From contig NZ_OMPO01000001.1 of assembly GCF_900292035.1 (NCBI RefSeq), positions 1,433,192-1,497,191 on the forward strand: DNA of 64,000 bases, in the 5' to 3' direction. This document shows positions 1-64,000 of this stretch, piece by piece. The stretch is from Blastococcus sp. Marseille-P5729 (GTDB lineage Bacteria; Actinomycetota; Actinomycetes; Mycobacteriales; Antricoccaceae). Every line of letters starts with the position of its first letter. Position 1 is the first letter of the stretch. The translations under genes and the position numbers were made by a program. The notes under the pieces are model-generated. The model ran no database searches, was not told where the DNA came from, and saw only the letters and a program-made list of their open reading frames with translations.

Positions 1-440
1 GTGATCTCCTTGGTGTCCTGCGAGACACCTTGAAAGCCCATCACCAGGGCGATCGCGCCGTCGTCCAGCGCCTGCCGGACCCGCCCTGGGGTGACGTCGA
101 TGATCTTGGCCTTGCCGTGGGCGGCGTCCGTGATGACCCCGGCCTGCGACCCGGTGAAGGAACGAGCCTCGGCGCCGAGGGTGTTGATCGCCATCGCGAC
201 GAGGGCATTGGAGATCCGCTCGCCGGCAGTCAGCAGCATGTCCATCTCGCGGGCCGGCGGGATGGGCGCGACCTGAGTGGCGAGGTCTATCAGCTCGTCG
301 GTCGAGTCACCCATCGCGGAGCAGACGACGACGACGTCGTTGCCGGCCTTGCGGGTCTCGACGATCCGCTCGGCGACCCGCTTGATGCGGTCGGCGTTCT
401 CCAGGGACGATCCGCCGTACTTCTGCACGACCAGCGCCAC
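1..440 (-). CDS. lysC: Aspartate kinase, N-terminal part (runs off the window)
   Basis: Aspartate kinase phosphorylates L-aspartate and opens the lysine/threonine/methionine/diaminopimelate pathway in the cytoplasm. The first 146 codons are visible. They start [13 protein letters not shown], the kinase KxGG motif, and continue with [15 protein letters not shown] and [11 protein letters not shown], all diagnostic of the amino-acid kinase fold. The GTG start at 440 is preceded by GGAGG on the minus strand. The catalytic C-terminal half and the ACT domains lie beyond position 1. The neighbourhood (leuA, recR, dnaX further on) is the usual actinobacterial setting for ask. Assignment is firm; only the end is missing. 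Confidence 0.95.
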
Positions 441-462
441 CGCACACCTCCATACACACGAA

Positions 463-496
463 ACGGCCCGTTGCTCGATGTCGAGAAGCGGGCCGT
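463..496 (-). promoter_or_regulatory. Hairpin in the lysC leader (possible attenuator)
   Basis: Arms ACGGCCCG (463-470) and CGGGCCGT (489-496) pair fully, and an inner CTCGA/TCGAG stem follows. In the lysC mRNA direction the stem is followed by TTTCG and then, 23 bases further, the start codon. It looks like a terminator-type stem inside the lysC leader. Function is inferred only; I saw no leader peptide rich in Lys or Thr, and no lysine riboswitch fold. Confidence 0.4.
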
Positions 497-648
497 CGAT
501 GTTCGCTCGTAACCTGCCCGAGGGCGCATCCGCGTCGACGCACACTCGCAGCGGCAGTCTACGCCCGTTGCCGGCTCACCTTCACCTCTTTATGAGCAGA
601 TAGACAGCGCCCCGTTTCGCCCGGGACGCCGCCGGGATCGATCGCTAC

Positions 649-654
649 TAGGGT
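649..654 (+). promoter_or_regulatory. Leaderless -10 element (TAGGGT)
   Basis: TAGGGT ends 6 bases before the ATG at 661, so transcription should begin at or next to the start codon. No Shine-Dalgarno sequence is present. The same TANNNT-N6-8-start pattern recurs across the window. Confidence 0.55.
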
Positions 655-660
655 GGCGGC

Positions 661-1095
661 ATGGCAGCTCCAAAGAGCAATCCCGGATTCCAGCACCCCG
701 TGACCCGCATCTTGCTCGGCATCGGCGCGGTGGCGATGCTGGTCAGCGGCATCATGGACCTCAGCGACAGTGGCGATGAAGGAGTCCGCCTCGTGCTCAA
801 GCTCGTCGCGGTGGTCTTCTTGGCGGCGGCGTTGGGGTACGGGCTCACCCAGAACAAGAAGCTGCAGGGGCAGCAGACGCCATTCGGGCCGCCTGGCCAC
901 GGGCCGGGGCAGCCCGGTCCGTACCCGCCGCACGGTCAGTACCCGTCAGCCCAGCCGCCGCAAGGCCAGCAGCCCCGGGGCCAGTTCCCGTCCCAAGGTC
1001 AGTTCCCGCCCCAAGGCCCGTTCCCACCGCAGGGACAGTTCCCACCGGCGGGCCCGGGGGCGACCCCGGGCGATCCCGCCCAGCATCACCGGTAG
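661..1095 (+). CDS. Small membrane protein with Pro/Gln-rich tail
   Basis: Protein of 144 residues with no recognised family. Residues about 12-60 hold two hydrophobic stretches (TRILLGIGAVAMLVSGIM and LVLKLVAVVFLAAALGYGL), consistent with two membrane helices. From residue about 75 to the end it is low-complexity, with repeats of QFPPQG/QGPFPPQ type, probably disordered and exposed. The start is the ATG directly after a TAGGGT -10 box, implying a leaderless message. It diverges from lysC. Membrane topology is visible; a function cannot be given. Confidence 0.7.
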   Translation: MAAPKSNPGFQHPVTRILLGIGAVAMLVSGIMDLSDSGDEGVRLVLKLVAVVFLAAALGYGLTQNKKLQGQQTPFGPPGHGPGQPGPYPPHGQYPSAQPPQGQQPRGQFPSQGQFPPQGPFPPQGQFPPAGPGATPGDPAQHHR

Positions 1096-1117
1096 CCGGC
1101 GATTACGCACCGGCCGG

Positions 1118-1536
1118 TCATAACCGACGACCGCCGCGAGATCGCGCAGATGGCGCGCGAGTTCACCCGCAGGGAGGTTCTGCCGGTCGCGAACGAGCTC
1201 GACCCGGTCGCCGACGAGATCCTGATGCCGCCCCCTCGGATCACCTGCTTCCTGATGCCGAAGGAGCTCGGCACCTTGCCGGACGGCGTCACCGGCATCC
1301 GTAGCGGGGGATCAGCTACCCGGCTGGAAGACCGTGCAGCTCGCCTTCGAGGACGCCCGCCTCGAACCCGGCATGGTTGTGGGCGAGGAGGGCAAGGGCT
1401 CCGCGGTCGATGGGCCGGGTACACCACCGACTTCGCGGTCGAGCGCTACTGGCGCGACGCCCGGTTGACCAAGATCTGCGAGGGAACCTCGCAGATCCAG
1501 CAGCGGATCATCTCCGACTCCCTGCAGGGCCGCTGA
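1118..1536 (+). pseudogene. Acyl-CoA dehydrogenase remnant
   Basis: Three separated pieces of an acyl-CoA dehydrogenase are readable: an N-terminal segment (DDRREIAQMAREFTRREVLP), a middle segment (RITCFLMPKELG), and, in shifted frames, QLAFEDARLEPGMVVGEEGK and the C-terminal end (ARLTKICEGTSQIQQRII, stop at 1534-1536). Hundreds of residues between the pieces are gone and at least two frameshifts are needed to join them, so no functional enzyme can be made. It is probably an old deletion derivative of a normal approximately 380-residue gene. Confidence 0.8.
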
Positions 1537-1607
1537 TCGAACGGCCGTGTCTGCGGCGGGCGCACGCGTTCGAGAGCCCGCGCGGCCACCCCTCGGCTGA
1601 AATCCAG

Positions 1608-1636
1608 TTGGGATCAGCTCTGCCGCCCTCTAGGGT
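1608..1636 (+). promoter_or_regulatory. Promoter of the erm leader transcript
   Basis: TTGGGA (1608-1613) and TAGGGT (1631-1636) are separated by 17 bases. The leader ATG lies 7 bases after the -10, so the leader peptide is probably read from a leaderless message. AAAT at 1600-1603 sits just upstream of the -35, the position of the AT-rich element in WhiB7-dependent promoters; regulation by WhiB7 is an inference only. Confidence 0.5.
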
Positions 1637-1643
1637 GGTAATC

Positions 1644-1688
1644 ATGTTGGTTCTCGGCACTGCCTCGCTGCGCCTGCGCAGCCGCTGA
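1644..1688 (+). CDS. Erm leader peptide (14 aa, RLR arrest motif)
   Basis: A 14-codon ORF encoding MLVLGTASLRLRSR, ending in TGA 101 bases before the erm start. It carries Arg-Leu-Arg near its end. Arg/Lys-X-Arg/Lys is the known macrolide-dependent ribosome arrest motif of leader peptides such as ErmDL. The position, length and motif match an erm induction leader. Leader translation with drug-bound ribosomes stalling at RLR would leave the downstream RNA free to refold and expose the erm Shine-Dalgarno sequence. Arrest itself is inferred from the motif. Confidence 0.65.
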   Translation: MLVLGTASLRLRSR

Positions 1689-1789
1689 CGGCGGCGAGCA
1701 GCACCTCCTCGTGAAGCTCCCGCCCCCGGAGTCATGCCGGGCGGCCGCTTTCGCATGCCCGGCTCCGCCACGAACCACGGAGCTAACCG
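1689..1789 (+). promoter_or_regulatory. Erm attenuator region with candidate SD sequestration
   Basis: The erm Shine-Dalgarno GGAGCT (1779-1784) is complementary to AGCTCC at 1715-1720, just after the leader peptide. A second stem can form between GCCGGGC and GCCCGGC within 1737-1763. Mutually exclusive stems are expected for translational attenuation. Pairing is seen by eye only; no folding energies were computed. Confidence 0.4.
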
Positions 1790-2608
1790 GTGCCCACCTA
1801 CCGCCACGGCCGGCACGAGCACGGCCAGAACTACCTCACCGATCCCCGGACGATCCGCCGCATCATCGACCTGGTCCGCGACACGAGCGGTCCGATCCTC
1901 GAGATCGGGCCAGGCAAAGGCGCGCTAACCCGGCCCCTCTTGGGCCTCGGTAGACCAGTCCACGCCGTGGAGATCGACGCGCGACTTGCCTTGATGCTCA
2001 ACCAGAAGCTCGCGGGCAAGGCCGTCGTTACCGAAGGTGACTTCCTCAAGCACAGGATCCCTGATCATCCGCACGTGATCGTCGGGAACCTGCCCTTTCA
2101 TCAGACCACCGCCATACTGCGCCACATCCTGCACGCGCCCGGGTGGACGGACGCGGTTCTGCTAGTCCAGTGGGAAGTGGCGCGGAGAAGGGCGGGCGTC
2201 GGCGGCGCCAGCATGATGACCGCCCAGTGGTCGCCCTGGTTCGAGTTCACGCTGCACGGTCGAGTCTCCGCGCGAGCGTTCACCCCGTCCCCGGGAGTCG
2301 ACGGAGGCCTGATGACGATCCGGCGCAATCCGGAACCGCTCATCAGCGTGCACGAACGTCGGCGCTTTCAGGCGCTGGTACATCGGGTCTACACAGGACC
2401 GGGACGCGGACTCGCGCAGATCCTCGCCCGCAGTACTGTCCTCAGGAGTGCGAAGCGCGCCACTTCGTGGTTGCTCGGCCACGGACTCGCCGACTCCGAT
2501 CTGCCGAAGTCGATGAGCACTGCGGCGTGGATCGACCTGTACCGCACCACAGGGACATCGCCTCCTCCGTCGCGACCCAGCCCCCGCCGAAGGAACCGGC
2601 AGAGATGA
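1790..2608 (+). CDS. erm: 23S rRNA adenine-N6 methyltransferase (Erm family)
   Basis: Erm enzymes methylate A2058 of 23S rRNA and give resistance to macrolides, lincosamides and streptogramin B. The 272-residue protein begins with RHEHGQNYLTD, the N-terminal Erm/KsgA segment. It has the SAM motif EIGPGKGALT (about residues 36-45), the acidic VEIDARL, and the catalytic motif GNLPFHQTTA (NLP[YF]) near residue 100. The C-terminal small domain is followed by a Pro/Arg-rich tail typical of actinobacterial Erm proteins. The GTG start has GGAG 7 bases upstream. A leader peptide and an attenuator lie just before it. KsgA is excluded by the Erm-type N-terminus and the leader. Whether it is active is not shown by the sequence alone. 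Confidence 0.92.
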   Translation: MPTYRHGRHEHGQNYLTDPRTIRRIIDLVRDTSGPILEIGPGKGALTRPLLGLGRPVHAVEIDARLALMLNQKLAGKAVVTEGDFLKHRIPDHPHVIVGNLPFHQTTAILRHILHAPGWTDAVLLVQWEVARRRAGVGGASMMTAQWSPWFEFTLHGRVSARAFTPSPGVDGGLMTIRRNPEPLISVHERRRFQALVHRVYTGPGRGLAQILARSTVLRSAKRATSWLLGHGLADSDLPKSMSTAAWIDLYRTTGTSPPPSRPSPRRRNRQR

Positions 2609-2655
2609 TCTGGTCGCGCGGCGCCACAGGGATCCTGCACGACCGCCGCGACTGG

Positions 2656-3057
2656 TCAGTGCGGAGTGATGCGCTCCAGTCCGGGAATCCCGTCGAAGTC
2701 CACGTCAGAGCTGACGATCGCGGTGAACCCAGCGGCCCACGCGGTGGCGACGTGCACCGCGTCGCGGCCGCGTGCGTGTCCCCGGGCCACGAGATCCCGC
2801 GCGGCTCGCAGTATGTCCGCTGAGAAGTCATGCCAGACCACGGTCTGGTCGAGCTGGTCGAACTCGGCGATCGCCCGCTCCCTCGACACTCGCCGCATCC
2901 GGTGGAATAGATACTCCTGCCCGCCTTCCACGCTCAGGTGAATGCGCTCGGCGCGCTCGGCCGCACGGGCCAAGAAGGAGCGGCACGGCTCGCGCATGGG
3001 GTGTGGTCCGCCCACGGCGAGCAGCAGCACGGACGAATCGAGGAACCAGCCGCTCAT
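2656..3057 (-). CDS. vapC: PIN-domain toxin, VapC family
   Basis: Predicted PIN-fold ribonuclease of 133 residues, the usual VapC length. The acidic catalytic set is visible: Asp7 in FLDSSVLL, Glu near residue 44 (EGGQEYLF), Asp in ARGRDAVHVATA, and Asp in IVSSDVDFDGI. VapC toxins cleave RNA, often initiator tRNA or rRNA, when the antitoxin is degraded. Its start overlaps the stop of the antitoxin gene by 4 bases (ATGA), so the pair is translationally coupled. The substrate is not predictable. Confidence 0.88.
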   Translation of the reverse strand: MSGWFLDSSVLLLAVGGPHPMREPCRSFLARAAERAERIHLSVEGGQEYLFHRMRRVSRERAIAEFDQLDQTVVWHDFSADILRAARDLVARGHARGRDAVHVATAWAAGFTAIVSSDVDFDGIPGLERITPH

Positions 3058-3326
3058 GAGCGATCGAGCTTGGCATCGAGGCTGACCCCGTAGGCGGCCT
3101 TCATCTCGGCCGGACCGTCCCCCGGTTGATCACCAGGCGTCGCGGTCATCTTCAGGAGCGCATCGAGAGCAGCGTGCGGGTCGCCGGAGCCACCCGGGAA
3201 ACGCAGATCGATGGCCTCACGGACGATCGCGGCCACGCTGCGTCCGGTTCGATCGGCCTCGGCAGCGAGCCGTTCGTAGCGCTCCGCATCCAGAAGCACC
3301 TGCAACCGGCGTTCCATCAGCGACAT
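3054..3326 (-). CDS. vapB: Ribbon-helix-helix antitoxin, VapB-like
   Basis: Protein of about 90 residues with an N-terminal ribbon-helix-helix (MERRLQVLLDAERYERLAAE then GRSVAAIVREAID) and a flexible acidic C-terminal part that should wrap the VapC toxin. The chosen start is the ATG at 3326 because a TAATGT -10 element (3333-3338 on the minus strand) lies exactly 6 bases before it; the ATG at 3332 lies inside the spacing. RHH antitoxins bind their own promoter as dimers, and an ATGCT/AGCAT inverted repeat flanks the -10. Confidence 0.85.
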   Translation of the reverse strand: MSLMERRLQVLLDAERYERLAAEADRTGRSVAAIVREAIDLRFPGGSGDPHAALDALLKMTATPGDQPGDGPAEMKAAYGVSLDAKLDRS

Positions 3327-3342
3327 GCTCATACATTAGCAT
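3325..3342 (-). promoter_or_regulatory. vapBC promoter with flanking inverted repeat
   Basis: ATGCT (3325-3329) and AGCAT (3338-3342) flank the TAATGT -10 element on the minus strand. This is where an autoregulatory RHH antitoxin operator would be expected. The repeat is short, so this is a candidate only. Confidence 0.35.
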
Positions 3343-3383
3343 GCACATCTGCGACGTACCCCTGGGATCTCGGCCGCTTAGTG

Positions 3384-3421
3384 TGTGCCGGTATCGGGCG
3401 ATGTCGCCCGATACCAGCACA
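3384..3421. repeat. Long palindrome between transporter and vapB
   Basis: Perfect 12-base arms GGTATCGGGCGA (3390-3401) and TCGCCCGATACC (3404-3415) enclose TG. After one mismatch another five pairs (TGTGC / GCACA) extend it to 3384-3421. It lies downstream of the transporter stop and upstream of vapB. No T-run follows on either strand, so it may be a factor-binding site or a transcript-end structure rather than a simple terminator. The rest of 3422-3499 is low-complexity with ACAACGG repeated. Confidence 0.6.
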
Positions 3422-3499
3422 GAACAACGGGTCCATCCGCACGGACAACGGCCCGGCGGCACCGGACGACGGGTCCGTCGGCGCAGGAGGGCGGCCCGG

Positions 3500-4963
3500 T
3501 CAGCGGGGATTGTCGATGTCGACAACCGGATGTGGCGAGTAGTGACCGGGTGCGAGCGCGCCGGCGTCCACCGGGTCGACAGCCTCACTGGAGTCGCCGG
3601 CACCAGCCGGAATGTCGTCATCCGACAGCCGGATCTCGACGTCCTGCCCCGTCAGCCGGTAGCCGCGCAGCAGGATCAGGCTGATGATGAAGAACACGGC
3701 AGGCACCAGCGTGAAGGCGAGGATCATCTCGGTCATGGCGGGGTTGCGCGGGCCGTCTGGGGTCAGGCCGATCGCGGGCGCGTAGTTGCCGATGGCCAGC
3801 ATGACGGCGAACATTCCGGTTCCGGCGGCCATCGTCACCGTGTCGATCGCCCCCCAGACGCCCGTGAACAGCCCGATCCGGTTGACGCCGGTGCGGCGGG
3901 CATCGACTGCAGCCGTGTCGTGCAGCATCGCGACCGGGAAGACCTGGGCCCCGGCGTACCCGACGCCGACGACCATCACGAGCGCATACGCGAAGTACTT
4001 TCCGGTCGCCGGCGAGAAACCGAGCAGGACGACGGAGTTCAGCGCGACGCCGAGCAGCATCAGGCTGGTGGAGAACATAAACCCGGTCTTCTTGCCGAAC
4101 CGCTGCCCGAGCCGGTTCCACAGCGGCATCGTGATCAACGCCGGCCCGACGAACAGCACGAAGATTATCGAGGCGCCCGCATCGCTGTTCAGGTAGTAGT
4201 TGGCGATGTAGTCGACGCCGGCCAGCATCATGCCGATCGAGACGTACTGGATCGCGAACGAGAACGCCAGCAAGGTGAAGTCGCGGACCTTCATCACGCT
4301 GCGCAGCTGCGTCCAGAGCGTCCCCTCGTTGAACAGCACCGTGGCACGTCGCGCGTTGCGGGTGCCGAAGTAGGCACCCAGGACGCCGATCAGCATGACC
4401 GTGGCGACGAAGAAGCCCATGACGCGATAACCGTCAGCGCCGCCGACCGCGTTGCGGATCGCCGGCGCGCCCGCGCCACTGATCAGGATCGCGACGGCCA
4501 AGAAGGCCACCCGCAGCGTCTGGATGCGGGTCCGCTCGTGATAGCTGTCGGTCATCTCCGCGGGCATCGCCATATAGGGGACGCCGAAGAAGGCCACCGC
4601 GGTCGCGCACAGCGAGTACATGATCGCCGTCCACCAGGCACCGCCGGTGGCGTCGGTGAATACGCCGGCGAACAGCAGCGCGAAGCTGACTGCGAGCGCG
4701 ACGCCGCCCCACAGCAGGTAGGGACGCCGCGAGCCGGTCCGCACGGCCGCGTGATCGCTCCACCGGCCAACCATCGGGCTCAGGACGACGTCCCAGGCCT
4801 TCGGCAGGAACACGATGAGCCCCGCGAGCAGCGCCGAGACGCCGAGCGTGTCGGTCAGGTACGGCAGCAGCAGCAGGCCGGGAACGGTGCCGAAGGCGCC
4901 GGTCGCGAGGGCGCCCATCGAGTAGCCACGGCGCAGCCCAGGCGCGATCTGGTCATCCGACAT
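3500..4963 (-). CDS. MFS transporter, GPH/MelB-like
   Basis: Integral membrane protein of 487 residues with about twelve hydrophobic segments. The segment FLPKAWDVVLSPMVGRWSDH (about residues 52-71) is the conserved Asp-containing TM2/loop2-3 signature of the glycoside-pentoside-hexuronide:cation family. LWNRLGQRFGKKTGF marks the second-half counterpart loop. The substrate is likely a sugar or related solute but is not readable. The start ATG is 6 bases after CACAAT (4970-4975), suggesting a leaderless message. The C-terminal tail is long, acidic and hydrophilic. No catabolic genes adjoin it. Confidence 0.85.
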   Translation of the reverse strand: MSDDQIAPGLRRGYSMGALATGAFGTVPGLLLLPYLTDTLGVSALLAGLIVFLPKAWDVVLSPMVGRWSDHAAVRTGSRRPYLLWGGVALAVSFALLFAGVFTDATGGAWWTAIMYSLCATAVAFFGVPYMAMPAEMTDSYHERTRIQTLRVAFLAVAILISGAGAPAIRNAVGGADGYRVMGFFVATVMLIGVLGAYFGTRNARRATVLFNEGTLWTQLRSVMKVRDFTLLAFSFAIQYVSIGMMLAGVDYIANYYLNSDAGASIIFVLFVGPALITMPLWNRLGQRFGKKTGFMFSTSLMLLGVALNSVVLLGFSPATGKYFAYALVMVVGVGYAGAQVFPVAMLHDTAAVDARRTGVNRIGLFTGVWGAIDTVTMAAGTGMFAVMLAIGNYAPAIGLTPDGPRNPAMTEMILAFTLVPAVFFIISLILLRGYRLTGQDVEIRLSDDDIPAGAGDSSEAVDPVDAGALAPGHYSPHPVVDIDNPR

Positions 4964-4993
4964 TGAAGGATTGTGTCGCGCATCACCCTCCGG

Positions 4994-5015
4994 CGCAAGA
5001 GAGACGCAAGAGAGA
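4994..5015. repeat. Tandem 11-bp direct repeat
   Basis: CGCAAGAGAGA occurs twice head to tail (4994-5004 and 5005-5015), about 20 bases upstream of the transporter -10 element on the minus strand. It could be an operator or chance. Nothing else is recognised between 5016 and 5224. Confidence 0.4.
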
Positions 5016-5224
5016 TTCGCGCCTCGAACTATCGACCCCGGTCATTCCCTGCCGAGCCCACCAACCCATCGGTGCATCTCGTCTCCCGGCGGCCGACTGC
5101 CGGGCGCCTCGCCATTCCATCCCACCCCGGTACGGCGGCGGCGCGTCCGTCCGCCGTCACGTTCACATTTGCCGCCCTGGTCGTACGCCGCGGGCCTGGG
5201 GCGCGACCGTCGTCCGACATGGGT

Positions 5225-5230
5225 TATGGT
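5225..5230 (+). promoter_or_regulatory. leuA leader -10 element (TATGGT)
   Basis: TATGGT ends 8 bases before the leader ATG at 5239. No convincing -35 is visible 17 bases upstream. The arrangement implies that the leader peptide is translated from the very 5' end of the leuA transcript. Confidence 0.5.
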
Positions 5231-5238
5231 CGGGAGTG

Positions 5239-7162
<1,924 letters not shown>

Positions 7163-7165
7163 CCG

Positions 7166-7507
7166 CTACTTCTTACGCTTGGCCTCGGTCGCGGCGATCA
7201 TTGCGGAGTAGACCTCCTTGAGTGCGCGGCGCTGCGCGGCTGTGAGGCCGTCGTCCGCATCGATGGCCGCGCGTACGTCGGGCACATCGCCGTCCTCCTT
7301 GGGCTGCAGGTCATCGGGGTCGATCCCAAGAGAGATAGCGATCTGCCGCAGCACGGCCTTCGACGGCTCTCGGACGCCAGTCTCGATCTGCGACAGGTAG
7401 GGGTTGGAGATGCCCGCCATCGTCGAGAGCTGGCGCATCGTGAGCGAGGCCAGCTCGCGCTGCTTGCGGATCATCTCGCCGAGCGGGCTGGTCATGCTGT
7501 CGCTCAT
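7166..7507 (-). CDS. XRE-family transcriptional regulator
   Basis: DNA-binding protein of 113 residues. An N-terminal helix-turn-helix (residues about 10-65: LGEMIRKQRELASLTMRQL then SNPYLSQIETGVREPS) is followed by a C-terminal segment with ALKEVYSAMIA. The build resembles the regulator next to HbhA in mycobacteria (Rv0474-like) and small regulators of lipid-droplet proteins. It diverges from the phasin-like gene, and three GTTAGCA copies lie in the 170-base gap, so it probably controls that gene and perhaps itself. It converges with leuA with only 3 bases between stops. Confidence 0.85.
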   Translation of the reverse strand: MSDSMTSPLGEMIRKQRELASLTMRQLSTMAGISNPYLSQIETGVREPSKAVLRQIAISLGIDPDDLQPKEDGDVPDVRAAIDADDGLTAAQRRALKEVYSAMIAATEAKRKK

Positions 7508-7590
7508 CTGCCGATCACTCCGATCTGCCGGGCCATCTGCGGGACAGCATAACGACCCCGGCGCCGAGTGACGTAGATCGCAGCGCGGAG

Positions 7591-7618
7591 GTTAGCAGAG
7601 TTAGCATTGCCTGCTAAC
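7591..7618. promoter_or_regulatory. Operator with three GTTAGCA repeats
   Basis: GTTAGCAG (7591-7598), GTTAGCA (7600-7606) and the inverted CTGCTAAC (7611-7618) form one direct and one inverted pair. TAACAT (7615-7620) can serve as the -10 for the phasin-like gene. The site lies between the divergent XRE regulator and its neighbour, which suggests autoregulated or repressor control. Confidence 0.6.
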
Positions 7619-7676
7619 ATGGTTCTCGTACGCAGGGCGACAAGTGATCGCCTGGACCAATCCACTAGGAGGAACC

Positions 7677-7958
7677 ATGGTCGCCAACAAGAACGCTGAT
7701 CTGCCCACCGTCGACTTCGACGCTGCTGCCGATCGCATCCGCACCCTCAACGAGCAGGTCATCGAGCAGGCCAAGAAGCAGGGCAACGCGACCCTCGACG
7801 CCTGGGAGAAGGCGCTGCAGACCGTCGTCGACTTCGAGAAGAAGGCTGCCGGCGCCTCGCAGCTCGACTTCGTCAAGGCTCTGACCGACGCGCACGTCAA
7901 CTTCGTGACCTCGACCTCGGAGGCCTACATCAAGGCCGCCCGCGAGATGCTGAAGTAA
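7677..7958 (+). CDS. Phasin-like small helical protein
   Basis: Protein of 93 residues, predicted to be almost all amphipathic helix (FDAAADRIRTLNEQVIEQAK; WEKALQTVVDFEKKAAG). Phasins and HbhA-type proteins coat polyhydroxyalkanoate granules or lipid droplets, and this resembles them in size and pattern. AGGAGG at 7667-7672 fixes the ATG at 7677 and excludes the upstream in-frame ATA/GTG. Context supports storage-granule function: an XRE regulator divergent on one side and a PHA-depolymerase-like hydrolase convergent on the other. No PHA synthase is in the window. Confidence 0.65.
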   Translation: MVANKNADLPTVDFDAAADRIRTLNEQVIEQAKKQGNATLDAWEKALQTVVDFEKKAAGASQLDFVKALTDAHVNFVTSTSEAYIKAAREMLK

Positions 7959-7980
7959 GCAGCCCTCCCCCACACACGCC

Positions 7981-8014
7981 GAAGCGTCGGTAGCCTCACG
8001 GCTGCCGACGCTTC
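7981..8014. terminator. Bidirectional terminator hairpin
   Basis: GAAGCGTCGGTAGC (from 7981) pairs with GCTGCCGACGCTTC (ending 8014) with one mismatch and a short loop. It lies between the convergent phasin-like and hydrolase genes. There is no long T-run, as is common in actinobacteria. Confidence 0.65.
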
Positions 8015-8035
8015 GTGCTTCCCACCGCAGGTGGG

Positions 8036-8896
8036 CTAGTAGCTCTGGTCGTCCTCGCGCGGGGTCCGCTCGAACCAGTCGCGCAGGATCGCCGCGGAGA
8101 TCGCGGGGCGCTCCATCAGGAACAGGTGCCCGCCGCCCTCGACCTCGGCGTACTCGGCATCCGGGATCATCGCCGCGAGGAACCCACAGCTCAGGGTGTT
8201 CGTGATCGGGTCCTCCGCGCCGGCCAGCACCATCGTGGGGACTCGGATGTGCTGCAGGAACCACGCACTGCTGAAGGTCGAGGCGGTCGCGAGCTGGGCG
8301 AAGTAGCCGGGGATCGACGGGCGCATCTTGTGTCGCAGGTCGCTCTGGCGCTGCACCAGCTTGCTGCCGCCGTCCGCGGTACCGCCGTAGAGGAACGGCG
8401 CGACGGTGGCCATGTAGGTCCGCGAGTAGTAGCGAAGCGGGGTGGCCAGCACCGAGATTGCCAGCGGATTGCCGAATGTGGCGCCGATGCCCGCCGAGGT
8501 ACCGGCCAGCACCAGTCGGCGGATCCGGTGCGGGTACTTGAAGGCGAATTCCTGGCAGATCATGCCGCCGAACGACAGTCCGACGACGTCCACGACGTCG
8601 AACTCCAGCTCGCTGAGCACCGCGTCGAGGGTCTCGGCGTACTTGTGCATCCGCCACGCCGGCCAGGGCACCGTCGACGCGCCGGCGCCGGGGTTGTCCA
8701 GCGTGATGATCGTGTACTCGTCCTTGAGCTCCTCGACGAGTGGCTCCCAGAGGTCCAGGCTTGCTCCCAGCCCGTGCACCAGCAGTAGCGGTGGGCCCTC
8801 CCCCGTGACGTGTACCCGCACATGCACATCGCCGACGCGAATCAGCTCGCCGGGAACGCGCTGGCTGCGGGGGGAGAGCGGTGCGAGTGAAGTCAT
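8036..8896 (-). CDS. Alpha/beta hydrolase, PHA-depolymerase-like
   Basis: Protein of 286 residues with the alpha/beta hydrolase core: oxyanion segment LLVHGLGASLDLWEP, nucleophile elbow VVGLSFGGMI (Ser), acidic residue in VLAGAEDPI, and His in VEGGGHLFLMERP. The run LVLAGTSAGI, TPLRYYSRTY, APFLYGG and GGHLFL resembles intracellular medium-chain PHA depolymerase PhaZ. The phasin-like neighbour supports that. The start is taken at the ATG at 8896 (MTSLAPL), since upstream codons to 9040 are low quality. It also follows pcaC on the same strand after 155 bases, so an enol-lactone hydrolase (PcaD) role remains possible. Confidence 0.7.
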   Translation of the reverse strand: MTSLAPLSPRSQRVPGELIRVGDVHVRVHVTGEGPPLLLVHGLGASLDLWEPLVEELKDEYTIITLDNPGAGASTVPWPAWRMHKYAETLDAVLSELEFDVVDVVGLSFGGMICQEFAFKYPHRIRRLVLAGTSAGIGATFGNPLAISVLATPLRYYSRTYMATVAPFLYGGTADGGSKLVQRQSDLRHKMRPSIPGYFAQLATASTFSSAWFLQHIRVPTMVLAGAEDPITNTLSCGFLAAMIPDAEYAEVEGGGHLFLMERPAISAAILRDWFERTPREDDQSY

Positions 8897-9051
8897 CAGA
8901 ACCTCTGGTCGTCGGGAATATGACGGTCCGGTGTCAACCGGACGATCAAGTGTAACCCGGACCACATCTCCTGGACGCCGTAGCGGGCTCTCGTTAACTC
9001 CCAGTAGTCCACCCGCGCATCGAGTGCGCGGACGGCGCACCGCAGGCCTGG

Positions 9052-9423
9052 TCAGGCGTCCGGGTCTGCCTTCAGCAGCTTGAGCGCGGTATTGGCGGCG
9101 GGAACGCCGGCATAGATCGACGCCTGGAGGAACACCTCGGCGATCTCGGCGCGACTCAGTCCGTTGCGCTGGGCGGCCCTGATGTGGATGGCCAGCTCAT
9201 CGTCCCGTCCGAGCGCCATCAGCACAGCGAGGGTGACCATCGATCGCGACCGTCGATCGATGACGTCGCTGTTCCACACGTCTCCCCACGCGACCCGTGT
9301 GATGAAGTCCTGGAACCGGGCCGTCTCCTGGGTGATTCCGTCGTTCGCCCGGTCGACGTGCTCGTCGCCTAGGACCTCGCGGCGCACCTGCATCCCTTGC
9401 TTACGGCGCATCTCGTCGTCCAT
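9052..9423 (-). CDS. pcaC: 4-carboxymuconolactone decarboxylase
   Basis: Decarboxylates gamma-carboxymuconolactone to beta-ketoadipate enol-lactone in the protocatechuate branch. The 123 residues show the carboxymuconolactone-decarboxylase fold: RDDELAIHIRAAQRNGLSRAE with the conserved His, and QASIYAGVPAAN. Actinobacteria often carry this domain fused to PcaD as PcaL; here it stands alone. The ATG at 9423 has GGAGG six bases upstream and lies 11 bases after the pcaB stop. It is the last clear gene of the pcaHGBC operon. Confidence 0.93.
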   Translation of the reverse strand: MDDEMRRKQGMQVRREVLGDEHVDRANDGITQETARFQDFITRVAWGDVWNSDVIDRRSRSMVTLAVLMALGRDDELAIHIRAAQRNGLSRAEIAEVFLQASIYAGVPAANTALKLLKADPDA

Positions 9424-9434
9424 CACCGCCTCCC

Positions 9435-10631
9435 TCAATCCTTGAATCGCTGTAGGTATTCGCGGCATCGCTGCTGTGCAGCCGATGTGTCCTCGCCGAC
9501 GCCCGCACGGCGAAGGTTCTCGGCCATCCGTTCGGCGTCGACGTCGAGGTCCTGCTCAAGCAGTGCGAGCTCGAGCGATACGCCGCCCATCAGGTGCGCC
9601 AGCTCGCGCAGTGGCCGCCATTCTGCCTGCCAAGCACCGGCGGCCCGCTCATGCTCCTGCACACCGGACGCCGCGATCGTCGAGAGCATCCCCGCCGCCT
9701 GAGTGGACGCCGACCGGATCAGGATTGCTGCAGCTGGATTGCGTTTATGTGGCATGGCCGACGATCCGCCGCGCCGCGCCTGCCGCGGGTCGCGGCCCAG
9801 CATCAGCTCGCCCACCTCGGTGGAGGTCATCGAGATGACATCGACCGCGATCTTCGCGCACGCGTTGATCACCTGCACACAACCGGACGCCGCTTGCAGG
9901 ACGCGGGAACGTTCCGTGTGCCACGGCATGCGCGGCGGCTGCAGCTCCATAGCGTCAGCGATCTCACCGATCAGCTGGTGGGGGTTCGCGCCCAGACCGG
10001 CGATGTCGCCGGCTGCGCCACCGACCTGGACCGCGAGCAGATCGCGGATGCGGCCGAGGTTGAGCGCCGCCTGCTCCAGACCCTCGATCCAGCCGCACAC
10101 CTTCCAGCCATAGGTAATTGGGGAGGCGGCCTGACCAAGAGTGCGGGCCACCATCGGCGTTCCGACGTGCGCCTCGGCCACCCGAGAGAGCCGCCCGATG
10201 ACGAGCGCGAGTCGCGGACCGACGATCTCCAGCGCACGCGCCTGCATCCCTGAGAAGGCCGTGTCGATGCAGTCCTGACTGGTGAGACCGCGGTGCACAT
10301 AACGCGCGTGCGGTTCTCCTACGGCTGCCCTGATCTGGGCGACTATCTCGACCACCGGAGTCGCGGAGGCCTCCGCGAGCAGCCCGATGCGCGCCAGGTC
10401 TGGCTTCAGCCGGGCCACCGCGTCGGCGATGACGTCCGCCGACGCCGCCGGGATCACGTCGTGGTTCCCCTGCGCGCGGGCCACGGAGGCCTCGAAAGTG
10501 GCTATATGCGTGAAGAACGAGGCGTCGTTCAGCGCGCCGTCGACCTCCGGATCGCCGGGCAGGTAGTCGAGGACGCCGCCGTACGGCCGGACGTCCCAAC
10601 CGGCCTGCACCTGCTCGTCGTTATAGCTCAA
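9435..10631 (-). CDS. pcaB: 3-carboxy-cis,cis-muconate cycloisomerase
   Basis: Converts 3-carboxy-cis,cis-muconate to gamma-carboxymuconolactone. It belongs to the fumarase/aspartase superfamily, with the signature GGSSAMPHKRNPAAA (about residues 265-280) and an earlier active-site segment HRGLTSQDCIDTA. I take TTG at 10631 as start (MSYNDEQVQAGW), overlapping the pcaG stop, with GAGGAG 10 bases upstream. A GTG at 10610 is the alternative. About 398 residues, slightly shorter than proteobacterial PcaB (about 450). Confidence 0.92.
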   Translation of the reverse strand: MSYNDEQVQAGWDVRPYGGVLDYLPGDPEVDGALNDASFFTHIATFEASVARAQGNHDVIPAASADVIADAVARLKPDLARIGLLAEASATPVVEIVAQIRAAVGEPHARYVHRGLTSQDCIDTAFSGMQARALEIVGPRLALVIGRLSRVAEAHVGTPMVARTLGQAASPITYGWKVCGWIEGLEQAALNLGRIRDLLAVQVGGAAGDIAGLGANPHQLIGEIADAMELQPPRMPWHTERSRVLQAASGCVQVINACAKIAVDVISMTSTEVGELMLGRDPRQARRGGSSAMPHKRNPAAAILIRSASTQAAGMLSTIAASGVQEHERAAGAWQAEWRPLRELAHLMGGVSLELALLEQDLDVDAERMAENLRRAGVGEDTSAAQQRCREYLQRFKD

Positions 10632-11214
10632 AGAAGACCGTCTCCTCGTCGCCCTGGAGGTGGATGTCGAAGCGAAGGTGGTCACCTTCTTGCTCGGCGA
10701 TGAGAGTGCGGCGACGATCCTCCGGCACCTGTGACAGTAGTGGGTCGACGGCGTTCGCGGACTCCTCGTCCGCGAAGTAGATCCGGGTGACGCACCGGTT
10801 GATCATGCCGCGGGCGAACACCGACACGTCGATGTGCGGGGCCTGCTCGTCGTCCACCCGACCCGGTTTGATGGTGCGAATCTCGAACTGGCCGTCCTTG
10901 CGGGTATCGCTGCGTCCGAAGCCCCGGAATCCGTCCGGTTGCAGCCGCACGGCCGGCGCCGGGACGTCGGGGTGCGCGAACGCGCCGGTCGCGTCGGCCT
11001 GCCAGGTCTCGATCATCGCATCGCCGATGGGCTCGTGGTTGCCGTCGTACACGGTGCCGCGGATTGTGATCGCGCCCGACGTCCCTTCGGGGACGACGGC
11101 GGCGCCGTCGTCCCACGTCAGGCCGATGTGCAGGTAGGGGCCGACGGTCTGCGAAGGGGTGATGCCGAAGTCGGTCGGGTAACTGCGGTCGATCTCGTAG
11201 CTGAACTCACTCAT
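10621..11214 (-). CDS. pcaG: Protocatechuate 3,4-dioxygenase alpha subunit
   Basis: Structural subunit of the intradiol dioxygenase that opens protocatechuate. Its 197 residues include TPSQTVGPYLHIGL at the N-terminus and the beta-sandwich core DAMIETWQADATGAF, with FARGMINRCVTRIYFADE near the C-terminus, typical of PcaG. It lacks the full iron-ligand set, which sits in PcaH. GGAGGAGGA precedes the ATG inside the end of pcaH, with an 8-base overlap, so the two subunits should be made in equal amounts. Confidence 0.95.
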   Translation of the reverse strand: MSEFSYEIDRSYPTDFGITPSQTVGPYLHIGLTWDDGAAVVPEGTSGAITIRGTVYDGNHEPIGDAMIETWQADATGAFAHPDVPAPAVRLQPDGFRGFGRSDTRKDGQFEIRTIKPGRVDDEQAPHIDVSVFARGMINRCVTRIYFADEESANAVDPLLSQVPEDRRRTLIAEQEGDHLRFDIHLQGDEETVFFEL

Positions 11215-11917
11215 CGTCGTCCTCCTCCTCGAAGAGGGTCTTGTCGGGCCCGCGCAGGACGATGTCGAAGCTGAAGCCCATCGCCCATTCCGGCTGGGTG
11301 ATGGAGTGGTCGTACCTCGAGATCATCCGGTTGCGGACCTTCTCGTCGCGGACGGCGTTGAAGATCGGGTCCTGGAAGAAGAGGGGATCGTCCGGGAAGT
11401 ACATCTGGGTGACCAGCCGTTGGGTGAAGGCGCGCCCGAACAGCGAGAAGTGGATGTGCGACGGCCGCCAGGCGTTGTCGTGGTTCTTCCACGGGTAGGC
11501 ACCGGGTTTGATCGTCGTGAACGAGTAGCGGCCCTGGTCGTCGGTCACCGTGCGGCCGAGGCCGTCGAAGTTGGGGTCGAGCGGTGCCGGCCAGTTGTCG
11601 CCCGTATGCCGGTACCGACCGCCGGCGTTCGCCTGCCAGATCTCGACGAGCGTGCTCGGTACCGGTCGGCGGTTCGTGTCCAGCACCCGTCCGGCGACGA
11701 TGATGCGCTGACCGATTGCCTCGCCGGCATGCTGCCGGGTCAGGTCGTTCTCGCCGTCCCTGACCCGGTCATTGCCGAACAGGGGGCCGGTGACCTCGGT
11801 GAGGCGCTGCGGCATCAGGATCAACGGCTGCGTGGGGTGACGCAGCGTCGTACTGCGGTAGTCGGGGCAGTCGAGTGATGGCTGACCGGCCACCTCCGGG
11901 TAGTGGGGCAGACGCAC
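11207..11917 (-). CDS. pcaH: Protocatechuate 3,4-dioxygenase beta subunit
   Basis: Iron-bearing catalytic subunit. The ligand residues are visible: Tyr in NAGGRYRHTGDNW, Tyr in IKPGAYPW, and two His in RPSHIHFSLFG. The start is GTG at 11917 because CAGGAG lies five bases before it; the ORF is open to 11986 but without a ribosome site. This gives 236 residues, the usual PcaH length. First gene of the operon pcaH-G-B-C, divergent from the IclR regulator. Confidence 0.95.
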   Translation of the reverse strand: MRLPHYPEVAGQPSLDCPDYRSTTLRHPTQPLILMPQRLTEVTGPLFGNDRVRDGENDLTRQHAGEAIGQRIIVAGRVLDTNRRPVPSTLVEIWQANAGGRYRHTGDNWPAPLDPNFDGLGRTVTDDQGRYSFTTIKPGAYPWKNHDNAWRPSHIHFSLFGRAFTQRLVTQMYFPDDPLFFQDPIFNAVRDEKVRNRMISRYDHSITQPEWAMGFSFDIVLRGPDKTLFEEEDDDE

Positions 11918-11979
11918 GAGTTCTCCTGTTGGGTATCGGTCGACGGTATCGGCCCCGCTCGGGCGCGCCGGGCGAGTAG

Positions 11980-11996
11980 ATTCCACTGAGCGGAAT
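11980..11996. promoter_or_regulatory. Candidate IclR-family operator
   Basis: A 17-bp near-perfect palindrome, ATTCC A CT G AG C GGAAT, with a single mismatched pair. It lies in the 90-base gap between pcaH and the IclR gene. TAGATT (11977-11982), a possible -10 for the regulator, overlaps it. Operators of this size and place are typical for IclR regulators of pca genes; binding is inferred. Confidence 0.5.
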
Positions 11997-12006
11997 GAGG
12001 ACGTGA

Positions 12007-12759
12007 ATGGCTGGGAACGCAGGCGAACCGGGGCGTAGCGTGCTGTCTCGCGCGGCCGCGCTGCTTCGCGCCTTCGACGACGACCATCTGCAGCTCACGT
12101 TGTCCGAGCTCAGCGAGCGTGCCGGGCTCCCCCTGACCACCGCGCACCGGCTGGCGGGCGAGCTCGTCACGCTGGGCCTGCTCGAGCGAGACGAGCGCGG
12201 TTACCGGGTGGGCCTGGAGGCGTTCGGGATCGGCGTCCAGGCCCCGGCGTACGCGCGGGTGCGTCGCCTGGCGCTGCCGTTCATGAGCGAGCTGTCGGCG
12301 CAGACCGGTGAGAACGTGCAGCTGGCCGCGCTGGACGGCGACGCCGTCGTGTATCTGGAGCGGACCGTCGGGAGGCGGTCGGTCCCTCTCGTCTCCTATC
12401 CGGGATCGCGACTGCCGCTACATGCCACCGGCGTCGGCAAGGCGCTGCTGGCGTCGATGCCGGACGACGACGTACGGCGCGTGCTCTCCCAGCCGCTCAC
12501 CCGCTTCACGCCCCGCACGATCACCGCGCCCGGCGCACTGCTACGGGAGGTGCGGGCGATCCGCGAGCGCGGATTCGCCTTCACCAAGGAGGAGGTCTCG
12601 CTGGGTTCGTTCTCCGTCGCGCAGGTATTGAGCGCGACGCCGTACGGGATGCGGCTGGCGGTCGGCGTCACGGTACGGCGGATCGTGCGGACCCCCGCTG
12701 CTGTCGCCGCGCGGCTGGCGACCTGCGCGACCGACATCGACACCGCCCTCACCTCCTGA
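12007..12759 (+). CDS. IclR-family regulator of the pca operon
   Basis: Transcription factor of 250 residues. An N-terminal winged helix-turn-helix (SVLSRAAALLRAFDDDH; LSELSERAGLPLTTAHRLAG) leads to the IclR effector domain (residues about 80-250: GENVQLAALDGDAVVYLE; LHATGVGKALLASM; GFAFTKEEVSLGS). PcaR/PcaU-type IclR proteins sense protocatechuate or beta-ketoadipate. Divergent placement next to pcaH supports local control. GAGGA lies 5 bases before the ATG. Whether it activates or represses cannot be told. Confidence 0.88.
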   Translation: MAGNAGEPGRSVLSRAAALLRAFDDDHLQLTLSELSERAGLPLTTAHRLAGELVTLGLLERDERGYRVGLEAFGIGVQAPAYARVRRLALPFMSELSAQTGENVQLAALDGDAVVYLERTVGRRSVPLVSYPGSRLPLHATGVGKALLASMPDDDVRRVLSQPLTRFTPRTITAPGALLREVRAIRERGFAFTKEEVSLGSFSVAQVLSATPYGMRLAVGVTVRRIVRTPAAVAARLATCATDIDTALTS

Positions 12760-12915
12760 CCGCCCCGAGAATCACCGCTTCGAAGCCGGCTCCGCCGTTG
12801 CCCTCGCTCAGCGCAAGCGACCCGTGCACGTAGAGACGTCGCACGCTGTTGGGGTCGCGGGGGCGCTGTTGTAAGGATGGGGCGGGACGATCCTGGCAAG
12901 TGTTCGTCGGGGCCT

Positions 12916-14334
12916 TTAGCTAGGCGGCAGGAGCACTCTGATGGTGGTGTCGCCTGGTCGACTCTCCAAGGAGACGCTCCCGCCGAAGGCACCGACGATC
13001 GCGGCCACCAGGGCGAGACCTAGGCCGACGCCTCCCTCGCGGTGCCGGGCCTGATCACCGCGAGTGAACCTCTCGAAGGCCTGCTGCGCCAGCTCAGGGG
13101 TGAATCCGGGCCCGTCGTCGTGGACGCTGAACCCGGAGGAGTCGCCTCTGACGGTGACGGTCGTGCCGGGAGGTGTGTGCTTGCGCGCGTTGGTCAGCAG
13201 GTTGGTGATGACTTGGTGCAGACGCTGCTCGTCGCCGCGCACCTCCAGGGCCTGCTCGGGCAGCTCTAGTCGCCACCGATGGTCCGGTGCAACAACTTGC
13301 GCGTCCGTGACGGCTTCGATGAGCACGCTGCTGAGGTCGACGGCCCCGATGGTGAGCGGCCGCCCGTCATCGAGGCGAGCCAGCAGGAGCAAGTCTTCGA
13401 CCAGCGACGTCATTCGCCGGGACTCCTCGTCGACCTTCGTCAGCGCGGTACGTAGCGCGGTCTCGTCGTCGGGGTGGCGACGAGCCAGTTCCGAGTAGCC
13501 GGCGATGATGGCCAGCGGCGTGCGCAGCTCGTGGGAGGCGTCGGCGACAAACTGCCGCACCCGTTGCTCGCTGCGGTGCCTGGCTGTGAGGGAGGACTCG
13601 ACGTGGTCGAGGAGTGTGTTCAACGCGCTGCCGACCTGGCCGACCTCGGTGCGGTCGTCGGTGAGCCGCTCGGGGACGCGGTCGTCGAGGGCGATGTCAC
13701 CGCTGGCGAGGGGCAGCTCGGCGACGCGGTGGGCGGTCTGCGCTACCTCGCGCAGCGGGGCGAGCTGGCGGCGTATGACGTAGGTACCGACAGCGGCGGC
13801 TGCCAAAACGCCGAGTAGTGTGGCGAGCACCTCGAGACGAATGAGGTGCTCGATCGTCTCGTCGACGTCGACGCGCGGCAGGCCGACGACGACCTGGCCT
13901 TCGTCCAGGTCGGTGACCAGGACCCGGTAGGAGCCGAGCCCGGGCAGGTCGACAGTCTGGACGTCGTCGGACGCGGAGAGCTCCGCGAGGGCGTCGAGCT
14001 GGCGCTCCTGAAGCTCGGTCGAGGTCCAGTTGGTATCCGAGCCCTCGGTGAGCACCAGGCCGTTGGGCTGACCTTCGTCGGGGAGCACGGCGCGTAACGT
14101 GCCGAACCGTTGGCCCGGTCCGAACCCGTCTGGTGCTCCGGACGGTCGAAGCCCGCCCGGCCCGAGGGTGGAGCGCATGGCGTCGCGGACGTCGGCGTTG
14201 AGCCTCTGCTCGAGGTTCTCGCGCATCGCCACGGTGGTCGCCGTACCGATGGCCGCAGCCGCGAAGGCCACCAGCAGCACCGCGACCGCGACCACTCGTG
14301 CTGTGAGGGTGACCGGCCCGCGGAGGACGCCCAT
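12916..14334 (-). CDS. Sensor histidine kinase (PhoR-like)
   Basis: Membrane histidine kinase of 472 residues. Two membrane helices (about 10-30 and 175-200) enclose an extracytoplasmic sensor of about 140 residues with Gly/Pro-rich GPGQRFG-type segments. Then come HAMP, HisKA with FVADASHELRTPLAIIAGYS, and HATPase with NLLTNARKHTP, DDGPGF and GGVGLGLALV. The start ATG overlaps the response-regulator stop (TGATG), so the pair is co-translated. The signal is unknown. The neighbouring Tat/dioxygenase operon carries the same type of upstream box and may be its target. Confidence 0.92.
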   Translation of the reverse strand: MGVLRGPVTLTARVVAVAVLLVAFAAAAIGTATTVAMRENLEQRLNADVRDAMRSTLGPGGLRPSGAPDGFGPGQRFGTLRAVLPDEGQPNGLVLTEGSDTNWTSTELQERQLDALAELSASDDVQTVDLPGLGSYRVLVTDLDEGQVVVGLPRVDVDETIEHLIRLEVLATLLGVLAAAAVGTYVIRRQLAPLREVAQTAHRVAELPLASGDIALDDRVPERLTDDRTEVGQVGSALNTLLDHVESSLTARHRSEQRVRQFVADASHELRTPLAIIAGYSELARRHPDDETALRTALTKVDEESRRMTSLVEDLLLLARLDDGRPLTIGAVDLSSVLIEAVTDAQVVAPDHRWRLELPEQALEVRGDEQRLHQVITNLLTNARKHTPPGTTVTVRGDSSGFSVHDDGPGFTPELAQQAFERFTRGDQARHREGGVGLGLALVAAIVGAFGGSVSLESRPGDTTIRVLLPPS

Positions 14335-15065
14335 CAGGGTGCCGGCTTCAAGACGTAGCCCGCACCGCGCATCGTATGGATCATGGGTTGCCGGCCCGCG
14401 TCGATCTTCTTGCGGAGATAAGAGATATACAGTTCGACGACGTTGGCTTGGCCACCGAAGTCGTAGTTCCACACCCGGTCGAGGATTTGCGCCTTAGACA
14501 GCACCCGCCGCGGGTTGCGCATCAGGAATCGCAGCAGCTCGAACTCCGTCGCCGTCAACGGGACCTCCTCCCCGGCCCGAAACACCTCGCGACTGTCCTC
14601 GTCCAGGGTGAGGTCGCCGACGGTGAGCACCGAGGACGACGCTTCCTGGCGCGCGCCGGCGCGACGCATCAGCGCCCGCAGCCGAGCCACCACCTCCTCG
14701 AGAGAGAACGGCTTGGTGACATAGTCGTCACCGCCTGCGGTGAGACCGGCGATTCTGTCCTCGACAGCATCGCGAGCGGTAAGGAACAACACCGGCACGT
14801 CAGGGTCGAGCGAGCGGATCCGACGCAGCACCTCCATGCCGTCGAAGTCCGGCAGCATGATGTCGAGCACAACGGCATCCGGGCGATGCTCCTTCGCGGC
14901 AGCCACCGCGCGGGAGCCGGTGTGGGCGGTGGACACGTGCCAGCCCTCGTAGCGCAGCGCCATCGCGATCAGTTCGGCAATGTTGACCTCGTCGTCGACG
15001 ACCAACAGCCTCAGCGGGGAGCCATCGGGTCGGGTGAGCGGGTGAGCCTGTTCCATGCGGGCCAT
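14334..15065 (-). CDS. OmpR-family response regulator (PhoP-like)
   Basis: Receiver domain (residues about 20-130: VVDDEVN, phosphoacceptor Asp in VVLDIMLPD, and FLTARD, GGDDYVTKPFSLEEVVARLR) plus winged-helix DNA-binding domain (ATEFELLRFLMRN; WNYDFGGQANVVELYISYLR; MRGAGYVL). The run GGDDYVTKPFSLEEV and the YDFGG/NVVE/SYLR motifs are very close to mycobacterial PhoP. The ATG at 15065 is 7 bases after a TAGCGT -10 (15073-15078), so the message is probably leaderless; ATG at 15056 is an alternative. A PhoP-type direct repeat abuts the -10, suggesting autoregulation. Confidence 0.92.
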   Translation of the reverse strand: MARMEQAHPLTRPDGSPLRLLVVDDEVNIAELIAMALRYEGWHVSTAHTGSRAVAAAKEHRPDAVVLDIMLPDFDGMEVLRRIRSLDPDVPVLFLTARDAVEDRIAGLTAGGDDYVTKPFSLEEVVARLRALMRRAGARQEASSSVLTVGDLTLDEDSREVFRAGEEVPLTATEFELLRFLMRNPRRVLSKAQILDRVWNYDFGGQANVVELYISYLRKKIDAGRQPMIHTMRGAGYVLKPAP

Positions 15066-15072
15066 ACTGACA

Positions 15073-15096
15073 ACGCTACCTGTGAGCCTGCTGTGT
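15073..15096 (-). promoter_or_regulatory. Promoter and PhoP-type box of the response regulator
   Basis: On the minus strand ACACAGC, four bases, TCACAGG (15079-15096) forms an 11-bp-spaced direct repeat. This closely follows the known mycobacterial PhoP box TCACAGC-N4-TCACAGC. It directly abuts the TAGCGT -10 (15073-15078). A related arrangement lies upstream of the dioxygenase-tat operon at 18002-18019. Confidence 0.6.
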
Positions 15097-15139
15097 AACT
15101 GCCTCTCGCTACGCCCTGTGTGTGAGCCATCGACCGACC

Positions 15140-15242
15140 GACCCTTGACGGTAAGAGCGCCGGTGTATCCCGCGGTGGCGTTGCCGGTGACGGGCGTGAG
15201 CATCACCGCGTCGGAGTCGTCGCCGCTGGTGGGGTCGTGCCA
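15140..15242 (-). pseudogene. C-terminal remnant of a second dioxygenase-like gene
   Basis: Out of frame with the end of tatB, the minus strand reads WHDPTSGDDSDAVMLTPV followed by TGNATAGYTGALTV. This matches the pattern of the C-terminus of the dioxygenase-like lipoprotein at 16913-17932 (GDSLQTLTV, then GSGYTGTLAV). The fragment has no start and runs on without a stop. It is best explained as the tail of a lost paralogue into which the tatB 3' end now runs. Confidence 0.55.
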
Positions 15243-15775
15243 GGCTGCTCGGCGTGGTCCTGGTCATCTCGGGTCTCGCGGTAGGCAGCGATCCGGCGCG
15301 GATCGTCGACCGGCAGGGAATCGATGCGGATCCGGCGTGGGTGTGCCGCGGAACCGGTGACGAGGTAGCGCTGACCGGGACGGACGCGGCTGGCCTCATC
15401 GTTTAGGGCCGCCTCATCGTTCAGGGCCGCCTCGGCGTTGGTGTCGGCGTGAGCGCCGTCGGCGGGTGGCAGCGGTTCGGCACCCTGGGTTCGGGGCGCG
15501 GGCACCGCGGCGGTCCCAGGAGGGGCCTCTTCGAGTACGTCGCGCACGATGCGGCGCGGGTCGTACTGGCGCAGGTCGAGCGCTGCCCAGTCCGATCTTT
15601 GCAGCGAGACGCCGATCTCCGCCTCGGCTGTGGCGCGTGTCTTTTCCAGCAGGCCGCGCAGGCCGCGTACGGTCTCGGCGAGCCAGTGGGCGTAGAGCGG
15701 GAGTCGCTGGGGACCGATCACGATCCCTGCGACGAGCGTGACCAGGAGAAGCTTCTCGAAGGTCAAACCGAACAT
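15203..15775 (-). CDS. tatB: Twin-arginine translocase subunit TatB
   Basis: Single-helix membrane protein with the TatA/B signature GPQRLP near residue 21 (FGLTFEKLLLVTLVAGIVIG), an amphipathic helix (residues 27-50) and a long hydrophilic tail, 190 residues in all. TatB with TatC forms the receptor for folded twin-arginine substrates. The tail contains a direct repeat (AALNDEAALNDEA) and its last codons overlap a dioxygenase remnant in another frame, so the C-terminus may be recent. Encoded 16 bases after tatC. Confidence 0.88.
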   Translation of the reverse strand: MFGLTFEKLLLVTLVAGIVIGPQRLPLYAHWLAETVRGLRGLLEKTRATAEAEIGVSLQRSDWAALDLRQYDPRRIVRDVLEEAPPGTAAVPAPRTQGAEPLPPADGAHADTNAEAALNDEAALNDEASRVRPGQRYLVTGSAAHPRRIRIDSLPVDDPRRIAAYRETRDDQDHAEQPGTTPPAATTPTR

Positions 15776-15791
15776 GGTGGCGACTCCTTGA

Positions 15792-16577
15792 TCACTCGGT
15801 CAGGGCGGGGTGTGGAAGGTCGGCGGTGAGGGCACGTCGTGCTACCCGTCGGTCGTGCAGGTGGGTGATGGCCATGGCGACACCGAACAGTGCGGACATG
15901 GGTGTGGCGACGAAGAACATCGACAACACGTCGGCGGCTGGCGTTACCAGCGCGCTGAAGAGGGTGATGATGACAACGATGACGCGCCAGCTCCTGCTCA
16001 GGGCCTGGGCCGACAGCAGCCCGAGGAAGTTCAGGACCACCACGAAGACCGGTAGCACGAACGCGATCCCGATGGCGAGCACGATCTTCAGGACGAAGTC
16101 CACGTAGTAGGACGCGGTGAGGATCGTGCTGTCCTCTGTCGAGGCGAACCCGGTGAGCATGTGCACCATCCGCGGGAAGAGTAGAAATCCAAAGGCGCAG
16201 CCGGTTGCGAACAGGGGCGCCGCGGTCGCGAGGAACCCGAGGGTGTACTTCTTTTCGCGGCGGGTCAGGCCCGGGGTGACAAACGCGAACACCTCCAGCA
16301 GCCAGACCGGGCTGGACACGATGACTCCGCAGAACAGTGCGATTTTGAGCTTGAGGTCGAACGCCCCGGTGACGGTGTCGTAGTTGAGGCTCGCGTTGCG
16401 GGAAGCGGCGAGTTCCTCGATCGGGGCACGCAGGAGGTTGAGGACCTGGTCGGAGAGCACGAAGCCGGCGAGGACGCCGACTGCCAGTGCCACCGCCGCG
16501 CGGATGCCGCGTCGACGCGCCTCCCGCAGATGGTCGGCGAGGGGCATCGTGCCCCGCGCGACGGTGACCGTGTTCAT
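15792..16577 (-). CDS. tatC: Twin-arginine translocase subunit TatC
   Basis: Polytopic receptor subunit of 261 residues with six predicted helices. MPLADHLREARRRG at the N-terminus is the TatC LxELRxR-like cytoplasmic motif. The conserved periplasmic and loop segments FVTPGLTRREKKY and SALVTPAADVLSMFFVATPM follow. Its ATG overlaps the tatA stop by four bases. With tatA before and tatB after, the whole translocase is in one operon. Most actinobacteria place tatA and tatC elsewhere, so this may be a second, dedicated set. Confidence 0.95.
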   Translation of the reverse strand: MNTVTVARGTMPLADHLREARRRGIRAAVALAVGVLAGFVLSDQVLNLLRAPIEELAASRNASLNYDTVTGAFDLKLKIALFCGVIVSSPVWLLEVFAFVTPGLTRREKKYTLGFLATAAPLFATGCAFGFLLFPRMVHMLTGFASTEDSTILTASYYVDFVLKIVLAIGIAFVLPVFVVVLNFLGLLSAQALSRSWRVIVVIITLFSALVTPAADVLSMFFVATPMSALFGVAMAITHLHDRRVARRALTADLPHPALTE

Positions 16578-16849
16578 GGCACCCTTCGCTCTGCGACCGG
16601 CACGAGCGCGGTGGGGACTCGGGTGTCGCCGCCGGTGCTGACAGCGTCCTGCCCGGTCGAGGACTGACTCGCAGGCTGAGGCCGCTGCGCGGCGGTACCG
16701 GTGTCGTCGGCGGTGTGGACCTCGTCCCTGAGGATGCGCACGGACTGACCGACGCCCTTGGCAAGAGCCGGGAGCTTGGCGGATCCGAAGATCAGCAGGA
16801 GGATCGCGAGGATGATCAGGGCATGCCAGCCCGTGAGGTTCTGCAACAT
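16574..16849 (-). CDS. tatA: Twin-arginine translocase subunit TatA
   Basis: Pore-forming subunit of 91 residues: an N-terminal membrane helix (WHALIILAILLLIFG), the FG hinge followed by SAKLPALAKGVGQSVRILRDE amphipathic helix, and a polar tail. GGAG lies seven bases before the ATG. It sits 63 bases downstream of the dioxygenase-like lipoprotein gene and overlaps tatC, so the order is substrate-A-C-B. Confidence 0.92.
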   Translation of the reverse strand: MLQNLTGWHALIILAILLLIFGSAKLPALAKGVGQSVRILRDEVHTADDTGTAAQRPQPASQSSTGQDAVSTGGDTRVPTALVPVAERRVP

Positions 16850-16912
16850 TGGGGAACTCCGTGGTGATGGTGGATGGGTGAAGTGATCGATGGTGCGGCT
16901 GGACAGGTGGGA

Positions 16913-17932
16913 TCAGGAGGGGCTGGCGCCGGAGTCACCGGGGCCGCCTCTCGGCGGGTCGCCCGACGGGGGTGCGCCGCCGTCACCGGGGGGCTGCCCT
17001 CCCTGTGGGCCTCCGCCCATGTCGCCGCTGGAGACCTCGGTCGTGGTGTCGATGGCAACTGCGAGGGTGCCGGTGTACCCCGACCCGGCGTCACCGCTCA
17101 CGGTGAGAGTCTGCAGCGAGTCGCCACCATCGGCGAAAATGGCATCGTCCTCGATGCTGGTGCCGACGCCAGCGAGGTTTTCTGTCGAGCCCGCGTAGGC
17201 GTCAAGGGCATAGACCTCGCTCAGCATGTCGGCTGGAAAGGCGAGCTGGGAGGTCGCGATCGCGTTGCTGACGTTGGTTGCGGACTCCACGTCGGGGTAG
17301 ACCTCGAAGTGGATGTGGGTCCAGCGACCGGCGTAGCACCCCGGGACGATCGTCTGGAAGGTCAGCTCGCCGTTGGAGTCGGCGACCTGGATGCCGCGCA
17401 GGTAGGTCTCATCCTCCACTCCTTCGGAGTACATGGAGTACAGACCTGCCGCATCGCAATGCCAGACGTAGACCGCGGCGTCCTCGAAGGGGACGTTCCC
17501 GTTCGCCATGTCGGTGACCATGAATGTCAACGTCAGGGGCACACCGTCGACTGTGGTGCCGCCATCGAGGCTGGAGGTGATGTCGCTGCGAACGATGCCC
17601 GACTCCTCGAGGATGTTGACGTCGTTTGTGCCGTCGGCCGGATAGGGGCCGTTGGTCTCCTGTGGGATCTCGCCGTCGGAAGCTGTCGACGTCGCAGCAG
17701 AGCCGGTGGTCGGATCGCTCGTGCTCGACTCAGTGCTGTCAGAGCCGCAAGCAGCCAGCGCGGCCGCACCGACGCCAACGCCGACCAAGCTGAGTACGCG
17801 ACGGCGTGTCACCAGCGTCTTGATGTCGAAGCCCGCGCCTTGGTCGACGACCTCCTCGGAGGGGCGGCTGAGAAGCCGGCCCTCATAGGCGGGCCCTTCC
17901 GGAGTCTGTTCGGGTTCGGGAATGCGATTCAC
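16913..17932 (-). CDS. Tat-exported intradiol-dioxygenase-like lipoprotein
   Basis: Predicted extracytoplasmic protein of 339 residues. A long N-region precedes TRRRVLSLVG (twin arginine, about residue 45), a hydrophobic stretch and a lipobox LAAC. The mature part has the intradiol ring-cleavage dioxygenase fold with the iron-ligand pattern conserved: Tyr in DAAGLYSMY, Tyr in VPGCYAGRW, and two His in THIHFEVY. The tail is Gly/Pro-rich. The GTG at 17932 has AGGAGG six bases upstream; longer readings lack a ribosome site. It is the first gene of an operon with tatACB, so it is very likely the main cargo. Substrate (catechol-like, humic or cell-wall aromatic) is unknown. Confidence 0.85.
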   Translation of the reverse strand: MNRIPEPEQTPEGPAYEGRLLSRPSEEVVDQGAGFDIKTLVTRRRVLSLVGVGVGAAALAACGSDSTESSTSDPTTGSAATSTASDGEIPQETNGPYPADGTNDVNILEESGIVRSDITSSLDGGTTVDGVPLTLTFMVTDMANGNVPFEDAAVYVWHCDAAGLYSMYSEGVEDETYLRGIQVADSNGELTFQTIVPGCYAGRWTHIHFEVYPDVESATNVSNAIATSQLAFPADMLSEVYALDAYAGSTENLAGVGTSIEDDAIFADGGDSLQTLTVSGDAGSGYTGTLAVAIDTTTEVSSGDMGGGPQGGQPPGDGGAPPSGDPPRGGPGDSGASPS

Positions 17933-18001
17933 TGAGGTCCTCCTGCGGATCGATGGTGTGGTCTCGATGCATGCCACATTGGCCGCGCTCCTCATGGATT
18001 T

Positions 18002-18019
18002 CATGTGCGCTGCTTGTGT
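18002..18019 (-). promoter_or_regulatory. Second PhoP-type box, upstream of the Tat operon
   Basis: Minus strand ACACAAG, four bases, GCACATG, preceded by AGTT exactly as at the response-regulator promoter. Twelve or so positions agree with the 15079-15096 box, with the same 11-bp periodicity. It lies 70 bases before the dioxygenase-like start. Confidence 0.5.
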
Positions 18020-18055
18020 AACTCCTGTGGATGTCGCGAGCGGGGTCTGATGGCG

Positions 18056-18080
18056 CTCTCATTCCCCAGAAGGATGAGAG
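18056..18080. repeat. Short inverted repeat upstream of pobA
   Basis: CTCTCAT (18056-18062) and ATGAGAG (18074-18080) are separated by 11 bases in the gap between the Tat operon and pobA. It could be an operator or transcript-end hairpin. Nothing else is recognised in 18081-18244. Confidence 0.35.
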
Positions 18081-18244
18081 ATATGACGGGCCAAGGAAGT
18101 ACCCCGAGGAGCCGCAGGAGCAGGCGATCCGGCTGGCGGTCGATCTGACGCTCTGCGTGGGGTCGGTGAGCAGTGAGCGCCGCGCTTTCCGGTGAGCGGA
18201 AGGGCTCGGTACGCCGGGATAGGCCCGACCGGCAGGCTGATCGG

Positions 18245-19456
18245 ATGACTGACTCCGCTCGCACCCAAGTCGCCATCATCGGAGCCGGCCCCGCCGGCCT
18301 CTATCTGGCCCGTCTGCTCTAGCTACAGGGAATCGAGAGCATCGTGGTCGAGGCGCGAGACCGGCCGTACGTCGAGGCGCGGGTCCGCGCGGGAATCCTG
18401 GAGCAGGGCTCGGTGGACGTCCTGCGCGAGATCGGTGTCGGCCAGCGGATGGACCGCGAGGGGATCGTGCACGCCGGCACCCAGCTGCGCTTCGACGGCA
18501 CCAACCACCGCATCGACTTCGAGGCCCTCACCGGCCGCAAGGTCATGGTCTACGGTCAGCAGGAGGTCGTGAAGGACCTCATCGCCCAGCGCGTCGCAGA
18601 CGACCTACCCATCCACTTCGGCGTCAGCGACGTACAGCTGCACGACCTGACCAGCACCAGCCCCCGCGTGACCTACACCGACGAGAACGGCGCCCGGCAG
18701 GAGATCGTGGCCGACTACATCGCCGGCTGCGACGGCTACCACGGCGTCAGCCGCGGCCACATCCCCGCCGGCCACCTCACCGAGTTCGAGCGCATCTACC
18801 CCTTCGCGTGGTTCGGGATCCTGGCCAACGCCAAGCCCTCCTCCGACGAGCTGATCTACGCGCACTCGCCCCGCGGGTTCGCGCTGCACAGCCTGCGCAG
18901 CGACAGCGTGGTCCGCAACTACCTGCAGGTCGCGCCGGGGACCGACCCGAATGCGATGTCCGACGACGAGATCTGGGATGAGTACGACCGACGGTTCGCC
19001 TTGCAGGATGAGCCGTTCACGATCAACCGCGGCGAGATCACCGAGCGGGTGGTCACGCCGATGCGGTCATGGGTGGTCACGCCGATGCGCTACGAGCGCC
19101 TCATGCTGGCCGGCGACGCCGCCCACACCGTGCCGCCGACCGGCGCGAAGGGGATGAACCTGGCCGTGGCGGACGTCGTCGTCCTCGCCGAGGGACTGAC
19201 CAAGGCGCTGCAGTCGAATGACGAGTCGGGGCTCGACCAGTACTCCGACATCGCCGTACGCCGGGTGTGGCGCGCCGAGCACTTCAGCTGGTGGATGACC
19301 TCCATGCTGCATCGCTTCCCACCGGAGCACCCCGAGGGTGACGAGTTCGGGCTGCAGATGCAGCTATCGCAGCTGCGCTACTACACCAGCAGCGAGGCGG
19401 CGATGCGCACGCTCGCAGAGAACTACGTCGGTCTGCCGTTCGGCGCCGCGCTGTAG
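18245..19456 (+). pseudogene. pobA: 4-hydroxybenzoate 3-monooxygenase with amber stop at codon 26
   Basis: PobA hydroxylates 4-hydroxybenzoate to protocatechuate, feeding the pca genes nearby. From ATG 18245 the reading frame gives TQVAIIGAGPAGLYLARLL, the FAD-binding GxGxxG motif, then TAG at 18320-18322. It then continues in the same frame without further stops to 19456 through RVRAGILEQGSVDVL, DYIAGCDGYHGVSR, LAGDAAHTVPPTGAKGMNLA and ENYVGLPFG. A single G-to-T change (GAG to TAG) explains it. Restart at GTG 18344 would lose the FAD-binding motif. Sequencing error or suppression cannot be excluded; otherwise the gene is broken recently. Confidence 0.85.
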
Positions 19457-19530
19457 GCGGCCCCCTGCCCGCCCGACGCGATGGCTCTGCGCTTAGGCCT
19501 TCACTCCCCGGTTGGCGGTGATGACGCACT

Positions 19531-19684
19531 GGAGACCGCCGTGCCATCGCCGTCGCGGTTATCGTTTGCGATCAGCTCACCGCGCAGGGGGCCAGCGTGG
19601 TGCTGACCCGGCCGGACGATTCGGGGGTGGGTCCGTGCGTCGACCTACCCCAGGCGTGGGCGGCCCCGGTCCGACTACCCTGGT
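19531..19684 (+). pseudogene. Remnant of N-acetylmuramoyl-L-alanine amidase
   Basis: One frame reads [34 protein letters not shown], then loses similarity and stops at 19684. The string TRxxDxGxGPCV is characteristic of actinobacterial Amidase_3 cell-wall hydrolases. An amidase gene (Rv3717) also neighbours ybaB-recR in mycobacteria, though on the opposite strand there. Only about 35 codons survive. Confidence 0.5.
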
Positions 19685-19714
19685 GAGCACATGACGTCGT
19701 CCCGAGGAGACCAG

Positions 19715-20047
19715 ATGCAGCCCGGTGGCATGCCCGATATGGGTGCGATCCTGCAGCAGGCACAGAAGATGCAGGAAGACCTGGCCAAGGCACAGGAAGA
19801 GCTCGCGAACGCGAAGGTCGAAGGGTCGGCCGGCGGCGGCCTGGTGAAGGTCGAGATGACCGGCGCCGGCGACGTCAGTTCGGTAACCATCGATCCCAAG
19901 GTGGTCGACCCGGACGACGTCGAGTCCCTGCAGGACCTCATCGTCGCGGCGGTTCGCGACGCGTCGACCAAGTCGACTGCGCTGACCCAGGAGAAGATGG
20001 GCGGCGTGACCGGAGGAATGGGCGGGCTCGGCCTGCCCGGTCTGTAA
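19715..20047 (+). CDS. Nucleoid-associated protein YbaB/EbfC
   Basis: Small DNA-binding protein of 110 residues forming tweezer-like dimers. The family pattern is clear: [20 protein letters not shown] at the N-terminus, then [18 protein letters not shown] and [10 protein letters not shown]. It is almost always encoded directly before recR, as here (recR starts on the next base). The ATG at 19715 is chosen because GAGGAG lies six bases upstream; the ATG at 19691 has none. Confidence 0.93.
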
Positions 20048-20647
20048 GTGGCCTTCGAGGGCGCCGTCCAACAGCTCATCGATGAGCTCGGACGGCTGCC
20101 CGGCGTCGGTCCCAAGAGCGCTCAGCGCATCGCCTTTCACCTGCTGACCGTTGACAGCGAGCAGATTGGCGACCTGATGGACGCCCTGCGCAGGGTCAAG
20201 GACGAGGTGCGCTTCTGCATCACCTGCGGCAACGTCAGCGAGGAGGACGTGTGCCGGATCTGCCGTGATCCCAAGCGCGCGGATGACGTCCTGTGCATCG
20301 TCGAGGAGTCCAAGGACGTCGCCGCGATCGAGCGCACCCGCGAGTTCCGCGGCCGCTATCACGTGCTCGGCGGGGCGATCGATCCGGTCAATGGCGTGGG
20401 GCCGGACCAGCTGCGGATGACCGAGCTGATGTCCCGCCTGGGCAATACCGGCATCGAGGAGATCATCATCGCCACCGACCCCAACCTGGAGGGCGAAGCG
20501 ACCGCGACCTACCTGGTGCGGATGCTGGCCCCAATGGGTGTGCGGGTAACGCGGCTGGCCAGCGGCCTCCCGGTCGGCGGCGACCTCGAGTACGCCGACG
20601 AGGTCACCCTAGGCCGCGCCTTCGCCGGCCGCCGTCCGGCCGGTTGA
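20048..20647 (+). CDS. recR: Recombination protein RecR
   Basis: RecR with RecF/RecO loads RecA on gapped DNA. The 199 residues contain the helix-hairpin-helix [20 protein letters not shown], the Cys4 zinc motif [18 protein letters not shown], and a Toprim domain beginning [10 protein letters not shown] and including [14 protein letters not shown]. Start GTG abuts the ybaB stop. It converges with dnaX, with 16 bases between stops. Confidence 0.97.
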
Positions 20648-20663
20648 CGGTTGCGACACCCGG

Positions 20664-22841
20664 CTAGGACTCGTTGATCTCCTCGGCACCGAGCTCGTCA
20701 CGCAGCAGGTTCATCGCGGCCTCACCCGGGTCGAGCGAGGCGCGAGGGTCCTCGACCGACTCGTCGTACGGGTCGCCGTCCTCCTCGTCGTCCTCGGCTT
20801 GGGCGGCGCCGGACGCCGCGGGAGCTGCTTGCCCGGCCTGCTGGGCCGACGCCTGATCGGTGACCTCGATCGCCCAGCTCACGCCTAGGACCTGCTGCAA
20901 CGCTGCCGCGAGCGGGCGCTGTTGATCCGACAGCCGGCGGACGAGCGCGGGCGGCGCGGTGAGCACGAGCGTGTCGGCGCGCACCGCCACCGGAGTCGCG
21001 GTCTCCACCAGAGCAGCACCGGCGCGGCTCGTTCGCTTGATGTGGTCGACCACGCCTCGCCACTGCCGGCGAATCTCCGCAATATCGAAATCACTCGATG
21101 AAGAATTGGACGCCGACGCGGGCGCAGGCGCCTCGGCAGGTTGCGGTTCCACCGGCTCGGCAGCCGCCGGCGGCTTGGGCGCGGGCGGCTGCCGAACCTG
21201 TGCCGGCGACGGCGCTGCAGGAGTGGGGCCGTCCGCCGGCTGCGTGGACCGCTTCGGTGGCTCGGGTACGACGGGTGTCGATGGCGCGGCGCCACGTCCA
21301 CTGCCGGGGGCGCGCACCTCGGGCCACCCTCCGTCCTCGACCGGCGCCGGAGACGCTTCTGTGGGCGCAGACGGCGAGGTTTCCTCGGACAGCACCCGTT
21401 TCGCGACCGGCGCCTCGGACGGCGAGGGCTTCGGTGGCGCCTCTGGGCTGGCGGGCGTGGGCTGCGCGGCAGAACTGACCTGCGGCTGCGCCGGCGTGGC
21501 GTCGGCCGCGGGCTCGGCATTCTCGCCCGGGGTGGGACGCTGTTGGCTGGGGGGCGGGGCGCCGCGCTGGGCGGCGTACCGCGCCTCGGCTCGCTGTCGC
21601 GGAGTCATGCCATCGGCCGGCGCGACGCGCCGATCGGTGCGCGGGTGTGAGGCTCCCGCTGCGTCGGTGGGGACGCCGCCGATCTCCATGCGACGCTCGA
21701 GGCGCTCCATGCGCTGGGTGAGCGCAGCGGCATCCGTGCTCACCGCGGGCAGCAGCATCCTGGCGCAGATGAGTTCCAGACCGAGCCGGGGCGCGGTCGT
21801 CCCGCGCATCTCGGTCAGCCCCACGTGCACGATATCGGCCAGCCGCGACAGCGTCGTCAGACCCAGCCGATTGGCCTGGCCAGCGAACTTCTCCAGATGG
21901 TCCTCCGGCGCATCGATCAGGCCCTTCTTCCCGGCGTCCGGTACGGCGGCCATCAGGATCAGGTCACGCAACCGGTCGAGCAGGTCGGCGGCGAACCGGC
22001 GGGGATCATGCCCGGCATCGACCAGCCGATCAACTGTCCCGAAGACCGTCGCGCCGTCCGCGACGCCGATCGCCTCGACCATGTCGTCGAGCAGGGCCGC
22101 ATCGGTGACCCCGAGCAGCGCGAGCGCGTCCTCGTAGGTAATGCCGTCAGGGCCGGCGCCGGCAATGAGCTGGTCGAGCAGCGACTGCGAGTCACGCACC
22201 GACCCGCCGCCCGCGCGGACGACGAGCGGCAGCACCGCCTGCCCGACCGTGACGCCCTCGCTGCGGCAATTGCGCTCGAGCAGGTCGCGCATCGTCGCCG
22301 GCGGCACCAGCCGGAAGGGATAGTGGTGGGTGCGCGATCGGATCGTCGGCAGCACCTTGTCGGGCTCGGTGGTCGCGAAGATGAAGATGACCGACTCGGG
22401 CGGCTCCTCCACCACCTTCAGCAGCGCATTGAAGCCCTGGTTGGAGACCATGTGGGCCTCGTCGATGATGTAGATCTTGTAGCGGTTCTGCACCGGCAGC
22501 TGGAAGGCTCGCTCGCGCAGGTCACGGGCGTCGTCCACACCGCCGTGCGATGCCGCGTCGATCTCGATGACGTCGATGTTCCCCGGGCCGTCGGGCGCCA
22601 GGTCGATGCACGACTGGCACTGGCCGCAGGGAGTGGAGGTCGGGCCCTGCTCACAGTTGAGCGAGCGCGCCAGGATACGCGCGGACGACGTCTTGCCACA
22701 GCCGCGCGGGCCGGAGAACAGATAGGCGTGGTTGATGCGCCCCGAGTCAACCGCGGTCATCAGTGGGCCGGTGACGTGCTCCTGCCCTACCACCTCGGCG
22801 AAGGTCGCCGGGCGGTACTTGCGGTACAGCGCGAGCGCCAT
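20664..22841 (-). CDS. dnaX: DNA polymerase III subunits gamma/tau
   Basis: Clamp-loader ATPase of 725 residues. N-terminal LYRKYRPATFAEVVGQEHV, Walker A GPRGCGKTSSARILA (about residue 45), a zinc-binding cluster CEQGPTSTPCGQCQSC, Walker B IIDEAHM and the SRC-like residues are present. About residues 380-570 are a low-complexity Pro/Ala/Glu linker, followed by a tau-like C-terminal domain (IRRQWRGVVDHIKR). I did not find an obvious slippery heptamer for a short gamma form. ATG preceded by GGGGTGAGGC. Confidence 0.96.
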   Translation of the reverse strand: MALALYRKYRPATFAEVVGQEHVTGPLMTAVDSGRINHAYLFSGPRGCGKTSSARILARSLNCEQGPTSTPCGQCQSCIDLAPDGPGNIDVIEIDAASHGGVDDARDLRERAFQLPVQNRYKIYIIDEAHMVSNQGFNALLKVVEEPPESVIFIFATTEPDKVLPTIRSRTHHYPFRLVPPATMRDLLERNCRSEGVTVGQAVLPLVVRAGGGSVRDSQSLLDQLIAGAGPDGITYEDALALLGVTDAALLDDMVEAIGVADGATVFGTVDRLVDAGHDPRRFAADLLDRLRDLILMAAVPDAGKKGLIDAPEDHLEKFAGQANRLGLTTLSRLADIVHVGLTEMRGTTAPRLGLELICARMLLPAVSTDAAALTQRMERLERRMEIGGVPTDAAGASHPRTDRRVAPADGMTPRQRAEARYAAQRGAPPPSQQRPTPGENAEPAADATPAQPQVSSAAQPTPASPEAPPKPSPSEAPVAKRVLSEETSPSAPTEASPAPVEDGGWPEVRAPGSGRGAAPSTPVVPEPPKRSTQPADGPTPAAPSPAQVRQPPAPKPPAAAEPVEPQPAEAPAPASASNSSSSDFDIAEIRRQWRGVVDHIKRTSRAGAALVETATPVAVRADTLVLTAPPALVRRLSDQQRPLAAALQQVLGVSWAIEVTDQASAQQAGQAAPAASGAAQAEDDEEDGDPYDESVEDPRASLDPGEAAMNLLRDELGAEEINES

Positions 22842-22938
22842 GCCTCACCCCAGTTGATCGGTCCGTCGTACGCCGGGATCGAGCCTAGTCGCACGCGGCG
22901 ACAGGCCGTTGATCGAGCAGCCGACCGGTGGAAAGGAC

Positions 22939-23112
22939 TCAGGCTGCTCCGCTCGGGACGGCGTGCGCGTTGACCTGGCGCAGCGTCGTGACGATGCCCT
23001 CGAAGTCGGCCGGGAAGATCGCATCGACGAGGGCGAGGATTTCCGCGCGACGCCGCTGTATTCGTGCCGCTATGGCCCTGTGCGTGGGCTTCGCAGACCG
23101 GGTAGTGCTCAT
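22939..23112 (-). CDS. 57-residue basic protein coupled to fic
   Basis: Short ORF beginning MSTTRSAKPTHRAIAARIQR and ending AHAVPSGAA. Its ATG overlaps the fic stop by four bases (ATGA), which is strong evidence for real translation. The N-terminal half is highly basic and helical (about ten Arg/Lys), the rest mildly hydrophobic (LALVDAIFPADFEGIV). No family is recognised. It could be a regulatory or antitoxin-like partner of Fic. The remaining 97 bases to dnaX hold nothing recognised. Confidence 0.55.
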   Translation of the reverse strand: MSTTRSAKPTHRAIAARIQRRRAEILALVDAIFPADFEGIVTTLRQVNAHAVPSGAA

Positions 23113-24314
23113 ACCTGCGGCCTGGCGGTAAGCACATCGAGCACGCGAGGTGCGAAGAACCTCCGCTTGTAGGCTTCCGGGTCGACCACGTCAAGGACCC
23201 CCAGTTCACACAGTTGGCCAACAAGCTTGTTGGCGCGGCCGTATGAGATGCCGAGGTCGGCTTCGACCTTCCGCACGGTGAAACTGGGGTTTGCGACAGC
23301 CAGATCGATAAGCGCGTGGGCGCTATCGGCGCGGAGAGTAGACGCCCGCACCACGGCCTTCAACTCGCCTTGAACCTCGACGAGGGCCCGCATCTCCTCA
23401 TGGGTGCTATCGGCAGCTTGGCGCAGCCCTTCTGAGAAGAACGCCACGAAGGCATCCCAGTCGCCTGACGTGCTCACCGCCAGAAGTCGGTCGTAGTACT
23501 CCCCCCGCCGGGCCTCGAACCATGGCGAGACGGTCAATGTCGGCTCGCTTAGTACTCGACTGCCAACGAGATGAAGCACGATGAGCAGTCGGCCTACGCG
23601 GCCGTTGCCATCCCGGAACGGGTGGAGAGTCTCGAACTGGTAATGCGACATTGCCGCCGCTACGACCGGATCGATCGCTCCTCGGTGATCCTCACGAAGC
23701 CAGGTAACGAGCGCGTCCACACCCGCGCCCAACTCGACACCCTCCGGCGAGGGCACGAATCGCGCCTGGTGGACAGGGAAATCCCGTGGGTCGGCATGTG
23801 CACGCCGCCCTATCACTACCTGAGAGTCGCGCAATCGTCCCGAAACGCTCTCCAATGGAGTGCCGCGCATAAGCAGACCCTGCAACTCGCTCAGGAAGGA
23901 CGCGGTAACCGGGCGGCCTTCCCCGACCCATGCGAACCCGTGATTGGCAGCGCGAACGTAGTTCAGGATCTCAAGCAGTTCGGCCGTAGGCGGATCTTCG
24001 TCGTCGGCCACCAGGACTGCCGCGAGGGGGGCGTAGGTGCCCTCGAGAGCCGACGTGCTCTGAGCTTCCCGCCGCAAGGTAGGCAGGCGCAGCAGAGTCG
24101 GATTGGGCAGCTGGCGAGCGGCGCTGTCCAGTGCCGCGAGGGCGGCCCGCGCGTCGGCCACCATTCGGTAGGTCTTGCCCGATAGTGGAGGTTCAACTGT
24201 TGGTAGCGGAGTGGGGACGAAAGCCTGGTGCTCCCAACGACCGAGCACCGGGTCGTTGCCGGAGATCGGCACGAGCACCCCCGGGGCCGACTTGCGAAAC
24301 ATGCTGAGGTCCAC
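23109..24314 (-). CDS. Fic-domain protein with C-terminal HTH
   Basis: Predicted nucleotidyl (AMP) transferase of 401 residues. The Fic motif HPFRDGNGRVGR sits at about residues 232-243. The N-terminal inhibitory helix motif TSALEG ([S/T]xxxE[G/N], about residue 90) is on the same chain, so it is a class II, self-restrained Fic protein. The last 80 residues look like a winged helix (FTVRKVEADLGISYGRANKL), a layout common in stand-alone Fic proteins of unknown target. GTG at 24314 lies 6 bases after TAGAGT, giving a leaderless message. A 10-bp inverted repeat encloses this promoter. Confidence 0.9.
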   Translation of the reverse strand: MDLSMFRKSAPGVLVPISGNDPVLGRWEHQAFVPTPLPTVEPPLSGKTYRMVADARAALAALDSAARQLPNPTLLRLPTLRREAQSTSALEGTYAPLAAVLVADDEDPPTAELLEILNYVRAANHGFAWVGEGRPVTASFLSELQGLLMRGTPLESVSGRLRDSQVVIGRRAHADPRDFPVHQARFVPSPEGVELGAGVDALVTWLREDHRGAIDPVVAAAMSHYQFETLHPFRDGNGRVGRLLIVLHLVGSRVLSEPTLTVSPWFEARRGEYYDRLLAVSTSGDWDAFVAFFSEGLRQAADSTHEEMRALVEVQGELKAVVRASTLRADSAHALIDLAVANPSFTVRKVEADLGISYGRANKLVGQLCELGVLDVVDPEAYKRRFFAPRVLDVLTARPQV

Positions 24315-24347
24315 AATGTCACTCTAACCGGGGTTGTGTGACATTGT
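24313..24347 (-). promoter_or_regulatory. fic promoter framed by perfect 10-bp inverted repeats
   Basis: ACAATGTCAC (24313-24322) and GTGACATTGT (24338-24347) are exact reverse complements with a 15-base spacer. One arm covers the -10 (TAGAGT, 24321-24326) and start codon, the other the -35 region. It is a likely operator, perhaps for the HTH domain of Fic itself or for the small partner. Confidence 0.65.
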
Positions 24348-24371
24348 TCCCTCTGGCATATCACTAAGCGA

Positions 24372-24389
24372 CTGCTCTTGCGCGAGCAG
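24372..24389 (-). terminator. Hairpin after the SRP RNA
   Basis: CTGCTC (24372-24377) and GAGCAG (24384-24389) pair around a six-base loop just past the 3' end of the SRP RNA on the minus strand. Confidence 0.5.
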
Positions 24390-24395
24390 CCAGAT

Positions 24396-24492
24396 ATGAG
24401 GGACCCCCCGCGCACCCGCCAGAGCCCGCTTATCCTTGCTGCCTTCCGGCCCTGGGGAGGTTCACAGGGTGACGCCACACGAGGGGTCGGCT
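24396..24492 (-). ncRNA. ffs: Small signal recognition particle RNA (4.5S type)
   Basis: The minus strand carries the conserved apical domain: CCTGTGAACCTCCCC, GGGCCGGAAGGCAGCAAGG and TAAGCGGGCTCTGGCGGG, with closing arms GACCCCTCGTG near 24486 and GCGGGGGGTC near 24402 that pair to form the long hairpin. Position next to dnaX is the same as in mycobacteria. Ends are estimated from the pairing, to within a few bases. Confidence 0.9.
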
Positions 24493-24522
24493 GACCATGC
24501 TACCCGCTTGAACCTGCGGTGG

Positions 24523-25014
24523 TTACCTGCCCCACTCGGTGGGCGGGCCGAGCTGCAGCAGCACCAGGACGACGGCGACGACCGCGACCAGGATGATCCC
24601 GGCGAGCAGCAGCGGGTTGCGCAGGCTCCAGCGCAGCAGCCGGTCAAGCGCGGTGTCATCGCGCGGATCGTCGCTCGCCTCGGTGCGCCAGCCGCCCTCG
24701 AGCATGCCGCGGCGTTCCAGGGAACGGTCGAGCGGAATGGTCGCGAAGGGGACGATCGCCAGGGCCACCGCACCCATCACCTGCCCCGGTCGCCAGCGCT
24801 GGTTCAGCCCGACCAGCAGGGCCGTCGCGCCGTACGACACGAACGCGAAGCCGTGCGCGAGGCCGGCCGGGAACATCAGCGCGTCTACGTCGAAGACGTA
24901 CTTCGCGATCATGGCAGCGATCAGCAGCGTCCAGGTGATCGCCTCGGCGATCGAGACGATGCGGTAGAGCCGCGTGGGGGGCAGGGCAGTGCGGGGCGGG
25001 GCCGTGGTGCTCAC
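24523..25014 (-). CDS. DUF3817 membrane protein
   Basis: Integral membrane protein of about 163 residues. RLYRIVSIAEAITWTLLIAA at the start, then KYVFDVDALMFPAGLAHGFAF and RWRPGQVMGAVALAIVPFAT, are the DUF3817 pattern. A fourth helix lies near the C-terminus. Function unknown for the family. GTG at 25014 is 7 bases after TAGCGT (25022-25027 on the minus strand), so leaderless; the ORF is open up to 25050. Confidence 0.85.
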   Translation of the reverse strand: MSTTAPPRTALPPTRLYRIVSIAEAITWTLLIAAMIAKYVFDVDALMFPAGLAHGFAFVSYGATALLVGLNQRWRPGQVMGAVALAIVPFATIPLDRSLERRGMLEGGWRTEASDDPRDDTALDRLLRWSLRNPLLLAGIILVAVVAVVLVLLQLGPPTEWGR

Positions 25015-25188
25015 GACGATCACGCTAGCCGCGCGTCGTCCCCATCGCATCGTCTCTTCGGCTGATGAACAGTTAGTTAGCAGCGGAAATTACTGTGAGC
25101 AATTCCCTCCGCTGAACCGTTCCCGCGGCAGCCGGAGTTTGCGAGGATGAAGGGTACCGCTTCCCGATCCTGATCCCTGGAGTGAACT

Positions 25189-26376
25189 GTGAGCCTCAAG
25201 CCCCGCGCTGCAGCCCCCGCCCCCACCGACCTGCTGGGCATCAACCACATGCTGGACGACGAGGAGAAGGCGATCCGCAGCACGGTCCGAAAGTGGGTAG
25301 AGGAGAAGATCACGCCCCACGCCGGGCAGTGGTTCGAGGACGGCGTCTTCCCTGAGGACATCATCCCCGAGCTCGGCGAGATGGGCCTGTTGGGCATGCA
25401 CCTCGAGGGCTACGACTGCGCGGGCATGAGCGCCACCAACTACGGCCTGGCCTGTCTCGAGCTGGAGGCGGGAGACTCCGGGCTCCGCTCCTTCGTGTCC
25501 GTGCAGGGCTCGCTGGCGATGTTCCCGATCTGGGCGTACGGCTCCGAGGAGCAGAAGCAGCGCTGGCTTCCCGAGATGGCCGCCGGCCGGGCGATCGGCT
25601 GCTTCGGCCTGACCGAGCCCGACCACGGCTCCGACCCGGGGAACATGTCCACCCGCGCCGTCAAGGACGGTAGCGACTGGGTCATCAACGGCGCCAAGAT
25701 GTGGATCACCAACGGGCCGATCGCCGACGTCGCGGTGGTCTGGGCGAGCACCGAGGAAGGCGTCCGCGGGTTCGTCGTCCCGACCGACACCAAGGGATTC
25801 ACCGCGAACGAGATCAAGCACAAGGGATCGCTGCGGATGAGCAAGACCGGCGAGCTGGTGTTCGACAACATGCGCTTGCCCGAAGACGCCGTCCTGCCCG
25901 AGGTCACGGGTCTGAAGGGTCCACTTTCGTGCCTGTCCGAGGCCCGTTTCGGAATCCTGTTCGGTGCGCTCGGCGCGGGGCGCTCGTGCTTCGAGACCGC
26001 GTTGGACTACTCCAAGTCCCGCGTGCAGTTCGGCCGGCCGATCGGTGGCTTCCAGCTCACCCAGCAGAAGCTCACGAACATGGCGATGGACCTTGCCAAG
26101 GGCGAGCTGCTCGCCATGCACCTTGGCCGACTGAAGGACTCCGACCGCGGCCTGGCGCCCGAGCAGGTGTCCTTCGGCAAGCTGAACAACGTCCGGGTCG
26201 CGATCGATGCCGCGCGCACCTCGCGCACCATCCTCGGCGGCAACGGAATCAGCCACGAGTACCCGATCATGCGGCACTCGGCGAACCTCGAGTCGGTGCT
26301 CACCTACGAGGGCACCGAGGAGGTCCACACCCTCGTCATCGGCCAGCTGCTCACCGGGCAGAACGCCTTCTCCTAG
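25189..26376 (+). CDS. gcdH: Glutaryl-CoA dehydrogenase-like acyl-CoA dehydrogenase
   Basis: FAD enzyme of 395 residues that in this subfamily oxidises and decarboxylates glutaryl-CoA to crotonyl-CoA in lysine/tryptophan/aromatic breakdown. The acyl-CoA dehydrogenase motifs are present: CFGLTEPDHGSDPG, WITNGPIADV, and ETALDYSKSRVQFGRPI. The catalytic-base region is TYEGTEEVHTLVIG, with Glu placed as in GcdH. The N-terminal 25 residues are an extra Pro-rich extension. GTG has GGAG eight bases upstream. Confidence 0.88.
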   Translation: MSLKPRAAAPAPTDLLGINHMLDDEEKAIRSTVRKWVEEKITPHAGQWFEDGVFPEDIIPELGEMGLLGMHLEGYDCAGMSATNYGLACLELEAGDSGLRSFVSVQGSLAMFPIWAYGSEEQKQRWLPEMAAGRAIGCFGLTEPDHGSDPGNMSTRAVKDGSDWVINGAKMWITNGPIADVAVVWASTEEGVRGFVVPTDTKGFTANEIKHKGSLRMSKTGELVFDNMRLPEDAVLPEVTGLKGPLSCLSEARFGILFGALGAGRSCFETALDYSKSRVQFGRPIGGFQLTQQKLTNMAMDLAKGELLAMHLGRLKDSDRGLAPEQVSFGKLNNVRVAIDAARTSRTILGGNGISHEYPIMRHSANLESVLTYEGTEEVHTLVIGQLLTGQNAFS

Positions 26377-26381
26377 CCAAA

Positions 26382-26387
26382 TACAAT
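26382..26387 (+). promoter_or_regulatory. Leaderless -10 element (TACAAT)
   Basis: TACAAT lies 7 bases before the ATG at 26395, just after the gcdH stop. It gives the DUF202 pair its own promoter. Confidence 0.55.
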
Positions 26388-26394
26388 CTCAACC

Positions 26395-26793
26395 ATGACT
26401 GAGGACGCCCCCGCCGACCACCACCGGCGGGGGCGTCTCGCGTCACGGCTGCTGGGAGGCGGGACCGAGCCCGATCCCAGGTTCAGCCTGGCCAACGAGC
26501 GCACCTTCCTGGCGTGGATCCGCACCTCGTTGGCGCTGCTCGCGGGTGGCGTCGGCATCGAGGCATTTGCTCGGGACATCTTTCCCAGCACCTGGCGACA
26601 GGCGCTCGCCGTCCTGCTCATCATTCTGGCGATGCTGCTGAGCGCCACCTCCACGTGGCGATGGCTACAGATCGAACGCGCCATGCGGCGTCGCAGGCCG
26701 CTTCCGCTGAGCTTCCCCGCGATCTGGCTGGCGCTGGGGACGACCGTCGTGGCCGTCGTCATCGGCCTCGTCTTCCTGGCGCGCGGCTCGTGA
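26395..26793 (+). CDS. DUF202/YidH family membrane protein
   Basis: Protein of 132 residues with SLANERTFLAWIRTSLALLAGG (about residues 28-49), the hallmark of the YidH/DUF202 family, and three hydrophobic helices. Function unknown; the family also occurs as the N-terminal part of SPX-linked polyphosphate proteins. It is followed by a second, overlapping DUF202 gene. Confidence 0.9.
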   Translation: MTEDAPADHHRRGRLASRLLGGGTEPDPRFSLANERTFLAWIRTSLALLAGGVGIEAFARDIFPSTWRQALAVLLIILAMLLSATSTWRWLQIERAMRRRRPLPLSFPAIWLALGTTVVAVVIGLVFLARGS

Positions 26794-27149
26794 GACGACC
26801 ACGCGTCCAGGTACCTCCGCATCTGCGGCAGGCTCGGACCGCGCCCGCGCACGCGGACGCCGGCCTCCAGCCGGAGCGCACAGTGCTGGCCTGGGGACGT
26901 ACCGTGCTCGCACTCACTATCTGCGCGCTGCTGTTCCTGCGGTGGTTGCCGTCCCATCGGGTGTGGGCACTGGTTCCCGTCCTGATCGCGACCGGGGGCG
27001 GTGCACTGATCGTCCTCGGACGACGACGCGCAGCCGATCGCGCCGTCCGAGCGATCCTCGACGAGCACGCAGAACCCCCCGTGGGCCCGGTCTTCGCGGT
27101 CAGCGCCTTGGTGGTTCTGACCGGAATCGCCGCCCTGCTGATCATCTAG
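26790..27149 (+). CDS. DUF202 family membrane protein (second copy)
   Basis: 119 residues starting at GTG 26790, which overlaps the previous stop (GTGA). LQPERTVLAWGRTVLALTIC is the DUF202 motif, with three predicted helices. Tandem DUF202 genes of this kind are frequent in actinobacteria, suggesting a heteromeric membrane complex. The start is chosen from the overlap; a longer upstream ORF in this frame is a shadow of the first gene. Confidence 0.85.
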   Translation: MRRPRVQVPPHLRQARTAPAHADAGLQPERTVLAWGRTVLALTICALLFLRWLPSHRVWALVPVLIATGGGALIVLGRRRAADRAVRAILDEHAEPPVGPVFAVSALVVLTGIAALLII

Positions 27150-27536
27150 GGCCGCCGACACTGGTGGCCGCCGATCGACGCAGGGATCCCAGTGATGATC
27201 GGGACCAATGGGACGACCCTGTGGGCAAGATCACCACGACGGCGGATCACGAAAGGGAGCACCCCCGGCTGTTCATGTCAAGCGACCTAAATGGACTCGC
27301 CGTGAATGATAGGGGTCTGCCGGGGCCCACTCAGGAGACCGGCGCGTGGCCACGCGCCGGCGACGCCGGGCCGCAACCTGACCGATGCCCGGTGTTCACC
27401 CAGCCCTGCCGCCGCGCCTCATCGCTGTCTTGACGGACGCCAAGCCCGCGCCGATGATTCTGGCGAGTCCCGGCCCCCGGCTCACGCGCTCTGCACATAT
27501 ATCGACGATCGACCCCATCGGCACGCTAGGAGAAGC
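27150..27536. other. 387-base gap with 22-bp palindrome
   Basis: Between the DUF202 pair and the adhesin. The only strong element is a perfect palindrome at 27339-27360, arms CCGGCGCG and CGCGCCGG around TGGCCA. CATATA at 27495-27500 could be part of the adhesin promoter, and AGGAG lies before its ATG. The in-frame upstream extension from 27306 shows no coding character. Confidence 0.5.
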
Positions 27537-29777
27537 ATGTCCATCAGGTCCCTACGTAGGGGCATCACGGCCGCAGCATCGGCGCTGGCCGCGCTGGCCG
27601 TCACCTTGCCAACCACCTCCGCGCCCGCGGAAGCCGCGTCGCTCACGCGCTCCGCCCAGCCCACCCTGACCACGCACGACTTCCCGGTCTACCCCACCGG
27701 CGATCACGATGCCGGTGTCTTCACGATGTCCAACGGCAGCGCCGCATACTGCATCGAGTACGACTGGGTCTCCGACGGATATTCGACGTTCGATCAGGCG
27801 TCATGGTCACAGTTCCCGGGCGAGAACCCAGACAATAGGTTCACGCAGCACGCGGGCGAGATCAACTGGATCCTGCAGCACGGCTACCCGGCGCTCAACG
27901 TCGCGACGCTAGAGGCGACGGTCCGGGCCGCGGGCGGCACCATCACCGACTCGCTGTCGCCCTTCGAGGCGGCACGCGCCACCCAGGAGGCGATCTGGGA
28001 ACTCACCGATCCCGGCAAGTACAACGGCCCGTGGCCGGAGCAGTACGGCTGGCAGTCGGGCGCGAGCGCCGCCGACATAGCCTCGGTCACCAGCTACCTG
28101 CTGGACAATGCCACCTGGCTCGCTGCGGGCAAGGGCGCCGCGCCGACGGTCGACGTTGCACCGGCGAACACCTCCGGCAACAGCGGAGACGTCCTCGGCC
28201 CGGTGACGATCACCACCGGGGGGGTCGGGTATGCACAGGTCTCGATCTCGGGGCTCGGCGCCGGCTCGCAACTCACCGATGCCTCCGGTGCGCCGATGGA
28301 CGTGAACCTCGACGCCGTGCAGTCGGGGACGCAACTGTATTTCACCGTCGCCGACGATGCTGCCGCCGGCGAGATCACCGTGGACGCTGCCGTGCAGGGC
28401 GCCGATCCAGCGAGCACCGGCACCCTGCTGGTCTCCACGGAGCGGATCAACGGCGATCGGGGTCAGTCGCTGATCGAGGTGTCGCCCGCGTCCGCGAGCG
28501 ACACCGCAGTGGTGACCTGGGCGCCCGCAGCGGTTCCGCCGACGCTCGGTACCACCGCCAGTGATCAGGCTGACGGCGACAAGGTCATCGACCCCGCAGG
28601 CGGCACGATCGTCGACGTCGCGAAGTTCACCGGTTTGACCCCCGGAAAGACCTACACCCTCAGCGGCAAGATCTTCAACAAGACCACCGGCAAGCTCACC
28701 GGCATCACCGCCACCCGGGAGTTCACGCCGACCGCCGCCAACGGCACCGTCGCGCTGACCTTCACCATCCCCGCCGGCTACGCCAACAGCACACTCGTGG
28801 TCTACGAGACCATCCTCGACGGCACCACCATCATCGTCGACCACTCGGATCCCAACGACCAAGAGCAGACCGTCACCGTTCCGCCGCTCCCTCCGACACT
28901 CGGCACCAGCGCCAGTGATCAGGCCGACGGCGACAAGCTCGTCCCGGCGTCCGGCGGCACCATCGTCGACGTCCTCGAGTACACCAACCTGACCCCGGGC
29001 CAGGAGTACACCATCAACGGCGAGCTGTTCAACAAGACCACCGGCAAGCTCACCGGCATCACGGCCACCGCGAAGCTCACCCCGACTGCTGCGAACGGCA
29101 CCGCCGAGGTGCTCTTCACCGTGCCGGCAGGCTTTGACGGCCAGACCCTCGTGGTCTACGAGGAGCTGCTCGACGTCGACGGCACCATCGTCGCCGAGCA
29201 CAAGGATCCCGAGGACGAGGATCAGACGGTCTACGTGCCGAGTATCGGCACCTCGGCAGCCGACCAGAAGGACGGCGACAAGACGATGGATCACGCCGGT
29301 GGAGCCATCGTCGACGTGGTTGCCTACACGAATCTCTTGCCCGGGCAGACCTACACAGTCAACGGCGAGCTAGTCGACAAGAGCACCGGGGCGCCCACCG
29401 GGATCACCGGGACGGCAACCTTCACCCCGACGGCCTCGTCGGGCACGGTGGAGGTGCTCTTCACCCTGCCAGCGGGACATGCGGGCAAGAGTCTCGTGGT
29501 GTTCGAGCGGCTGCTCGACGCGAACGGAACGATCATCGCGACCCATGAGGACATCGACGATGCCGCCCAGACCGTCGCGGTGAATACCCCGCCCCGCCGC
29601 ACCCCAGGAGTTCCTCCGGTAAAGCCAGTCGCCCCGGTGCCGTCGAAGCCGTCGCTGGCGAACACCGGCACGAATGCCTCGCCCATGCTGCTGCTCGGTG
29701 GCCTGCTGATCGCGGCCGGCGCCGGCACGCTGACGGCCGGTCGTCGCAAGCGAACGGCGGCTGACCAGCCGTTGTAA
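27537..29777 (+). CDS. Cell-wall-anchored thioester-domain adhesin with VaFE repeats
   Basis: Surface protein of 746 residues. Sec signal peptide (residues 1-33: RRGITAAASALAALAVTL, ending AEAAS). A thioester domain (about 45-200) has the reactive pair: Cys in AAYCIEYDW and Gln in ATQEAIWEL (TQxA motif). Three VaFE-type repeats start near residues 335, 450 and 569 (SDQADGDK, GGTIVDV, LTPGxxYTLSG, VVYExxLD), a family that forms intramolecular ester or isopeptide bonds. A Pro-rich stalk leads to LANTG, a hydrophobic helix and RRKR, a sorting signal of the LAXTG type used by class E sortases. Such proteins bind host or surface targets covalently. No sortase is nearby. Confidence 0.9.
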   Translation: MSIRSLRRGITAAASALAALAVTLPTTSAPAEAASLTRSAQPTLTTHDFPVYPTGDHDAGVFTMSNGSAAYCIEYDWVSDGYSTFDQASWSQFPGENPDNRFTQHAGEINWILQHGYPALNVATLEATVRAAGGTITDSLSPFEAARATQEAIWELTDPGKYNGPWPEQYGWQSGASAADIASVTSYLLDNATWLAAGKGAAPTVDVAPANTSGNSGDVLGPVTITTGGVGYAQVSISGLGAGSQLTDASGAPMDVNLDAVQSGTQLYFTVADDAAAGEITVDAAVQGADPASTGTLLVSTERINGDRGQSLIEVSPASASDTAVVTWAPAAVPPTLGTTASDQADGDKVIDPAGGTIVDVAKFTGLTPGKTYTLSGKIFNKTTGKLTGITATREFTPTAANGTVALTFTIPAGYANSTLVVYETILDGTTIIVDHSDPNDQEQTVTVPPLPPTLGTSASDQADGDKLVPASGGTIVDVLEYTNLTPGQEYTINGELFNKTTGKLTGITATAKLTPTAANGTAEVLFTVPAGFDGQTLVVYEELLDVDGTIVAEHKDPEDEDQTVYVPSIGTSAADQKDGDKTMDHAGGAIVDVVAYTNLLPGQTYTVNGELVDKSTGAPTGITGTATFTPTASSGTVEVLFTLPAGHAGKSLVVFERLLDANGTIIATHEDIDDAAQTVAVNTPPRRTPGVPPVKPVAPVPSKPSLANTGTNASPMLLLGGLLIAAGAGTLTAGRRKRTAADQPL

Positions 29778-29792
29778 CCGCACGGTAGACCT

Positions 29793-29832
29793 GCAGCTCC
29801 CCATCCCTCGGTCTCGGGGGATGGGGAGCTGC
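29793..29832 (+). terminator. Strong terminator hairpin of the adhesin gene
   Basis: Fifteen-base arms GCAGCTCCCCATCCC (29793-29807) and GGGATGGGGAGCTGC (29818-29832) pair perfectly around a ten-base loop. It lies 15 bases after the adhesin stop and also faces the convergent DUF2568 gene. Confidence 0.85.
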
Positions 29833-29859
29833 GCGTTGGGCCGAACTCGTTCCTGTCGC

Positions 29860-30231
29860 TCAGCCGTCGAGTCCCGGCTGGGCGATCATCATTCCCAGGA
29901 CGCCGACGACGGCGAACGCACCACCGGTCAGTGGGCTACCGGTGCGCCAGAGACCCACCGCCACGACCAGCACCAGGACACAGGCGACCGCCACGCGCGG
30001 CCAAAGTGGGAGTCGGTGGTCGGCGGTGGGCGCCATCCAAATCGCCCAGAGGACACCTACCGCTGCAACCGCCGCCACCGCCGCGAGCCACGCCCCCGCG
30101 CTGCCGAATCTGCGCGCGAGGCGGAACGCGACCAGCCCAGCGCCGACAACAATAGTCAGCTCGACCAGGAACGCCCATACGCCAAGCGTCCACTCGAGCG
30201 GCGTCTCCGGAACCATCCTTGCGTCAGCCAT
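29860..30231 (-). CDS. DUF2568/YrdB-type membrane protein
   Basis: Protein of 123 residues with four hydrophobic helices. WTLGVWAFLVELTIVVGAG followed by AIWMAPTADHRLP is the family pattern (conserved Trp-Ala-Pro). No function is known. The start ATG at 30231 is supported by GAGGAG five bases upstream; the ORF is open to 30522 without coding character. Confidence 0.82.
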   Translation of the reverse strand: MADARMVPETPLEWTLGVWAFLVELTIVVGAGLVAFRLARRFGSAGAWLAAVAAVAAVGVLWAIWMAPTADHRLPLWPRVAVACVLVLVVAVGLWRTGSPLTGGAFAVVGVLGMMIAQPGLDG

Positions 30232-30334
30232 CTCACTCCTCGCGAGCAGTGCTCTCGTTTGACTCATCCAAGCACGATGAAGCCCGCCCATCAAGAGCGG
30301 TGCTCTCGATGTGCGGACGCGGTCGAAACGAGGT

Positions 30335-30721
30335 TCAGGCGGGTACGGCGTATGGGATGGGTTCCCCGCCGTCTGGACGGGCGAAGCGGATCTCGACCGC
30401 GGCGCCGACTCGGAGCTGGTTCGCGTTCGCGTTCTGCACCTGTGCGCGCAACCACGGTCCCTCGTCGAGCTCGACGATGGCGAGTGGAAGCGGCTCAGCA
30501 TCGCGGCGATGGACGACGGCATAGGACGCGATCACGCCGCGCCCAGAGGCCTCGACCCACTGCATATCAGTGGATCCGCACAGAGGGCAGGTCGTGGCTT
30601 GCGGCGGGCCGAGGTGCCCCTGGTCGCATTGACGGATCAGCAGCCGCCCGTCGGCGGCAGCATCGAACCACTCCGCGGAGGCGTCGTCCCGCTCGATCGC
30701 GTACATGTTGTCCGCCGACAT
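30335..30721 (-). CDS. Zn-ribbon/OB-fold protein (DUF35)
   Basis: About 128 residues. A rubredoxin-like zinc ribbon (CDQGHLGPPQATTCPLCGS) is followed by the OB-fold segment GRGVIASYAVVHR and VELDEGPWLRAQV. Such proteins partner thiolases of the SCP2/lipid-transfer type as acyl-CoA-binding scaffolds (as with Ltp2 and its DUF35 partner in steroid side-chain aldol cleavage). ATG at 30721 overlaps the thiolase stop (TGATG) and has AAGGAG five bases before. The pair is therefore one operon. Confidence 0.88.
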   Translation of the reverse strand: MSADNMYAIERDDASAEWFDAAADGRLLIRQCDQGHLGPPQATTCPLCGSTDMQWVEASGRGVIASYAVVHRRDAEPLPLAIVELDEGPWLRAQVQNANANQLRVGAAVEIRFARPDGGEPIPYAVPA

Positions 30722-31893
30722 CACGACTCCTTCGAGTGCGGACTGAGGATCAGCGTCGAGTGATGGGCGAGGATGCCGCCGTTTCCGCTGACGAGGATGT
30801 AGTCGTTGTCCGCGACCTGCCGGTCACCGCCCTGCCCCCGGCCCTGGATGATCGCCTCGCTGAGCGGCGTCATGCCCCACATGTAGTAACCGGACAGCTG
30901 CCCGCCGCCGGTGTTGGTGGGCAGCGCCCCCCCCGGCGCGAGCGCGCCGCTCTCGGCAAGCGCACCGCCCTCGCCCTTGGCGCAGAATCCGTAGTCCTCG
31001 AGCGTCACCAACGTGGTGTAGGTGTAGCAGTCGTAGATCTCGCGGACGCCGATCTGCTCGGGCCGCACTCCGGCCATAGCCATCGCCCGCTCCCCCGAGA
31101 GCTTGGCACCGGTGACGAGGCCGAACTCGGAGTCGCGGGCATCGAGGTATCCCGGATGGCACTGGCCGCCGCCATGCAGATAGACCGGCGGCTGCACGAG
31201 ATCGCGAGCCCGCTCCCCACTGGTCACGATGCAAGCGACCGCCCCGTTGGAGACCAGACAGCAGTCGAGCAGATGCAGCGGTTCGACGATGTACCGCGAG
31301 CTCTGATGGTCCTCGATCGTCATCGGATCACGCATCTGAGCCAGCGGATTGAGCTCGGCCCACTTCCGGGTGCTCACGGCGACGTGCCCGAGCTGCTCGC
31401 TGGTTGTGCCGTACTTGTCCATGTGGCGACGAGCCGCGAGCGCGTATCCGATGTTGGGGCCGAGGAAGCCGCCAGCAGGCGCGACCCCGAGGAATCCCGG
31501 CCGCAGCCGTAGCTTGGGGTCGGCGTACGTCGCGCCGGTGCGCTTACCTTCGGTGAGCGGGACGTCGGCGAACACACACGCCACAGTGCTGGCCTGTCCG
31601 GTGGCGATCGCGGCCGCAGCCTGCATCACCATGACGCCCGCCGACGATCCGAACGACTGGATCTCCGAGAGCATCGACAGATCGCGCAGCCCGAGATCAG
31701 CAGCCAGCGGTATGCCGACCTGCCGGCCGATCCCGAAGTTGATCAGCAGCCCGTCGATGTCGCCGACCTGCAACCCGGCGTCCGAGGCCGCACTGCCGAC
31801 CGCCTCGACCGCGAGCTGCGTCGCCGTCCGTCCGTAGACCTTGCCCATCTCGGTCATACCCAGACCGGCGATGGCTGCATCGAGTGTGACCAT
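30721..31893 (-). CDS. Thiolase family protein, lipid-transfer-protein-like
   Basis: Protein of 390 residues with thiolase-like fold: IAGLGMTEMGKVYGRTATQL at the N-terminus, LSEIQSFGSSAGVMVMQAA at the nucleophile site where a Ser/Gly pattern replaces the classical Cys motif, and a C-terminal GGQLSGYYMWGMTPLSEAI. This is the SCP-x/Ltp2 aldolase-like group rather than a classical acetyl-CoA acetyltransferase. ATG at 31893 is 7 bases after CACAAT, suggesting a leaderless message. Substrate (sterol or other branched acyl-CoA) is inferred from the family. Confidence 0.85.
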   Translation of the reverse strand: MVTLDAAIAGLGMTEMGKVYGRTATQLAVEAVGSAASDAGLQVGDIDGLLINFGIGRQVGIPLAADLGLRDLSMLSEIQSFGSSAGVMVMQAAAAIATGQASTVACVFADVPLTEGKRTGATYADPKLRLRPGFLGVAPAGGFLGPNIGYALAARRHMDKYGTTSEQLGHVAVSTRKWAELNPLAQMRDPMTIEDHQSSRYIVEPLHLLDCCLVSNGAVACIVTSGERARDLVQPPVYLHGGGQCHPGYLDARDSEFGLVTGAKLSGERAMAMAGVRPEQIGVREIYDCYTYTTLVTLEDYGFCAKGEGGALAESGALAPGGALPTNTGGGQLSGYYMWGMTPLSEAIIQGRGQGGDRQVADNDYILVSGNGGILAHHSTLILSPHSKES

Positions 31894-32023
31894 GGGCCCG
31901 ATTGTGCCGCAGATCTGCCGCAATCGTTAGCCCTGCTCACTAGTTTTCGGTGGGTGAGGGTGAGACGTGCAATACCGGTCGCCATCCGATTAGGCCGGCC
32001 GGTATCCTTATTAGTCGCACCCT

Positions 32024-32111
32024 GGAGGATTCGCCTAGAGGCCTATGGCGCTCGCTTGGAAAGCGGGTTGGGTTCACGCCCTCACGAGTTCGAATCTCGT
32101 ATCCTCCGCCA
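32024..32111 (+). tRNA. tRNA-Ser(GGA)
   Basis: Acceptor arms GGAGGAT (32024-32030) and ATCCTCC (32101-32107), discriminator G, and encoded CCA (32109-32111). The anticodon loop is CTTGGAAA with anticodon GGA. A long variable arm and the T-loop GTTCGAATC fit a class II serine tRNA. Confidence 0.95.
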
Positions 32112-32158
32112 CCGGCCCGAAGGGCCCGCACCGGAGCCGGAGACGATTCGGAGTCAGC

Positions 32159-32893
32159 ATGCGCGTGTTGATCCTCGGCGGCACCGCCGAGGCACGCGCG
32201 CTGGCGCAGGCCCTGACCGATCGCGCAGTCGCGGTCGTCTCCTCGCTCGCCGGCCGAGTGTCCACGCCTCGTCTTCCGGCCGGCGAGGTGCGCATCGGTG
32301 GCTTCGGCGGCATCGACGGCCTGGCCGAGCTCATCAGCACCGACAGCATTACGCACGTCGTCGATGCAACCCACCCCTACGCGACGACGATGAGTGCGCA
32401 CGGGGTGGCCGCGGCCGATCGAGCCGGCGTCCCGTTCGTTCGTTATGCGCGGCCTGGCTGGCGCTCGCATGCGCTGGCCGGCGGCTGGACGTGGGTCTCG
32501 TCGTACGCCGAGGCCCAGATAGCCGCCGATCGGCTGGGCTCTCGGCCATTCATCACTACGGGCCGTCAGACGCTGACCCACTACCTCGACGGGTGGTGGG
32601 ACCGTCGGGCGCTGGTCCGGGTTGTAGAGCCGCTCGGCGAGCAGGCTCCGTCGGCGTGGACGGTGGTGCTGGACCGTGGGCCATACGAGGTGGACGCCGA
32701 GCTCTCGCTGATGAGCCGGCACGGTGTGAATGTGCTGCTCACCAAGGACTCCGGCGGCTCGTATACCGCCGCGAAGCTCACCGCAGCCGATCGACTCAGT
32801 ATCCCCGTGGTCGTCGTACGGCGACCCGACACGCCGACGGGAGCACGTGAGGTCAGCACCCTCGACGACGTGCTCGCGACGCTGCTCCACTAG
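32159..32893 (+). CDS. cobK: Precorrin-6A reductase
   Basis: NADPH-dependent reductase of 244 residues that reduces precorrin-6A to dihydro-precorrin-6 (6B) in aerobic corrin synthesis. MRVLILGGTAEARALAQAL and THVVDATHPYATTMS are the CobK/CbiJ signatures. KDSGGSYTAAKLTAA marks the C-terminal half. ATG at 32159 has GGAG five bases upstream. It is the only cob gene on the plus strand at this end and its last 41 bases overlap cobD tail to tail. Confidence 0.95.
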   Translation: MRVLILGGTAEARALAQALTDRAVAVVSSLAGRVSTPRLPAGEVRIGGFGGIDGLAELISTDSITHVVDATHPYATTMSAHGVAAADRAGVPFVRYARPGWRSHALAGGWTWVSSYAEAQIAADRLGSRPFITTGRQTLTHYLDGWWDRRALVRVVEPLGEQAPSAWTVVLDRGPYEVDAELSLMSRHGVNVLLTKDSGGSYTAAKLTAADRLSIPVVVVRRPDTPTGAREVSTLDDVLATLLH

Positions 32894-33836
32894 CGATCCG
32901 GACGCCCACCACGGCGCCGAGAGCCGCCCACGAGAGCCGGCTGCTGAGCCGGACCGCGCGGGGCACGTCCCCGATCGTCACCGCCCGCCCGTCTCCGAGC
33001 GTGCCGCGGTCCTCGGCCCGCCCGGCATAGACATTGCTGCCGCCCAGCTGCACGCCCAGGCCGGCCGCGAACGCCGTCTCGATCGGGCCGGCGTTCGGAC
33101 TCGGGTGCGCGGAGGCGTCGCGCCGTACGATGCGCAGTACTTCACCGGGCCGGCCCGACAATGCTGCAGTGAGCGCGGCAGCCAGGCGGGCGGGCAGGAT
33201 GTTGGCGAGGTCGTCGAAGCGGGCCGCGGCCCAGCCGAAACGCTCCCACCTCGGCGTTCGATGGCCGACCATCGCATCGAGCGTGTTGACCGCGCGGTAA
33301 CCCAAAAGCCCTGGTACACCGGCAATCGCGCCCCAGAACAACGGACCAACCACAGCATCGGAGGTGTTCTCGGCGACCGACTCCACACAGGCCCGGCCGA
33401 GCCCGTCGGCATTGAGCGCGCTCGGGTCGCGGCCCACCAGCGAGCGCACCCGATGCCGGGCCGCCTCAAGATCGCCTCGCGTCACGAGGTCGTGCACCGC
33501 GCCGGCCTCACGCTGGAGACTACGACCACCGAGCACCGCCCAGGTCGACACTGCCGCGAGCACGGTCAATGCTTCCGCGCGGCAGTGCGAACGACGGGCC
33601 GATCGAGTGAGCAGTCCCCCGAGGCTGATACTCGCGCCGACGAGGACCGCCTCGTACCCGATCCCGCGCGACCGCGAGTCGCCGTACATCGGCTGCTGCA
33701 GCGCAGCCGCAATCTGACCGAAGCCCGCCACCGGATGGAAGCGACGCGGATCGCCGAGCAGACGGTCGGCGATGAAACCGAGCACGAGACCGAGACTGAC
33801 CGGATCGACCTCGGCCGCCCGTCGTAGTGCTCTCAC
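32853..33836 (-). CDS. cobD: Adenosylcobinamide-phosphate synthase
   Basis: Membrane enzyme of the CobD/CbiB family (327 residues) that attaches the aminopropanol (phosphate) arm to adenosylcobyric acid. Family motifs: DRLLGDPRRFHPVAGFGQ near the N-terminus, SLVGRDPSALNADGLGRACVES, ENTSDAVVGPLFW, and NTLDAMVGHRTPRWERFGW. Four to five hydrophobic segments. GTG at 33836 overlaps the stop of cobA (GTGA). Confidence 0.95.
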   Translation of the reverse strand: MRALRRAAEVDPVSLGLVLGFIADRLLGDPRRFHPVAGFGQIAAALQQPMYGDSRSRGIGYEAVLVGASISLGGLLTRSARRSHCRAEALTVLAAVSTWAVLGGRSLQREAGAVHDLVTRGDLEAARHRVRSLVGRDPSALNADGLGRACVESVAENTSDAVVGPLFWGAIAGVPGLLGYRAVNTLDAMVGHRTPRWERFGWAAARFDDLANILPARLAAALTAALSGRPGEVLRIVRRDASAHPSPNAGPIETAFAAGLGVQLGGSNVYAGRAEDRGTLGDGRAVTIGDVPRAVRLSSRLSWAALGAVVGVRIASGAASRARRRGC

Positions 33837-34819
33837 CGGGCCAGTGCCGTGACGACCTTGCCGATGATCGTCACCGCGGGCGCGCTGATTCCCGCTGCGC
33901 TCGCCTTCTGGCCGATATCGGCGAGGGTTCCGCAGACGCTGCGCTGGCTCGGCATGCTCGCATCGGCGATACACGCCGCGGGAGTCTGCGCGCAGAGCCC
34001 TTCGGCGATCAGACGCTCCGCGATCTGCGGTAGCGCGGCCACACCCATCAGGACGACAATCGTCAGCCGGGACGACGCCAGCGCTGCCCAATCGACGTCG
34101 TTGCGTTCGTCGCCCGGAGCGACGTGGCCGGAGACCACGATGAAGCCCTGGGTCACGGCGCGGTGAGTGACCGGAATCCCGACCAGCTCGGCAGCGGCGA
34201 TCGACGAGCTGATGCCGGGGATCGACCGGACCGGTACACCTGCTGCGACACAGGCGTTCCACTCCTCGCCGCCGCGACCGAAGACGAAGCTGTCGCCTCC
34301 TTTGAACCGGACGACCCGCTTGCCGGCCTTCGCGCGCTCGACGAGCATCTCGTTAATCGCCGCCTGCGGGGTGAACTCCCCGCGGGGGATCTTGCCGACG
34401 TGCACTACCTCGGCGTCCGGACGTGCTTCGCGGAGCGCACCGAGCGGTGCCAGCCGGTCGCACACGATCACGTCGGCGTTGCGGATCGCTTGTAGACCGG
34501 CGATCGTGAGCAATCCCTCATCGCCAGGACCGCCCCCGACCAGCGTCACGCTGCCGTCGACCGGATCCGCCGCCACGACGACAGGTTCGGCGGTGCGACT
34601 TTGGTCTCGCACCACCACGTCGTACAGCATCGGGTCGGCCTGCGTGACGAGCTCGACCAGCCCGCGTGAGGCGAGATCGCGCAGCGTCGCGTCGGGATCG
34701 GTCTCGAGGACGGTGACTCGCGCGCCGTCGGTGAGCAGTGCATGGATGCGCTCGGCGACGCCGGCTCCCGGCGAGTGCAGCAGCACGGAGCGGCCACCGA
34801 CGGAAAGAGCCGTGCTCAC
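33833..34819 (-). CDS. cobA: Uroporphyrinogen-III C-methyltransferase
   Basis: Makes precorrin-2 by two SAM-dependent methylations and is the entry to the corrin branch. Residues about 88-328 hold the SUMT domain: TLVGGGPGDEGLLT, CDRLAPLGAL, RFKGGDSFVFGRGGEE, and GISSSIAAAELVGIPVTHRA. The first 85 residues (SVLLHSPGAGVAERIHALL then ARVTVLETDPD) look like a worn-down CysG-type Rossmann domain: spacing fits but the GxGxxA NAD motif and catalytic Asp region are missing. Overlaps cobBC by four bases. Confidence 0.95.
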   Translation of the reverse strand: MSTALSVGGRSVLLHSPGAGVAERIHALLTDGARVTVLETDPDATLRDLASRGLVELVTQADPMLYDVVVRDQSRTAEPVVVAADPVDGSVTLVGGGPGDEGLLTIAGLQAIRNADVIVCDRLAPLGALREARPDAEVVHVGKIPRGEFTPQAAINEMLVERAKAGKRVVRFKGGDSFVFGRGGEEWNACVAAGVPVRSIPGISSSIAAAELVGIPVTHRAVTQGFIVVSGHVAPGDERNDVDWAALASSRLTIVVLMGVAALPQIAERLIAEGLCAQTPAACIADASMPSQRSVCGTLADIGQKASAAGISAPAVTIIGKVVTALAR

Positions 34820-37374
34820 GCGGGTGCCTCCTCGCTGACGACGCCAACCAGCGCCTCAAGCAGCGCCGCGGTGGTCTGCGGGTCGCGGACAGCGATGCGG
34901 ACCCACTCAGGTCCAAGGCCTGGGAAGCTCGCGCCGGTGCGGACGGCGAACCCCCGGTCGCGCAGCTTCTCGCGGACACCGATGCCGGCCTTGACGAGAA
35001 CGAACGGCGCGCGCCCGCTCACCGGGCGCAGCCCCAACCGCTGCAGACCGGTGACGAGTGCGCCACGCCACTGCTGGATCTCGGCGGCCTCGGCCGCCGC
35101 CTTGGCCACGGCCACCGGCGTCGCCGTCGCCTCCATCGCGCACGCTGCCGGAGTCGAGACCGACCAGTGCGGCTGCTGTGCCTCCAGCAGGGTGATGAGA
35201 TCTCGCGGCGCGATGACGTACCCGGCGCGCAATCCGGCTATCGACCAGGTCTTGGTCAGCGAGCGGATCACCACCACGCCGTCCAGGTCGGGACCGATGA
35301 TCGTCTCGGGCTCTCCTGGCACGGCGTCCATGAACGCCTCGTCGACCACGAGGATCCGTCCCGGGCGCTGCAGGCTGCGGAGTGCCCCGCGCGGATGAAG
35401 TACGCCGGTCGGGTTCGTCGGGTTGCCGATCACGACCAGGTCGGCGTCCTCGGGAATCGCCGCCGCGTGCAGCACGAACCCGTCACGCTCGTGCAGGATC
35501 ACCTGCTCGGGCGTCACGCCCGCTCGCCGCAGCGCCGCCTCGGGCTCGGTGAACTGGGGGTGGACGACGACCGGACGGCGTGCCGGGAACGCGCGGGCGA
35601 TCAGAGTGAACGCCTCGGCGGCGCCATTCGTGGGCAGCACCATGTCGTCGGGAAGGCCATGCCTACGGGCGATCGCGCGGCGCGCCGGGGCCGTCGTCGG
35701 GTACGGCGCGATGCGGTCGAGGCTCTCGGCGATCCGTTGCAGCAGCCACGGCTCCGGAGCATCGGCCCGCACGTTGACCGCCAGATCAATCAGCCCGTCG
35801 CCCAGCTCGGCATCACCATGGTGATCCAACGAACCTAGCCCAACCGCAGCCCCACGATCCTCGAGCCGCCCGCGGTCCCCACGGTCGTCGACCAGCGCGC
35901 GTGGAGACGCCGCAGGACGCCAATCCCCTGAGCCACTGACCGAATCATGCGCACGGACGGTCGAGGCTGCCACGGGTCCGAGGGCACCCGACGCAGCGGC
36001 GAAAGCGGCCACCGAGTCGCTGAATGACTCGACCAACGAGGGGTTCCCGGCCCAGTGCGTGTGCAGATAGGACGCGTGGATGGTCGCCCGGCCGGTGCCG
36101 GCCGGGTCGAGTGCAAACCCCTCGGCCTGCCGGCCGCCGTCCGCATCAAACCGCCACGCTGGCGTGTCACCTGCGGACGGCGAGGTGCGGGTCCGGTGGA
36201 ACTCGTGCCCGCGCACCTCGGTGCCGGCCGGGCCGAGAACGCTGTCGACGCCTAGCTCGGCGCGGTGGTATTGCAGGGTCAATCGCGGATGCATCGCCGC
36301 TCTCGCTGGGATCACGCCGACGAAGTCGTGCCCTTCGACGGACTCGCACAAATAGAGCATTCCCGCGCACTCAGCCACCGTCGGCATGCCGGAGAGGACG
36401 GCGCTGCGGATCTCCTTCTTCAACGGCGCGTTGCCGGCGAGGTCGGAGGCATGCATCTCCGGGAACCCGCCTCCGAGGTACAGGCCGGCCGCTCCCGCCG
36501 GGAGGGCAGCATCCCGAGACGGGTCGAAGACCACCGGTTCCAGACCTTGCGCGCGCAGTAGCTCGTCGGTCTCGGCGTAACGGAAGGTGAATGCCCGTCC
36601 ACCGGCAACCGCGACGATCGGCCGCGCGGACCGGTCCCGAACGGGCGGCATCCACGCCTCGACGGCTAGATCATCGGCGCTCGAGGCAATCCGACGTACG
36701 GCGTCCAGATCGATGTACTCCGCGGTCTGCTCGGCAAGCAGGTCGAGCGCCCGCGTGACGTCCTCCCGCTCCGCAGCCGGGACGAGCCCGAGATGCCTCG
36801 ACGGTGCGCTCACCCCCGCGTCGCGCGGCAATACGCCGAGCACCGGATAGCCCGCGCGCTCTACCGACCGCCGCACCTCGTCGGAGTGCCGCTGCGAGCC
36901 GGCCTTGTTCAGGATCACGCCGGCAACCTGCACCGCCGGATCGAAGACGGCGAGGCCATGCACGGTGGCGGCGACCGTGCGAGCGGCGGCGGAGATGTCG
37001 ACCACGACGATCACCGGGCTGGCCGTCAGCGCCGCGATGTGCGCTGTGGAGGCGAACCCGTCGGTGCCGAGCCGTCCGTCGTAGAGGCCCATGACCCCTT
37101 CGATCATCGACAGTGCAGCGGGTTCGGGGGTCGCGTGCCCATGGGCGAGCAGCGGGAGGATCAGCGATTCGCGGCACAACCAGGGGTCGAGATTGCGTCC
37201 CGGGCGCCCAGTCGCGAGTGCGTGGTATCCGGGATCGATGTAGTCCGGACCGACCTTCGCGGGTGCGACCTGGTGACCGGCCCGGGTGAGCGCGGCCATC
37301 AGCCCCACTGCGACGGTCGTCTTGCCCTGCCCGGATGCGGCAGCGGCAATCACGACGCGGGGGATGCTCAGCAA
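34816..37374 (-). CDS. cobB: CobB-CobC fusion: cobyrinate a,c-diamide synthase with PLP decarboxylase
   Basis: Protein of 852 residues joining two enzymes. Residues about 1-465 are CobB: P-loop AAASGQGKTTVAVGLM, KVGPDYIDPGYH, SMIEGVMGLYDG, and the glutaminase Cys in MPTVAECAGMLYL with later FHRTR. After an Ala/Ser-rich linker, residues about 510-852 are a class I PLP enzyme of the CobC/CobD threonine-phosphate decarboxylase type: NPTNPTGVLHPRG, DEAFMDAVPGE, and the PLP-lysine motif SLTKTWSIAGLRAGY. Amidates cobyrinate at a and c, and makes aminopropanol phosphate. The product order fits with cobD next door. Confidence 0.92.
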   Translation of the reverse strand: MLSIPRVVIAAAASGQGKTTVAVGLMAALTRAGHQVAPAKVGPDYIDPGYHALATGRPGRNLDPWLCRESLILPLLAHGHATPEPAALSMIEGVMGLYDGRLGTDGFASTAHIAALTASPVIVVVDISAAARTVAATVHGLAVFDPAVQVAGVILNKAGSQRHSDEVRRSVERAGYPVLGVLPRDAGVSAPSRHLGLVPAAEREDVTRALDLLAEQTAEYIDLDAVRRIASSADDLAVEAWMPPVRDRSARPIVAVAGGRAFTFRYAETDELLRAQGLEPVVFDPSRDAALPAGAAGLYLGGGFPEMHASDLAGNAPLKKEIRSAVLSGMPTVAECAGMLYLCESVEGHDFVGVIPARAAMHPRLTLQYHRAELGVDSVLGPAGTEVRGHEFHRTRTSPSAGDTPAWRFDADGGRQAEGFALDPAGTGRATIHASYLHTHWAGNPSLVESFSDSVAAFAAASGALGPVAASTVRAHDSVSGSGDWRPAASPRALVDDRGDRGRLEDRGAAVGLGSLDHHGDAELGDGLIDLAVNVRADAPEPWLLQRIAESLDRIAPYPTTAPARRAIARRHGLPDDMVLPTNGAAEAFTLIARAFPARRPVVVHPQFTEPEAALRRAGVTPEQVILHERDGFVLHAAAIPEDADLVVIGNPTNPTGVLHPRGALRSLQRPGRILVVDEAFMDAVPGEPETIIGPDLDGVVVIRSLTKTWSIAGLRAGYVIAPRDLITLLEAQQPHWSVSTPAACAMEATATPVAVAKAAAEAAEIQQWRGALVTGLQRLGLRPVSGRAPFVLVKAGIGVREKLRDRGFAVRTGASFPGLGPEWVRIAVRDPQTTAALLEALVGVVSEEAPA

Positions 37375-37378
37375 CGGA

Positions 37379-37993
37379 TCACCACTCGATGCCCTTCTGG
37401 CCCTTTTGCCCGCGGTCGAAGGGATGCGCGAGCTTCGTCATCTCGGTGGCGACGTCCGCGTTCTCGATCAGCCGCGGATCGGCGTCGCGTCCGGTGATGA
37501 CGACATGCTGGTAGCCGGGCCGGTCCTGGAGGGTCTCGATGACGTCCTCGATATCTACCCAGCCCCACTTCATGACATAGGTGAACTCGTCGAGGACGTA
37601 CAGCGTGTGTGTCTCGGCGGCGAGTCGCCGCTTGATCTCCGCCCAGCCTTCCCGTGCGTCACGAGAATGGTCCTCATCGGTGCCGGCCTTGCGCGACCAT
37701 GACCAGCCCGAGCCCATCTTGTGCCACTCGATCGGTCCGCCCTTACCCGTGTCGCGGTGCACCTCGTTGAGCGTCTCGAGCGCGCTCTGCTCGCCGATCC
37801 GCCACTTCGCGGACTTCACGAACTGGAACACTCCGGTCGACCAGCCCTGGTTCCAGGCCCGCAGCGCGAGCCCGAAGGCAGCAGTCGACTTTCCCTTCCC
37901 TAGGCCGGTGTGCACGATCACCAGCGGTTGGTTGCGGCGCTGCCGGGTGGTCAGGCCGTCCGCGGCCTCGACCGGCGGTTGTCCCTGAGCCAT
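37379..37993 (-). CDS. cobO: Corrinoid adenosyltransferase (CobA/CobO type)
   Basis: Transfers the adenosyl group from ATP to cob(I)alamin-type corrinoids. The 204 residues carry the P-loop VHTGLGKGKSTAAFGLALRA, FQFVKSAKWRIGE, TLYVLDEFTYVMKWGW and the C-terminal ITGRDADPRLIENADVATEM. ATG overlaps the chelatase stop (TGATG), and the cobBC start follows its stop by 4 bases. Riboswitch-controlled through the upstream operon. Confidence 0.95.
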   Translation of the reverse strand: MAQGQPPVEAADGLTTRQRRNQPLVIVHTGLGKGKSTAAFGLALRAWNQGWSTGVFQFVKSAKWRIGEQSALETLNEVHRDTGKGGPIEWHKMGSGWSWSRKAGTDEDHSRDAREGWAEIKRRLAAETHTLYVLDEFTYVMKWGWVDIEDVIETLQDRPGYQHVVITGRDADPRLIENADVATEMTKLAHPFDRGQKGQKGIEW

Positions 37994-40050
37994 CAGGCGG
38001 CCCTCCTTCTCTGCGGATCGGTGCGCGCGCCGTCCACGAGGTCGACCAGCGCATCGGCCGCGACCTCGGGCAGCGGCACATACGCCGCCCCCATCCGGAC
38101 GGCGAGGTCGCGGGCCAGCCCCATGCGGAAGCGGCCGGTCTCGCAGTCGATCACGACGGTCTCCACCCCGATTCCCGGCCATGCGTCGGCGATGCGCTGC
38201 GCGCGCCCGAGGGCCTGCTTGCCGCTCGTCGCCCGGCCGTCGGTCAGCAGCACGAGCAGCGCCCGGCGCCGAGGGTCGCGGATCCGCTCGACACGCAGCA
38301 CCTGTGCGGCGCGCAGCAGCCCTTCGGCCAGTGGCGTACGCCCACCGTGCGGCAGCTCGCGCAGGCAGCGTTCAGCGGCCTCGACGGACGTCGTCGGCGG
38401 CAGCGAAAGCTCTGCATCGCTGCCACGAAAGGTAACCAGCCCCACTCGGTCACGTTTGCGGTAGGCATCCATCAACAACGACAGGACGGCGGTCTTGACC
38501 TCGTTCATCCGCTGCCGGGCCCCCATCGAACCGGACGCGTCGACGGCCAGCAGCACCAGGTTCGCCTCGCGGCCTTGGGTGATGACGCCGCGCAGATCAC
38601 TGGCCTGTAGACGAAGCCGGCCATCGTACGGCGCCTTCGCCCGCGAGTGCGCTGCAGCGGTGACCGTCGCGGGCAGGTGCAGCCGGCGGACCTGCTCGGT
38701 CGTCGCACCGATGGTGCGGCCGTGGTCGGTGATCGCGCGGCTGCGTCGTCCGGCCTGCCCGGCGCCAAGGCCACGGACCGCGAAGCTGCGGGCGACGTAC
38801 GGCGCGGCGGCTGAGGCCACCCCTTGCGGAGCGGGCGCAACATCTGGCTGATCGGCCGCGTCACGCTCGGATTGCGGCTGCTGCGACGGCTCGTGCGGTT
38901 GCGGTGCGGAGGGCGACTCGGCGGCAGGCGATTCCCCGGCGGGACCGTCGTCCGGACCCCCGTCCTCGGAACCCCCGGTGTCCTGGCGTGCGTCCTCGGA
39001 ACCCCTGTCGTCCTGGCCTGCGTCGCCGGAACCGGGATCATCCGGCTCGTCGTCGCCGAGGAGCTGGTCGAGCAGGTCCTCGTCGAGCTCGGGGGCATCG
39101 AAGGGATTGCGGCGCCTTCGGTGGGGCAGCGCGAGCCGGGCGGCGGCCCGTACGTCGTCACGGGTCACCGCAGCACGACCGTGCCAGGCGGCGTGCGCCC
39201 TGGCCGCACGTGCGGTGACGATATCGGCGCGCATCCCGTCGACGTCGAAACCGGCGCAGACGCGGGAGATCCGCTCGAGCTCGCGGTCGGGCAGCCGCAC
39301 GCCGCCAAGCCGCTGGCGGGCGGCGGCGATCCGCTCGCGCAACCCGGCTTGCGCCTCGGCGAACCGCGCGTTGAAGGCGCCGGGGTCAGCGTCGAAGGCG
39401 AGTCGGCGGCGGACCACCTCGAGGCGGGTAGCGGGCTCGCGGCTGGCCGCAATCTCAACAGTAAGCCCGAAGCGGTCCAGCAACTGCGGGCGCAGCTCGC
39501 CCTCCTCGGGGTTCATCGTGCCGACGAGCACGATGCGGGCGTCGTGCGAGAAGGAGATGCCGTCGCGTTCGACGGTGTTGCGGCCCATCGCTGCGGCATC
39601 TAGCAGCAGGTCGACCAGGTGGTCGTGCAGCAGGTTGACCTCGTCGACGTAGAGGATCCCTCGATTGGCGTCGGCGAGCAGGCCAGGCTTGAACTCGGCA
39701 CGCCCCTCACCGAGCGCCTTGCGCAGGTCCAGCGAGCCGATCACCCGATCCTCGGTCGCGCCGACCGGCAGCTCGACCAGCCGCGCCGGGCGGGTCGTCG
39801 CGCCTGGCTCGTGCTTGTCACGATCCGGGCAGGTGACGTCGGGGCGGTCAGGGTCGCAACCGAACCGGCAGCCCTCGACCACTCGCTGCGGAGGCATGAT
39901 CTCGGCCAGCGCCCGCACCATCGTCGACTTGGCGGTCCCCTTCTCACCTCGCACGAGGACGCCGCCGACATCCGGCGAGATCGAGGTGAGGACCAGCGCG
40001 AGCGCCATGTCATCGGCGGCGAGGATCGCTGAGAACGGGAACTGCGACAT
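37993..40050 (-). CDS. ChlI/ChlD-type AAA+ and VWA chelatase subunit
   Basis: Protein of 685 residues combining the two motor subunits of magnesium/cobalt chelatases. The N-terminal AAA+ half has Walker A GEKGTAKSTMVRALAE, YVDEVNLLHDHLVDLLLDAA and VGTMNPEEGELRPQLLDRFG. A Glu/Asp/Pro-rich linker (about 345-430) leads to the VWA domain with MIDAS DASGSMGARQRM and LTDGRATSGK. With CobN it probably forms the cobaltochelatase that inserts Co2+ into hydrogenobyrinic diamide. AGGAGG lies before ATG 40050, and a cobalamin riboswitch precedes it. It replaces the separate CobS and CobT of proteobacteria. Confidence 0.9.
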   Translation of the reverse strand: MSQFPFSAILAADDMALALVLTSISPDVGGVLVRGEKGTAKSTMVRALAEIMPPQRVVEGCRFGCDPDRPDVTCPDRDKHEPGATTRPARLVELPVGATEDRVIGSLDLRKALGEGRAEFKPGLLADANRGILYVDEVNLLHDHLVDLLLDAAAMGRNTVERDGISFSHDARIVLVGTMNPEEGELRPQLLDRFGLTVEIAASREPATRLEVVRRRLAFDADPGAFNARFAEAQAGLRERIAAARQRLGGVRLPDRELERISRVCAGFDVDGMRADIVTARAARAHAAWHGRAAVTRDDVRAAARLALPHRRRRNPFDAPELDEDLLDQLLGDDEPDDPGSGDAGQDDRGSEDARQDTGGSEDGGPDDGPAGESPAAESPSAPQPHEPSQQPQSERDAADQPDVAPAPQGVASAAAPYVARSFAVRGLGAGQAGRRSRAITDHGRTIGATTEQVRRLHLPATVTAAAHSRAKAPYDGRLRLQASDLRGVITQGREANLVLLAVDASGSMGARQRMNEVKTAVLSLLMDAYRKRDRVGLVTFRGSDAELSLPPTTSVEAAERCLRELPHGGRTPLAEGLLRAAQVLRVERIRDPRRRALLVLLTDGRATSGKQALGRAQRIADAWPGIGVETVVIDCETGRFRMGLARDLAVRMGAAYVPLPEVAADALVDLVDGARTDPQRRRAA

Positions 40051-40084
40051 CTGCTTCCTCCTGGCAAGTGCCTCGCTTGCCGAT

Positions 40085-40222
40085 CGCGAGCCGGCGGCCT
40101 GAGCTGGCCGGCGGGATACTCGCGATGTCCTGGCTCGTCCACATCGAGGTGGCTTCACAGTGGCGGGACCGCTGCGGGATATACCGCAATTTCTCGCTGA
40201 GAATCGCACCCAATCATGCCAT
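40085..40222 (-). ncRNA. Cobalamin riboswitch upstream of the chelatase operon
   Basis: The minus strand carries GGTCCCGCCACTGTGAAG (40151-40168) and, after a variable stem, GAGCCAGGACA (B12 box, about 40125-40135). The upstream GGGTGCGATTCTCAGC segment is a degenerate form of the usual GGTGaGAATCCGGG. A GC-rich hairpin and the ribosome site lie before the gene. It should shut down chlI/D-cobO-cobBC-cobA-cobD when B12 is plentiful. The core is less canonical than the other two. Confidence 0.75.
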
Positions 40223-40249
40223 CCCGGCGCAGGCCGGGCACGACCCGTC

Positions 40250-40255
40250 TACACT
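40250..40255 (+). promoter_or_regulatory. cobL leaderless -10 (TACACT)
   Basis: TACACT is 7 bases before the GTG at 40263. cobL-cobM thus seem to have a leaderless message without a riboswitch, unlike the divergent chelatase operon. Confidence 0.55.
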
Positions 40256-40262
40256 TGCCGCC

Positions 40263-41513
40263 GTGATCGAGGTCGTGGGCGTGCCGGCCAGCGGAGTGTC
40301 GTCGCTGCCGGACGACCTGCGCCGGCTCGTGCTGGACGCCGCCGTCGTGGTCGGCTCGCCCCGCCTCCTCGCCACGCTGCCGCCTGCGTCCGGCCCCGTC
40401 CAGCGGCGATTGGAATGGCCGCGGCCACTGCTTTCTGGTCTCGATGACCTGCTTGCCGAGCTGCGCACCGGACCACTGCCGGTCGTCGTCCTCGCCACCG
40501 GCGACCCCCTCGACTCGGGGATCGGGAAGACACTGATCGGCCGCCTCGACGCAGACACGGTCCGGATCCACCCCGCCGTCGGGTCCGTGGCGCTGGCCCG
40601 GGCCCGGATGGGCTGGTCGGCCGGCGAGTGCGATGCGCTGTCGCTGGTCTCGGCCCCGGCGTACGCCGTCCGCTCGCGGCTCACGCCCGGACGCCGGATC
40701 CTCCTGCTGTCGGCCGATGAGACCACCCCCGGCGCGGTCGCCCGCGAGCTGGTGGACGCCGGCTGGGCCGAGGCGACGCTCACCGTACTGGGCGATCTCG
40801 GCTCGGTCGCCGAGTCCCGGACCGCGCTGACACCCGCCGAGGCGCAGACGGCGTCCGGTCTTCCGCGGCTGAACATCATCGCACTCGAACTGCCCGCGCA
40901 CGGACCGACGGTCGGCACCTCCCCGGGTCGCCCCGACGCGGCGTACGAGAACGACGGCCAGCTCAGCAAAAGCGAGGTCCGCGCGTGCGCGATCGCGGCC
41001 CTGCGGCCGGCGCCCGGCCAGCTGCTGTGGGACCTCGGGGCCGGAGCCGGATCGATCGCGATCGAGTGGGCCCTGCACGACCCGCGCTGCCGCGCCATCG
41101 CCGTCGAGCGCGACGAGGAGCGCGCCGACCGTATCGTCCGCAACGCAGCGACCGCGGGGGTCACCGGCGTGCGCGTGGTCCGCGCGACGATCGCCGACGC
41201 CGTAAATGTGGCCGGTGGATCGGCTGATGCGCTGCCGGTGCCGGACGCCGTCTTCATCGGCGGCGGCGCCGACGCAAAAGTCATCGAGCGCGCGTGGTCG
41301 GCGCTGCGTCCGGGCGGGCGGATCGTCGTCCACACCGTCACTCTGGAGACCGAGCAGTTGGTGGTCGAGGCGAGGCGGCGCCACGGCGGCGAGCTGCGGC
41401 GGATCAGCATCGAGCACGCCGAGCCGCTGGGTCGCTATCTGTCCTGGAAACCCGCACGTCCCGTCGTCGAATGGGCCGCCGTCCGGCCGTACGAGGAGAG
41501 CAGCCCGCCATGA
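40263..41513 (+). CDS. cobL: Precorrin-6Y C5,15-methyltransferase (decarboxylating)
   Basis: Bifunctional enzyme of 416 residues: an N-terminal tetrapyrrole methylase (residues about 1-200: VVGSPRLLATLPP, VVLATGDPLDSGIGKTLI) and a C-terminal class I SAM methyltransferase of the CbiT type (from about 240: KSEVRACAIAALRPAPGQLL, WDLGAGAGSIAIEWAL, VFIGGGADAK). It methylates C5 and C15 and removes the acetate carboxyl. Leaderless GTG start. Its stop overlaps cobM. Confidence 0.95.
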   Translation: MIEVVGVPASGVSSLPDDLRRLVLDAAVVVGSPRLLATLPPASGPVQRRLEWPRPLLSGLDDLLAELRTGPLPVVVLATGDPLDSGIGKTLIGRLDADTVRIHPAVGSVALARARMGWSAGECDALSLVSAPAYAVRSRLTPGRRILLLSADETTPGAVARELVDAGWAEATLTVLGDLGSVAESRTALTPAEAQTASGLPRLNIIALELPAHGPTVGTSPGRPDAAYENDGQLSKSEVRACAIAALRPAPGQLLWDLGAGAGSIAIEWALHDPRCRAIAVERDEERADRIVRNAATAGVTGVRVVRATIADAVNVAGGSADALPVPDAVFIGGGADAKVIERAWSALRPGGRIVVHTVTLETEQLVVEARRRHGGELRRISIEHAEPLGRYLSWKPARPVVEWAAVRPYEESSPP

Positions 41514-42322
41514 CCGTTCACTTCATCGGCGCCGGACCGGGCGCCCACGACCTGCTGACCGTGCGCGCAGTCCGACTGCTGCAGTCGAGCCCGGTGTGTC
41601 TGTACGCCGGCACCTACCTGGACGACGAGGTGCTATCGCACTGCCCACCGGGCGCCGAGCTGATCGACACCCAGCGGCTCAACCTCGACGAGATCATCGA
41701 GCACATGACGCGCGCGACCGGCGAGGGCAAGGACGTCGCCCGGCTGTGCTCGGGCGACCCGTCGGTGTACTCGGCGATCGCCGAGCAGGCGCGGCGCCTG
41801 GACCGCGAGGGCGTGCCCTGGGACATCACTCCCGGCGTCCCGGCGTACGCCGCGACCGCCGCGCTCATCGGCCGCGAGCTGACCGTTCCGGAGGTGGCCC
41901 AGTCGGTTGTCCTGACCCGCGCGCAGCGGGACTCGACCAGGATGCCGCCGTCCGAGACACTCGCCGCCTTCGCCCAGACCCGCGCCACACTCGTGCTGCA
42001 CCTGGCGATCCGGCACACACGGCGCCTCGCGGAGGAACTGGCGCCGTACTACGGAGCGGACTGCCCGGTCGTGGTCGGCTCGCAGGTCAGCCAGCCCGAG
42101 GAGGTGGTCCTGCGCGGCACGCTCGCCGACATCGCCGGCCAGGTCGAAGCACACGGCCTGCGGCAGGCGGCCGTGATCATCATCGGCTGGGCCCTGGACG
42201 CCGAGGGCTTCGTCGACTCGCACCTCTACCAGTCCCGGTGCGGCGGGGCTGTCGCGGATGCGGCAGGTGCTACCTCGTTCCCGCCGGATGCGGTGGGTCC
42301 TACCCCGCTATTAGGCCAATAG
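41510..42322 (+). CDS. cobM: Precorrin-4 C11-methyltransferase
   Basis: Tetrapyrrole methylase of 270 residues acting after ring contraction. VHFIGAGPGAHDLLTVRAV, SSPVCLYAGTYLDDEVL, ARLCSGDPSVYSAI and GVPAYAATAALIGRELTVPE are the CobM/CbiF pattern. ATG overlaps the cobL stop by four bases. The last 25 residues (from GGAVADAAG) are an unusual extension. Past the stop lie only a short CTATT/AATAG inverted repeat and then the next riboswitch. Confidence 0.95.
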   Translation: MTVHFIGAGPGAHDLLTVRAVRLLQSSPVCLYAGTYLDDEVLSHCPPGAELIDTQRLNLDEIIEHMTRATGEGKDVARLCSGDPSVYSAIAEQARRLDREGVPWDITPGVPAYAATAALIGRELTVPEVAQSVVLTRAQRDSTRMPPSETLAAFAQTRATLVLHLAIRHTRRLAEELAPYYGADCPVVVGSQVSQPEEVVLRGTLADIAGQVEAHGLRQAAVIIIGWALDAEGFVDSHLYQSRCGGAVADAAGATSFPPDAVGPTPLLGQ

Positions 42323-42505
42323 TCTGCTCTCGGGACCTCTGTGACAGTTCTGTGCCAGGACACCCGCGCACTGTCACCGATGTGCTGCGACATACCGCGA
42401 TCGTGCCGGCTGCGAGGTAACGGCTACCGCATCCGGGGTCCCTCTGTGCGGGCGGATGCGCGTTAGGGCATTCCGGACGCCGCGCGGTACCCTCCTCATC
42501 GTCAT

Positions 42506-42608
42506 CAGACGCGCTAGCGAGGAACCCGGTGAGAATCCGGGACGGTCGCGCCACTGTGAGCATGCTGCGCTACGCGCCGCACGTGAGTCAGGAACTCGCC
42601 CGCGTCTG
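42506..42608 (+). ncRNA. Cobalamin riboswitch upstream of cbiMNQO
   Basis: P1 stem CAGACGCG (42506-42513) with CGCGTCTG (42601-42608). Core elements GGAACCCGGTGAGAATCCGG, GGTCGCGCCACTGTGAGC and GAGTCAGGAACTC are in order, a textbook B12 element. TACCCT at 42487-42492 can be its -10. A TCGGGA/TCCCGA stem (about 42617-42635) next to the AGAGAGG ribosome site may serve as the expression platform. Confidence 0.92.
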
Positions 42609-42649
42609 CCCCCCGTTCGGGACGCGCACTCCCGAGAGAGGTCCGCGAT

Positions 42650-43336
42650 ATGCATATCGCCGAGGGTTTTCTGCCCCCTGTCCACGCGGCTTGCTGGACA
42701 ATAGCCGCCGCACCGTTCGTCGTCCACGGCACTCGTGCCCTCGCTCGCACCGCCAAGGAACATCCGAACGCCAAGCTGCTGCTGGGCGCGGCCGGAGCGT
42801 TCACCTTTGTTATGTCGGCGATCAAGCTGCCGTCGGTCACGGGCAGCTCGTCGCACCCGACCGGCACGGGAGTCGGCGCGATCATCTTCAGACCTCCCGT
42901 GATGGCCTCACTGAGCACTGTCGTCCTGCTTTTCCAGGCATTGCTGCTCGCGCACGGTGGGCTGACCACCCTCGGCGCCAATGTCTTCTCGATGGGAGTC
43001 GTCGGCCCCTGGGTCGGCTACGGCATCTATCGGCTGCTCGGCAAGGCGCCGTTCTCCGTCGCAGTCTTCTGCGGTGTCGCGATGGCAAATCTCGCGACCT
43101 ACGTGATGACAGCGACACAGCTCGCGCTGGCGTTCCCCAGCGGCCACGGCGGCTTCGGCGCCGCCTGGGTCGAGTTCATGGGCGTCTTCGCCGTCACCCA
43201 GATCCCCTTGGCGATCATCGAAGGCTTGATCGGCGTCCTGCTGTTCAATGCCCTGCGGTCGTGGGCACCCAAGGAGCTCTCTGAGCTCAAGGTGGCGCTG
43301 CCCGAGGCGAAGGACAAGGAGCCGGCTCATGCGTAG
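42650..43336 (+). CDS. cbiM: Cobalt ECF transporter S component CbiM
   Basis: Substrate-binding membrane subunit of 228 residues. The N-terminus MHIAEGFLPPVHAACW is the metal-binding hallmark of CbiM/NikM (Met-His at positions 1-2, where the start must be exact). About seven helices, with SSSHPTGTGVGAIIFRPPV and ANVFSMGVVGPWVGYGIYR typical of CbiM. The riboswitch upstream and cob genes around indicate cobalt, not nickel. It overlaps cbiN by eight bases. Confidence 0.96.
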   Translation: MHIAEGFLPPVHAACWTIAAAPFVVHGTRALARTAKEHPNAKLLLGAAGAFTFVMSAIKLPSVTGSSSHPTGTGVGAIIFRPPVMASLSTVVLLFQALLLAHGGLTTLGANVFSMGVVGPWVGYGIYRLLGKAPFSVAVFCGVAMANLATYVMTATQLALAFPSGHGGFGAAWVEFMGVFAVTQIPLAIIEGLIGVLLFNALRSWAPKELSELKVALPEAKDKEPAHA

Positions 43337-43688
43337 GTGGATGATCAACACGCTTATCGTCATCGCGGTTGCGGTTCTCTTCGGGATCGCCTTCATGCTG
43401 GGAAACCAGAAGGAGGTCGCGGACGGCGACGAGGTCTTCGGCGGCACGGACGCCGCCGCCACCGAGATGGTGGAGGAGGCCAACCCCGACTACGAGCCCT
43501 GGTTCTCACCACTGTTCGAGGCCGAGTCCGGCGAGATCGAGTCGGGCCTGTTCGCGCTTCAGGCGGCGATCGGCGCCGGCGTCCTCGGGTTCGCGCTCGG
43601 CGCACTGTGGCAGCGTAACCGGCCCCGCACGGACGCTCACGGCTCCGTCGTCGGCCCGAGCGCGCCGCACTCGACAGACGCCCGCTAG
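43329..43688 (+). CDS. cbiN: Cobalt transporter accessory protein CbiN
   Basis: Protein of 119 residues with two membrane helices (INTLIVIAVAVLFGIAFMLG and LFALQAAIGAGVLGFALGAL) enclosing an extracytoplasmic acidic loop (FGGTDAAATEMVEEANPDY, EPWFSPLFE). CbiN is required with CbiM for Co2+ uptake. The C-terminal tail is longer than usual. Confidence 0.93.
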   Translation: MRRWMINTLIVIAVAVLFGIAFMLGNQKEVADGDEVFGGTDAAATEMVEEANPDYEPWFSPLFEAESGEIESGLFALQAAIGAGVLGFALGALWQRNRPRTDAHGSVVGPSAPHSTDAR

Positions 43689-43691
43689 CGA

Positions 43692-44465
43692 ATGGCGCGA
43701 CTCGCCCTCGATGACGCGGCGTGGAGCAGCCACTGGAGAGGCCGATCGACAGCGGAGAAGGCGCTGCTGTCGATCGGTCTGCTGCTGGTCGCAGTCACGT
43801 CGCCGGCGCCGTGGGTCTCGCTGCTGATTCTCGGCACGGCGATGACGATCGCGATCGCCCTCGCCCGGGTGCCGGCCCGCGGCTACCTGCTGGCGCTGCT
43901 CGCGCCCGCCTCGTTCGTGATCATCGGGTCGGCGGTGATCGCCGTGCACATCGGCACACCGCCGCCCGACGCGGTGTGGTCGTGGGGTCCGTTCTCGGCA
44001 ACCACGCAGAGCCTGCTTCTCGCGGCCCAGGTGACCACGCGGAGTATGGCGGCGTTCTCAGCACTCCTCCTGCTCGCGTCGACGACACCGATGTCGGACA
44101 TCCTCACCGGCCTACGACGGCTGCGAGTGCCGGAGGTGCTGATCGACATCGCGAGCCTCATCTACCGGCTACTGTTCGCCTTGCTCGGGGCGGCATCGAC
44201 CATCATGGAGGCGCAACGAGCCCGCCTCGGTTACTCCTCGGGCCGCGCGGCCCGGCGGTCGGTCGGCGCCCTCGGTGGCGCCGTACTCATGCAGGCATGG
44301 GGCCGAGCACGACGGCTGGAGGAGGGCCTCGCCGGACGCGGCTACACCGGCTCGCTGCGGACGCTGTCGGCTGCCCGGCCGGTCTCGGTGTGGTTCGTGG
44401 TCGCAGCAGTCATACTCCTCGCCGCGCTCGTGACCGTCTCGGTTCTGGCGAGGTTCATGCGATGA
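43692..44465 (+). CDS. cbiQ: Cobalt ECF transporter T component CbiQ
   Basis: Coupling membrane subunit of 257 residues with five to six helices. LDDAAWSSHWRGRSTAEKALL at the start and the cytoplasmic coupling motifs EAQRARLGYSSG and AWGRARRLEEGLAGRGYTG (Ala-Arg-Gly signatures) are diagnostic. It overlaps cbiO by four bases (ATGA). Confidence 0.94.
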   Translation: MARLALDDAAWSSHWRGRSTAEKALLSIGLLLVAVTSPAPWVSLLILGTAMTIAIALARVPARGYLLALLAPASFVIIGSAVIAVHIGTPPPDAVWSWGPFSATTQSLLLAAQVTTRSMAAFSALLLLASTTPMSDILTGLRRLRVPEVLIDIASLIYRLLFALLGAASTIMEAQRARLGYSSGRAARRSVGALGGAVLMQAWGRARRLEEGLAGRGYTGSLRTLSAARPVSVWFVVAAVILLAALVTVSVLARFMR

Positions 44466-45334
44466 CGCCGGCCGACGACGCGATGCTCCTGGCGGCTGAA
44501 TCGGTGCGCGCTGGCTACCGCGGGGCTCCCGACGTGTTACACGACGCCTCGGTGCAGGTCATGAGGGGAGTGCGGCTGGCCGTCATGGGCGCCAACGGCT
44601 CCGGCAAGACCACTCTGCTTCGCTGCCTCTCGGGAGCACATGAGCCCGCATCCGGCACCGTCATCTCGCGTGGTACTCCCTTGCGCTATAAGCAAAGTGC
44701 GATGAACACCCACCGGCAGCACGTGCAGCTCGTGCTGCAGGATCCTGACGATCAGCTCTTCTCCGCCGACGTCCGAGCAGACGTGTCGTTCGGGCCGATC
44801 AACCTCGGGCTGCCCGACGCGGCCGTGCTCGCGAGGGTCCGCGAGGCCCTCGACCTGCTCGGCATCGCCGATCTCGCCGACCGCGCCGTGCATCAGCTCT
44901 CGTACGGGCAGCGAAAACGAGTAGCGATCGCCGGTGCCATCGCGATGCGCCCGTCCGTGCTGCTGCTCGACGAACCGAGCGCCGGCCTCGACCCTACGAC
45001 CGTCCACCAGCTGTACGGCGTTCTGCGCCGGCTCGAGGATGCCGGCACCACCGTCGTGCTGGCCACCCACGATGTGGATCTCGCCTGGCGCTGGGCGGAT
45101 GAGGTCGCGGTCGTGCACGCGGGCGTCGTGCAGCAGGGACCAGTCGCCGACGTGCTCACCGACGACGCGCTGCTCGATGCCGCTCGGCTACAGCTTCCGT
45201 GGCAGGTCGACCTGCTCCGCCGGGCCGGGATTGCCTTCGATGCGGCGAACCGGCCCCGCTCGCCCGCCGACATCGCTGATCTGATCCGCGACGGATCAGC
45301 AAGAGGCGATGATGTCCTTGGCGATCCGGGCTAA
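44462..45334 (+). CDS. cbiO: Cobalt ECF transporter ATPase CbiO
   Basis: ATP-binding subunit of 290 residues: Walker A GANGSGKTTLLRCLSG, Q-loop QLVLQDPDDQLFS, signature LSYGQRKRVAIAGA, Walker B VLLLDEPSAGLD and switch His in LATHDVDLAW. Last gene of the cbiMNQO operon. An imperfect GC-rich hairpin (45369-45391) lies in the 97-base gap before the convergent cobIJ. Confidence 0.96.
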   Translation: MTPADDAMLLAAESVRAGYRGAPDVLHDASVQVMRGVRLAVMGANGSGKTTLLRCLSGAHEPASGTVISRGTPLRYKQSAMNTHRQHVQLVLQDPDDQLFSADVRADVSFGPINLGLPDAAVLARVREALDLLGIADLADRAVHQLSYGQRKRVAIAGAIAMRPSVLLLDEPSAGLDPTTVHQLYGVLRRLEDAGTTVVLATHDVDLAWRWADEVAVVHAGVVQQGPVADVLTDDALLDAARLQLPWQVDLLRRAGIAFDAANRPRSPADIADLIRDGSARGDDVLGDPG

Positions 45335-45431
45335 GGCGACCTGACCGACGGCGCGGAAGGGATGCAGCGGTTCCGGCGCCGCCGCCGAACCAGTCGGGCA
45401 AGGAGCGACCGGGGCATTCCGTGGCGCTGCG

Positions 45432-46955
45432 TCAGTCCGACACGAAGCGCGGGGTCCAGACCCGGCCGGACGGCGTGACGCGGGTGGACGACGCGCCGAC
45501 GATCACCAGGCACTTCATGTCGACCGTCTCGGTGTCGAGCTCGTCGAGCGTGGTGACCTGCAGTGACTCCTCTGCCCGGCCGACGTCCCGCGCGACGATC
45601 ACGATGGTGCCGGGGGCCTTTACCTCCAGCAGCACCTGACGGGCCTGCTCGAGCTGATCGGGACGCGAACGGGAGCGCGGGTTGTAGATCGCGACCACAA
45701 AGTCGCCCTCGCCCGCTGCGCGGAGCCGCTTCTCGATGACCTGCCACGGCTTGAGCCGGTCGCTCATCGACATCAGCACCAGATCGGCACCGAGCGGCGC
45801 TCCGGCGAGGGCCGAGGCGGCCAGCGCGGCCGAGATCCCCGGTGCCACGTTGATGTCGACATCCGCGTAGGCCGGGTCCTCCGCAGCCTCGAAGACGGCG
45901 GCGGCCATGCCGAACACTCCTGCGTCGCCGCCGGAGACGACCGCCACCTCGCGGCCGCTCTTCGCCAGCTGGAGGGCGTGCCGGCCGCGGTCGACCTCGA
46001 CGGTGTTGCCACTGGCATGCCGGGTGAGACCCTCGCGCTGGGGCACCCGATCGACGTACGGCGCATAGCCGATGACGTCGTCCACGCGGGCCAGGATCTC
46101 ACCGGCCTCGGGCGAGAGCCACTTGTCCGGCCCAGGGCCGAGCCCGACGACGTGGACTGTTCCCGTCTGCTTTTCCGCAGTGGCGGCGATCTGCGTTTCG
46201 TCTCGGGTCGCGCGGCCGGCAGCGTCCGCGCGCCGATCGAGTCCGGGGACGACGATGATCGACATGTACGGCACAGTGGTGGGGTCGACCTCCCGCGCCG
46301 GCATGATCTGCTGGGAGTCTCGGGTGGCCCGCTCGACATACACCGCCCGGTCAAGTACGCCGGCCTGTCGCAGCGCCTCCCGGACTCCACTGAAGGTGCG
46401 GCCCAGCTTCATGATCACTGCGGCGTCGGTGTCGGCCAGACGGCGCGCCAGCTCTGGGACGGGAAGGGTGCCGGGGAGCACGGTGAGCACGTCCTCGTGA
46501 CGGCACAGCGGCTCGGGGATCGCCGCGGTGGCGCCCGCCATCGCCGTCACCCCCGGCACCACCTCGGTGGCGAAGCGCGGTGAAAGCCGGTCGTACAGAT
46601 ACATGAACGACCCGTAGAACAGTGGATCGCCCTCCGCGATGACGACGACGTCGCGGTCTTGCTCGAGGTGCGCGGCGAGCCGCCGCTCGCACTCGGCATA
46701 GAAGTCGTTCAGCAGCCCGTGATAACCGCCGGGGTGATCGTAGTTCCCCGTCGTGACCGGATATCGCAGCTCTTCCTCGATCACGCCCGCTGGAATCAGA
46801 TCGGCCGCGATCGCGCGCGCAATCGACTGCTTGCCGCCCGCTCCGGCGTGATACGCGATCACATCGGCGTTCCCGATCAACCCGGCCGCCTTGACGGTGA
46901 TCAGGCCCGGATCACCCGGTCCAAGGCCAACTCCCCACAGTCGTCCCGTGCTCAT
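45432..46955 (-). CDS. cobIJ: CobI-CobJ fusion: precorrin-2 C20- and precorrin-3B C17-methyltransferase
   Basis: Protein of 507 residues with two tetrapyrrole methylase domains. Residues about 1-245 are CobI (LWGVGLGPGDPGLITVKA; VVVIAEGDPLFYGSFMYLYD). Residues about 265-507 are CobJ (VHVVGLGPGPDKWLSPEA; VAVVSGGDAGVFGMAAAVFE; YNPRSRSRPDQLEQA). The fusion is common in actinobacteria. CobJ contracts the ring after CobG. ATG overlaps the cobH stop by four bases. Confidence 0.95.
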   Translation of the reverse strand: MSTGRLWGVGLGPGDPGLITVKAAGLIGNADVIAYHAGAGGKQSIARAIAADLIPAGVIEEELRYPVTTGNYDHPGGYHGLLNDFYAECERRLAAHLEQDRDVVVIAEGDPLFYGSFMYLYDRLSPRFATEVVPGVTAMAGATAAIPEPLCRHEDVLTVLPGTLPVPELARRLADTDAAVIMKLGRTFSGVREALRQAGVLDRAVYVERATRDSQQIMPAREVDPTTVPYMSIIVVPGLDRRADAAGRATRDETQIAATAEKQTGTVHVVGLGPGPDKWLSPEAGEILARVDDVIGYAPYVDRVPQREGLTRHASGNTVEVDRGRHALQLAKSGREVAVVSGGDAGVFGMAAAVFEAAEDPAYADVDINVAPGISAALAASALAGAPLGADLVLMSMSDRLKPWQVIEKRLRAAGEGDFVVAIYNPRSRSRPDQLEQARQVLLEVKAPGTIVIVARDVGRAEESLQVTTLDELDTETVDMKCLVIVGASSTRVTPSGRVWTPRFVSD

Positions 46956-47638
46956 GCGAGCTCGGACTCGTGCGCGAGCGCGTTGAGCGCGGCAGCCGCC
47001 ATCGCCGATCCGCCACGACGGCCGTGCACCACGATCCATGGGACCTGGCCGCCCTCGGGCAACTCGTGCTCGGCTAACGCAGTCTTCGACTCGGCCGAGC
47101 CGACGAAGCCGACGGGCATGCCCACGATCGCGGCCGGGCGAGGGGTCCCGAGGGAGGGATCCTCCAGCATCTCCAGCAGATGGAACAGCGCGGTCGGGGC
47201 GTTGCCGACCGCGACGACCGCACCCTCCAGCCGGTCGGCCCACAGCGAGACGGCCGCCGCAGATCGGGTGGTTTGCCATTCTCGCGCCAATGCAGGAACC
47301 CGGTCGTCGCGCAGCAGACAGATCACCTCGTTGTCGGCGGGCAGCCGGCGACGGGTCACGCCGTGCGCGACCATGTTGCTGTCCGCGAGGATCGGGGCGC
47401 CCGATCGCAGCGCCGAGCGCGCGGCGCGGACGACGTCCGGGTGCGCGGCGATCTGGTCGGCGACGGCTACATCGCCTGCGGCGTGGACGATCCGGACTGC
47501 GACATCGGTGACGTCGTCCGGCAACGCCGACAACCGCGCGCGAGCCTCGTCGCGGATCATCCCGAAGGACTGGCGGTAGATCTCCTGCCCGTCGGTCTCG
47601 TACTCGTATGCGCGGGCGGGCCTGTGGATCTGGTTCAT
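46952..47638 (-). CDS. cobH: Precorrin-8X methylmutase
   Basis: Moves the methyl group from C11 to C12 to give hydrogenobyrinic acid. The 228 residues contain the catalytic His segment ILADSNMVAHGVTRRRLP, PTALFHLLEMLEDP, IVGMPVGFVGSAESK and IVVHGRRGGSAMAAAALNAL, all CobH/CbiC features. ATG overlaps the cobG stop (ATGA). Confidence 0.96.
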   Translation of the reverse strand: MNQIHRPARAYEYETDGQEIYRQSFGMIRDEARARLSALPDDVTDVAVRIVHAAGDVAVADQIAAHPDVVRAARSALRSGAPILADSNMVAHGVTRRRLPADNEVICLLRDDRVPALAREWQTTRSAAAVSLWADRLEGAVVAVGNAPTALFHLLEMLEDPSLGTPRPAAIVGMPVGFVGSAESKTALAEHELPEGGQVPWIVVHGRRGGSAMAAAALNALAHESELA

Positions 47639-48753
47639 TGGGCGGGCTCCAGGTCTGCGATCAACGCGCGAGCTTGTACGAGATCGGCGGGGTTGATGAC
47701 GTCGATCGCCTGTGCCGGGTGTCCACACCGACGATCACAGCCGCTGACGTGCACCGCCGGCACGTCCTCATCGCGCGCGAGACCGCGAGCGATCTGCAAT
47801 GTCGGCGAGCCGGTGCGAGCACAGTGCGGCGCGCCCACGCAGGCAGTCACCCGAGTGAACCCGCTGGCGGCATCGACGACCAGTCCCGCACCGGCCACCC
47901 GCGAGGCCTGGGCCGCAGCACCAGGCACGAGCACGGACCGCCATGGCGTCAGCACGACCTCCTCCGCCAGCTCGGTGAGCAGCTCGGCCTGATGCTGCTC
48001 CAGCATGCCGAGCGGGACCCCGGCCAGGAGGTCGTCGCCGTACGCACCCGGGGACGGAGGGGCGCTGACCCGCGGCTCGCCGACGGGCCCGGCACCCTCG
48101 CCGAGCAGGTCCGCCCGGCCGGAGAGCTCACGAGCATTCCAGATCACCGGCTGGTGCCCGCTCGGCTCGCGATGCGCGACGAACCGGCGGCTGGCCTCGA
48201 TCCGCGCGGCGGCGGCGTCGGCCCGCGTCACCTGGCGACCGAGGCCGGAGCTCGCCGCCCGGACGATTCCGTGCTCGGGGGCGCTTGCCTGGTAGGAGAC
48301 ATCCCACGGCGTACTCATCACGTCCCCGGATCCGTCGTCGATCGCGACCAGCCAGCGACCGGGCAGCCGGGCCAGCGTCGGGTCGGCGCGCAGCACCTCG
48401 TCGTACGCCGCGACAATCGCAGCGACCGGGGTGGCCTCGAACGGTGAGGCGATGATGTTGCGCATCACCTCGTGGGTGGACGACGGCAGCAGGCCGAGCT
48501 CGATAACGAACGGCTCTAGGTCGGCCGGCAGCGGATCGGGAAGACCCCGCAGCTGGAGGTTCCCGCGGCTGGTGAGCTGGATGACCGGCGCTGCGTTCGT
48601 CGCGGCATACCGGGCGAGGGCGCTGAGCGTCGCCGTCGGGATATGTCCCCCCGGGGCCCGCAGCCGCACCAGTGTGCCGTCGCCGCTGACGTATGGACGC
48701 AGGACGCCGGGGCAGCGATCGTCGGCCGGACGCGTGGTTGAGCTCAGGGACAC
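47635..48753 (-). CDS. cobG: Precorrin-3B synthase
   Basis: Oxygen-dependent monooxygenase with siroheme/Fe4S4-type fold (372 residues), marking the aerobic pathway. N-terminal ferredoxin-like half (LVRLRAPGGHIPTATL; IQLTSRGNLQLRGLP) and cluster cysteines in TACVGAPHCARTG and VSGCDRRCGHP. GTG at 48753 is 6 bases after TACACT, so the cobG-H-IJ message is probably leaderless and not under the riboswitch that precedes the divergent cobN. Confidence 0.94.
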   Translation of the reverse strand: MSLSSTTRPADDRCPGVLRPYVSGDGTLVRLRAPGGHIPTATLSALARYAATNAAPVIQLTSRGNLQLRGLPDPLPADLEPFVIELGLLPSSTHEVMRNIIASPFEATPVAAIVAAYDEVLRADPTLARLPGRWLVAIDDGSGDVMSTPWDVSYQASAPEHGIVRAASSGLGRQVTRADAAAARIEASRRFVAHREPSGHQPVIWNARELSGRADLLGEGAGPVGEPRVSAPPSPGAYGDDLLAGVPLGMLEQHQAELLTELAEEVVLTPWRSVLVPGAAAQASRVAGAGLVVDAASGFTRVTACVGAPHCARTGSPTLQIARGLARDEDVPAVHVSGCDRRCGHPAQAIDVINPADLVQARALIADLEPAQ

Positions 48754-48759
48754 GCCGCG

Positions 48760-48765
48760 AGTGTA
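48760..48765 (-). promoter_or_regulatory. cobG leaderless -10 (TACACT)
   Basis: TACACT on the minus strand, 6 bases before the GTG start of cobG. The opposite promoter for cobN (TAGGCT, 48802-48807) lies about 40 bases away. Confidence 0.55.
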
Positions 48766-48814
48766 GGCCCAGCCGAATCCTGGCGCCCGCGGCGGTCCGG
48801 ATAGGCTGTCGAGC

Positions 48815-48917
48815 GGTCGCGCGTGCGGAACCCGGTGCGAATCCGGGGCGGTCCCGCCACTGTGAGCGCTCGTGCATCAGCTGCACCCGAGGGCAAGTCA
48901 GGAACGCCACCGCGGCC
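48815..48917 (+). ncRNA. Cobalamin riboswitch upstream of cobN
   Basis: P1 arms GGTCGCG (48815-48821) and CGCGGCC (48911-48917). Core GCGGAACCCGGTGCGAATCC, GGTCCCGCCACTGTGAGC and AAGTCAGGAACGCC. Two GC stems follow: CCACCGG/CCGGTGG (48922-48940) and CCGGGG/CCCCGG (48954-48973), the second ending next to the GAGGAG ribosome site (48975-48980). This suggests control of cobN translation or transcription by B12. Confidence 0.93.
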
Positions 48918-48990
48918 GAGACCACCGGGCAGGCCGGTGGCGACCCTACGCACCCGGGGCGCGGACACCCCGGCGAGGAGCTGCTAGTCG

Positions 48991-51900
48991 ATGGCCCGTA
49001 TCGCCCTCCTGTCGACCTCTGACACCGATCTGCTGAGCGCTCGCGCGAGCGGCGCCGATTACCTGTGGGCCAACCCCGCCCGCACCGCTGCCCCCGCGCT
49101 CGATGACTGCGACATCGTCATCGCGCGCGTCCTCGGCGGCCCGCAGGACCTCGCTACCCTCCTGCCCGGGCTGCCCGATCTCGCGGTGCCGGTGGTCGTG
49201 CTGGGCGGCGAGCAGGCCCCGAGCGCCGAGCTGATGACGCTGTCGACCGCACCGCAAGGCGCGGTCTCGGAGGCCCACCGCTATCTCGCGTACGGTGGCG
49301 CGGCGAACCTCGAGAACCTGCACCGCTTCCTGTCCGACACCCTCCTGATGACCGGCGACGGGTTCGAGCCGCCGGCCGAGCTGCCCACCTGGGGCGTGCT
49401 CGACCGGCCCGCGCCCCCGGACGCCGATCGGCCGCGGGTCGGCGTGCTGTTCTACCGCGCGCAGTACGCCGCCGAGAACACCGCCTACGTGCACGCCCTC
49501 GCCGACGCGATCGACGCGGCCGGCGGCATTGGCGTCCCGATCCACGCGACCTCGCTGCGCGATGCCCCCGACGAGCTGCTGGAGTACCTCGGCACCCTCG
49601 ACGCGCTGGTCACTACGGTCCTCGCGGCCGGCGGCACCCGGCCCGCGACGGCGTCCGCCGGCGGGGACGACGAGTCGTGGGACGTCGAAGCGCTCGCCAA
49701 CCTCGACATCCCCATCCTGCAAGGGTTGTGCCTGACCTGGAGTCGCGAGTCGTGGAGCGAGTCGGACGACGGTATGTCCCCGCTGGACGTCGCCACCCAG
49801 GTGGCGGTCCCGGAGTTCGACGGGCGGCTGATCACCGTCGCCTTCTCCTTCAAGGAGACCGACTCCGACGGCCTGCCGCATTACGTACCCGATGCCGAGC
49901 GCTGCGCGCGCGTCGCGCAAATCGCGGTCAACCACGCGCGGCTCCGGCACATCCCGCCGGCCGAGCGCAAGATCGCCGTGGTGCTGTCGGCGTACCCCAC
50001 CAAGCACTCCCGCATCGGCAACGCCGTCGGTCTCGATACTCCCGTGTCCACGATTCGGTTGCTGCGTGCGATGCGTGAGGCCGGCTACGACCTCGGCGCG
50101 CCGTGCACACTGCCCGGCGTCGATCCGCTGCCCCGGATCGACGGCGAGGAGCCCGACACCACCGCCGGCAACGCGCTGATCCACGCGCTGATCGAGGCCG
50201 GCGGCCAGGATCCCGAATGGCTCACCCAGCAGCAGGTCTCCGAGCACCAGGTGCGGATCCCCGCAGCGAGCTACCAGCAGTGGTTCGCCGCCCTGCCAGC
50301 GGATCTGCGCGAGGCGATGACCGACGCGTGGGGCGAGGCACCCGGCGAGCTGTTCGTCGACCGCAGCACCAACCCGGACGGCGAGATCGTCTCGGCCGCG
50401 CTCGTGTCGGGCAACGTCGTCCTGCTCGTCCAGCCGCCGCGAGGGTTCGGCGAGAACCCGATTGCGATCTATCACGACCCGGACCTCGCCCCGACCCACC
50501 ACTATGTGGCTACCTACCAGTGGATCGAGCGGGAGTTCGGTGCGCACGCGGTCGTCCACGTCGGCAAGCACGGCAACCTCGAATGGCTGCCCGGCAAGAA
50601 TCTCGCGCTGTCGGCGGGCTGCGGACCCGACGCGGCGCTGGGCAGTTTGCCGCTGATCTACCCCTTCCTGGTCAACGACCCCGGGGAAGGCACCCAGGCC
50701 AAGCGCCGCGCTCATGCGACCATCATCGACCACCTCGTGCCACCGATGGCCCGCGCCGAGTCGTACGGCGACATCGCGCGACTCGAGCAGCTGCTCGACG
50801 AGTACGGCAACGTCAGTGCGATGGACCCGGCGAAGGCACCCGCCCTGCGCGGTGAGATCTGGACGCTCATCCAGGCCGCCAAGATGGATCACGACCTCGG
50901 GCTCGAGCAGCGACCGGACGACGAGGCGTTCGACGAGTTCGTGATGCACGTCGACGGGTGGCTCTGCGAGATCAAGGACGTGCAGATCCGCGACGGGCTG
51001 CACGTGCTGGGCCAGGCGCCCGAGAGCGACGGCATGCTCAACCTGGTACTGGCGATGCTGCGCGCCAACCAGATGTTCGGCGGCACCACCGGCCACGTCC
51101 GCGGGCTGCGCTCGGCGCTCGGCCTGGAGGAGAACTCCTCGTCGAAGGCCGACACCGACGCTGCCGAGGAAACGGCTCGCGCGCTCGTCGTCGCGATGGC
51201 CGAGAATGCCTGGGACATGAGCAGAGTAGCGGACGTCGTCCGCTCGGTGCTCGGCGAGGCCAACGACGATGCCGCTGCCGCGCTCGAGTTCGCCTGCACC
51301 GAGATCGTGCCTCGGCTGCGGCGCACCGATCGGGAGATCGACATGGTGCTGCACGCGCTGGGCGGCGGATACATCCCCGCCGGCCCCTCCGGGTCGCCGC
51401 TGCGCGGCCTGGTCAACGTGCTGCCCACCGGACGCAACTTCTACTCCGTCGACCCCAAGGCGATCCCCTCCAGGCTGGCCTATCAGACCGGGTTGGCGAT
51501 GGCCGAGTCGCTGCTGGAGCGATACCAGGAGGAGACCGGCGAGCTGCCGCGCTCGGTCGGTCTGTCGGCGTGGGGCACCTCGGCGATGCGCACCTCGGGT
51601 GACGACATCGGCGAGGTGCTCGCCCTCATGGGTGTCGTACCGGTCTGGGACGAGCAGTCCCGACGGGTCGTCGGGCTCGAGCCGATTCCGCTCGACGAGC
51701 TGGGCCGCCCGCGGATCGACGTCACGGTAAGGATCTCAGGCTTCTTCCGAGACGCCTTCCCGCACGTCATCGCGCTGCTGGACGATGCCGTCAAGCTGGT
51801 CAGTGAGCTCGACGAGCCCGACGAGATGAACTACGTGCGCGCCAACGCCCGCGCCGACCTCGCCGAGCACGGCGACGAGCGCCGCTCGCGGACGCGCATC

Positions 51901-52608
51901 TTCGGATCCAAGCCCGGCACCTATGGCGCAGGCGTCCTGCAGGTGGTCGAGTCGGGCAGCTGGCGCGATGACGCCGACCTGGCGGAGGTCTACACGCAGT
52001 GGGGCGGCTATGCCTACGGCCGCGATCTGGACGGGAGGCCGGCCCGCGAGGACATGCAGCGCAACTACGCCCGCATCCAGGTGGCGACCAAGAACGTCGA
52101 CAACCGCGAATCCGACATCCTCGACTCCGATGACTACTTCCAGTACCACGGCGGGATGATCTCGACGGTGCGCGCGCTCACCGGCGCCGAGCCCAAGGCG
52201 TACGTCGGCGACTCGACCACCCCGGACGCGGTCAGGACCCGCACGCTGACCGAGGAAACCAACCGGATCTTCCGGGCCCGCGTCGTCAACCCACGCTGGA
52301 TCGCGGCCATGCAGAAGCACGGCTACAAGGGCGCCTTCGAGCTCGCGGCGACCGTCGACTACCTGTTCGGATTCGACGCAACCGCTGGCGTCATTCCGGA
52401 CTGGATGTATGAGAAGCTCGCGCAGGAGTATGTGCTCGACAAGGTCAATCAGGACTTCATGCGCAAGGCCAACCCATGGGCGCTGCGGGGGATCGTCGAG
52501 AAGCTCTCCGAAGCCGCCGACCGCGGCCTGTGGGAAACCCCCGATCCGCAGCTGATGACGGACATGCACGAGGTGTATCTGTCGGTCGAGGGCGACCTCG
52601 AGGAGTAG
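48991..52608 (+). CDS. cobN: Cobaltochelatase subunit CobN
   Basis: Large catalytic subunit (1205 residues) that inserts cobalt into hydrogenobyrinic acid a,c-diamide. CobN/BchH features are present: FKETDSDGLPHYVPDAERCA, AVVLSAYPTKHSRIGNAVGLD, VVHVGKHGNLEWLPGKNLAL, DVTVRISGFFRDAFPH and the C-terminal SDDYFQYHGGMISTVRAL with DKVNQDFMRKANPWALRG. ATG has GAGGAG ten bases upstream. It should work with the ChlI/D protein at 37993-40050. Confidence 0.96.
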   Translation: MARIALLSTSDTDLLSARASGADYLWANPARTAAPALDDCDIVIARVLGGPQDLATLLPGLPDLAVPVVVLGGEQAPSAELMTLSTAPQGAVSEAHRYLAYGGAANLENLHRFLSDTLLMTGDGFEPPAELPTWGVLDRPAPPDADRPRVGVLFYRAQYAAENTAYVHALADAIDAAGGIGVPIHATSLRDAPDELLEYLGTLDALVTTVLAAGGTRPATASAGGDDESWDVEALANLDIPILQGLCLTWSRESWSESDDGMSPLDVATQVAVPEFDGRLITVAFSFKETDSDGLPHYVPDAERCARVAQIAVNHARLRHIPPAERKIAVVLSAYPTKHSRIGNAVGLDTPVSTIRLLRAMREAGYDLGAPCTLPGVDPLPRIDGEEPDTTAGNALIHALIEAGGQDPEWLTQQQVSEHQVRIPAASYQQWFAALPADLREAMTDAWGEAPGELFVDRSTNPDGEIVSAALVSGNVVLLVQPPRGFGENPIAIYHDPDLAPTHHYVATYQWIEREFGAHAVVHVGKHGNLEWLPGKNLALSAGCGPDAALGSLPLIYPFLVNDPGEGTQAKRRAHATIIDHLVPPMARAESYGDIARLEQLLDEYGNVSAMDPAKAPALRGEIWTLIQAAKMDHDLGLEQRPDDEAFDEFVMHVDGWLCEIKDVQIRDGLHVLGQAPESDGMLNLVLAMLRANQMFGGTTGHVRGLRSALGLEENSSSKADTDAAEETARALVVAMAENAWDMSRVADVVRSVLGEANDDAAAALEFACTEIVPRLRRTDREIDMVLHALGGGYIPAGPSGSPLRGLVNVLPTGRNFYSVDPKAIPSRLAYQTGLAMAESLLERYQEETGELPRSVGLSAWGTSAMRTSGDDIGEVLALMGVVPVWDEQSRRVVGLEPIPLDELGRPRIDVTVRISGFFRDAFPHVIALLDDAVKLVSELDEPDEMNYVRANARADLAEHGDERRSRTRIFGSKPGTYGAGVLQVVESGSWRDDADLAEVYTQWGGYAYGRDLDGRPAREDMQRNYARIQVATKNVDNRESDILDSDDYFQYHGGMISTVRALTGAEPKAYVGDSTTPDAVRTRTLTEETNRIFRARVVNPRWIAAMQKHGYKGAFELAATVDYLFGFDATAGVIPDWMYEKLAQEYVLDKVNQDFMRKANPWALRGIVEKLSEAADRGLWETPDPQLMTDMHEVYLSVEGDLEE

Positions 52609-52610
52609 GA

Positions 52611-52748
52611 ATGGACCCGCACACGCCCTTCGGCCCCATCCACCCTCACTACGGGCCCTCCCGCAGCTACCCACCCAGTGACCTCACGATCGCCCGGATC
52701 ACCTCACATTCGCCAGATCATCGCACGACCTACCAGGAGCCCAGATGA
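52611..52748 (+). CDS. His/Pro-rich 45-residue ORF between cobN and cobT
   Basis: Starts 2 bases after the cobN stop with GGAG exactly five bases before the ATG, and its stop overlaps the cobT ATG (ATGA). Both are signs of coupled translation. The product begins MDPHTPFGPIHPHYGPSRSY and ends DHRTTYQEPR, with five His and seven Pro, no membrane helix and no recognised family. A cobalt-binding or chelatase-linked role is possible given the neighbours, but it may also be a pure coupling ORF. Confidence 0.5.
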   Translation: MDPHTPFGPIHPHYGPSRSYPPSDLTIARITSHSPDHRTTYQEPR

Positions 52749-53776
52749 TCAGTCCTGAGATCCCCTCCCCCTCGACGAATGCAAGGGAGGAAGCACAGGC
52801 GCGGTTTGACGCGTTGGCGAAGCCGTTGGGGTCGCTGGGGCGGATCGAGGAGGTGGGAGCGTTCATCGCCGCTACCCAGGGAAAGTGCCCGCCAGATCCC
52901 CTCACGAACGTCCGCGCAGTCGTGCTTGCCGGGGATCATGCCGTCACCGCGTCGGGCGTCGCGGCCTATCCCTCAGCCGTCACGATCGCGATGGTGAACG
53001 AGATCGCGGCGGGGCGCGCGGGCGTCTCGGTGCTGGCCCGGCAGCACGACGTGTCGCTGCGCGTTCTCGATATCAGCGTGGACGTCGAGGCCGGCACCTT
53101 CGCCGACGGGATCGACGCTCACAAGCTCGCACGCTCGTGCCGCCCTATCGACACCGCCGACGCAATGACCGATGACGAGCTCGCGGCCGCTCTCGAGACT
53201 GGAGCCCGTATCACCACCGAGGAGGTCGCTGCCGGAGCCCAGCTGCTCATCGTCGGGGATCTCGGCATCGGCAACACCACGCCGAGCGCCGCACTGGTCG
53301 GGGCCCAGCTCGGCCTTCCGGCAGCTCAGGTCACCGGGCGCGGTGCCGGACTGGACGACGCGGCGTACGCCGGCAAGATCGAGGTCGTGCAGCGGATCAT
53401 CGACCGCGTCGCCGATGACCAGAGCGCACAGGAGAGGCTGCGCAGGATCGGCTCACCGGACATCGCGGTCGGCGTCGGGATCATGATCGCGGCAGCGCGC
53501 GCCGGCGTACCGCTGCTGCTCGACGGCAACATCGCAACGACTGAGGCGCTCTACGCCGAGGCGCTCGCACCGGGTGTGCGCGCTTGGTGCCTGGCCGGGC
53601 ACCGCAGTCCCGAGCCATCGCTCAGCCGTTCACTCGCCGCCTTGCAGATCACTCCGTTGCTCGATCTCGGGATGCGGCTCGGGGAGGGGTCCGGCGCGAT
53701 CGCGGCCCTTCCGCTCGTGCGCTCGAGCGTGCTGCTGATGCGCGAGATGGCGTTACTCGCAGACGCGCTGGGGTGA
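52745..53776 (+). CDS. cobT: Nicotinate-nucleotide:dimethylbenzimidazole phosphoribosyltransferase
   Basis: Activates the lower ligand base by forming alpha-ribazole phosphate. The 343 residues contain LAKPLGSLGRIEEVGAFIA, VLAGDHAVTASGVAAYP, VGDLGIGNTTPSAALVG, and the catalytic Glu region WCLAGHRSPEPSLS and DLGMRLGEGSGAIAALPLVR. First of the nucleotide-loop genes cobT-cobS-cobU. The ATG overlaps the small ORF stop. Confidence 0.96.
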   Translation: MISPEIPSPSTNAREEAQARFDALAKPLGSLGRIEEVGAFIAATQGKCPPDPLTNVRAVVLAGDHAVTASGVAAYPSAVTIAMVNEIAAGRAGVSVLARQHDVSLRVLDISVDVEAGTFADGIDAHKLARSCRPIDTADAMTDDELAAALETGARITTEEVAAGAQLLIVGDLGIGNTTPSAALVGAQLGLPAAQVTGRGAGLDDAAYAGKIEVVQRIIDRVADDQSAQERLRRIGSPDIAVGVGIMIAAARAGVPLLLDGNIATTEALYAEALAPGVRAWCLAGHRSPEPSLSRSLAALQITPLLDLGMRLGEGSGAIAALPLVRSSVLLMREMALLADALG

Positions 53777-53777
53777 G

Positions 53778-54617
53778 ATGAGCGTCCCCGACCCCGTCCC
53801 CGACCCCGCCCGCGAGCCCGGCAGGACGTCCACGGGCGCGGGATCACTCGGCCCGGGGCTGCGGCTCGCGGTCGGGACCCTCACGATCCTCCCGGTCGGC
53901 GACATCCACCCGCTGCCACGCGGCGCCGGTCGGGTTGCGATGATCGCCGCACCGCTTGCCGTCGTCCCGATCGCCGCTGTGGCGGGGATCCTGCTGTGGC
54001 TCGCGTTGATGGCCGGCGCGCCGGCGCTGGTGAGCGCCGCGCTGTGCCTGGCTACGATCGCCGTGCTCACGCGGGCGATGCATCTGGACGGGCTCGCCGA
54101 CACTATCGACGGGCTCGGTGGTGGCTGGACCAAGGACCGGGCGTTGGAGATCATGCGCAGCGGCGACGTCGGCCCGATGGGTGTGGCCGGGCTGGTGCTC
54201 ACACTTCTCGCCCAAGCGAGCTCGCTCGCCGCGCTGACCGTGCTGCCCTGGGCGGGATTGCTCGCGGCCACGGCGATCTGCTCCTCCCGGACCGCCGCGA
54301 CGATGCTGTGCAGCAGGCGCATCCCGACGGCGCGCGCCTCCGGGATGGGCGCCGTCGTCGCGCGTAGCGTGCCGGCGCCTGCGGTGATCGGCGTCGCCCT
54401 GATCGTCTCGGCGGCGCTTGCCGGCGCGGCCGCGGTGAGCGGTCTGGCGTGGTGGTGGGGTCTGGCCGCCGTTGGCGGGGTGATCGTCGTCCTGGGTATC
54501 TTCCTGGGCATGGTCCTACGCAAGATCGGCGGCATCACTGGTGACGTGATCGGCGGCGCCATCGAGCTCGCACTCACCGCGGTGCTCGTCGTGCTCGCGA
54601 TCGGCGCAGCGGCATGA
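53778..54617 (+). CDS. cobS: Adenosylcobinamide-GDP ribazoletransferase (cobalamin synthase)
   Basis: Membrane enzyme of 279 residues that joins adenosylcobinamide-GDP to alpha-ribazole. After a Pro-rich N-terminus come LAVGTLTILPVGD, the metal-site segment MHLDGLADTIDGLGGGWTKD, RALEIMRSGDVGPMGVAGLV and SSRTAATMLCSR, with about seven helices. Named cobV in proteobacteria. It starts one base after the cobT stop and overlaps cobU by four. Confidence 0.95.
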   Translation: MSVPDPVPDPAREPGRTSTGAGSLGPGLRLAVGTLTILPVGDIHPLPRGAGRVAMIAAPLAVVPIAAVAGILLWLALMAGAPALVSAALCLATIAVLTRAMHLDGLADTIDGLGGGWTKDRALEIMRSGDVGPMGVAGLVLTLLAQASSLAALTVLPWAGLLAATAICSSRTAATMLCSRRIPTARASGMGAVVARSVPAPAVIGVALIVSAALAGAAAVSGLAWWWGLAAVGGVIVVLGIFLGMVLRKIGGITGDVIGGAIELALTAVLVVLAIGAAA

Positions 54618-55174
54618 AGACCTTGGTGACCGGCGGGATTCGTTCGGGGAAGTCGCAGTACGCCGAGGGACTGATCGCGGACGCCGAGCAGGCGACCTAT
54701 CTGGCAACCGGCGCCGTCCCCTCCGCGAGCGACCTGGAGTGGGGGGCCCGGGTCGATGCCCACCAGGCGCGTCGTCCGTCTGCGTGGACGACCGTTGAGA
54801 CGCTGGATGTGCCGCGTTCCCTGCGCGAGGCGCCGGGCGTCGTTCTGCTCGACTCGGTCGGAAGCTGGCTCACCCGCCAGCTCGACGAGCTCGACCTGTG
54901 GGAGGACGCCGGAACCGACTGGCAGCGGCTGCTCGCCGGCCGGCTCGATGCCCTGGTCGGTGCGGTCGCTGCCGTCGAGCACGATCTGGTCGTGGTCACG
55001 GAGGAGGTCGGCCTGTCGCTGGTCAGCGAGCACCGAAGCGGCCGGATCTTCGCCGACTGGATCGGTACGGCGAACCAGCGGCTGGCCGCGGTGTGCGACC
55101 AGGTCGTCCTCCTCGTGGCGGGCTGTCCCCTGGTGATCAAGGACGCGGCGACACCAACGCGTAGACGTCCATGA
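54614..55174 (+). CDS. cobU: Adenosylcobinamide kinase / guanylyltransferase
   Basis: Bifunctional enzyme of 186 residues (CobU/CobP) that phosphorylates and then guanylylates adenosylcobinamide. P-loop VTGGIRSGKSQYAEGL, YLATGAVPSASDLEW, and VVTEEVGLSLVSEHRSGRIF with ANQRLAAVCDQVVLLVAGCP. Its last 38 bases overlap cobF tail to tail on the other strand. Confidence 0.95.
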   Translation: MKTLVTGGIRSGKSQYAEGLIADAEQATYLATGAVPSASDLEWGARVDAHQARRPSAWTTVETLDVPRSLREAPGVVLLDSVGSWLTRQLDELDLWEDAGTDWQRLLAGRLDALVGAVAAVEHDLVVVTEEVGLSLVSEHRSGRIFADWIGTANQRLAAVCDQVVLLVAGCPLVIKDAATPTRRRP

Positions 55175-55913
55175 CCCAGCCGAGCTCTTCGCGCACCGCA
55201 GCGCGGGCCTGCTCGATCTCGGCGATCACGTCGGCCAGCCGGCCCGAGCGCAGCTGCTGCTGCGGCATCCCCACGCACGCACCCCAGTAGATCTGCAGGT
55301 CGGGCGCGCGCTGCACGAGCCCGCGGCAGGCCAGGTGACCGTCGAGCATGACCACCACGGTGCCCTGATCGGGGGACCAGTCCTCGACCAGGCGGCGCCC
55401 GGTCGTGATGTGCACCGGCCCGCCCACAGCGTTCAACGGGATCCCGTGCTCGGCGGCTAGCACCTGGATCGCCGATATACCGGCGATCACCCGCACATCG
55501 AGGTCCATCTGTCCCGCGATCTGGTCGACCATGCGGATGGTGCTGTCGTAGAAGGCAGGATCGCCCCACACCAGGAAGCCGACCGTCGCACCGTCGGGCA
55601 TACCGCGGAACTCGTCGACGAGCCGGGCGACGCGGGCACTGTGCCAGGCGGCGACGCCGGCCCGATACTGATCGTCATCGCGTTCGGCGTCCGGGCCACG
55701 CTCCGGATCGGAGATCGTGCGCAGCTCCCACCTATCGTGCTCGATCACCTGCTCGCACAGCGACCGGCGCAGCTCGAGCAGCTCGCTCTTGCGCTCCCCT
55801 TTGTCGGGGACGAGGAACACGTCGACCTCGTTCATCGCCGCGATCGCCTCGCCCGTCAGGTGGGACGGTGACCCGAGGCCGACGCCGATGATATGCACGC
55901 GACGGGCCATCAT
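55137..55913 (-). CDS. cobF: Precorrin-6A synthase (deacetylating)
   Basis: C1-methyltransferase of 258 residues unique to the aerobic pathway. VHIIGVGLGSPSHLTGEAIA, DVFLVPDKGERKSELLELRR and VGFLVWGDPAFYDSTIRMVD identify CobF. Two adjacent ATG codons (55913 and 55910) are possible; the first overlaps the cobQ stop by four bases. AAGGA lies just upstream. Confidence 0.95.
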   Translation of the reverse strand: MMARRVHIIGVGLGSPSHLTGEAIAAMNEVDVFLVPDKGERKSELLELRRSLCEQVIEHDRWELRTISDPERGPDAERDDDQYRAGVAAWHSARVARLVDEFRGMPDGATVGFLVWGDPAFYDSTIRMVDQIAGQMDLDVRVIAGISAIQVLAAEHGIPLNAVGGPVHITTGRRLVEDWSPDQGTVVVMLDGHLACRGLVQRAPDLQIYWGACVGMPQQQLRSGRLADVIAEIEQARAAVREELGWVMDVYALVSPRP

Positions 55914-57343
55914 GCTTCCTTTGCCAGTTGCAGAAGTAGGTCGAGATCGACGTGCCCGGTCACCTGGTCGGCCAGCTCGTCCAGCATCCGCTCGCGACGC
56001 GCGGCGAATCCTTCCGCCCCGGCCGCAGGGCTCCAGCTGGAGCCGCTCGCTGCCGCCACCTCCGACAGCCAGGCCCGCCGGAAGGCGTCGGACTCGAAGA
56101 TGCCGTGCCAGATCGTGCCGTACGTCGCCCCGACTACCGCTCCACCGGGGAAGGAGCCGTCGTCCTCGACGATGCCGTGATGGATCTCGTAGCCGTCGAC
56201 CGGCTGCCCAGCCCACGTTCCGCTGGGCCGGCCCAGCACCTTCTGCTCCTCGAAGCGGACCGTTCCAGGCAGCACGCCGATGCCGGGGACGCGCCCGGCT
56301 CTGCTCTCATGCGCATCGTCGATCGACTCGACCAGCATCTGGTACCCGCCGCAGATCCCGAGCACCGGCCGATGGCGCGCGGCACGGCGGCGGACGACGG
56401 CATCGAGCCCGCGCGTCCGCAGCCAGCCCAGATCGCTGACAGTCGCTCGTGAGCCGGGCAGCACCAGCAGATCGGCGCTCTCGCACTCCTCGGGATCGGT
56501 GCTGACGCTGACCTGCACCCCGGGTTCTGCGGCGAGCGCATCGACGTCGGTGGCGTTCGAGGTGCGGGGAAACCGCACGACCACCACGTTCAGCGCTCCC
56601 GAGGCTGCCTCAGCACCCCATCTCCCTACGGACAACGCATCCTCCGAGTCGATCCAGACGCCGTCGAGCCAGGGAATGACTCCGGCACAAGGCATCCCGG
56701 TACGGCGGGTGATCTCCTGCAGCCCAGGGTCAAGCACGGACTCGTCGCCGCGGAACTTGTTGATGACGTAGGCGCGAAGCATCGCCCGGTCGTCGTCGTC
56801 GAGCAGCGCCCAGGTGCCGTACAGCGCGGCGAGCACGCCCCCGCGGTCGATATCACCCACGAGTACGACCGGCAGGCCGAAGCGGCGGGCCAGCCCCAGA
56901 TTCACATAGTCGCCGCGCCGCAGGTTGATCTCAGCCGGGGACCCGGCGCCCTCGGCGATCACGACATCGTGCGTGCCGGCGAGCTCGTCGTACGCCGCGA
57001 AGGCAGCCTCGGCCAGGTGCCCGCGTCCGGTCGCGTACTCACCCGCCATCAGCTCCCCTGCGGGCTTACCCCGCAGGACGATGAACGCGCGCCGGTCCGA
57101 GCCGGGCTTGAGCAGCACCGGGTTGTGGATGCTGGAGGGCTCCACCCCCGCCGCCTGCGCCTGCAGGTACTGGGCGCGGCCAATCTCCGAGCCGTCGCGG
57201 CAGACCATCGAGTTGTTCGACATGTTCTGCGCCTTGAACGGCGCCACCGACACCCCACGGCGAGCGAACGCGCGACACAGCGCCGCGGTGATCAGCGACT
57301 TGCCGGCGTCCGAGCTCGTCCCTGCGATCAACAGTCCTGCCAC
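55910..57343 (-). CDS. cobQ: Cobyric acid synthase
   Basis: Amidates positions b, d, e and g using glutamine. The 477 residues hold P-loop LLIAGTSSDAGKSLITAALC, KAQNMSNNSM, EGAGSPAEINLRRGDYVNLG, and the glutaminase half with LPGSRATVSDLGWL, GICGGYQMLV and GYEIHHG. GTG 57343 is 8 bases after TAGACT, so leaderless. The ORF is open upstream to 57952 but without coding quality. Confidence 0.96.
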   Translation of the reverse strand: MAGLLIAGTSSDAGKSLITAALCRAFARRGVSVAPFKAQNMSNNSMVCRDGSEIGRAQYLQAQAAGVEPSSIHNPVLLKPGSDRRAFIVLRGKPAGELMAGEYATGRGHLAEAAFAAYDELAGTHDVVIAEGAGSPAEINLRRGDYVNLGLARRFGLPVVLVGDIDRGGVLAALYGTWALLDDDDRAMLRAYVINKFRGDESVLDPGLQEITRRTGMPCAGVIPWLDGVWIDSEDALSVGRWGAEAASGALNVVVVRFPRTSNATDVDALAAEPGVQVSVSTDPEECESADLLVLPGSRATVSDLGWLRTRGLDAVVRRRAARHRPVLGICGGYQMLVESIDDAHESRAGRVPGIGVLPGTVRFEEQKVLGRPSGTWAGQPVDGYEIHHGIVEDDGSFPGGAVVGATYGTIWHGIFESDAFRRAWLSEVAAASGSSWSPAAGAEGFAARRERMLDELADQVTGHVDLDLLLQLAKEA

Positions 57344-57351
57344 GGCGGTCG

Positions 57352-57373
57352 AGTCTACGCGGCAGGCTACGGT
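57352..57373. promoter_or_regulatory. Overlapping divergent promoters of cobQ and the phosphatase gene
   Basis: The minus-strand -10 TAGACT (57352-57357) serves cobQ (GTG 57343). The plus-strand -10 TACGGT (57368-57373) serves the phosphatase (GTG 57381). The two start codons are only 37 bases apart, so the -35 region of each lies over the other's -10 and start. RNA polymerase could occupy only one at a time. Confidence 0.5.
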
Positions 57374-57380
57374 GGGCGAC

Positions 57381-57941
57381 GTGCAAGAGGTGATCGTGCA
57401 TCTGGTGCGCCATGGCCAGTCGACGTGGAATGTCGAGCGTCGCCTCCAGGGCCAGACGGCCCACCCGCCGCTGACCGACCGCGGCCGGGCGGACGCCGCA
57501 CGCGCCGCCCGGCAGCTCGCTGCGCTCGTCGGCGATGAGCCGGTCTGCTTGGTTACCAGCGACCTGGAACGCGCCCGGCAAAGTGCGGCCATCATCGCCG
57601 ATCGGCTGGGGGTCACCGCCGTCGAGGACGTGGCGCTTCGGGAGCAGCACCTCGGGGACATGCAGGGCCGCCTGACGAGCGAGTTGTCGGCACTCCCGGT
57701 GCCGGACGGACAGCACATCAGCGAGGTGCGCTGGGGTGGTGGCGAGTCGATCGCCGACGTCCACGCCCGGCTCACGCACTGGTTCGGACGCCAGCTGCGC
57801 ATCGCACCGCAGCATCTCGTCGTCGTCACCCACGGCGACACCCTGCGCGTGGCGCGGGCGGTGCTGCACGGTCGCACGCACCGTGAGGTCGAGTGGGGCG
57901 TCGTCCCGAACGGCGCTGTCGTATCGGTGCGGGTCGGCTGA
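57381..57941 (+). CDS. Histidine phosphatase, alpha-ribazole-phosphatase-like
   Basis: Phosphoglycerate-mutase-type phosphatase of 186 residues. LVRHGQSTWNVERRLQGQ carries the phosphohistidine site, SDLERARQSAAII the second motif, and VVVTHGDTLRVARAVL the third. Its place beside cobQ suggests dephosphorylation of alpha-ribazole phosphate or adenosylcobalamin phosphate (CobC/CobZ role), but the family is broad and it could be a general phosphatase. Leaderless GTG start. Confidence 0.82.
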   Translation: MQEVIVHLVRHGQSTWNVERRLQGQTAHPPLTDRGRADAARAARQLAALVGDEPVCLVTSDLERARQSAAIIADRLGVTAVEDVALREQHLGDMQGRLTSELSALPVPDGQHISEVRWGGGESIADVHARLTHWFGRQLRIAPQHLVVVTHGDTLRVARAVLHGRTHREVEWGVVPNGAVVSVRVG

Positions 57942-57970
57942 ACCGGCGGCATACCTGCGAATCGGGGAGA

Positions 57971-58138
57971 ATGTCAGGGATGCCGAGTCTCTCCCGCTGT
58001 CCCCGCCTATTCGCAGCAACGGCCATCGTCGGGCTCGCGCTGGCCGGGTGCACGTCGTCCGGCTCGGACACCACCGATGGACGAGGCACAGACGGGTCCC
58101 CGGAACCGACGAGCAACAGCGTCCTGCCGGGCCTCTGA
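57971..58138 (+). CDS. Small lipoprotein
   Basis: About 55 residues. Basic N-terminus, hydrophobic AATAIVGLALAGC with a lipobox at Cys, then a short Ser/Thr/Gly-rich mature part ending SNSVLPGL. ATG at 57971 or 57980 are both possible. No family; may be the shortened front of a longer lipoprotein. Confidence 0.6.
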   Translation: MSGMPSLSRCPRLFAATAIVGLALAGCTSSGSDTTDGRGTDGSPEPTSNSVLPGL

Positions 58139-58158
58139 TCACCTCCAGCCAGGCGGCT

Positions 58159-58192
58159 ATACCCCATGGGGTATGTGTGCAGGCGGTATAAT
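58159..58192 (+). promoter_or_regulatory. CsoR-type palindromic operator with consensus -10
   Basis: ATACCCCATGGGGTAT (58159-58174) is a perfect 16-bp palindrome of the TACCCC/GGGGTA type bound by CsoR/RcnR/CstR-family copper, nickel-cobalt or persulfide repressors. TATAAT (58187-58192), the best -10 in the window, follows, and the palindrome covers the -35 region. The downstream gene should be repressed by such a regulator, which is not in this window. Confidence 0.65.
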
Positions 58193-58224
58193 CCATGGTC
58201 GGGCCGACCAGAAAGCGAGCAGGC

Positions 58225-58800
58225 ATGTCGAAGGCATCGAAGAACCAGGCGCGGCTCATCGACAGCTCGGCTGTTGGTCGCGATGGATATGTGCGCGTGC
58301 GCCCGACCTGGAGAACCAGCCAGATCCACCAGATGGACGCCGGCGGCTTCGGACGGCAGATCGGTTGGCTGCTGGGCGCGATGATCACCGCGCCGATCAT
58401 GCTGCTGGTAAGCAAAAACTTCGCGTTCTGGCAGATCCTGCTCGGCATTGCGATCGGCGCGATCCTCGGCGCACTCATCGGTCACGTGCTCGCCAAGGCG
58501 GTGTGGGGGCGGCTGAAGCACGAGATCGACGCGGTCAACCCCCGCCAGGTCATGTCCACTGAGGTCACACCGGGCTCGTGGATGATGACCCGCAACGACG
58601 GCACCAACCGAGCGATCCGCATCGAGTCGGTCGCCGAGCCCACCGAGGTCCCGCAGATCGGGAACCAGGCCACGCCGAGCGCGCACGTGCGCTTCCTGAC
58701 CTCGACCGGACGCTACGTCATCATGCCGGCCGACCAGGAGGTCACGCTCGTCGAACTTGCTGAGGACGTCGACCTGCCCCCGGCCAAGCCCCTCGCCTGA
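58225..58800 (+). CDS. Membrane protein under a CsoR-type operator
   Basis: Protein of 191 residues with no recognised family. A polar N-terminal 50 residues precede two hydrophobic segments (GRQIGWLLGAMITAPIMLLV and FWQILLGIAIGAILGALIGH), then a soluble approximately 90-residue C-terminal domain (TEVTPGSWMMTRNDGTNRA; GRYVIMPADQEVTLVELAE). The ATG at 58195 lies before the expected transcription start, so ATG 58225 (MSKASKNQ) is chosen. A role in metal or sulfide stress is suggested only by the upstream site. Confidence 0.7.
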   Translation: MSKASKNQARLIDSSAVGRDGYVRVRPTWRTSQIHQMDAGGFGRQIGWLLGAMITAPIMLLVSKNFAFWQILLGIAIGAILGALIGHVLAKAVWGRLKHEIDAVNPRQVMSTEVTPGSWMMTRNDGTNRAIRIESVAEPTEVPQIGNQATPSAHVRFLTSTGRYVIMPADQEVTLVELAEDVDLPPAKPLA

Positions 58801-58807
58801 GGAACTA

Positions 58808-59383
58808 CTAGGTGACCGCGTCCTTCGCGGCGAGCATCGCGATCTTCGCCTCCCGGCGGGCGGTCTTCGCGGCATGCTGAGCCTCGCGCCGGGCGGTCTT
58901 GGCTGCGTGCCGGGCCTCCCGCCGGGTGAGGCTGGCAGTGCGTCCCACGCTGTCTCCGGCCAGTTTCGCGCGGTAGAGCAGCCCGGGCTTGCCCTCGGTG
59001 TCGACCAGCGTCATCACCAGGCCCGCCAGAAGGCCCGCGTTCTTCACGAACTGGCTCAAGTGCTTGGCGCGCTCGTCCGGATCGGTGTGCTCCCAGAACG
59101 AGTGTCCGGCAATCGTCGTGGGCACGAGTGTGGCGGCCAGGACGGCGGCCGACGGCTTGCGCAGCACGCCGGTGGCGAGCCCGGCACCGGCTGCGAGCAT
59201 CGCGGCGCCGTTGGCGGTGACCAGCAGCTGCGGATCATTCGGCAGGCCGGTCGATTCGGAGATCTTGGCGACGATCGGGCGTGCGGTGCTCGCCGCCTTC
59301 TCGCTGTTGGAGAGCTGGTTGATGCCGTCGTAGATGAACGGTGCAGCCAGCAACGGGCGGGCCAGAGCGCGGACGAGTCCCAT
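58808..59383 (-). CDS. DoxX-family membrane protein with basic C-terminal repeats
   Basis: 191 residues. N-terminal DoxX pattern (LVRALARPLLAAPFIYDGIN; LLVTANGAAMLAAGAGLATG; TTIAGHSFWEHTDPDERAKH) with four helices, followed by a charged tail with the repeat TARREAxHAAK occurring about three times. DoxX proteins are linked to redox and thiosulfate metabolism, among others. The tail is unusual and probably helical, cytoplasmic. It converges with the previous gene (7 bases between stops). Confidence 0.85.
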   Translation of the reverse strand: MGLVRALARPLLAAPFIYDGINQLSNSEKAASTARPIVAKISESTGLPNDPQLLVTANGAAMLAAGAGLATGVLRKPSAAVLAATLVPTTIAGHSFWEHTDPDERAKHLSQFVKNAGLLAGLVMTLVDTEGKPGLLYRAKLAGDSVGRTASLTRREARHAAKTARREAQHAAKTARREAKIAMLAAKDAVT

Positions 59384-59442
59384 GCTTGTCTCCTAGGTTG
59401 GCGGTCGGTCGAGTACTACCCCTCGAACGTATCCCAACCCCG

Positions 59443-59616
59443 CTATGACCCGTCGTGGCGGTGATGGCGGGCAGCCCCCCGCGCGCCCATACGAGCCGCC
59501 TCGTCGCGGTCCCTGCGCCGGCGGGGGGGGGGGCGTCGTCCGGCGGAGGCGAAAAACAAACCGGCAACCAGAAGCGCGAGGCCGATCCAGATCAGGATCG
59601 ATACCTCGAAGCCCAT
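59443..59616 (-). CDS. Small single-helix membrane protein with C11 tract
   Basis: About 57 residues: VSILIWIGLALLVAGLFFAS is a clear membrane helix, followed by a very basic tail (RRRRDRDEAARMGARGAARH). A run of eleven C bases (plus strand G, 59523-59533) lies in the codons just after the helix, so slippage would change the tail frame. A longer start (26 residues upstream) is possible. No family recognised. Confidence 0.5.
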   Translation of the reverse strand: MGFEVSILIWIGLALLVAGLFFASAGRRPPPRRRRDRDEAARMGARGAARHHRHDGS

Positions 59617-59697
59617 GCTGCGCACGGTCGTTGCGATCGTTCTCACGGCACGCCTCTGTAAGGATCTTGTAAACAACCTCCAGGCTACCCACCCCGG

Positions 59698-59829
59698 AGC
59701 GCCCGGCGACAGGGGTTAGCCCGCAGAACCAAGGTCGTGTGGCTGGCGGGCCGGTTCGCCGAGGTCAACCTCGTCACGCACCACGACGCCCGGCCCGTGG
59801 TGGTGGTGGGCGACCCGCATCACGAATAG
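59698..59829 (+). pseudogene. Coding-like tail fragment of unknown gene
   Basis: The frame ending TAG at 59827-59829 reads TKVVWLAGRFAEVNL, then VTHHDARPVVVVGDPHHE, with G or C in nearly every third position. There is no plausible start codon or ribosome site, and upstream codons lose coding character near 59700. A strong terminator follows. It looks like the surviving 3' end of a deleted gene; the family is not recognised. Confidence 0.4.
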
Positions 59830-59833
59830 AAAT

Positions 59834-59876
59834 GTGCCGCCGACCCATTCGCAAGCTCGGGGTCGGCGGCACTTTT
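59834..59876. terminator. Rho-independent terminator (13-bp stem, T-run)
   Basis: GTGCCGCCGACCC (59834-59846) pairs perfectly with GGGTCGGCGGCAC (59860-59872), followed by TTTT on the plus strand. On the minus strand the stem follows the tRNA 3' end and is followed by ATTTCTATT, so it can end transcripts from both directions. Confidence 0.85.
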
Positions 59877-59962
59877 GGCGGTGGCGGTGGGATTTGAACC
59901 CACGGAGGGGTTGCCTCACACGATTTCGAGTCGTGCTCCTTCGGCCGCTCGGACACGCCACC
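59876..59962 (-). tRNA. tRNA-Ser(CGA)
   Basis: On the minus strand GGTGGCG pairs with CGCCACC, with discriminator G and encoded CCA. The anticodon stem-loop GACTCGAAATC has anticodon CGA. A long variable arm (GTGAGGCAACCCCTCC) and T-loop GGTTCAAATCC complete a class II serine tRNA. It lies directly upstream of a terminator and 52 bases from tadA. Confidence 0.95.
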
Positions 59963-60014
59963 GTTGACCAGGGTACGGCATCCGCGCAACGTGAGGCGAG
60001 GCGGTATCGGGCCG

Positions 60015-60488
60015 TCAGTCGCGGCGCAGATCAAAGAACTCCCGCATCACCCCGGCGCACTCGGCACCCAATGACTCAGGCAGGTCCCACGGCCCGAGCA
60101 CTTCCGGACGGTGGTTCAGTCTCGGGTCGCGGACGACGTCCCACAGCGACACCACCGCGCCGGTCTTGGGCTCGAGGGCCCCAAAGACGATCCGCTCGAC
60201 CCGGGCCAGCACCGCCGCGCCGGCGCACATCGTGCACGGCTCGATCGTCACCACGAGGGTGTGCCCGTCGAGGCGCCACTCACCCGCCCGACGCGCCGCA
60301 GCGCGCAGCGCCAGGATCTCCGCGTGCGCCGTCGGGTCGTGATCCCGCTCGCGGGCATTGCCGCCCCGGCCGACGATCCGGCCATCAGGGGTCGTCACGA
60401 CCGCCCCGATCGGGATGTCACCGTGCTGGGTGGCCGCTCGCGCCTCTCCCAAGGCGACCCGCATCGCGGCGTCGTACGGCGTGCTCAT
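60015..60488 (-). CDS. tadA: tRNA-specific adenosine deaminase
   Basis: Deaminates A34 to inosine in tRNA-Arg(ACG). The 157 residues contain the zinc/catalytic motif TAHAEILALR and EPCTMCAGAAVLARVE, with GDIPIGAVV and the C-terminal ECAGVMREFF. ATG at 60488 is 6 bases after TATGGT (leaderless). It diverges from tyrA, as in mycobacteria. Confidence 0.94.
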   Translation of the reverse strand: MSTPYDAAMRVALGEARAATQHGDIPIGAVVTTPDGRIVGRGGNARERDHDPTAHAEILALRAAARRAGEWRLDGHTLVVTIEPCTMCAGAAVLARVERIVFGALEPKTGAVVSLWDVVRDPRLNHRPEVLGPWDLPESLGAECAGVMREFFDLRRD

Positions 60489-60494
60489 CCGCCC

Positions 60495-60525
60495 ACCATA
60501 CGGGCGCCAAGCCGGGCCGTAGGCT
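60495..60525. promoter_or_regulatory. Overlapping divergent promoters of tadA and tyrA
   Basis: Minus-strand TATGGT (60495-60500) is 6 bases before the tadA ATG. Plus-strand TAGGCT (60520-60525) is 6 bases before the tyrA ATG. The start codons are 43 bases apart, so each -35 falls on the opposite -10. Same design as cobQ/phosphatase. Confidence 0.5.
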
Positions 60526-60531
60526 GTCGGC

Positions 60532-61506
60532 ATGCGCACCCAAGGCCCCGTCGCGATCATCGGTCTCGGACTCATTGGCGGGTCGCTGGCGCTGCGGCTG
60601 CGCCGGGAGGATCAGCAGGTATGGGCGCACGCCCGATCGCCCGAGACCCGCAGCGCCGCCGAGCAGCACGGGATCAGGGCGTACGCCGACCTTCCCGAGA
60701 TGCTCACAGCTCTCCCCGAGGGTGCGACCCTGGTGATCGCCACCCCAATGGAGCCCGCTCTTGCGTCGCTGCCGAAGATCGCTGAGCACACCGGGGAGGG
60801 TGTCACCGTCACCGACGTCGTGTCGGTCAAGGGCCCGCTAGTCGCGGCAGCCAGGGAGGCTGGGCTCGCGCACCGGTTCGTCGGCGCGCACCCGATGGCC
60901 GGTACGGCAGAGTCCGGCTTCGACGCAGCCGACCCCGACCTGCTGACCGGGGCGACCTGGGTGATCACGCTGGATCAGGACACCGACCTGCAGCGGTGGG
61001 CTCAGGTGTGCGACCTCGCTCTGCAGGCCGGCGGGCGCGTCGTCCCGGCCGACAGCGAGTGGCACGATCACGCGGCGGCCTGGATCAGTCATCTCCCGCA
61101 CGTGCTCGCCGAGCTGCTGGCCTCCAACGTCGAGCCGCGGAGCCTGCTCGGTTCGCTCGCCGCCGGCTCCTACCGCGACGCGACCCGGGTGGCCCTCACC
61201 CGCCCGGAGCTGGTCGAGGCGATGCTCGTGGGCAACCGGCGAATGCTCACCGAGGCCCTGGAGAGCCTCCTGGACCAGCTCGAGCAGGCGACCCTCGGGG
61301 TGCGGGACGGCGACGTGCGGACGCTGCTCGAACGGGGGCACGCCAACCGCACCGAGTGGGAACAGCGACGCACCGAGACGGGCCCGGGCACGCGGTGCGA
61401 GCTATCCCTGGCATCGCCCGACATCCGCCAGCGACTGCTGGATCTGGGCGCGGCCGGCGGATTTGTTCTTTCCCATGAAAGCGGCAGGCTGACTGCACTA
61501 ACCTGA
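60532..61506 (+). CDS. tyrA: Prephenate dehydrogenase
   Basis: NAD(P)-dependent enzyme of 324 residues making 4-hydroxyphenylpyruvate for tyrosine. Rossmann motif IIGLGLIGGSLALRLR at the start, VTDVVSVKGPLVAAAR, and the catalytic His segment RFVGAHPMAGTAESGFD, with WHDHAAAWISHLPHVLAELL in the helical domain. The C-terminal part is of the dimerisation type, without a clear ACT domain. Leaderless start. Confidence 0.94.
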   Translation: MRTQGPVAIIGLGLIGGSLALRLRREDQQVWAHARSPETRSAAEQHGIRAYADLPEMLTALPEGATLVIATPMEPALASLPKIAEHTGEGVTVTDVVSVKGPLVAAAREAGLAHRFVGAHPMAGTAESGFDAADPDLLTGATWVITLDQDTDLQRWAQVCDLALQAGGRVVPADSEWHDHAAAWISHLPHVLAELLASNVEPRSLLGSLAAGSYRDATRVALTRPELVEAMLVGNRRMLTEALESLLDQLEQATLGVRDGDVRTLLERGHANRTEWEQRRTETGPGTRCELSLASPDIRQRLLDLGAAGGFVLSHESGRLTALT

Positions 61507-61567
61507 GTCCAGCATCGACCCACCCGCTGGCACAGCCCAACGCCCGCCGTCCTGCAAGTGAGGCAGC

Positions 61568-62566
61568 ATGGAATTCAACAGAGACGCGCGCATCGACACG
61601 TCTCAGATCGATGACGCACGCGGTCGCGGCGGCGGTGGCGGTGGTGGCTTCGGCTTCCCAGGCGGTGGCGGTGGACGGATGCCGATCCCGCTCCCCGGTG
61701 GCGCGGGCGGCAGCATGGGATGCCTCGGCGTCGTCGGCCTGATCATCTTCTTGATCATGCAGTTCTTCATGAGCGGAAGCGGTGGTGGCGGAGGCGGCGC
61801 GAGCTTCCCGCAGGACAACGGCAGCGGCGTCCCGGTCAACAACTTCAGCGCCGGCGACACGGGCGTCGACATCGAGTCGTGCAACTCCGACCCGAACGCG
61901 CTCGACCGCGACGACTGTCGCCTCGCCCTGATCATCAACAGCGTGAACGCCTTCTGGAAGCAGTACCTGCCCGAGGCCACGCCGCAGCAGATCCAGTACC
62001 GCACCGCCGTGACCCAGCTGTTCAGCGAGGGGACGGTCACCGGCTGCGGCCAGGCGACTTCCGCGGTCGGGCCGTTCTACTGCCCGAACGACGAGAAGAT
62101 CTACATCGACATGTCATTCTTCGACACCCAGCTGCAGCAGCTCGGCGCCGAGAACACCACCTTCGTCCAGGCGTACGTTGTCGCGCACGAGTACGGGCAC
62201 CACCTGCAGAACATCCTCGGCGTCCTCCAGCAGGGTCAGCAGATGGACCAGTCCGGCCCCAACTCCGGCGCCGTGCGCGTCGAGCTGATGGCCGACTGCC
62301 TGGCGGGCGTGTGGACCCACCACGCCACCGGCACCACCGACGAGTCGGGCGTGAAGATCATCAACTCGATCACCGACGAGGACATCCAGTCCGGCTTGAA
62401 CGCCGCATCGTCGATCGGTGATGACCACATCCAGGAGCAGACGCAAGGCCAGGTCAACCCCGAGTCGTTCACGCACGGCACCTCCCAGCAGCGCTACAAC
62501 TGGTTCAAGAAGGGCATCGACTCCGGCGAGCTCGGCCAGTGCGACACCTTCTCCGGCGGCATCTAG
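61568..62566 (+). CDS. YpfJ-type neutral zinc metallopeptidase
   Basis: Protein of 332 residues. A Gly-rich cytoplasmic N-terminus (GRGGGGGGGFGF, residues 19-30) precedes one membrane helix (GCLGVVGLIIFLIMQFFM) and an extracytoplasmic domain with zinc motif VAHEYGHHLQNILG and the third ligand region VELMADCLAGVW. Family function is unknown; the topology suggests a membrane-anchored peptidase. ATG 61568, with a weak GAGGCAGC upstream. Confidence 0.92.
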   Translation: MEFNRDARIDTSQIDDARGRGGGGGGGFGFPGGGGGRMPIPLPGGAGGSMGCLGVVGLIIFLIMQFFMSGSGGGGGGASFPQDNGSGVPVNNFSAGDTGVDIESCNSDPNALDRDDCRLALIINSVNAFWKQYLPEATPQQIQYRTAVTQLFSEGTVTGCGQATSAVGPFYCPNDEKIYIDMSFFDTQLQQLGAENTTFVQAYVVAHEYGHHLQNILGVLQQGQQMDQSGPNSGAVRVELMADCLAGVWTHHATGTTDESGVKIINSITDEDIQSGLNAASSIGDDHIQEQTQGQVNPESFTHGTSQQRYNWFKKGIDSGELGQCDTFSGGI

Positions 62567-62597
62567 AACGTTCGGCCTCACGTTGAAAGGAGCCCGC

Positions 62598-63440
62598 ATG
62601 GGCGCCCTCAAGAGCTACCTCGCCGAGTTCATCGGCACCATGGTCCTGGTGATCGGCGGCGTGGGAACCGCGGTGATCGCAGGCGACCAGGTCGGTTACC
62701 TCGGCATCGCCCTGGCCTTCGGCCTGACGCTGGTCTTCCTGGTCTACGCGATCGGACCGATCTCCGGCTGCCACGTCAACCCGGCAGTCACCCTGGGCCT
62801 GCTGGCCACGGGCAAGATCGCACTGAAGGACGCCATCGCGTACGTCGTCGCGCAGTTCCTGGGCGGCATCGCGGGCGCGGCGATCGTGTTCGGCATCGCG
62901 CACGGCAACCCGACGTACACCCGCTCCATCGACGGCCTCGGCGCGAACGGCTACGGCACCGGCAGCCCCGACGGGTACAGCCTCGCGTCGTCCTTCGGCG
63001 CCGAGATCGTGCTGACCTTCCTGCTGGTGTTCGTCGTCCTCGCCGCGACCGACCGGATCGGCACCGCGGCGCTCGCCGGCCTGGCGATCGGTACCACGCT
63101 GATCATCTGCCACCTCGTGGGCATCCCGATCACCGGCACCTCGGTGAACCCGGCCCGCTCGCTCGGCCCGGCGTTGTTCGCCGGCGGAGACGCGCTGAGC
63201 CAGTTGTGGCTGTTCCTGGTCGCCCCCGCCATCGGCGGAGTGATCGGCGCACTCGTCTACAACATCCTCTTCGGTCAGGACAAGGTCGGCTACGAGGGCG
63301 AGCTGAACGTCGACGGTCGAGAGGACGGCGATCCGCTCGACCGCACACCCGGCACTCGGGACGCCCGGCACGACGCGCTTTCGACGGCCGGCCGGGATGG
63401 CGCGGTCGATCCGTCGGCGCGCACCGACGACGCGCGGTAG
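62598..63440 (+). CDS. aqpZ: Aquaporin (MIP family), AqpZ-like
   Basis: Water channel of 280 residues with six helices and the two NPA boxes: SGCHVNPAVTLGLL (about residue 60) and GTSVNPARSLGPAL (about 185). Selectivity-filter residues are of the narrow, water-type pattern rather than a glycerol facilitator. A hydrophilic tail of about 50 residues follows the last helix. AAGGAG lies 6 bases before ATG 62598. No glycerol genes are adjacent. Confidence 0.93.
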   Translation: MGALKSYLAEFIGTMVLVIGGVGTAVIAGDQVGYLGIALAFGLTLVFLVYAIGPISGCHVNPAVTLGLLATGKIALKDAIAYVVAQFLGGIAGAAIVFGIAHGNPTYTRSIDGLGANGYGTGSPDGYSLASSFGAEIVLTFLLVFVVLAATDRIGTAALAGLAIGTTLIICHLVGIPITGTSVNPARSLGPALFAGGDALSQLWLFLVAPAIGGVIGALVYNILFGQDKVGYEGELNVDGREDGDPLDRTPGTRDARHDALSTAGRDGAVDPSARTDDAR

Positions 63441-63494
63441 CCGGGCCACGGTCTCCGCGGAGGGCGCGGCCTCCTGCGAGGGCGCGCCCTCCCG

Positions 63495-64000
63495 TCATGT
63501 CTGCGTAGCGTCCCGCCGACGAGTCAACCGTTCTACGAGCCGGTCGGGGAAGGTTCCGGCGGTCTCGAGCACAACGCGGCAGCGTGCATCGTCCTGGCGC
63601 GGAAACCCGCGGTAGCGGCCTCGGGTGTCGCAGATCGTTGCTCCCCTGCTGGGCCCGTCGGTGCAGTCGATCTCGACCCTGATGACGGGTGCGAGCATCG
63701 GCAGGACGTCGCCGACGGCGATCGCCGCAGCCAACGCGTCATGGCACGGGGAGCTGCGCTCGGTGTACGAGTCGGCGTGGAAGAACTCGAAGTAGAAGTC
63801 GGTGATCGCCGCGACGAAGCGGGCTGCCGGTTGGTCGCTGGCGGCTAGCGCAGCGCGGTGTCGCTCCGTGACCACCTCGCGCATCGTCACATCGAGCGGC
63901 ACGAGCGTGATCGGCCAGTCGGCGCTCAGCACCGCGTGGGCTGCCTCTGGGTCGTGCAGGATGTTGGCCTCGGCTGCTGCTGTCTGGTTGCCTGGCGCGT
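63495..64000 (-). CDS. Nucleoside hydrolase, C-terminal part (runs off the window)
   Basis: Inosine/uridine-preferring-type nucleoside hydrolase, hydrolysing ribonucleosides to base and ribose. The visible 168 codons include GNQTAAAEANILHDPEAA (the AE-N-DPEAA segment), TLVPLDVTMREVV, and the metal-site region SSPCHDALAAAIAVGD. The N-terminal DxDxxxDD motif lies outside. It ends at 63495, 54 bases from the convergent aquaporin gene. Confidence 0.88.
   Translation of the reverse strand, partial: APGNQTAAAEANILHDPEAAHAVLSADWPITLVPLDVTMREVVTERHRAALAASDQPAARFVAAITDFYFEFFHADSYTERSSPCHDALAAAIAVGDVLPMLAPVIRVEIDCTDGPSRGATICDTRGRYRGFPRQDDARCRVVLETAGTFPDRLVERLTRRRDATQT

Follow-up and report, generated by a model that had tools for sequence, protein, structure and literature searches.

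In Bacillus subtilis, the phoD-tatAdCd operon encodes a cargo protein together with Tat components and is induced by phosphate starvation; the secretion of PhoD strictly needs TatAdCd, other cargo being handled by a second Tat system (PMC3068169). In Mycobacterium tuberculosis, the response regulator PhoP is autoregulated, and its sites in the phoP promoter are reported to lie downstream of the transcription start (PMC3413638). The PhoP regulon comprises about 2% of the genes, and the PhoP-controlled small RNA Mcr7 lowers the translation of the housekeeping tatC (PMC4038636). In the crystal structure of PhoP, residues Asn212, Val213, Glu215, Ser216, Tyr217 and Tyr220 touch bases, with Asn212 bonding the third base of CACAG; the spacer between the repeats is strictly 4 bp, and PhoP binds cooperatively to three and four repeats (PMC4832192). 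A survey named a handful of Actinobacteria in which tatC is found at two loci, and a dioxygenase is not mentioned in its text (PMC3827258). In the open-access literature, we found no description of a dioxygenase–tat operon under PhoP. The first-pass annotation of the locus analysed here had regarded its composition as without described precedent; this stands for the combination, but the phoD-tatAdCd operon is a precedent for the pairing of cargo and Tat genes.

The locus lies in a 64,000-nt stretch of the 3.33-Mb genome of Blastococcus sp. Marseille-P5729 (NZ_OMPO01000001.1, positions 1,433,192–1,497,191), hereafter referred to as the window. All the genes are on the minus strand and are read leftwards in the order dioxygenase, tatA, tatC, tatB-like gene, response regulator and sensor kinase. 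The successive intergenic gaps from the dioxygenase to the regulator are 63, −4, 16 and 146 bases, and the kinase start codon overlaps the regulator stop codon. On the evidence presented below, we consider it probable that the locus encodes an autoregulated PhoP-type two-component system, the conserved target of which is a surface dioxygenase with a dedicated Tat translocase. The features are as follows.

17991–18030, minus strand: putative operator of the operon, CCACAGG-AGTT / ACACAAG-CAGC / GCACATG-AAAT, then degenerate CCATGAG
17976–17981, minus strand: candidate −10 (CAATGT) of the operon promoter, position approximate, from aligned promoters
16913–17932, minus strand: predicted secreted intradiol-type dioxygenase of 339 aa (Pfam PF00775)
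16574–16849, minus strand: tatA (PF02416; NCBIfam TatA models under their cut-offs; kept gene order)
15792–16577, minus strand: tatC, the second TatC of the genome (PF00902)
15203–15775, minus strand: tatB-like gene (NCBIfam TatB models under their cut-offs; kept gene order)
15079–15100, minus strand: putative operator of the regulator gene, AGTT and two 11-bp units, ACACAGC-N4-TCACAGG
15064–15069, minus strand: candidate −10 (CAGTAT) for the regulator gene, located a few bases upstream of its start codon, from aligned promoters
14334–15056, minus strand: PhoP-like OmpR-family response regulator of 240 aa (best solved relative M. tuberculosis PhoP; tree)
12916–14334, minus strand: sensor histidine kinase (HAMP, HisKA, HATPase_c)

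The regulator operator sits inside the 146-base gap between the tatB-like gene and the regulator gene. On the minus strand, no terminator was seen between these two genes, so read-through from the tat operon into the regulator gene is possible.

The match of the dioxygenase to PF00775 exceeds the Pfam cut-off. All its relatives of solved structure are intradiol dioxygenases, with those from spider mite and Streptomyces being the closest, and it was aligned to the secreted intradiol dioxygenases 4ilt, 5vg2 and 6bdj, including the region of the Tyr-Tyr-His-His iron site; 4ilt and 4ilv are secreted enzymes of Streptomyces. The twin-arginine pair (R43R44), the lipobox cysteine (Cys62) and the Fe ligands (Y165, Y200, H206 and H208) are near-invariant among 61 relatives.

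Both TatC and TatA exceed the Pfam cut-offs, while the tatB-like product has no Pfam match and was assigned to TatB by NCBIfam below the cut-off. The set includes the TatC core and TatA/TatB-type membrane subunits of a Tat translocase. The other TatC of the genome is located at C1:329763. Judged by R43R44, the lipobox, the gene order and the presence of a second TatC, a cargo with a twin-arginine signal is encoded with a second tat set. By scanning 84,980 genomes with a pattern, we identified 63 loci with the dioxygenase, all from Actinobacteria according to the record titles; in a sample of the class, it was encoded in 43 of 297 genomes. The tat genes stand directly downstream of the dioxygenase in 41 of the 63 loci, almost invariably arranged as tatA, tatC, tatB. 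About a third of the loci have no tat genes adjoining the dioxygenase, so that its export there must be possible through a different Tat set, and in Microbacterium T32 the second TatC is located away from the dioxygenase. These two observations would suit a general second Tat system that shares the operon without being dedicated to the dioxygenase, an interpretation that we regard as unlikely but as the most serious of the alternatives. Against it, the operon order is widely kept, and among 12 genomes checked a second TatC was found only together with the dioxygenase: all nine genomes with the dioxygenase have two TatC, and all three without it (G001, G003 and G004) have one.

A pattern search detected both boxes where the first-pass annotation had placed them, each preceded by AGTT and with an 11-bp period: AGTT-ACACAGC-AGGC-TCACAGG at 15079–15100 and AGTT-ACACAAG-CAGC-GCACATG at 18002–18023, both on the minus strand. 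As in the PhoP box, a 7-bp motif is directly repeated with a 4-bp spacer. The regulator site has two clear units and, as claimed, is near the mycobacterial PhoP box TCACAGC-N4-TCACAGC, from which it differs by two mismatches. The operon site had also been described as a box of two units; these units are real, but the site is longer, with CCACAGG (18024–18030) before them and a degenerate CCATGAG (17991–17997) after them, forming a head-to-tail array of three clear units and a degenerate fourth. When the window was scanned for the PhoP consensus with up to three mismatches, 10 sites were found against 7.8 expected, which is not significant alone; the weight of the boxes comes from the shared pair and its conservation, not from the consensus match. 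The pattern AGTTACACA-N7-CACA has exactly two matches in the window, namely, the two boxes. ACACA-N7-CACA occurs six times in the genome (three times for the reversed control), two of these being the boxes, and the triple CAYA array at 11-bp spacing occurs once in the whole genome, at the dioxygenase promoter.

Read by eye, the candidate −10 in both window promoters, as in many relatives, follows the start of the last unit by about 16–17 bp. The last repeat stands where the −35 element would be, and this position suggests activation by the regulator. Repression of the operon appears considerably less probable. The sign of regulation is not given by the sequence alone, and the array is close to the −10; however, OmpR-family activator sites have a known architecture, which the array resembles in its position, its orientation and the replacement of the −35 by the last unit, and a consensus scan of the operon promoter found no good sigma-70 −35/−10 pair. 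The architecture differs from that of the M. tuberculosis phoP promoter, where the sites are downstream of the transcription start, and this difference counts against the proposal.

The regulator had been called strikingly PhoP-like, a description borne out by bit scores, tree and contact residues. Against its solved relatives, it scored 283 bits with M. tuberculosis PhoP, 217 with PrrA, 166 with RegX3 and 163 with MtrA. A tree of 78 regulators places it within a clade sister to the PhoP branch of M. tuberculosis, Rhodococcus, Dietzia and Corynebacterium, and PrrA and the paralogs of the same genome fall outside the PhoP clade. Five of the six base-contacting residues of PhoP are kept (Asn212, Val213, Glu215, Tyr217 and Tyr220), Ser216 is replaced by Leu, and the wing residue Arg237 is identical. 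The array at the window operon fits both the strict 4-bp spacer of PhoP and the cooperativity with which it binds rows of three and four repeats.

Adjacency of the sensor and regulator genes to the operon is confined to the window and one genome of the same genus, where they are inverted and face the operon. The arrangement predicted for relatives is thus kept, in inverted form, in this one genome; elsewhere, the box is kept across genera without adjacency. The rarity of adjacency among the loci led us to reject a purely local two-component link and indicates that regulator and operon are normally linked in trans; regulation would be in trans wherever the two-component genes do not adjoin the operon. 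Several further genera encode a PhoP-type regulator 6–50 kb from the dioxygenase on the same contig; by a rough count, this is commoner than chance placement would produce, but the cases cluster by genus.

We then analysed the promoters of relatives. Their regulator promoters carry head-to-tail YCAYAG units at 11 bp. A pair of units with this period was present in 28 of 35 regulator promoters (0.7 in shuffles) and in 23 of 64 dioxygenase promoters (1.4 in shuffles), and 11 was the clear maximum among periods in both sets. The strict two-unit count misses many promoters of Rhodococcus and Demequina, which have CCAG-type units, as well as that of the window, and a tied model of 3×11 bp was therefore used instead. 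Its training set consisted solely of regulator promoters, with the window and G002 excluded, and it was scored on both strands over whole loci (mostly ~17 kb). For 40 of the 63 loci, compared with 0.36 expected, the dioxygenase promoter held the best match of the entire locus; for 48, it held one of the top three. As controls for the best-match count, wrong periods gave 1–6 loci, shuffled columns a mean of 2.9 (maximum 10) and the opposite orientation none. Among the 127,936 positions of the window, the regulator-promoter model gave its highest score to the dioxygenase array, with the regulator box in sixth place. With an untied profile made from the regulator promoters of other genomes, the regulator box of the window was the only match in the genome at E≤2; this profile is too strict for the dioxygenase box of the window, which it did not find in the genome scan. 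No recognisable array precedes the dioxygenase in Corynebacterium, Agrococcus and Brevibacterium album.

The identity of the third base in CACAG varied with residue 212 of the regulator. Regulators with Asn212 (Nocardioides, Tessaracoccus and the window genome) are associated with CACAG units, the dioxygenase boxes having 13 C and 0 T at this base, and regulators with Ser212 (Microbacteriaceae and G002) mostly with CATAG units (25 T and 4 C). The regulator promoters showed the same trend. In the Gly group, the T bases belong to paralogs of Microbacteriaceae, the majority of which occur in genomes encoding a Ser regulator as well. The covariation largely reflects Microbacteriaceae versus the rest and is phylogenetically confounded, but it agrees with the PhoP structure. 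These comparative data on boxes, period and residue covariation support the claim that the two-component system and the dioxygenase–tat operon would form one regulon.

A different member of the OmpR family, for example MtrA or RegX3, might instead read the boxes, the adjacent two-component system being a mere neighbour. Regulators of this family recognise short direct repeats with similar cores, those of MtrA being two loosely conserved repeats of ~6 bp (PMC5650626), and in most genomes the two-component genes are not adjacent to the operon. However, the arrays precede the gene of the PhoP-like regulator itself across genera, the upstream regions of the five further regulators of this kind that were examined in the genome showed no such array, and base and recognition residue change together with the PhoP contact residues kept, all of which render this alternative improbable. 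That the two short boxes resemble each other by chance, unconnected in regulation, is extremely improbable: PhoP-consensus matches with up to three mismatches are expected several times per window, but the cross-genus conservation with its specificity of period, orientation and position, the near-uniqueness of the boxes in the genome and the 40 of 63 loci against the controls strongly disfavour it.

Computation established the boxes with their conservation and orientation, the kinship with PhoP, the conservation of the operon, and the catalytic and export residues. For the PhoP-type system with the dioxygenase–tat operon as its target, we propose the following sequence of events. An extracytoplasmic signal would activate the kinase, which in turn would phosphorylate the regulator. 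The phosphorylated regulator would bind the 11-bp repeats as a cooperative head-to-tail row of subunits, and would then probably activate both dioxygenase–tatA–tatC–tatB and its own gene, for which the conserved boxes before it make autoregulation likely. The TatABC subunits would export the folded, iron-loaded dioxygenase, presumably as their preferred cargo, and the lipobox cysteine would anchor it outside, where catechol-type rings could be opened.

The regulon appears to be small. With a profile built from both promoter types, the two window sites, both of which were in the training set, were the only ones in the genome at E≤3. In Nocardioides zeae, this profile found only the regulator and dioxygenase promoters, which are also the positions of its two triple CAYA arrays. 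Nocardioides 21Sc5-5 has three such arrays, belonging to the regulator, a dioxygenase paralog and a lipoprotein, and an additional box before a dioxygenase paralog was also found in Rhodococcus SMB37. Further candidate targets are a DUF3500 lipoprotein, a PMT_2 glycosyltransferase and small lipoproteins; several weak genome-scan matches inside other reading frames were set aside as probable chance. We tentatively raise the possibility that the PhoP-type regulon of Actinobacteria outside Mycobacterium is very small and old, with a core of the regulator's own gene, the surface intradiol dioxygenase and often a private Tat, and that the wide virulence regulon of M. tuberculosis PhoP arose later, when a response to extracellular catechols or a related stress was expanded. 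As the window regulator clusters in the tree with Nocardioides, not with the regulators of its own family, and the dioxygenase is present in only two of five genomes of this family, the module was probably gained horizontally, perhaps with replacement of the native regulator.

The proposed regulon would give a family of regulators best known for their role in tuberculosis virulence a concrete conserved target outside Mycobacterium, namely, a ring-cleaving enzyme that acts outside the cell and has an export machine of its own. Position 212 of the regulator and the base it reads constitute a testable recognition code, and the small regulon in soil bacteria offers a route to what PhoR-type kinases sense.

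Compared with the solved intradiol dioxygenases 4ilt/4ilv and the spider mite enzymes 5vg2/6bdj, the window enzyme has the intradiol fold in common, but it is a predicted Tat-type lipoprotein whose operon includes tat genes of its own and is preceded by boxes shared with a two-component system. M. tuberculosis PhoPR has a regulator of a related clade, and it has in common with the window system the direct-repeat box and contact residues (PMC4832192) and, probably, autoregulation (PMC3413638). The M. tuberculosis PhoP regulon is wide, whereas the window genome has very few arrays. An effect on Tat under PhoP control exists in M. tuberculosis too, via a small RNA acting on tatC, whereas in the window the second tat operon itself carries the boxes; we know of neither a secreted dioxygenase nor a second Tat as a target of M. 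tuberculosis PhoP. The closest parallel is B. subtilis phoD-tatAd-tatCd, where the cargo gene is directly upstream of its own tat genes, as in the window operon. Bacillus PhoP belongs to a different branch, and to our knowledge no two-component genes are adjacent to that operon. Its cargo is a phosphodiesterase, its signal is phosphate starvation and it has no tatB, whereas the cargo in the window is a dioxygenase encoded with a tatB-like gene.

The 11-bp arrays, head-to-tail repeats predicted to be operators of the PhoP-like response regulator, also precede genes for a DUF3500 lipoprotein, small lipoproteins and a PMT_2 glycosyltransferase at loci in other genomes (L167, L168, L173 and L040:10040-10675). 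These genes are possible further members of the regulon; the small lipoproteins gave no match in Pfam. Divergent second copies of the secreted dioxygenase were observed in Nocardioides 21Sc5-5 and Rhodococcus SMB37 (loci L157 and L174), and these copies carry 11-bp arrays of their own. As for the tat genes, a TatA-like gene starts about 25 bases downstream of a weak array (E-value of the profile scan, 0.59) at a further locus of Nocardioides 21Sc5-5 (L179), and in the genome of Microbacterium sp. T32 (G030) a second TatC and the dioxygenase lie on different contigs.

In the window, the dioxygenase operon is flanked by a divergent gene:

18248-19456, + strand, pobA, 4-hydroxybenzoate 3-monooxygenase

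The pobA reading frame is interrupted by a single in-frame TAG at 18320-18322, shortly past the FAD-binding start. The gene has therefore probably lost its function and become a pseudogene, except in the case that translation begins at a start codon further downstream.

Microbacterium has a second PhoP-like paralog with CTCACCG-type repeats upstream (loci L106 and L109). Position 212, the residue of Mycobacterium tuberculosis PhoP that contacts the third base of CACAG, is Gly in this paralog and Asn in the regulator of the window, and the specificity of the paralog has perhaps diverged.
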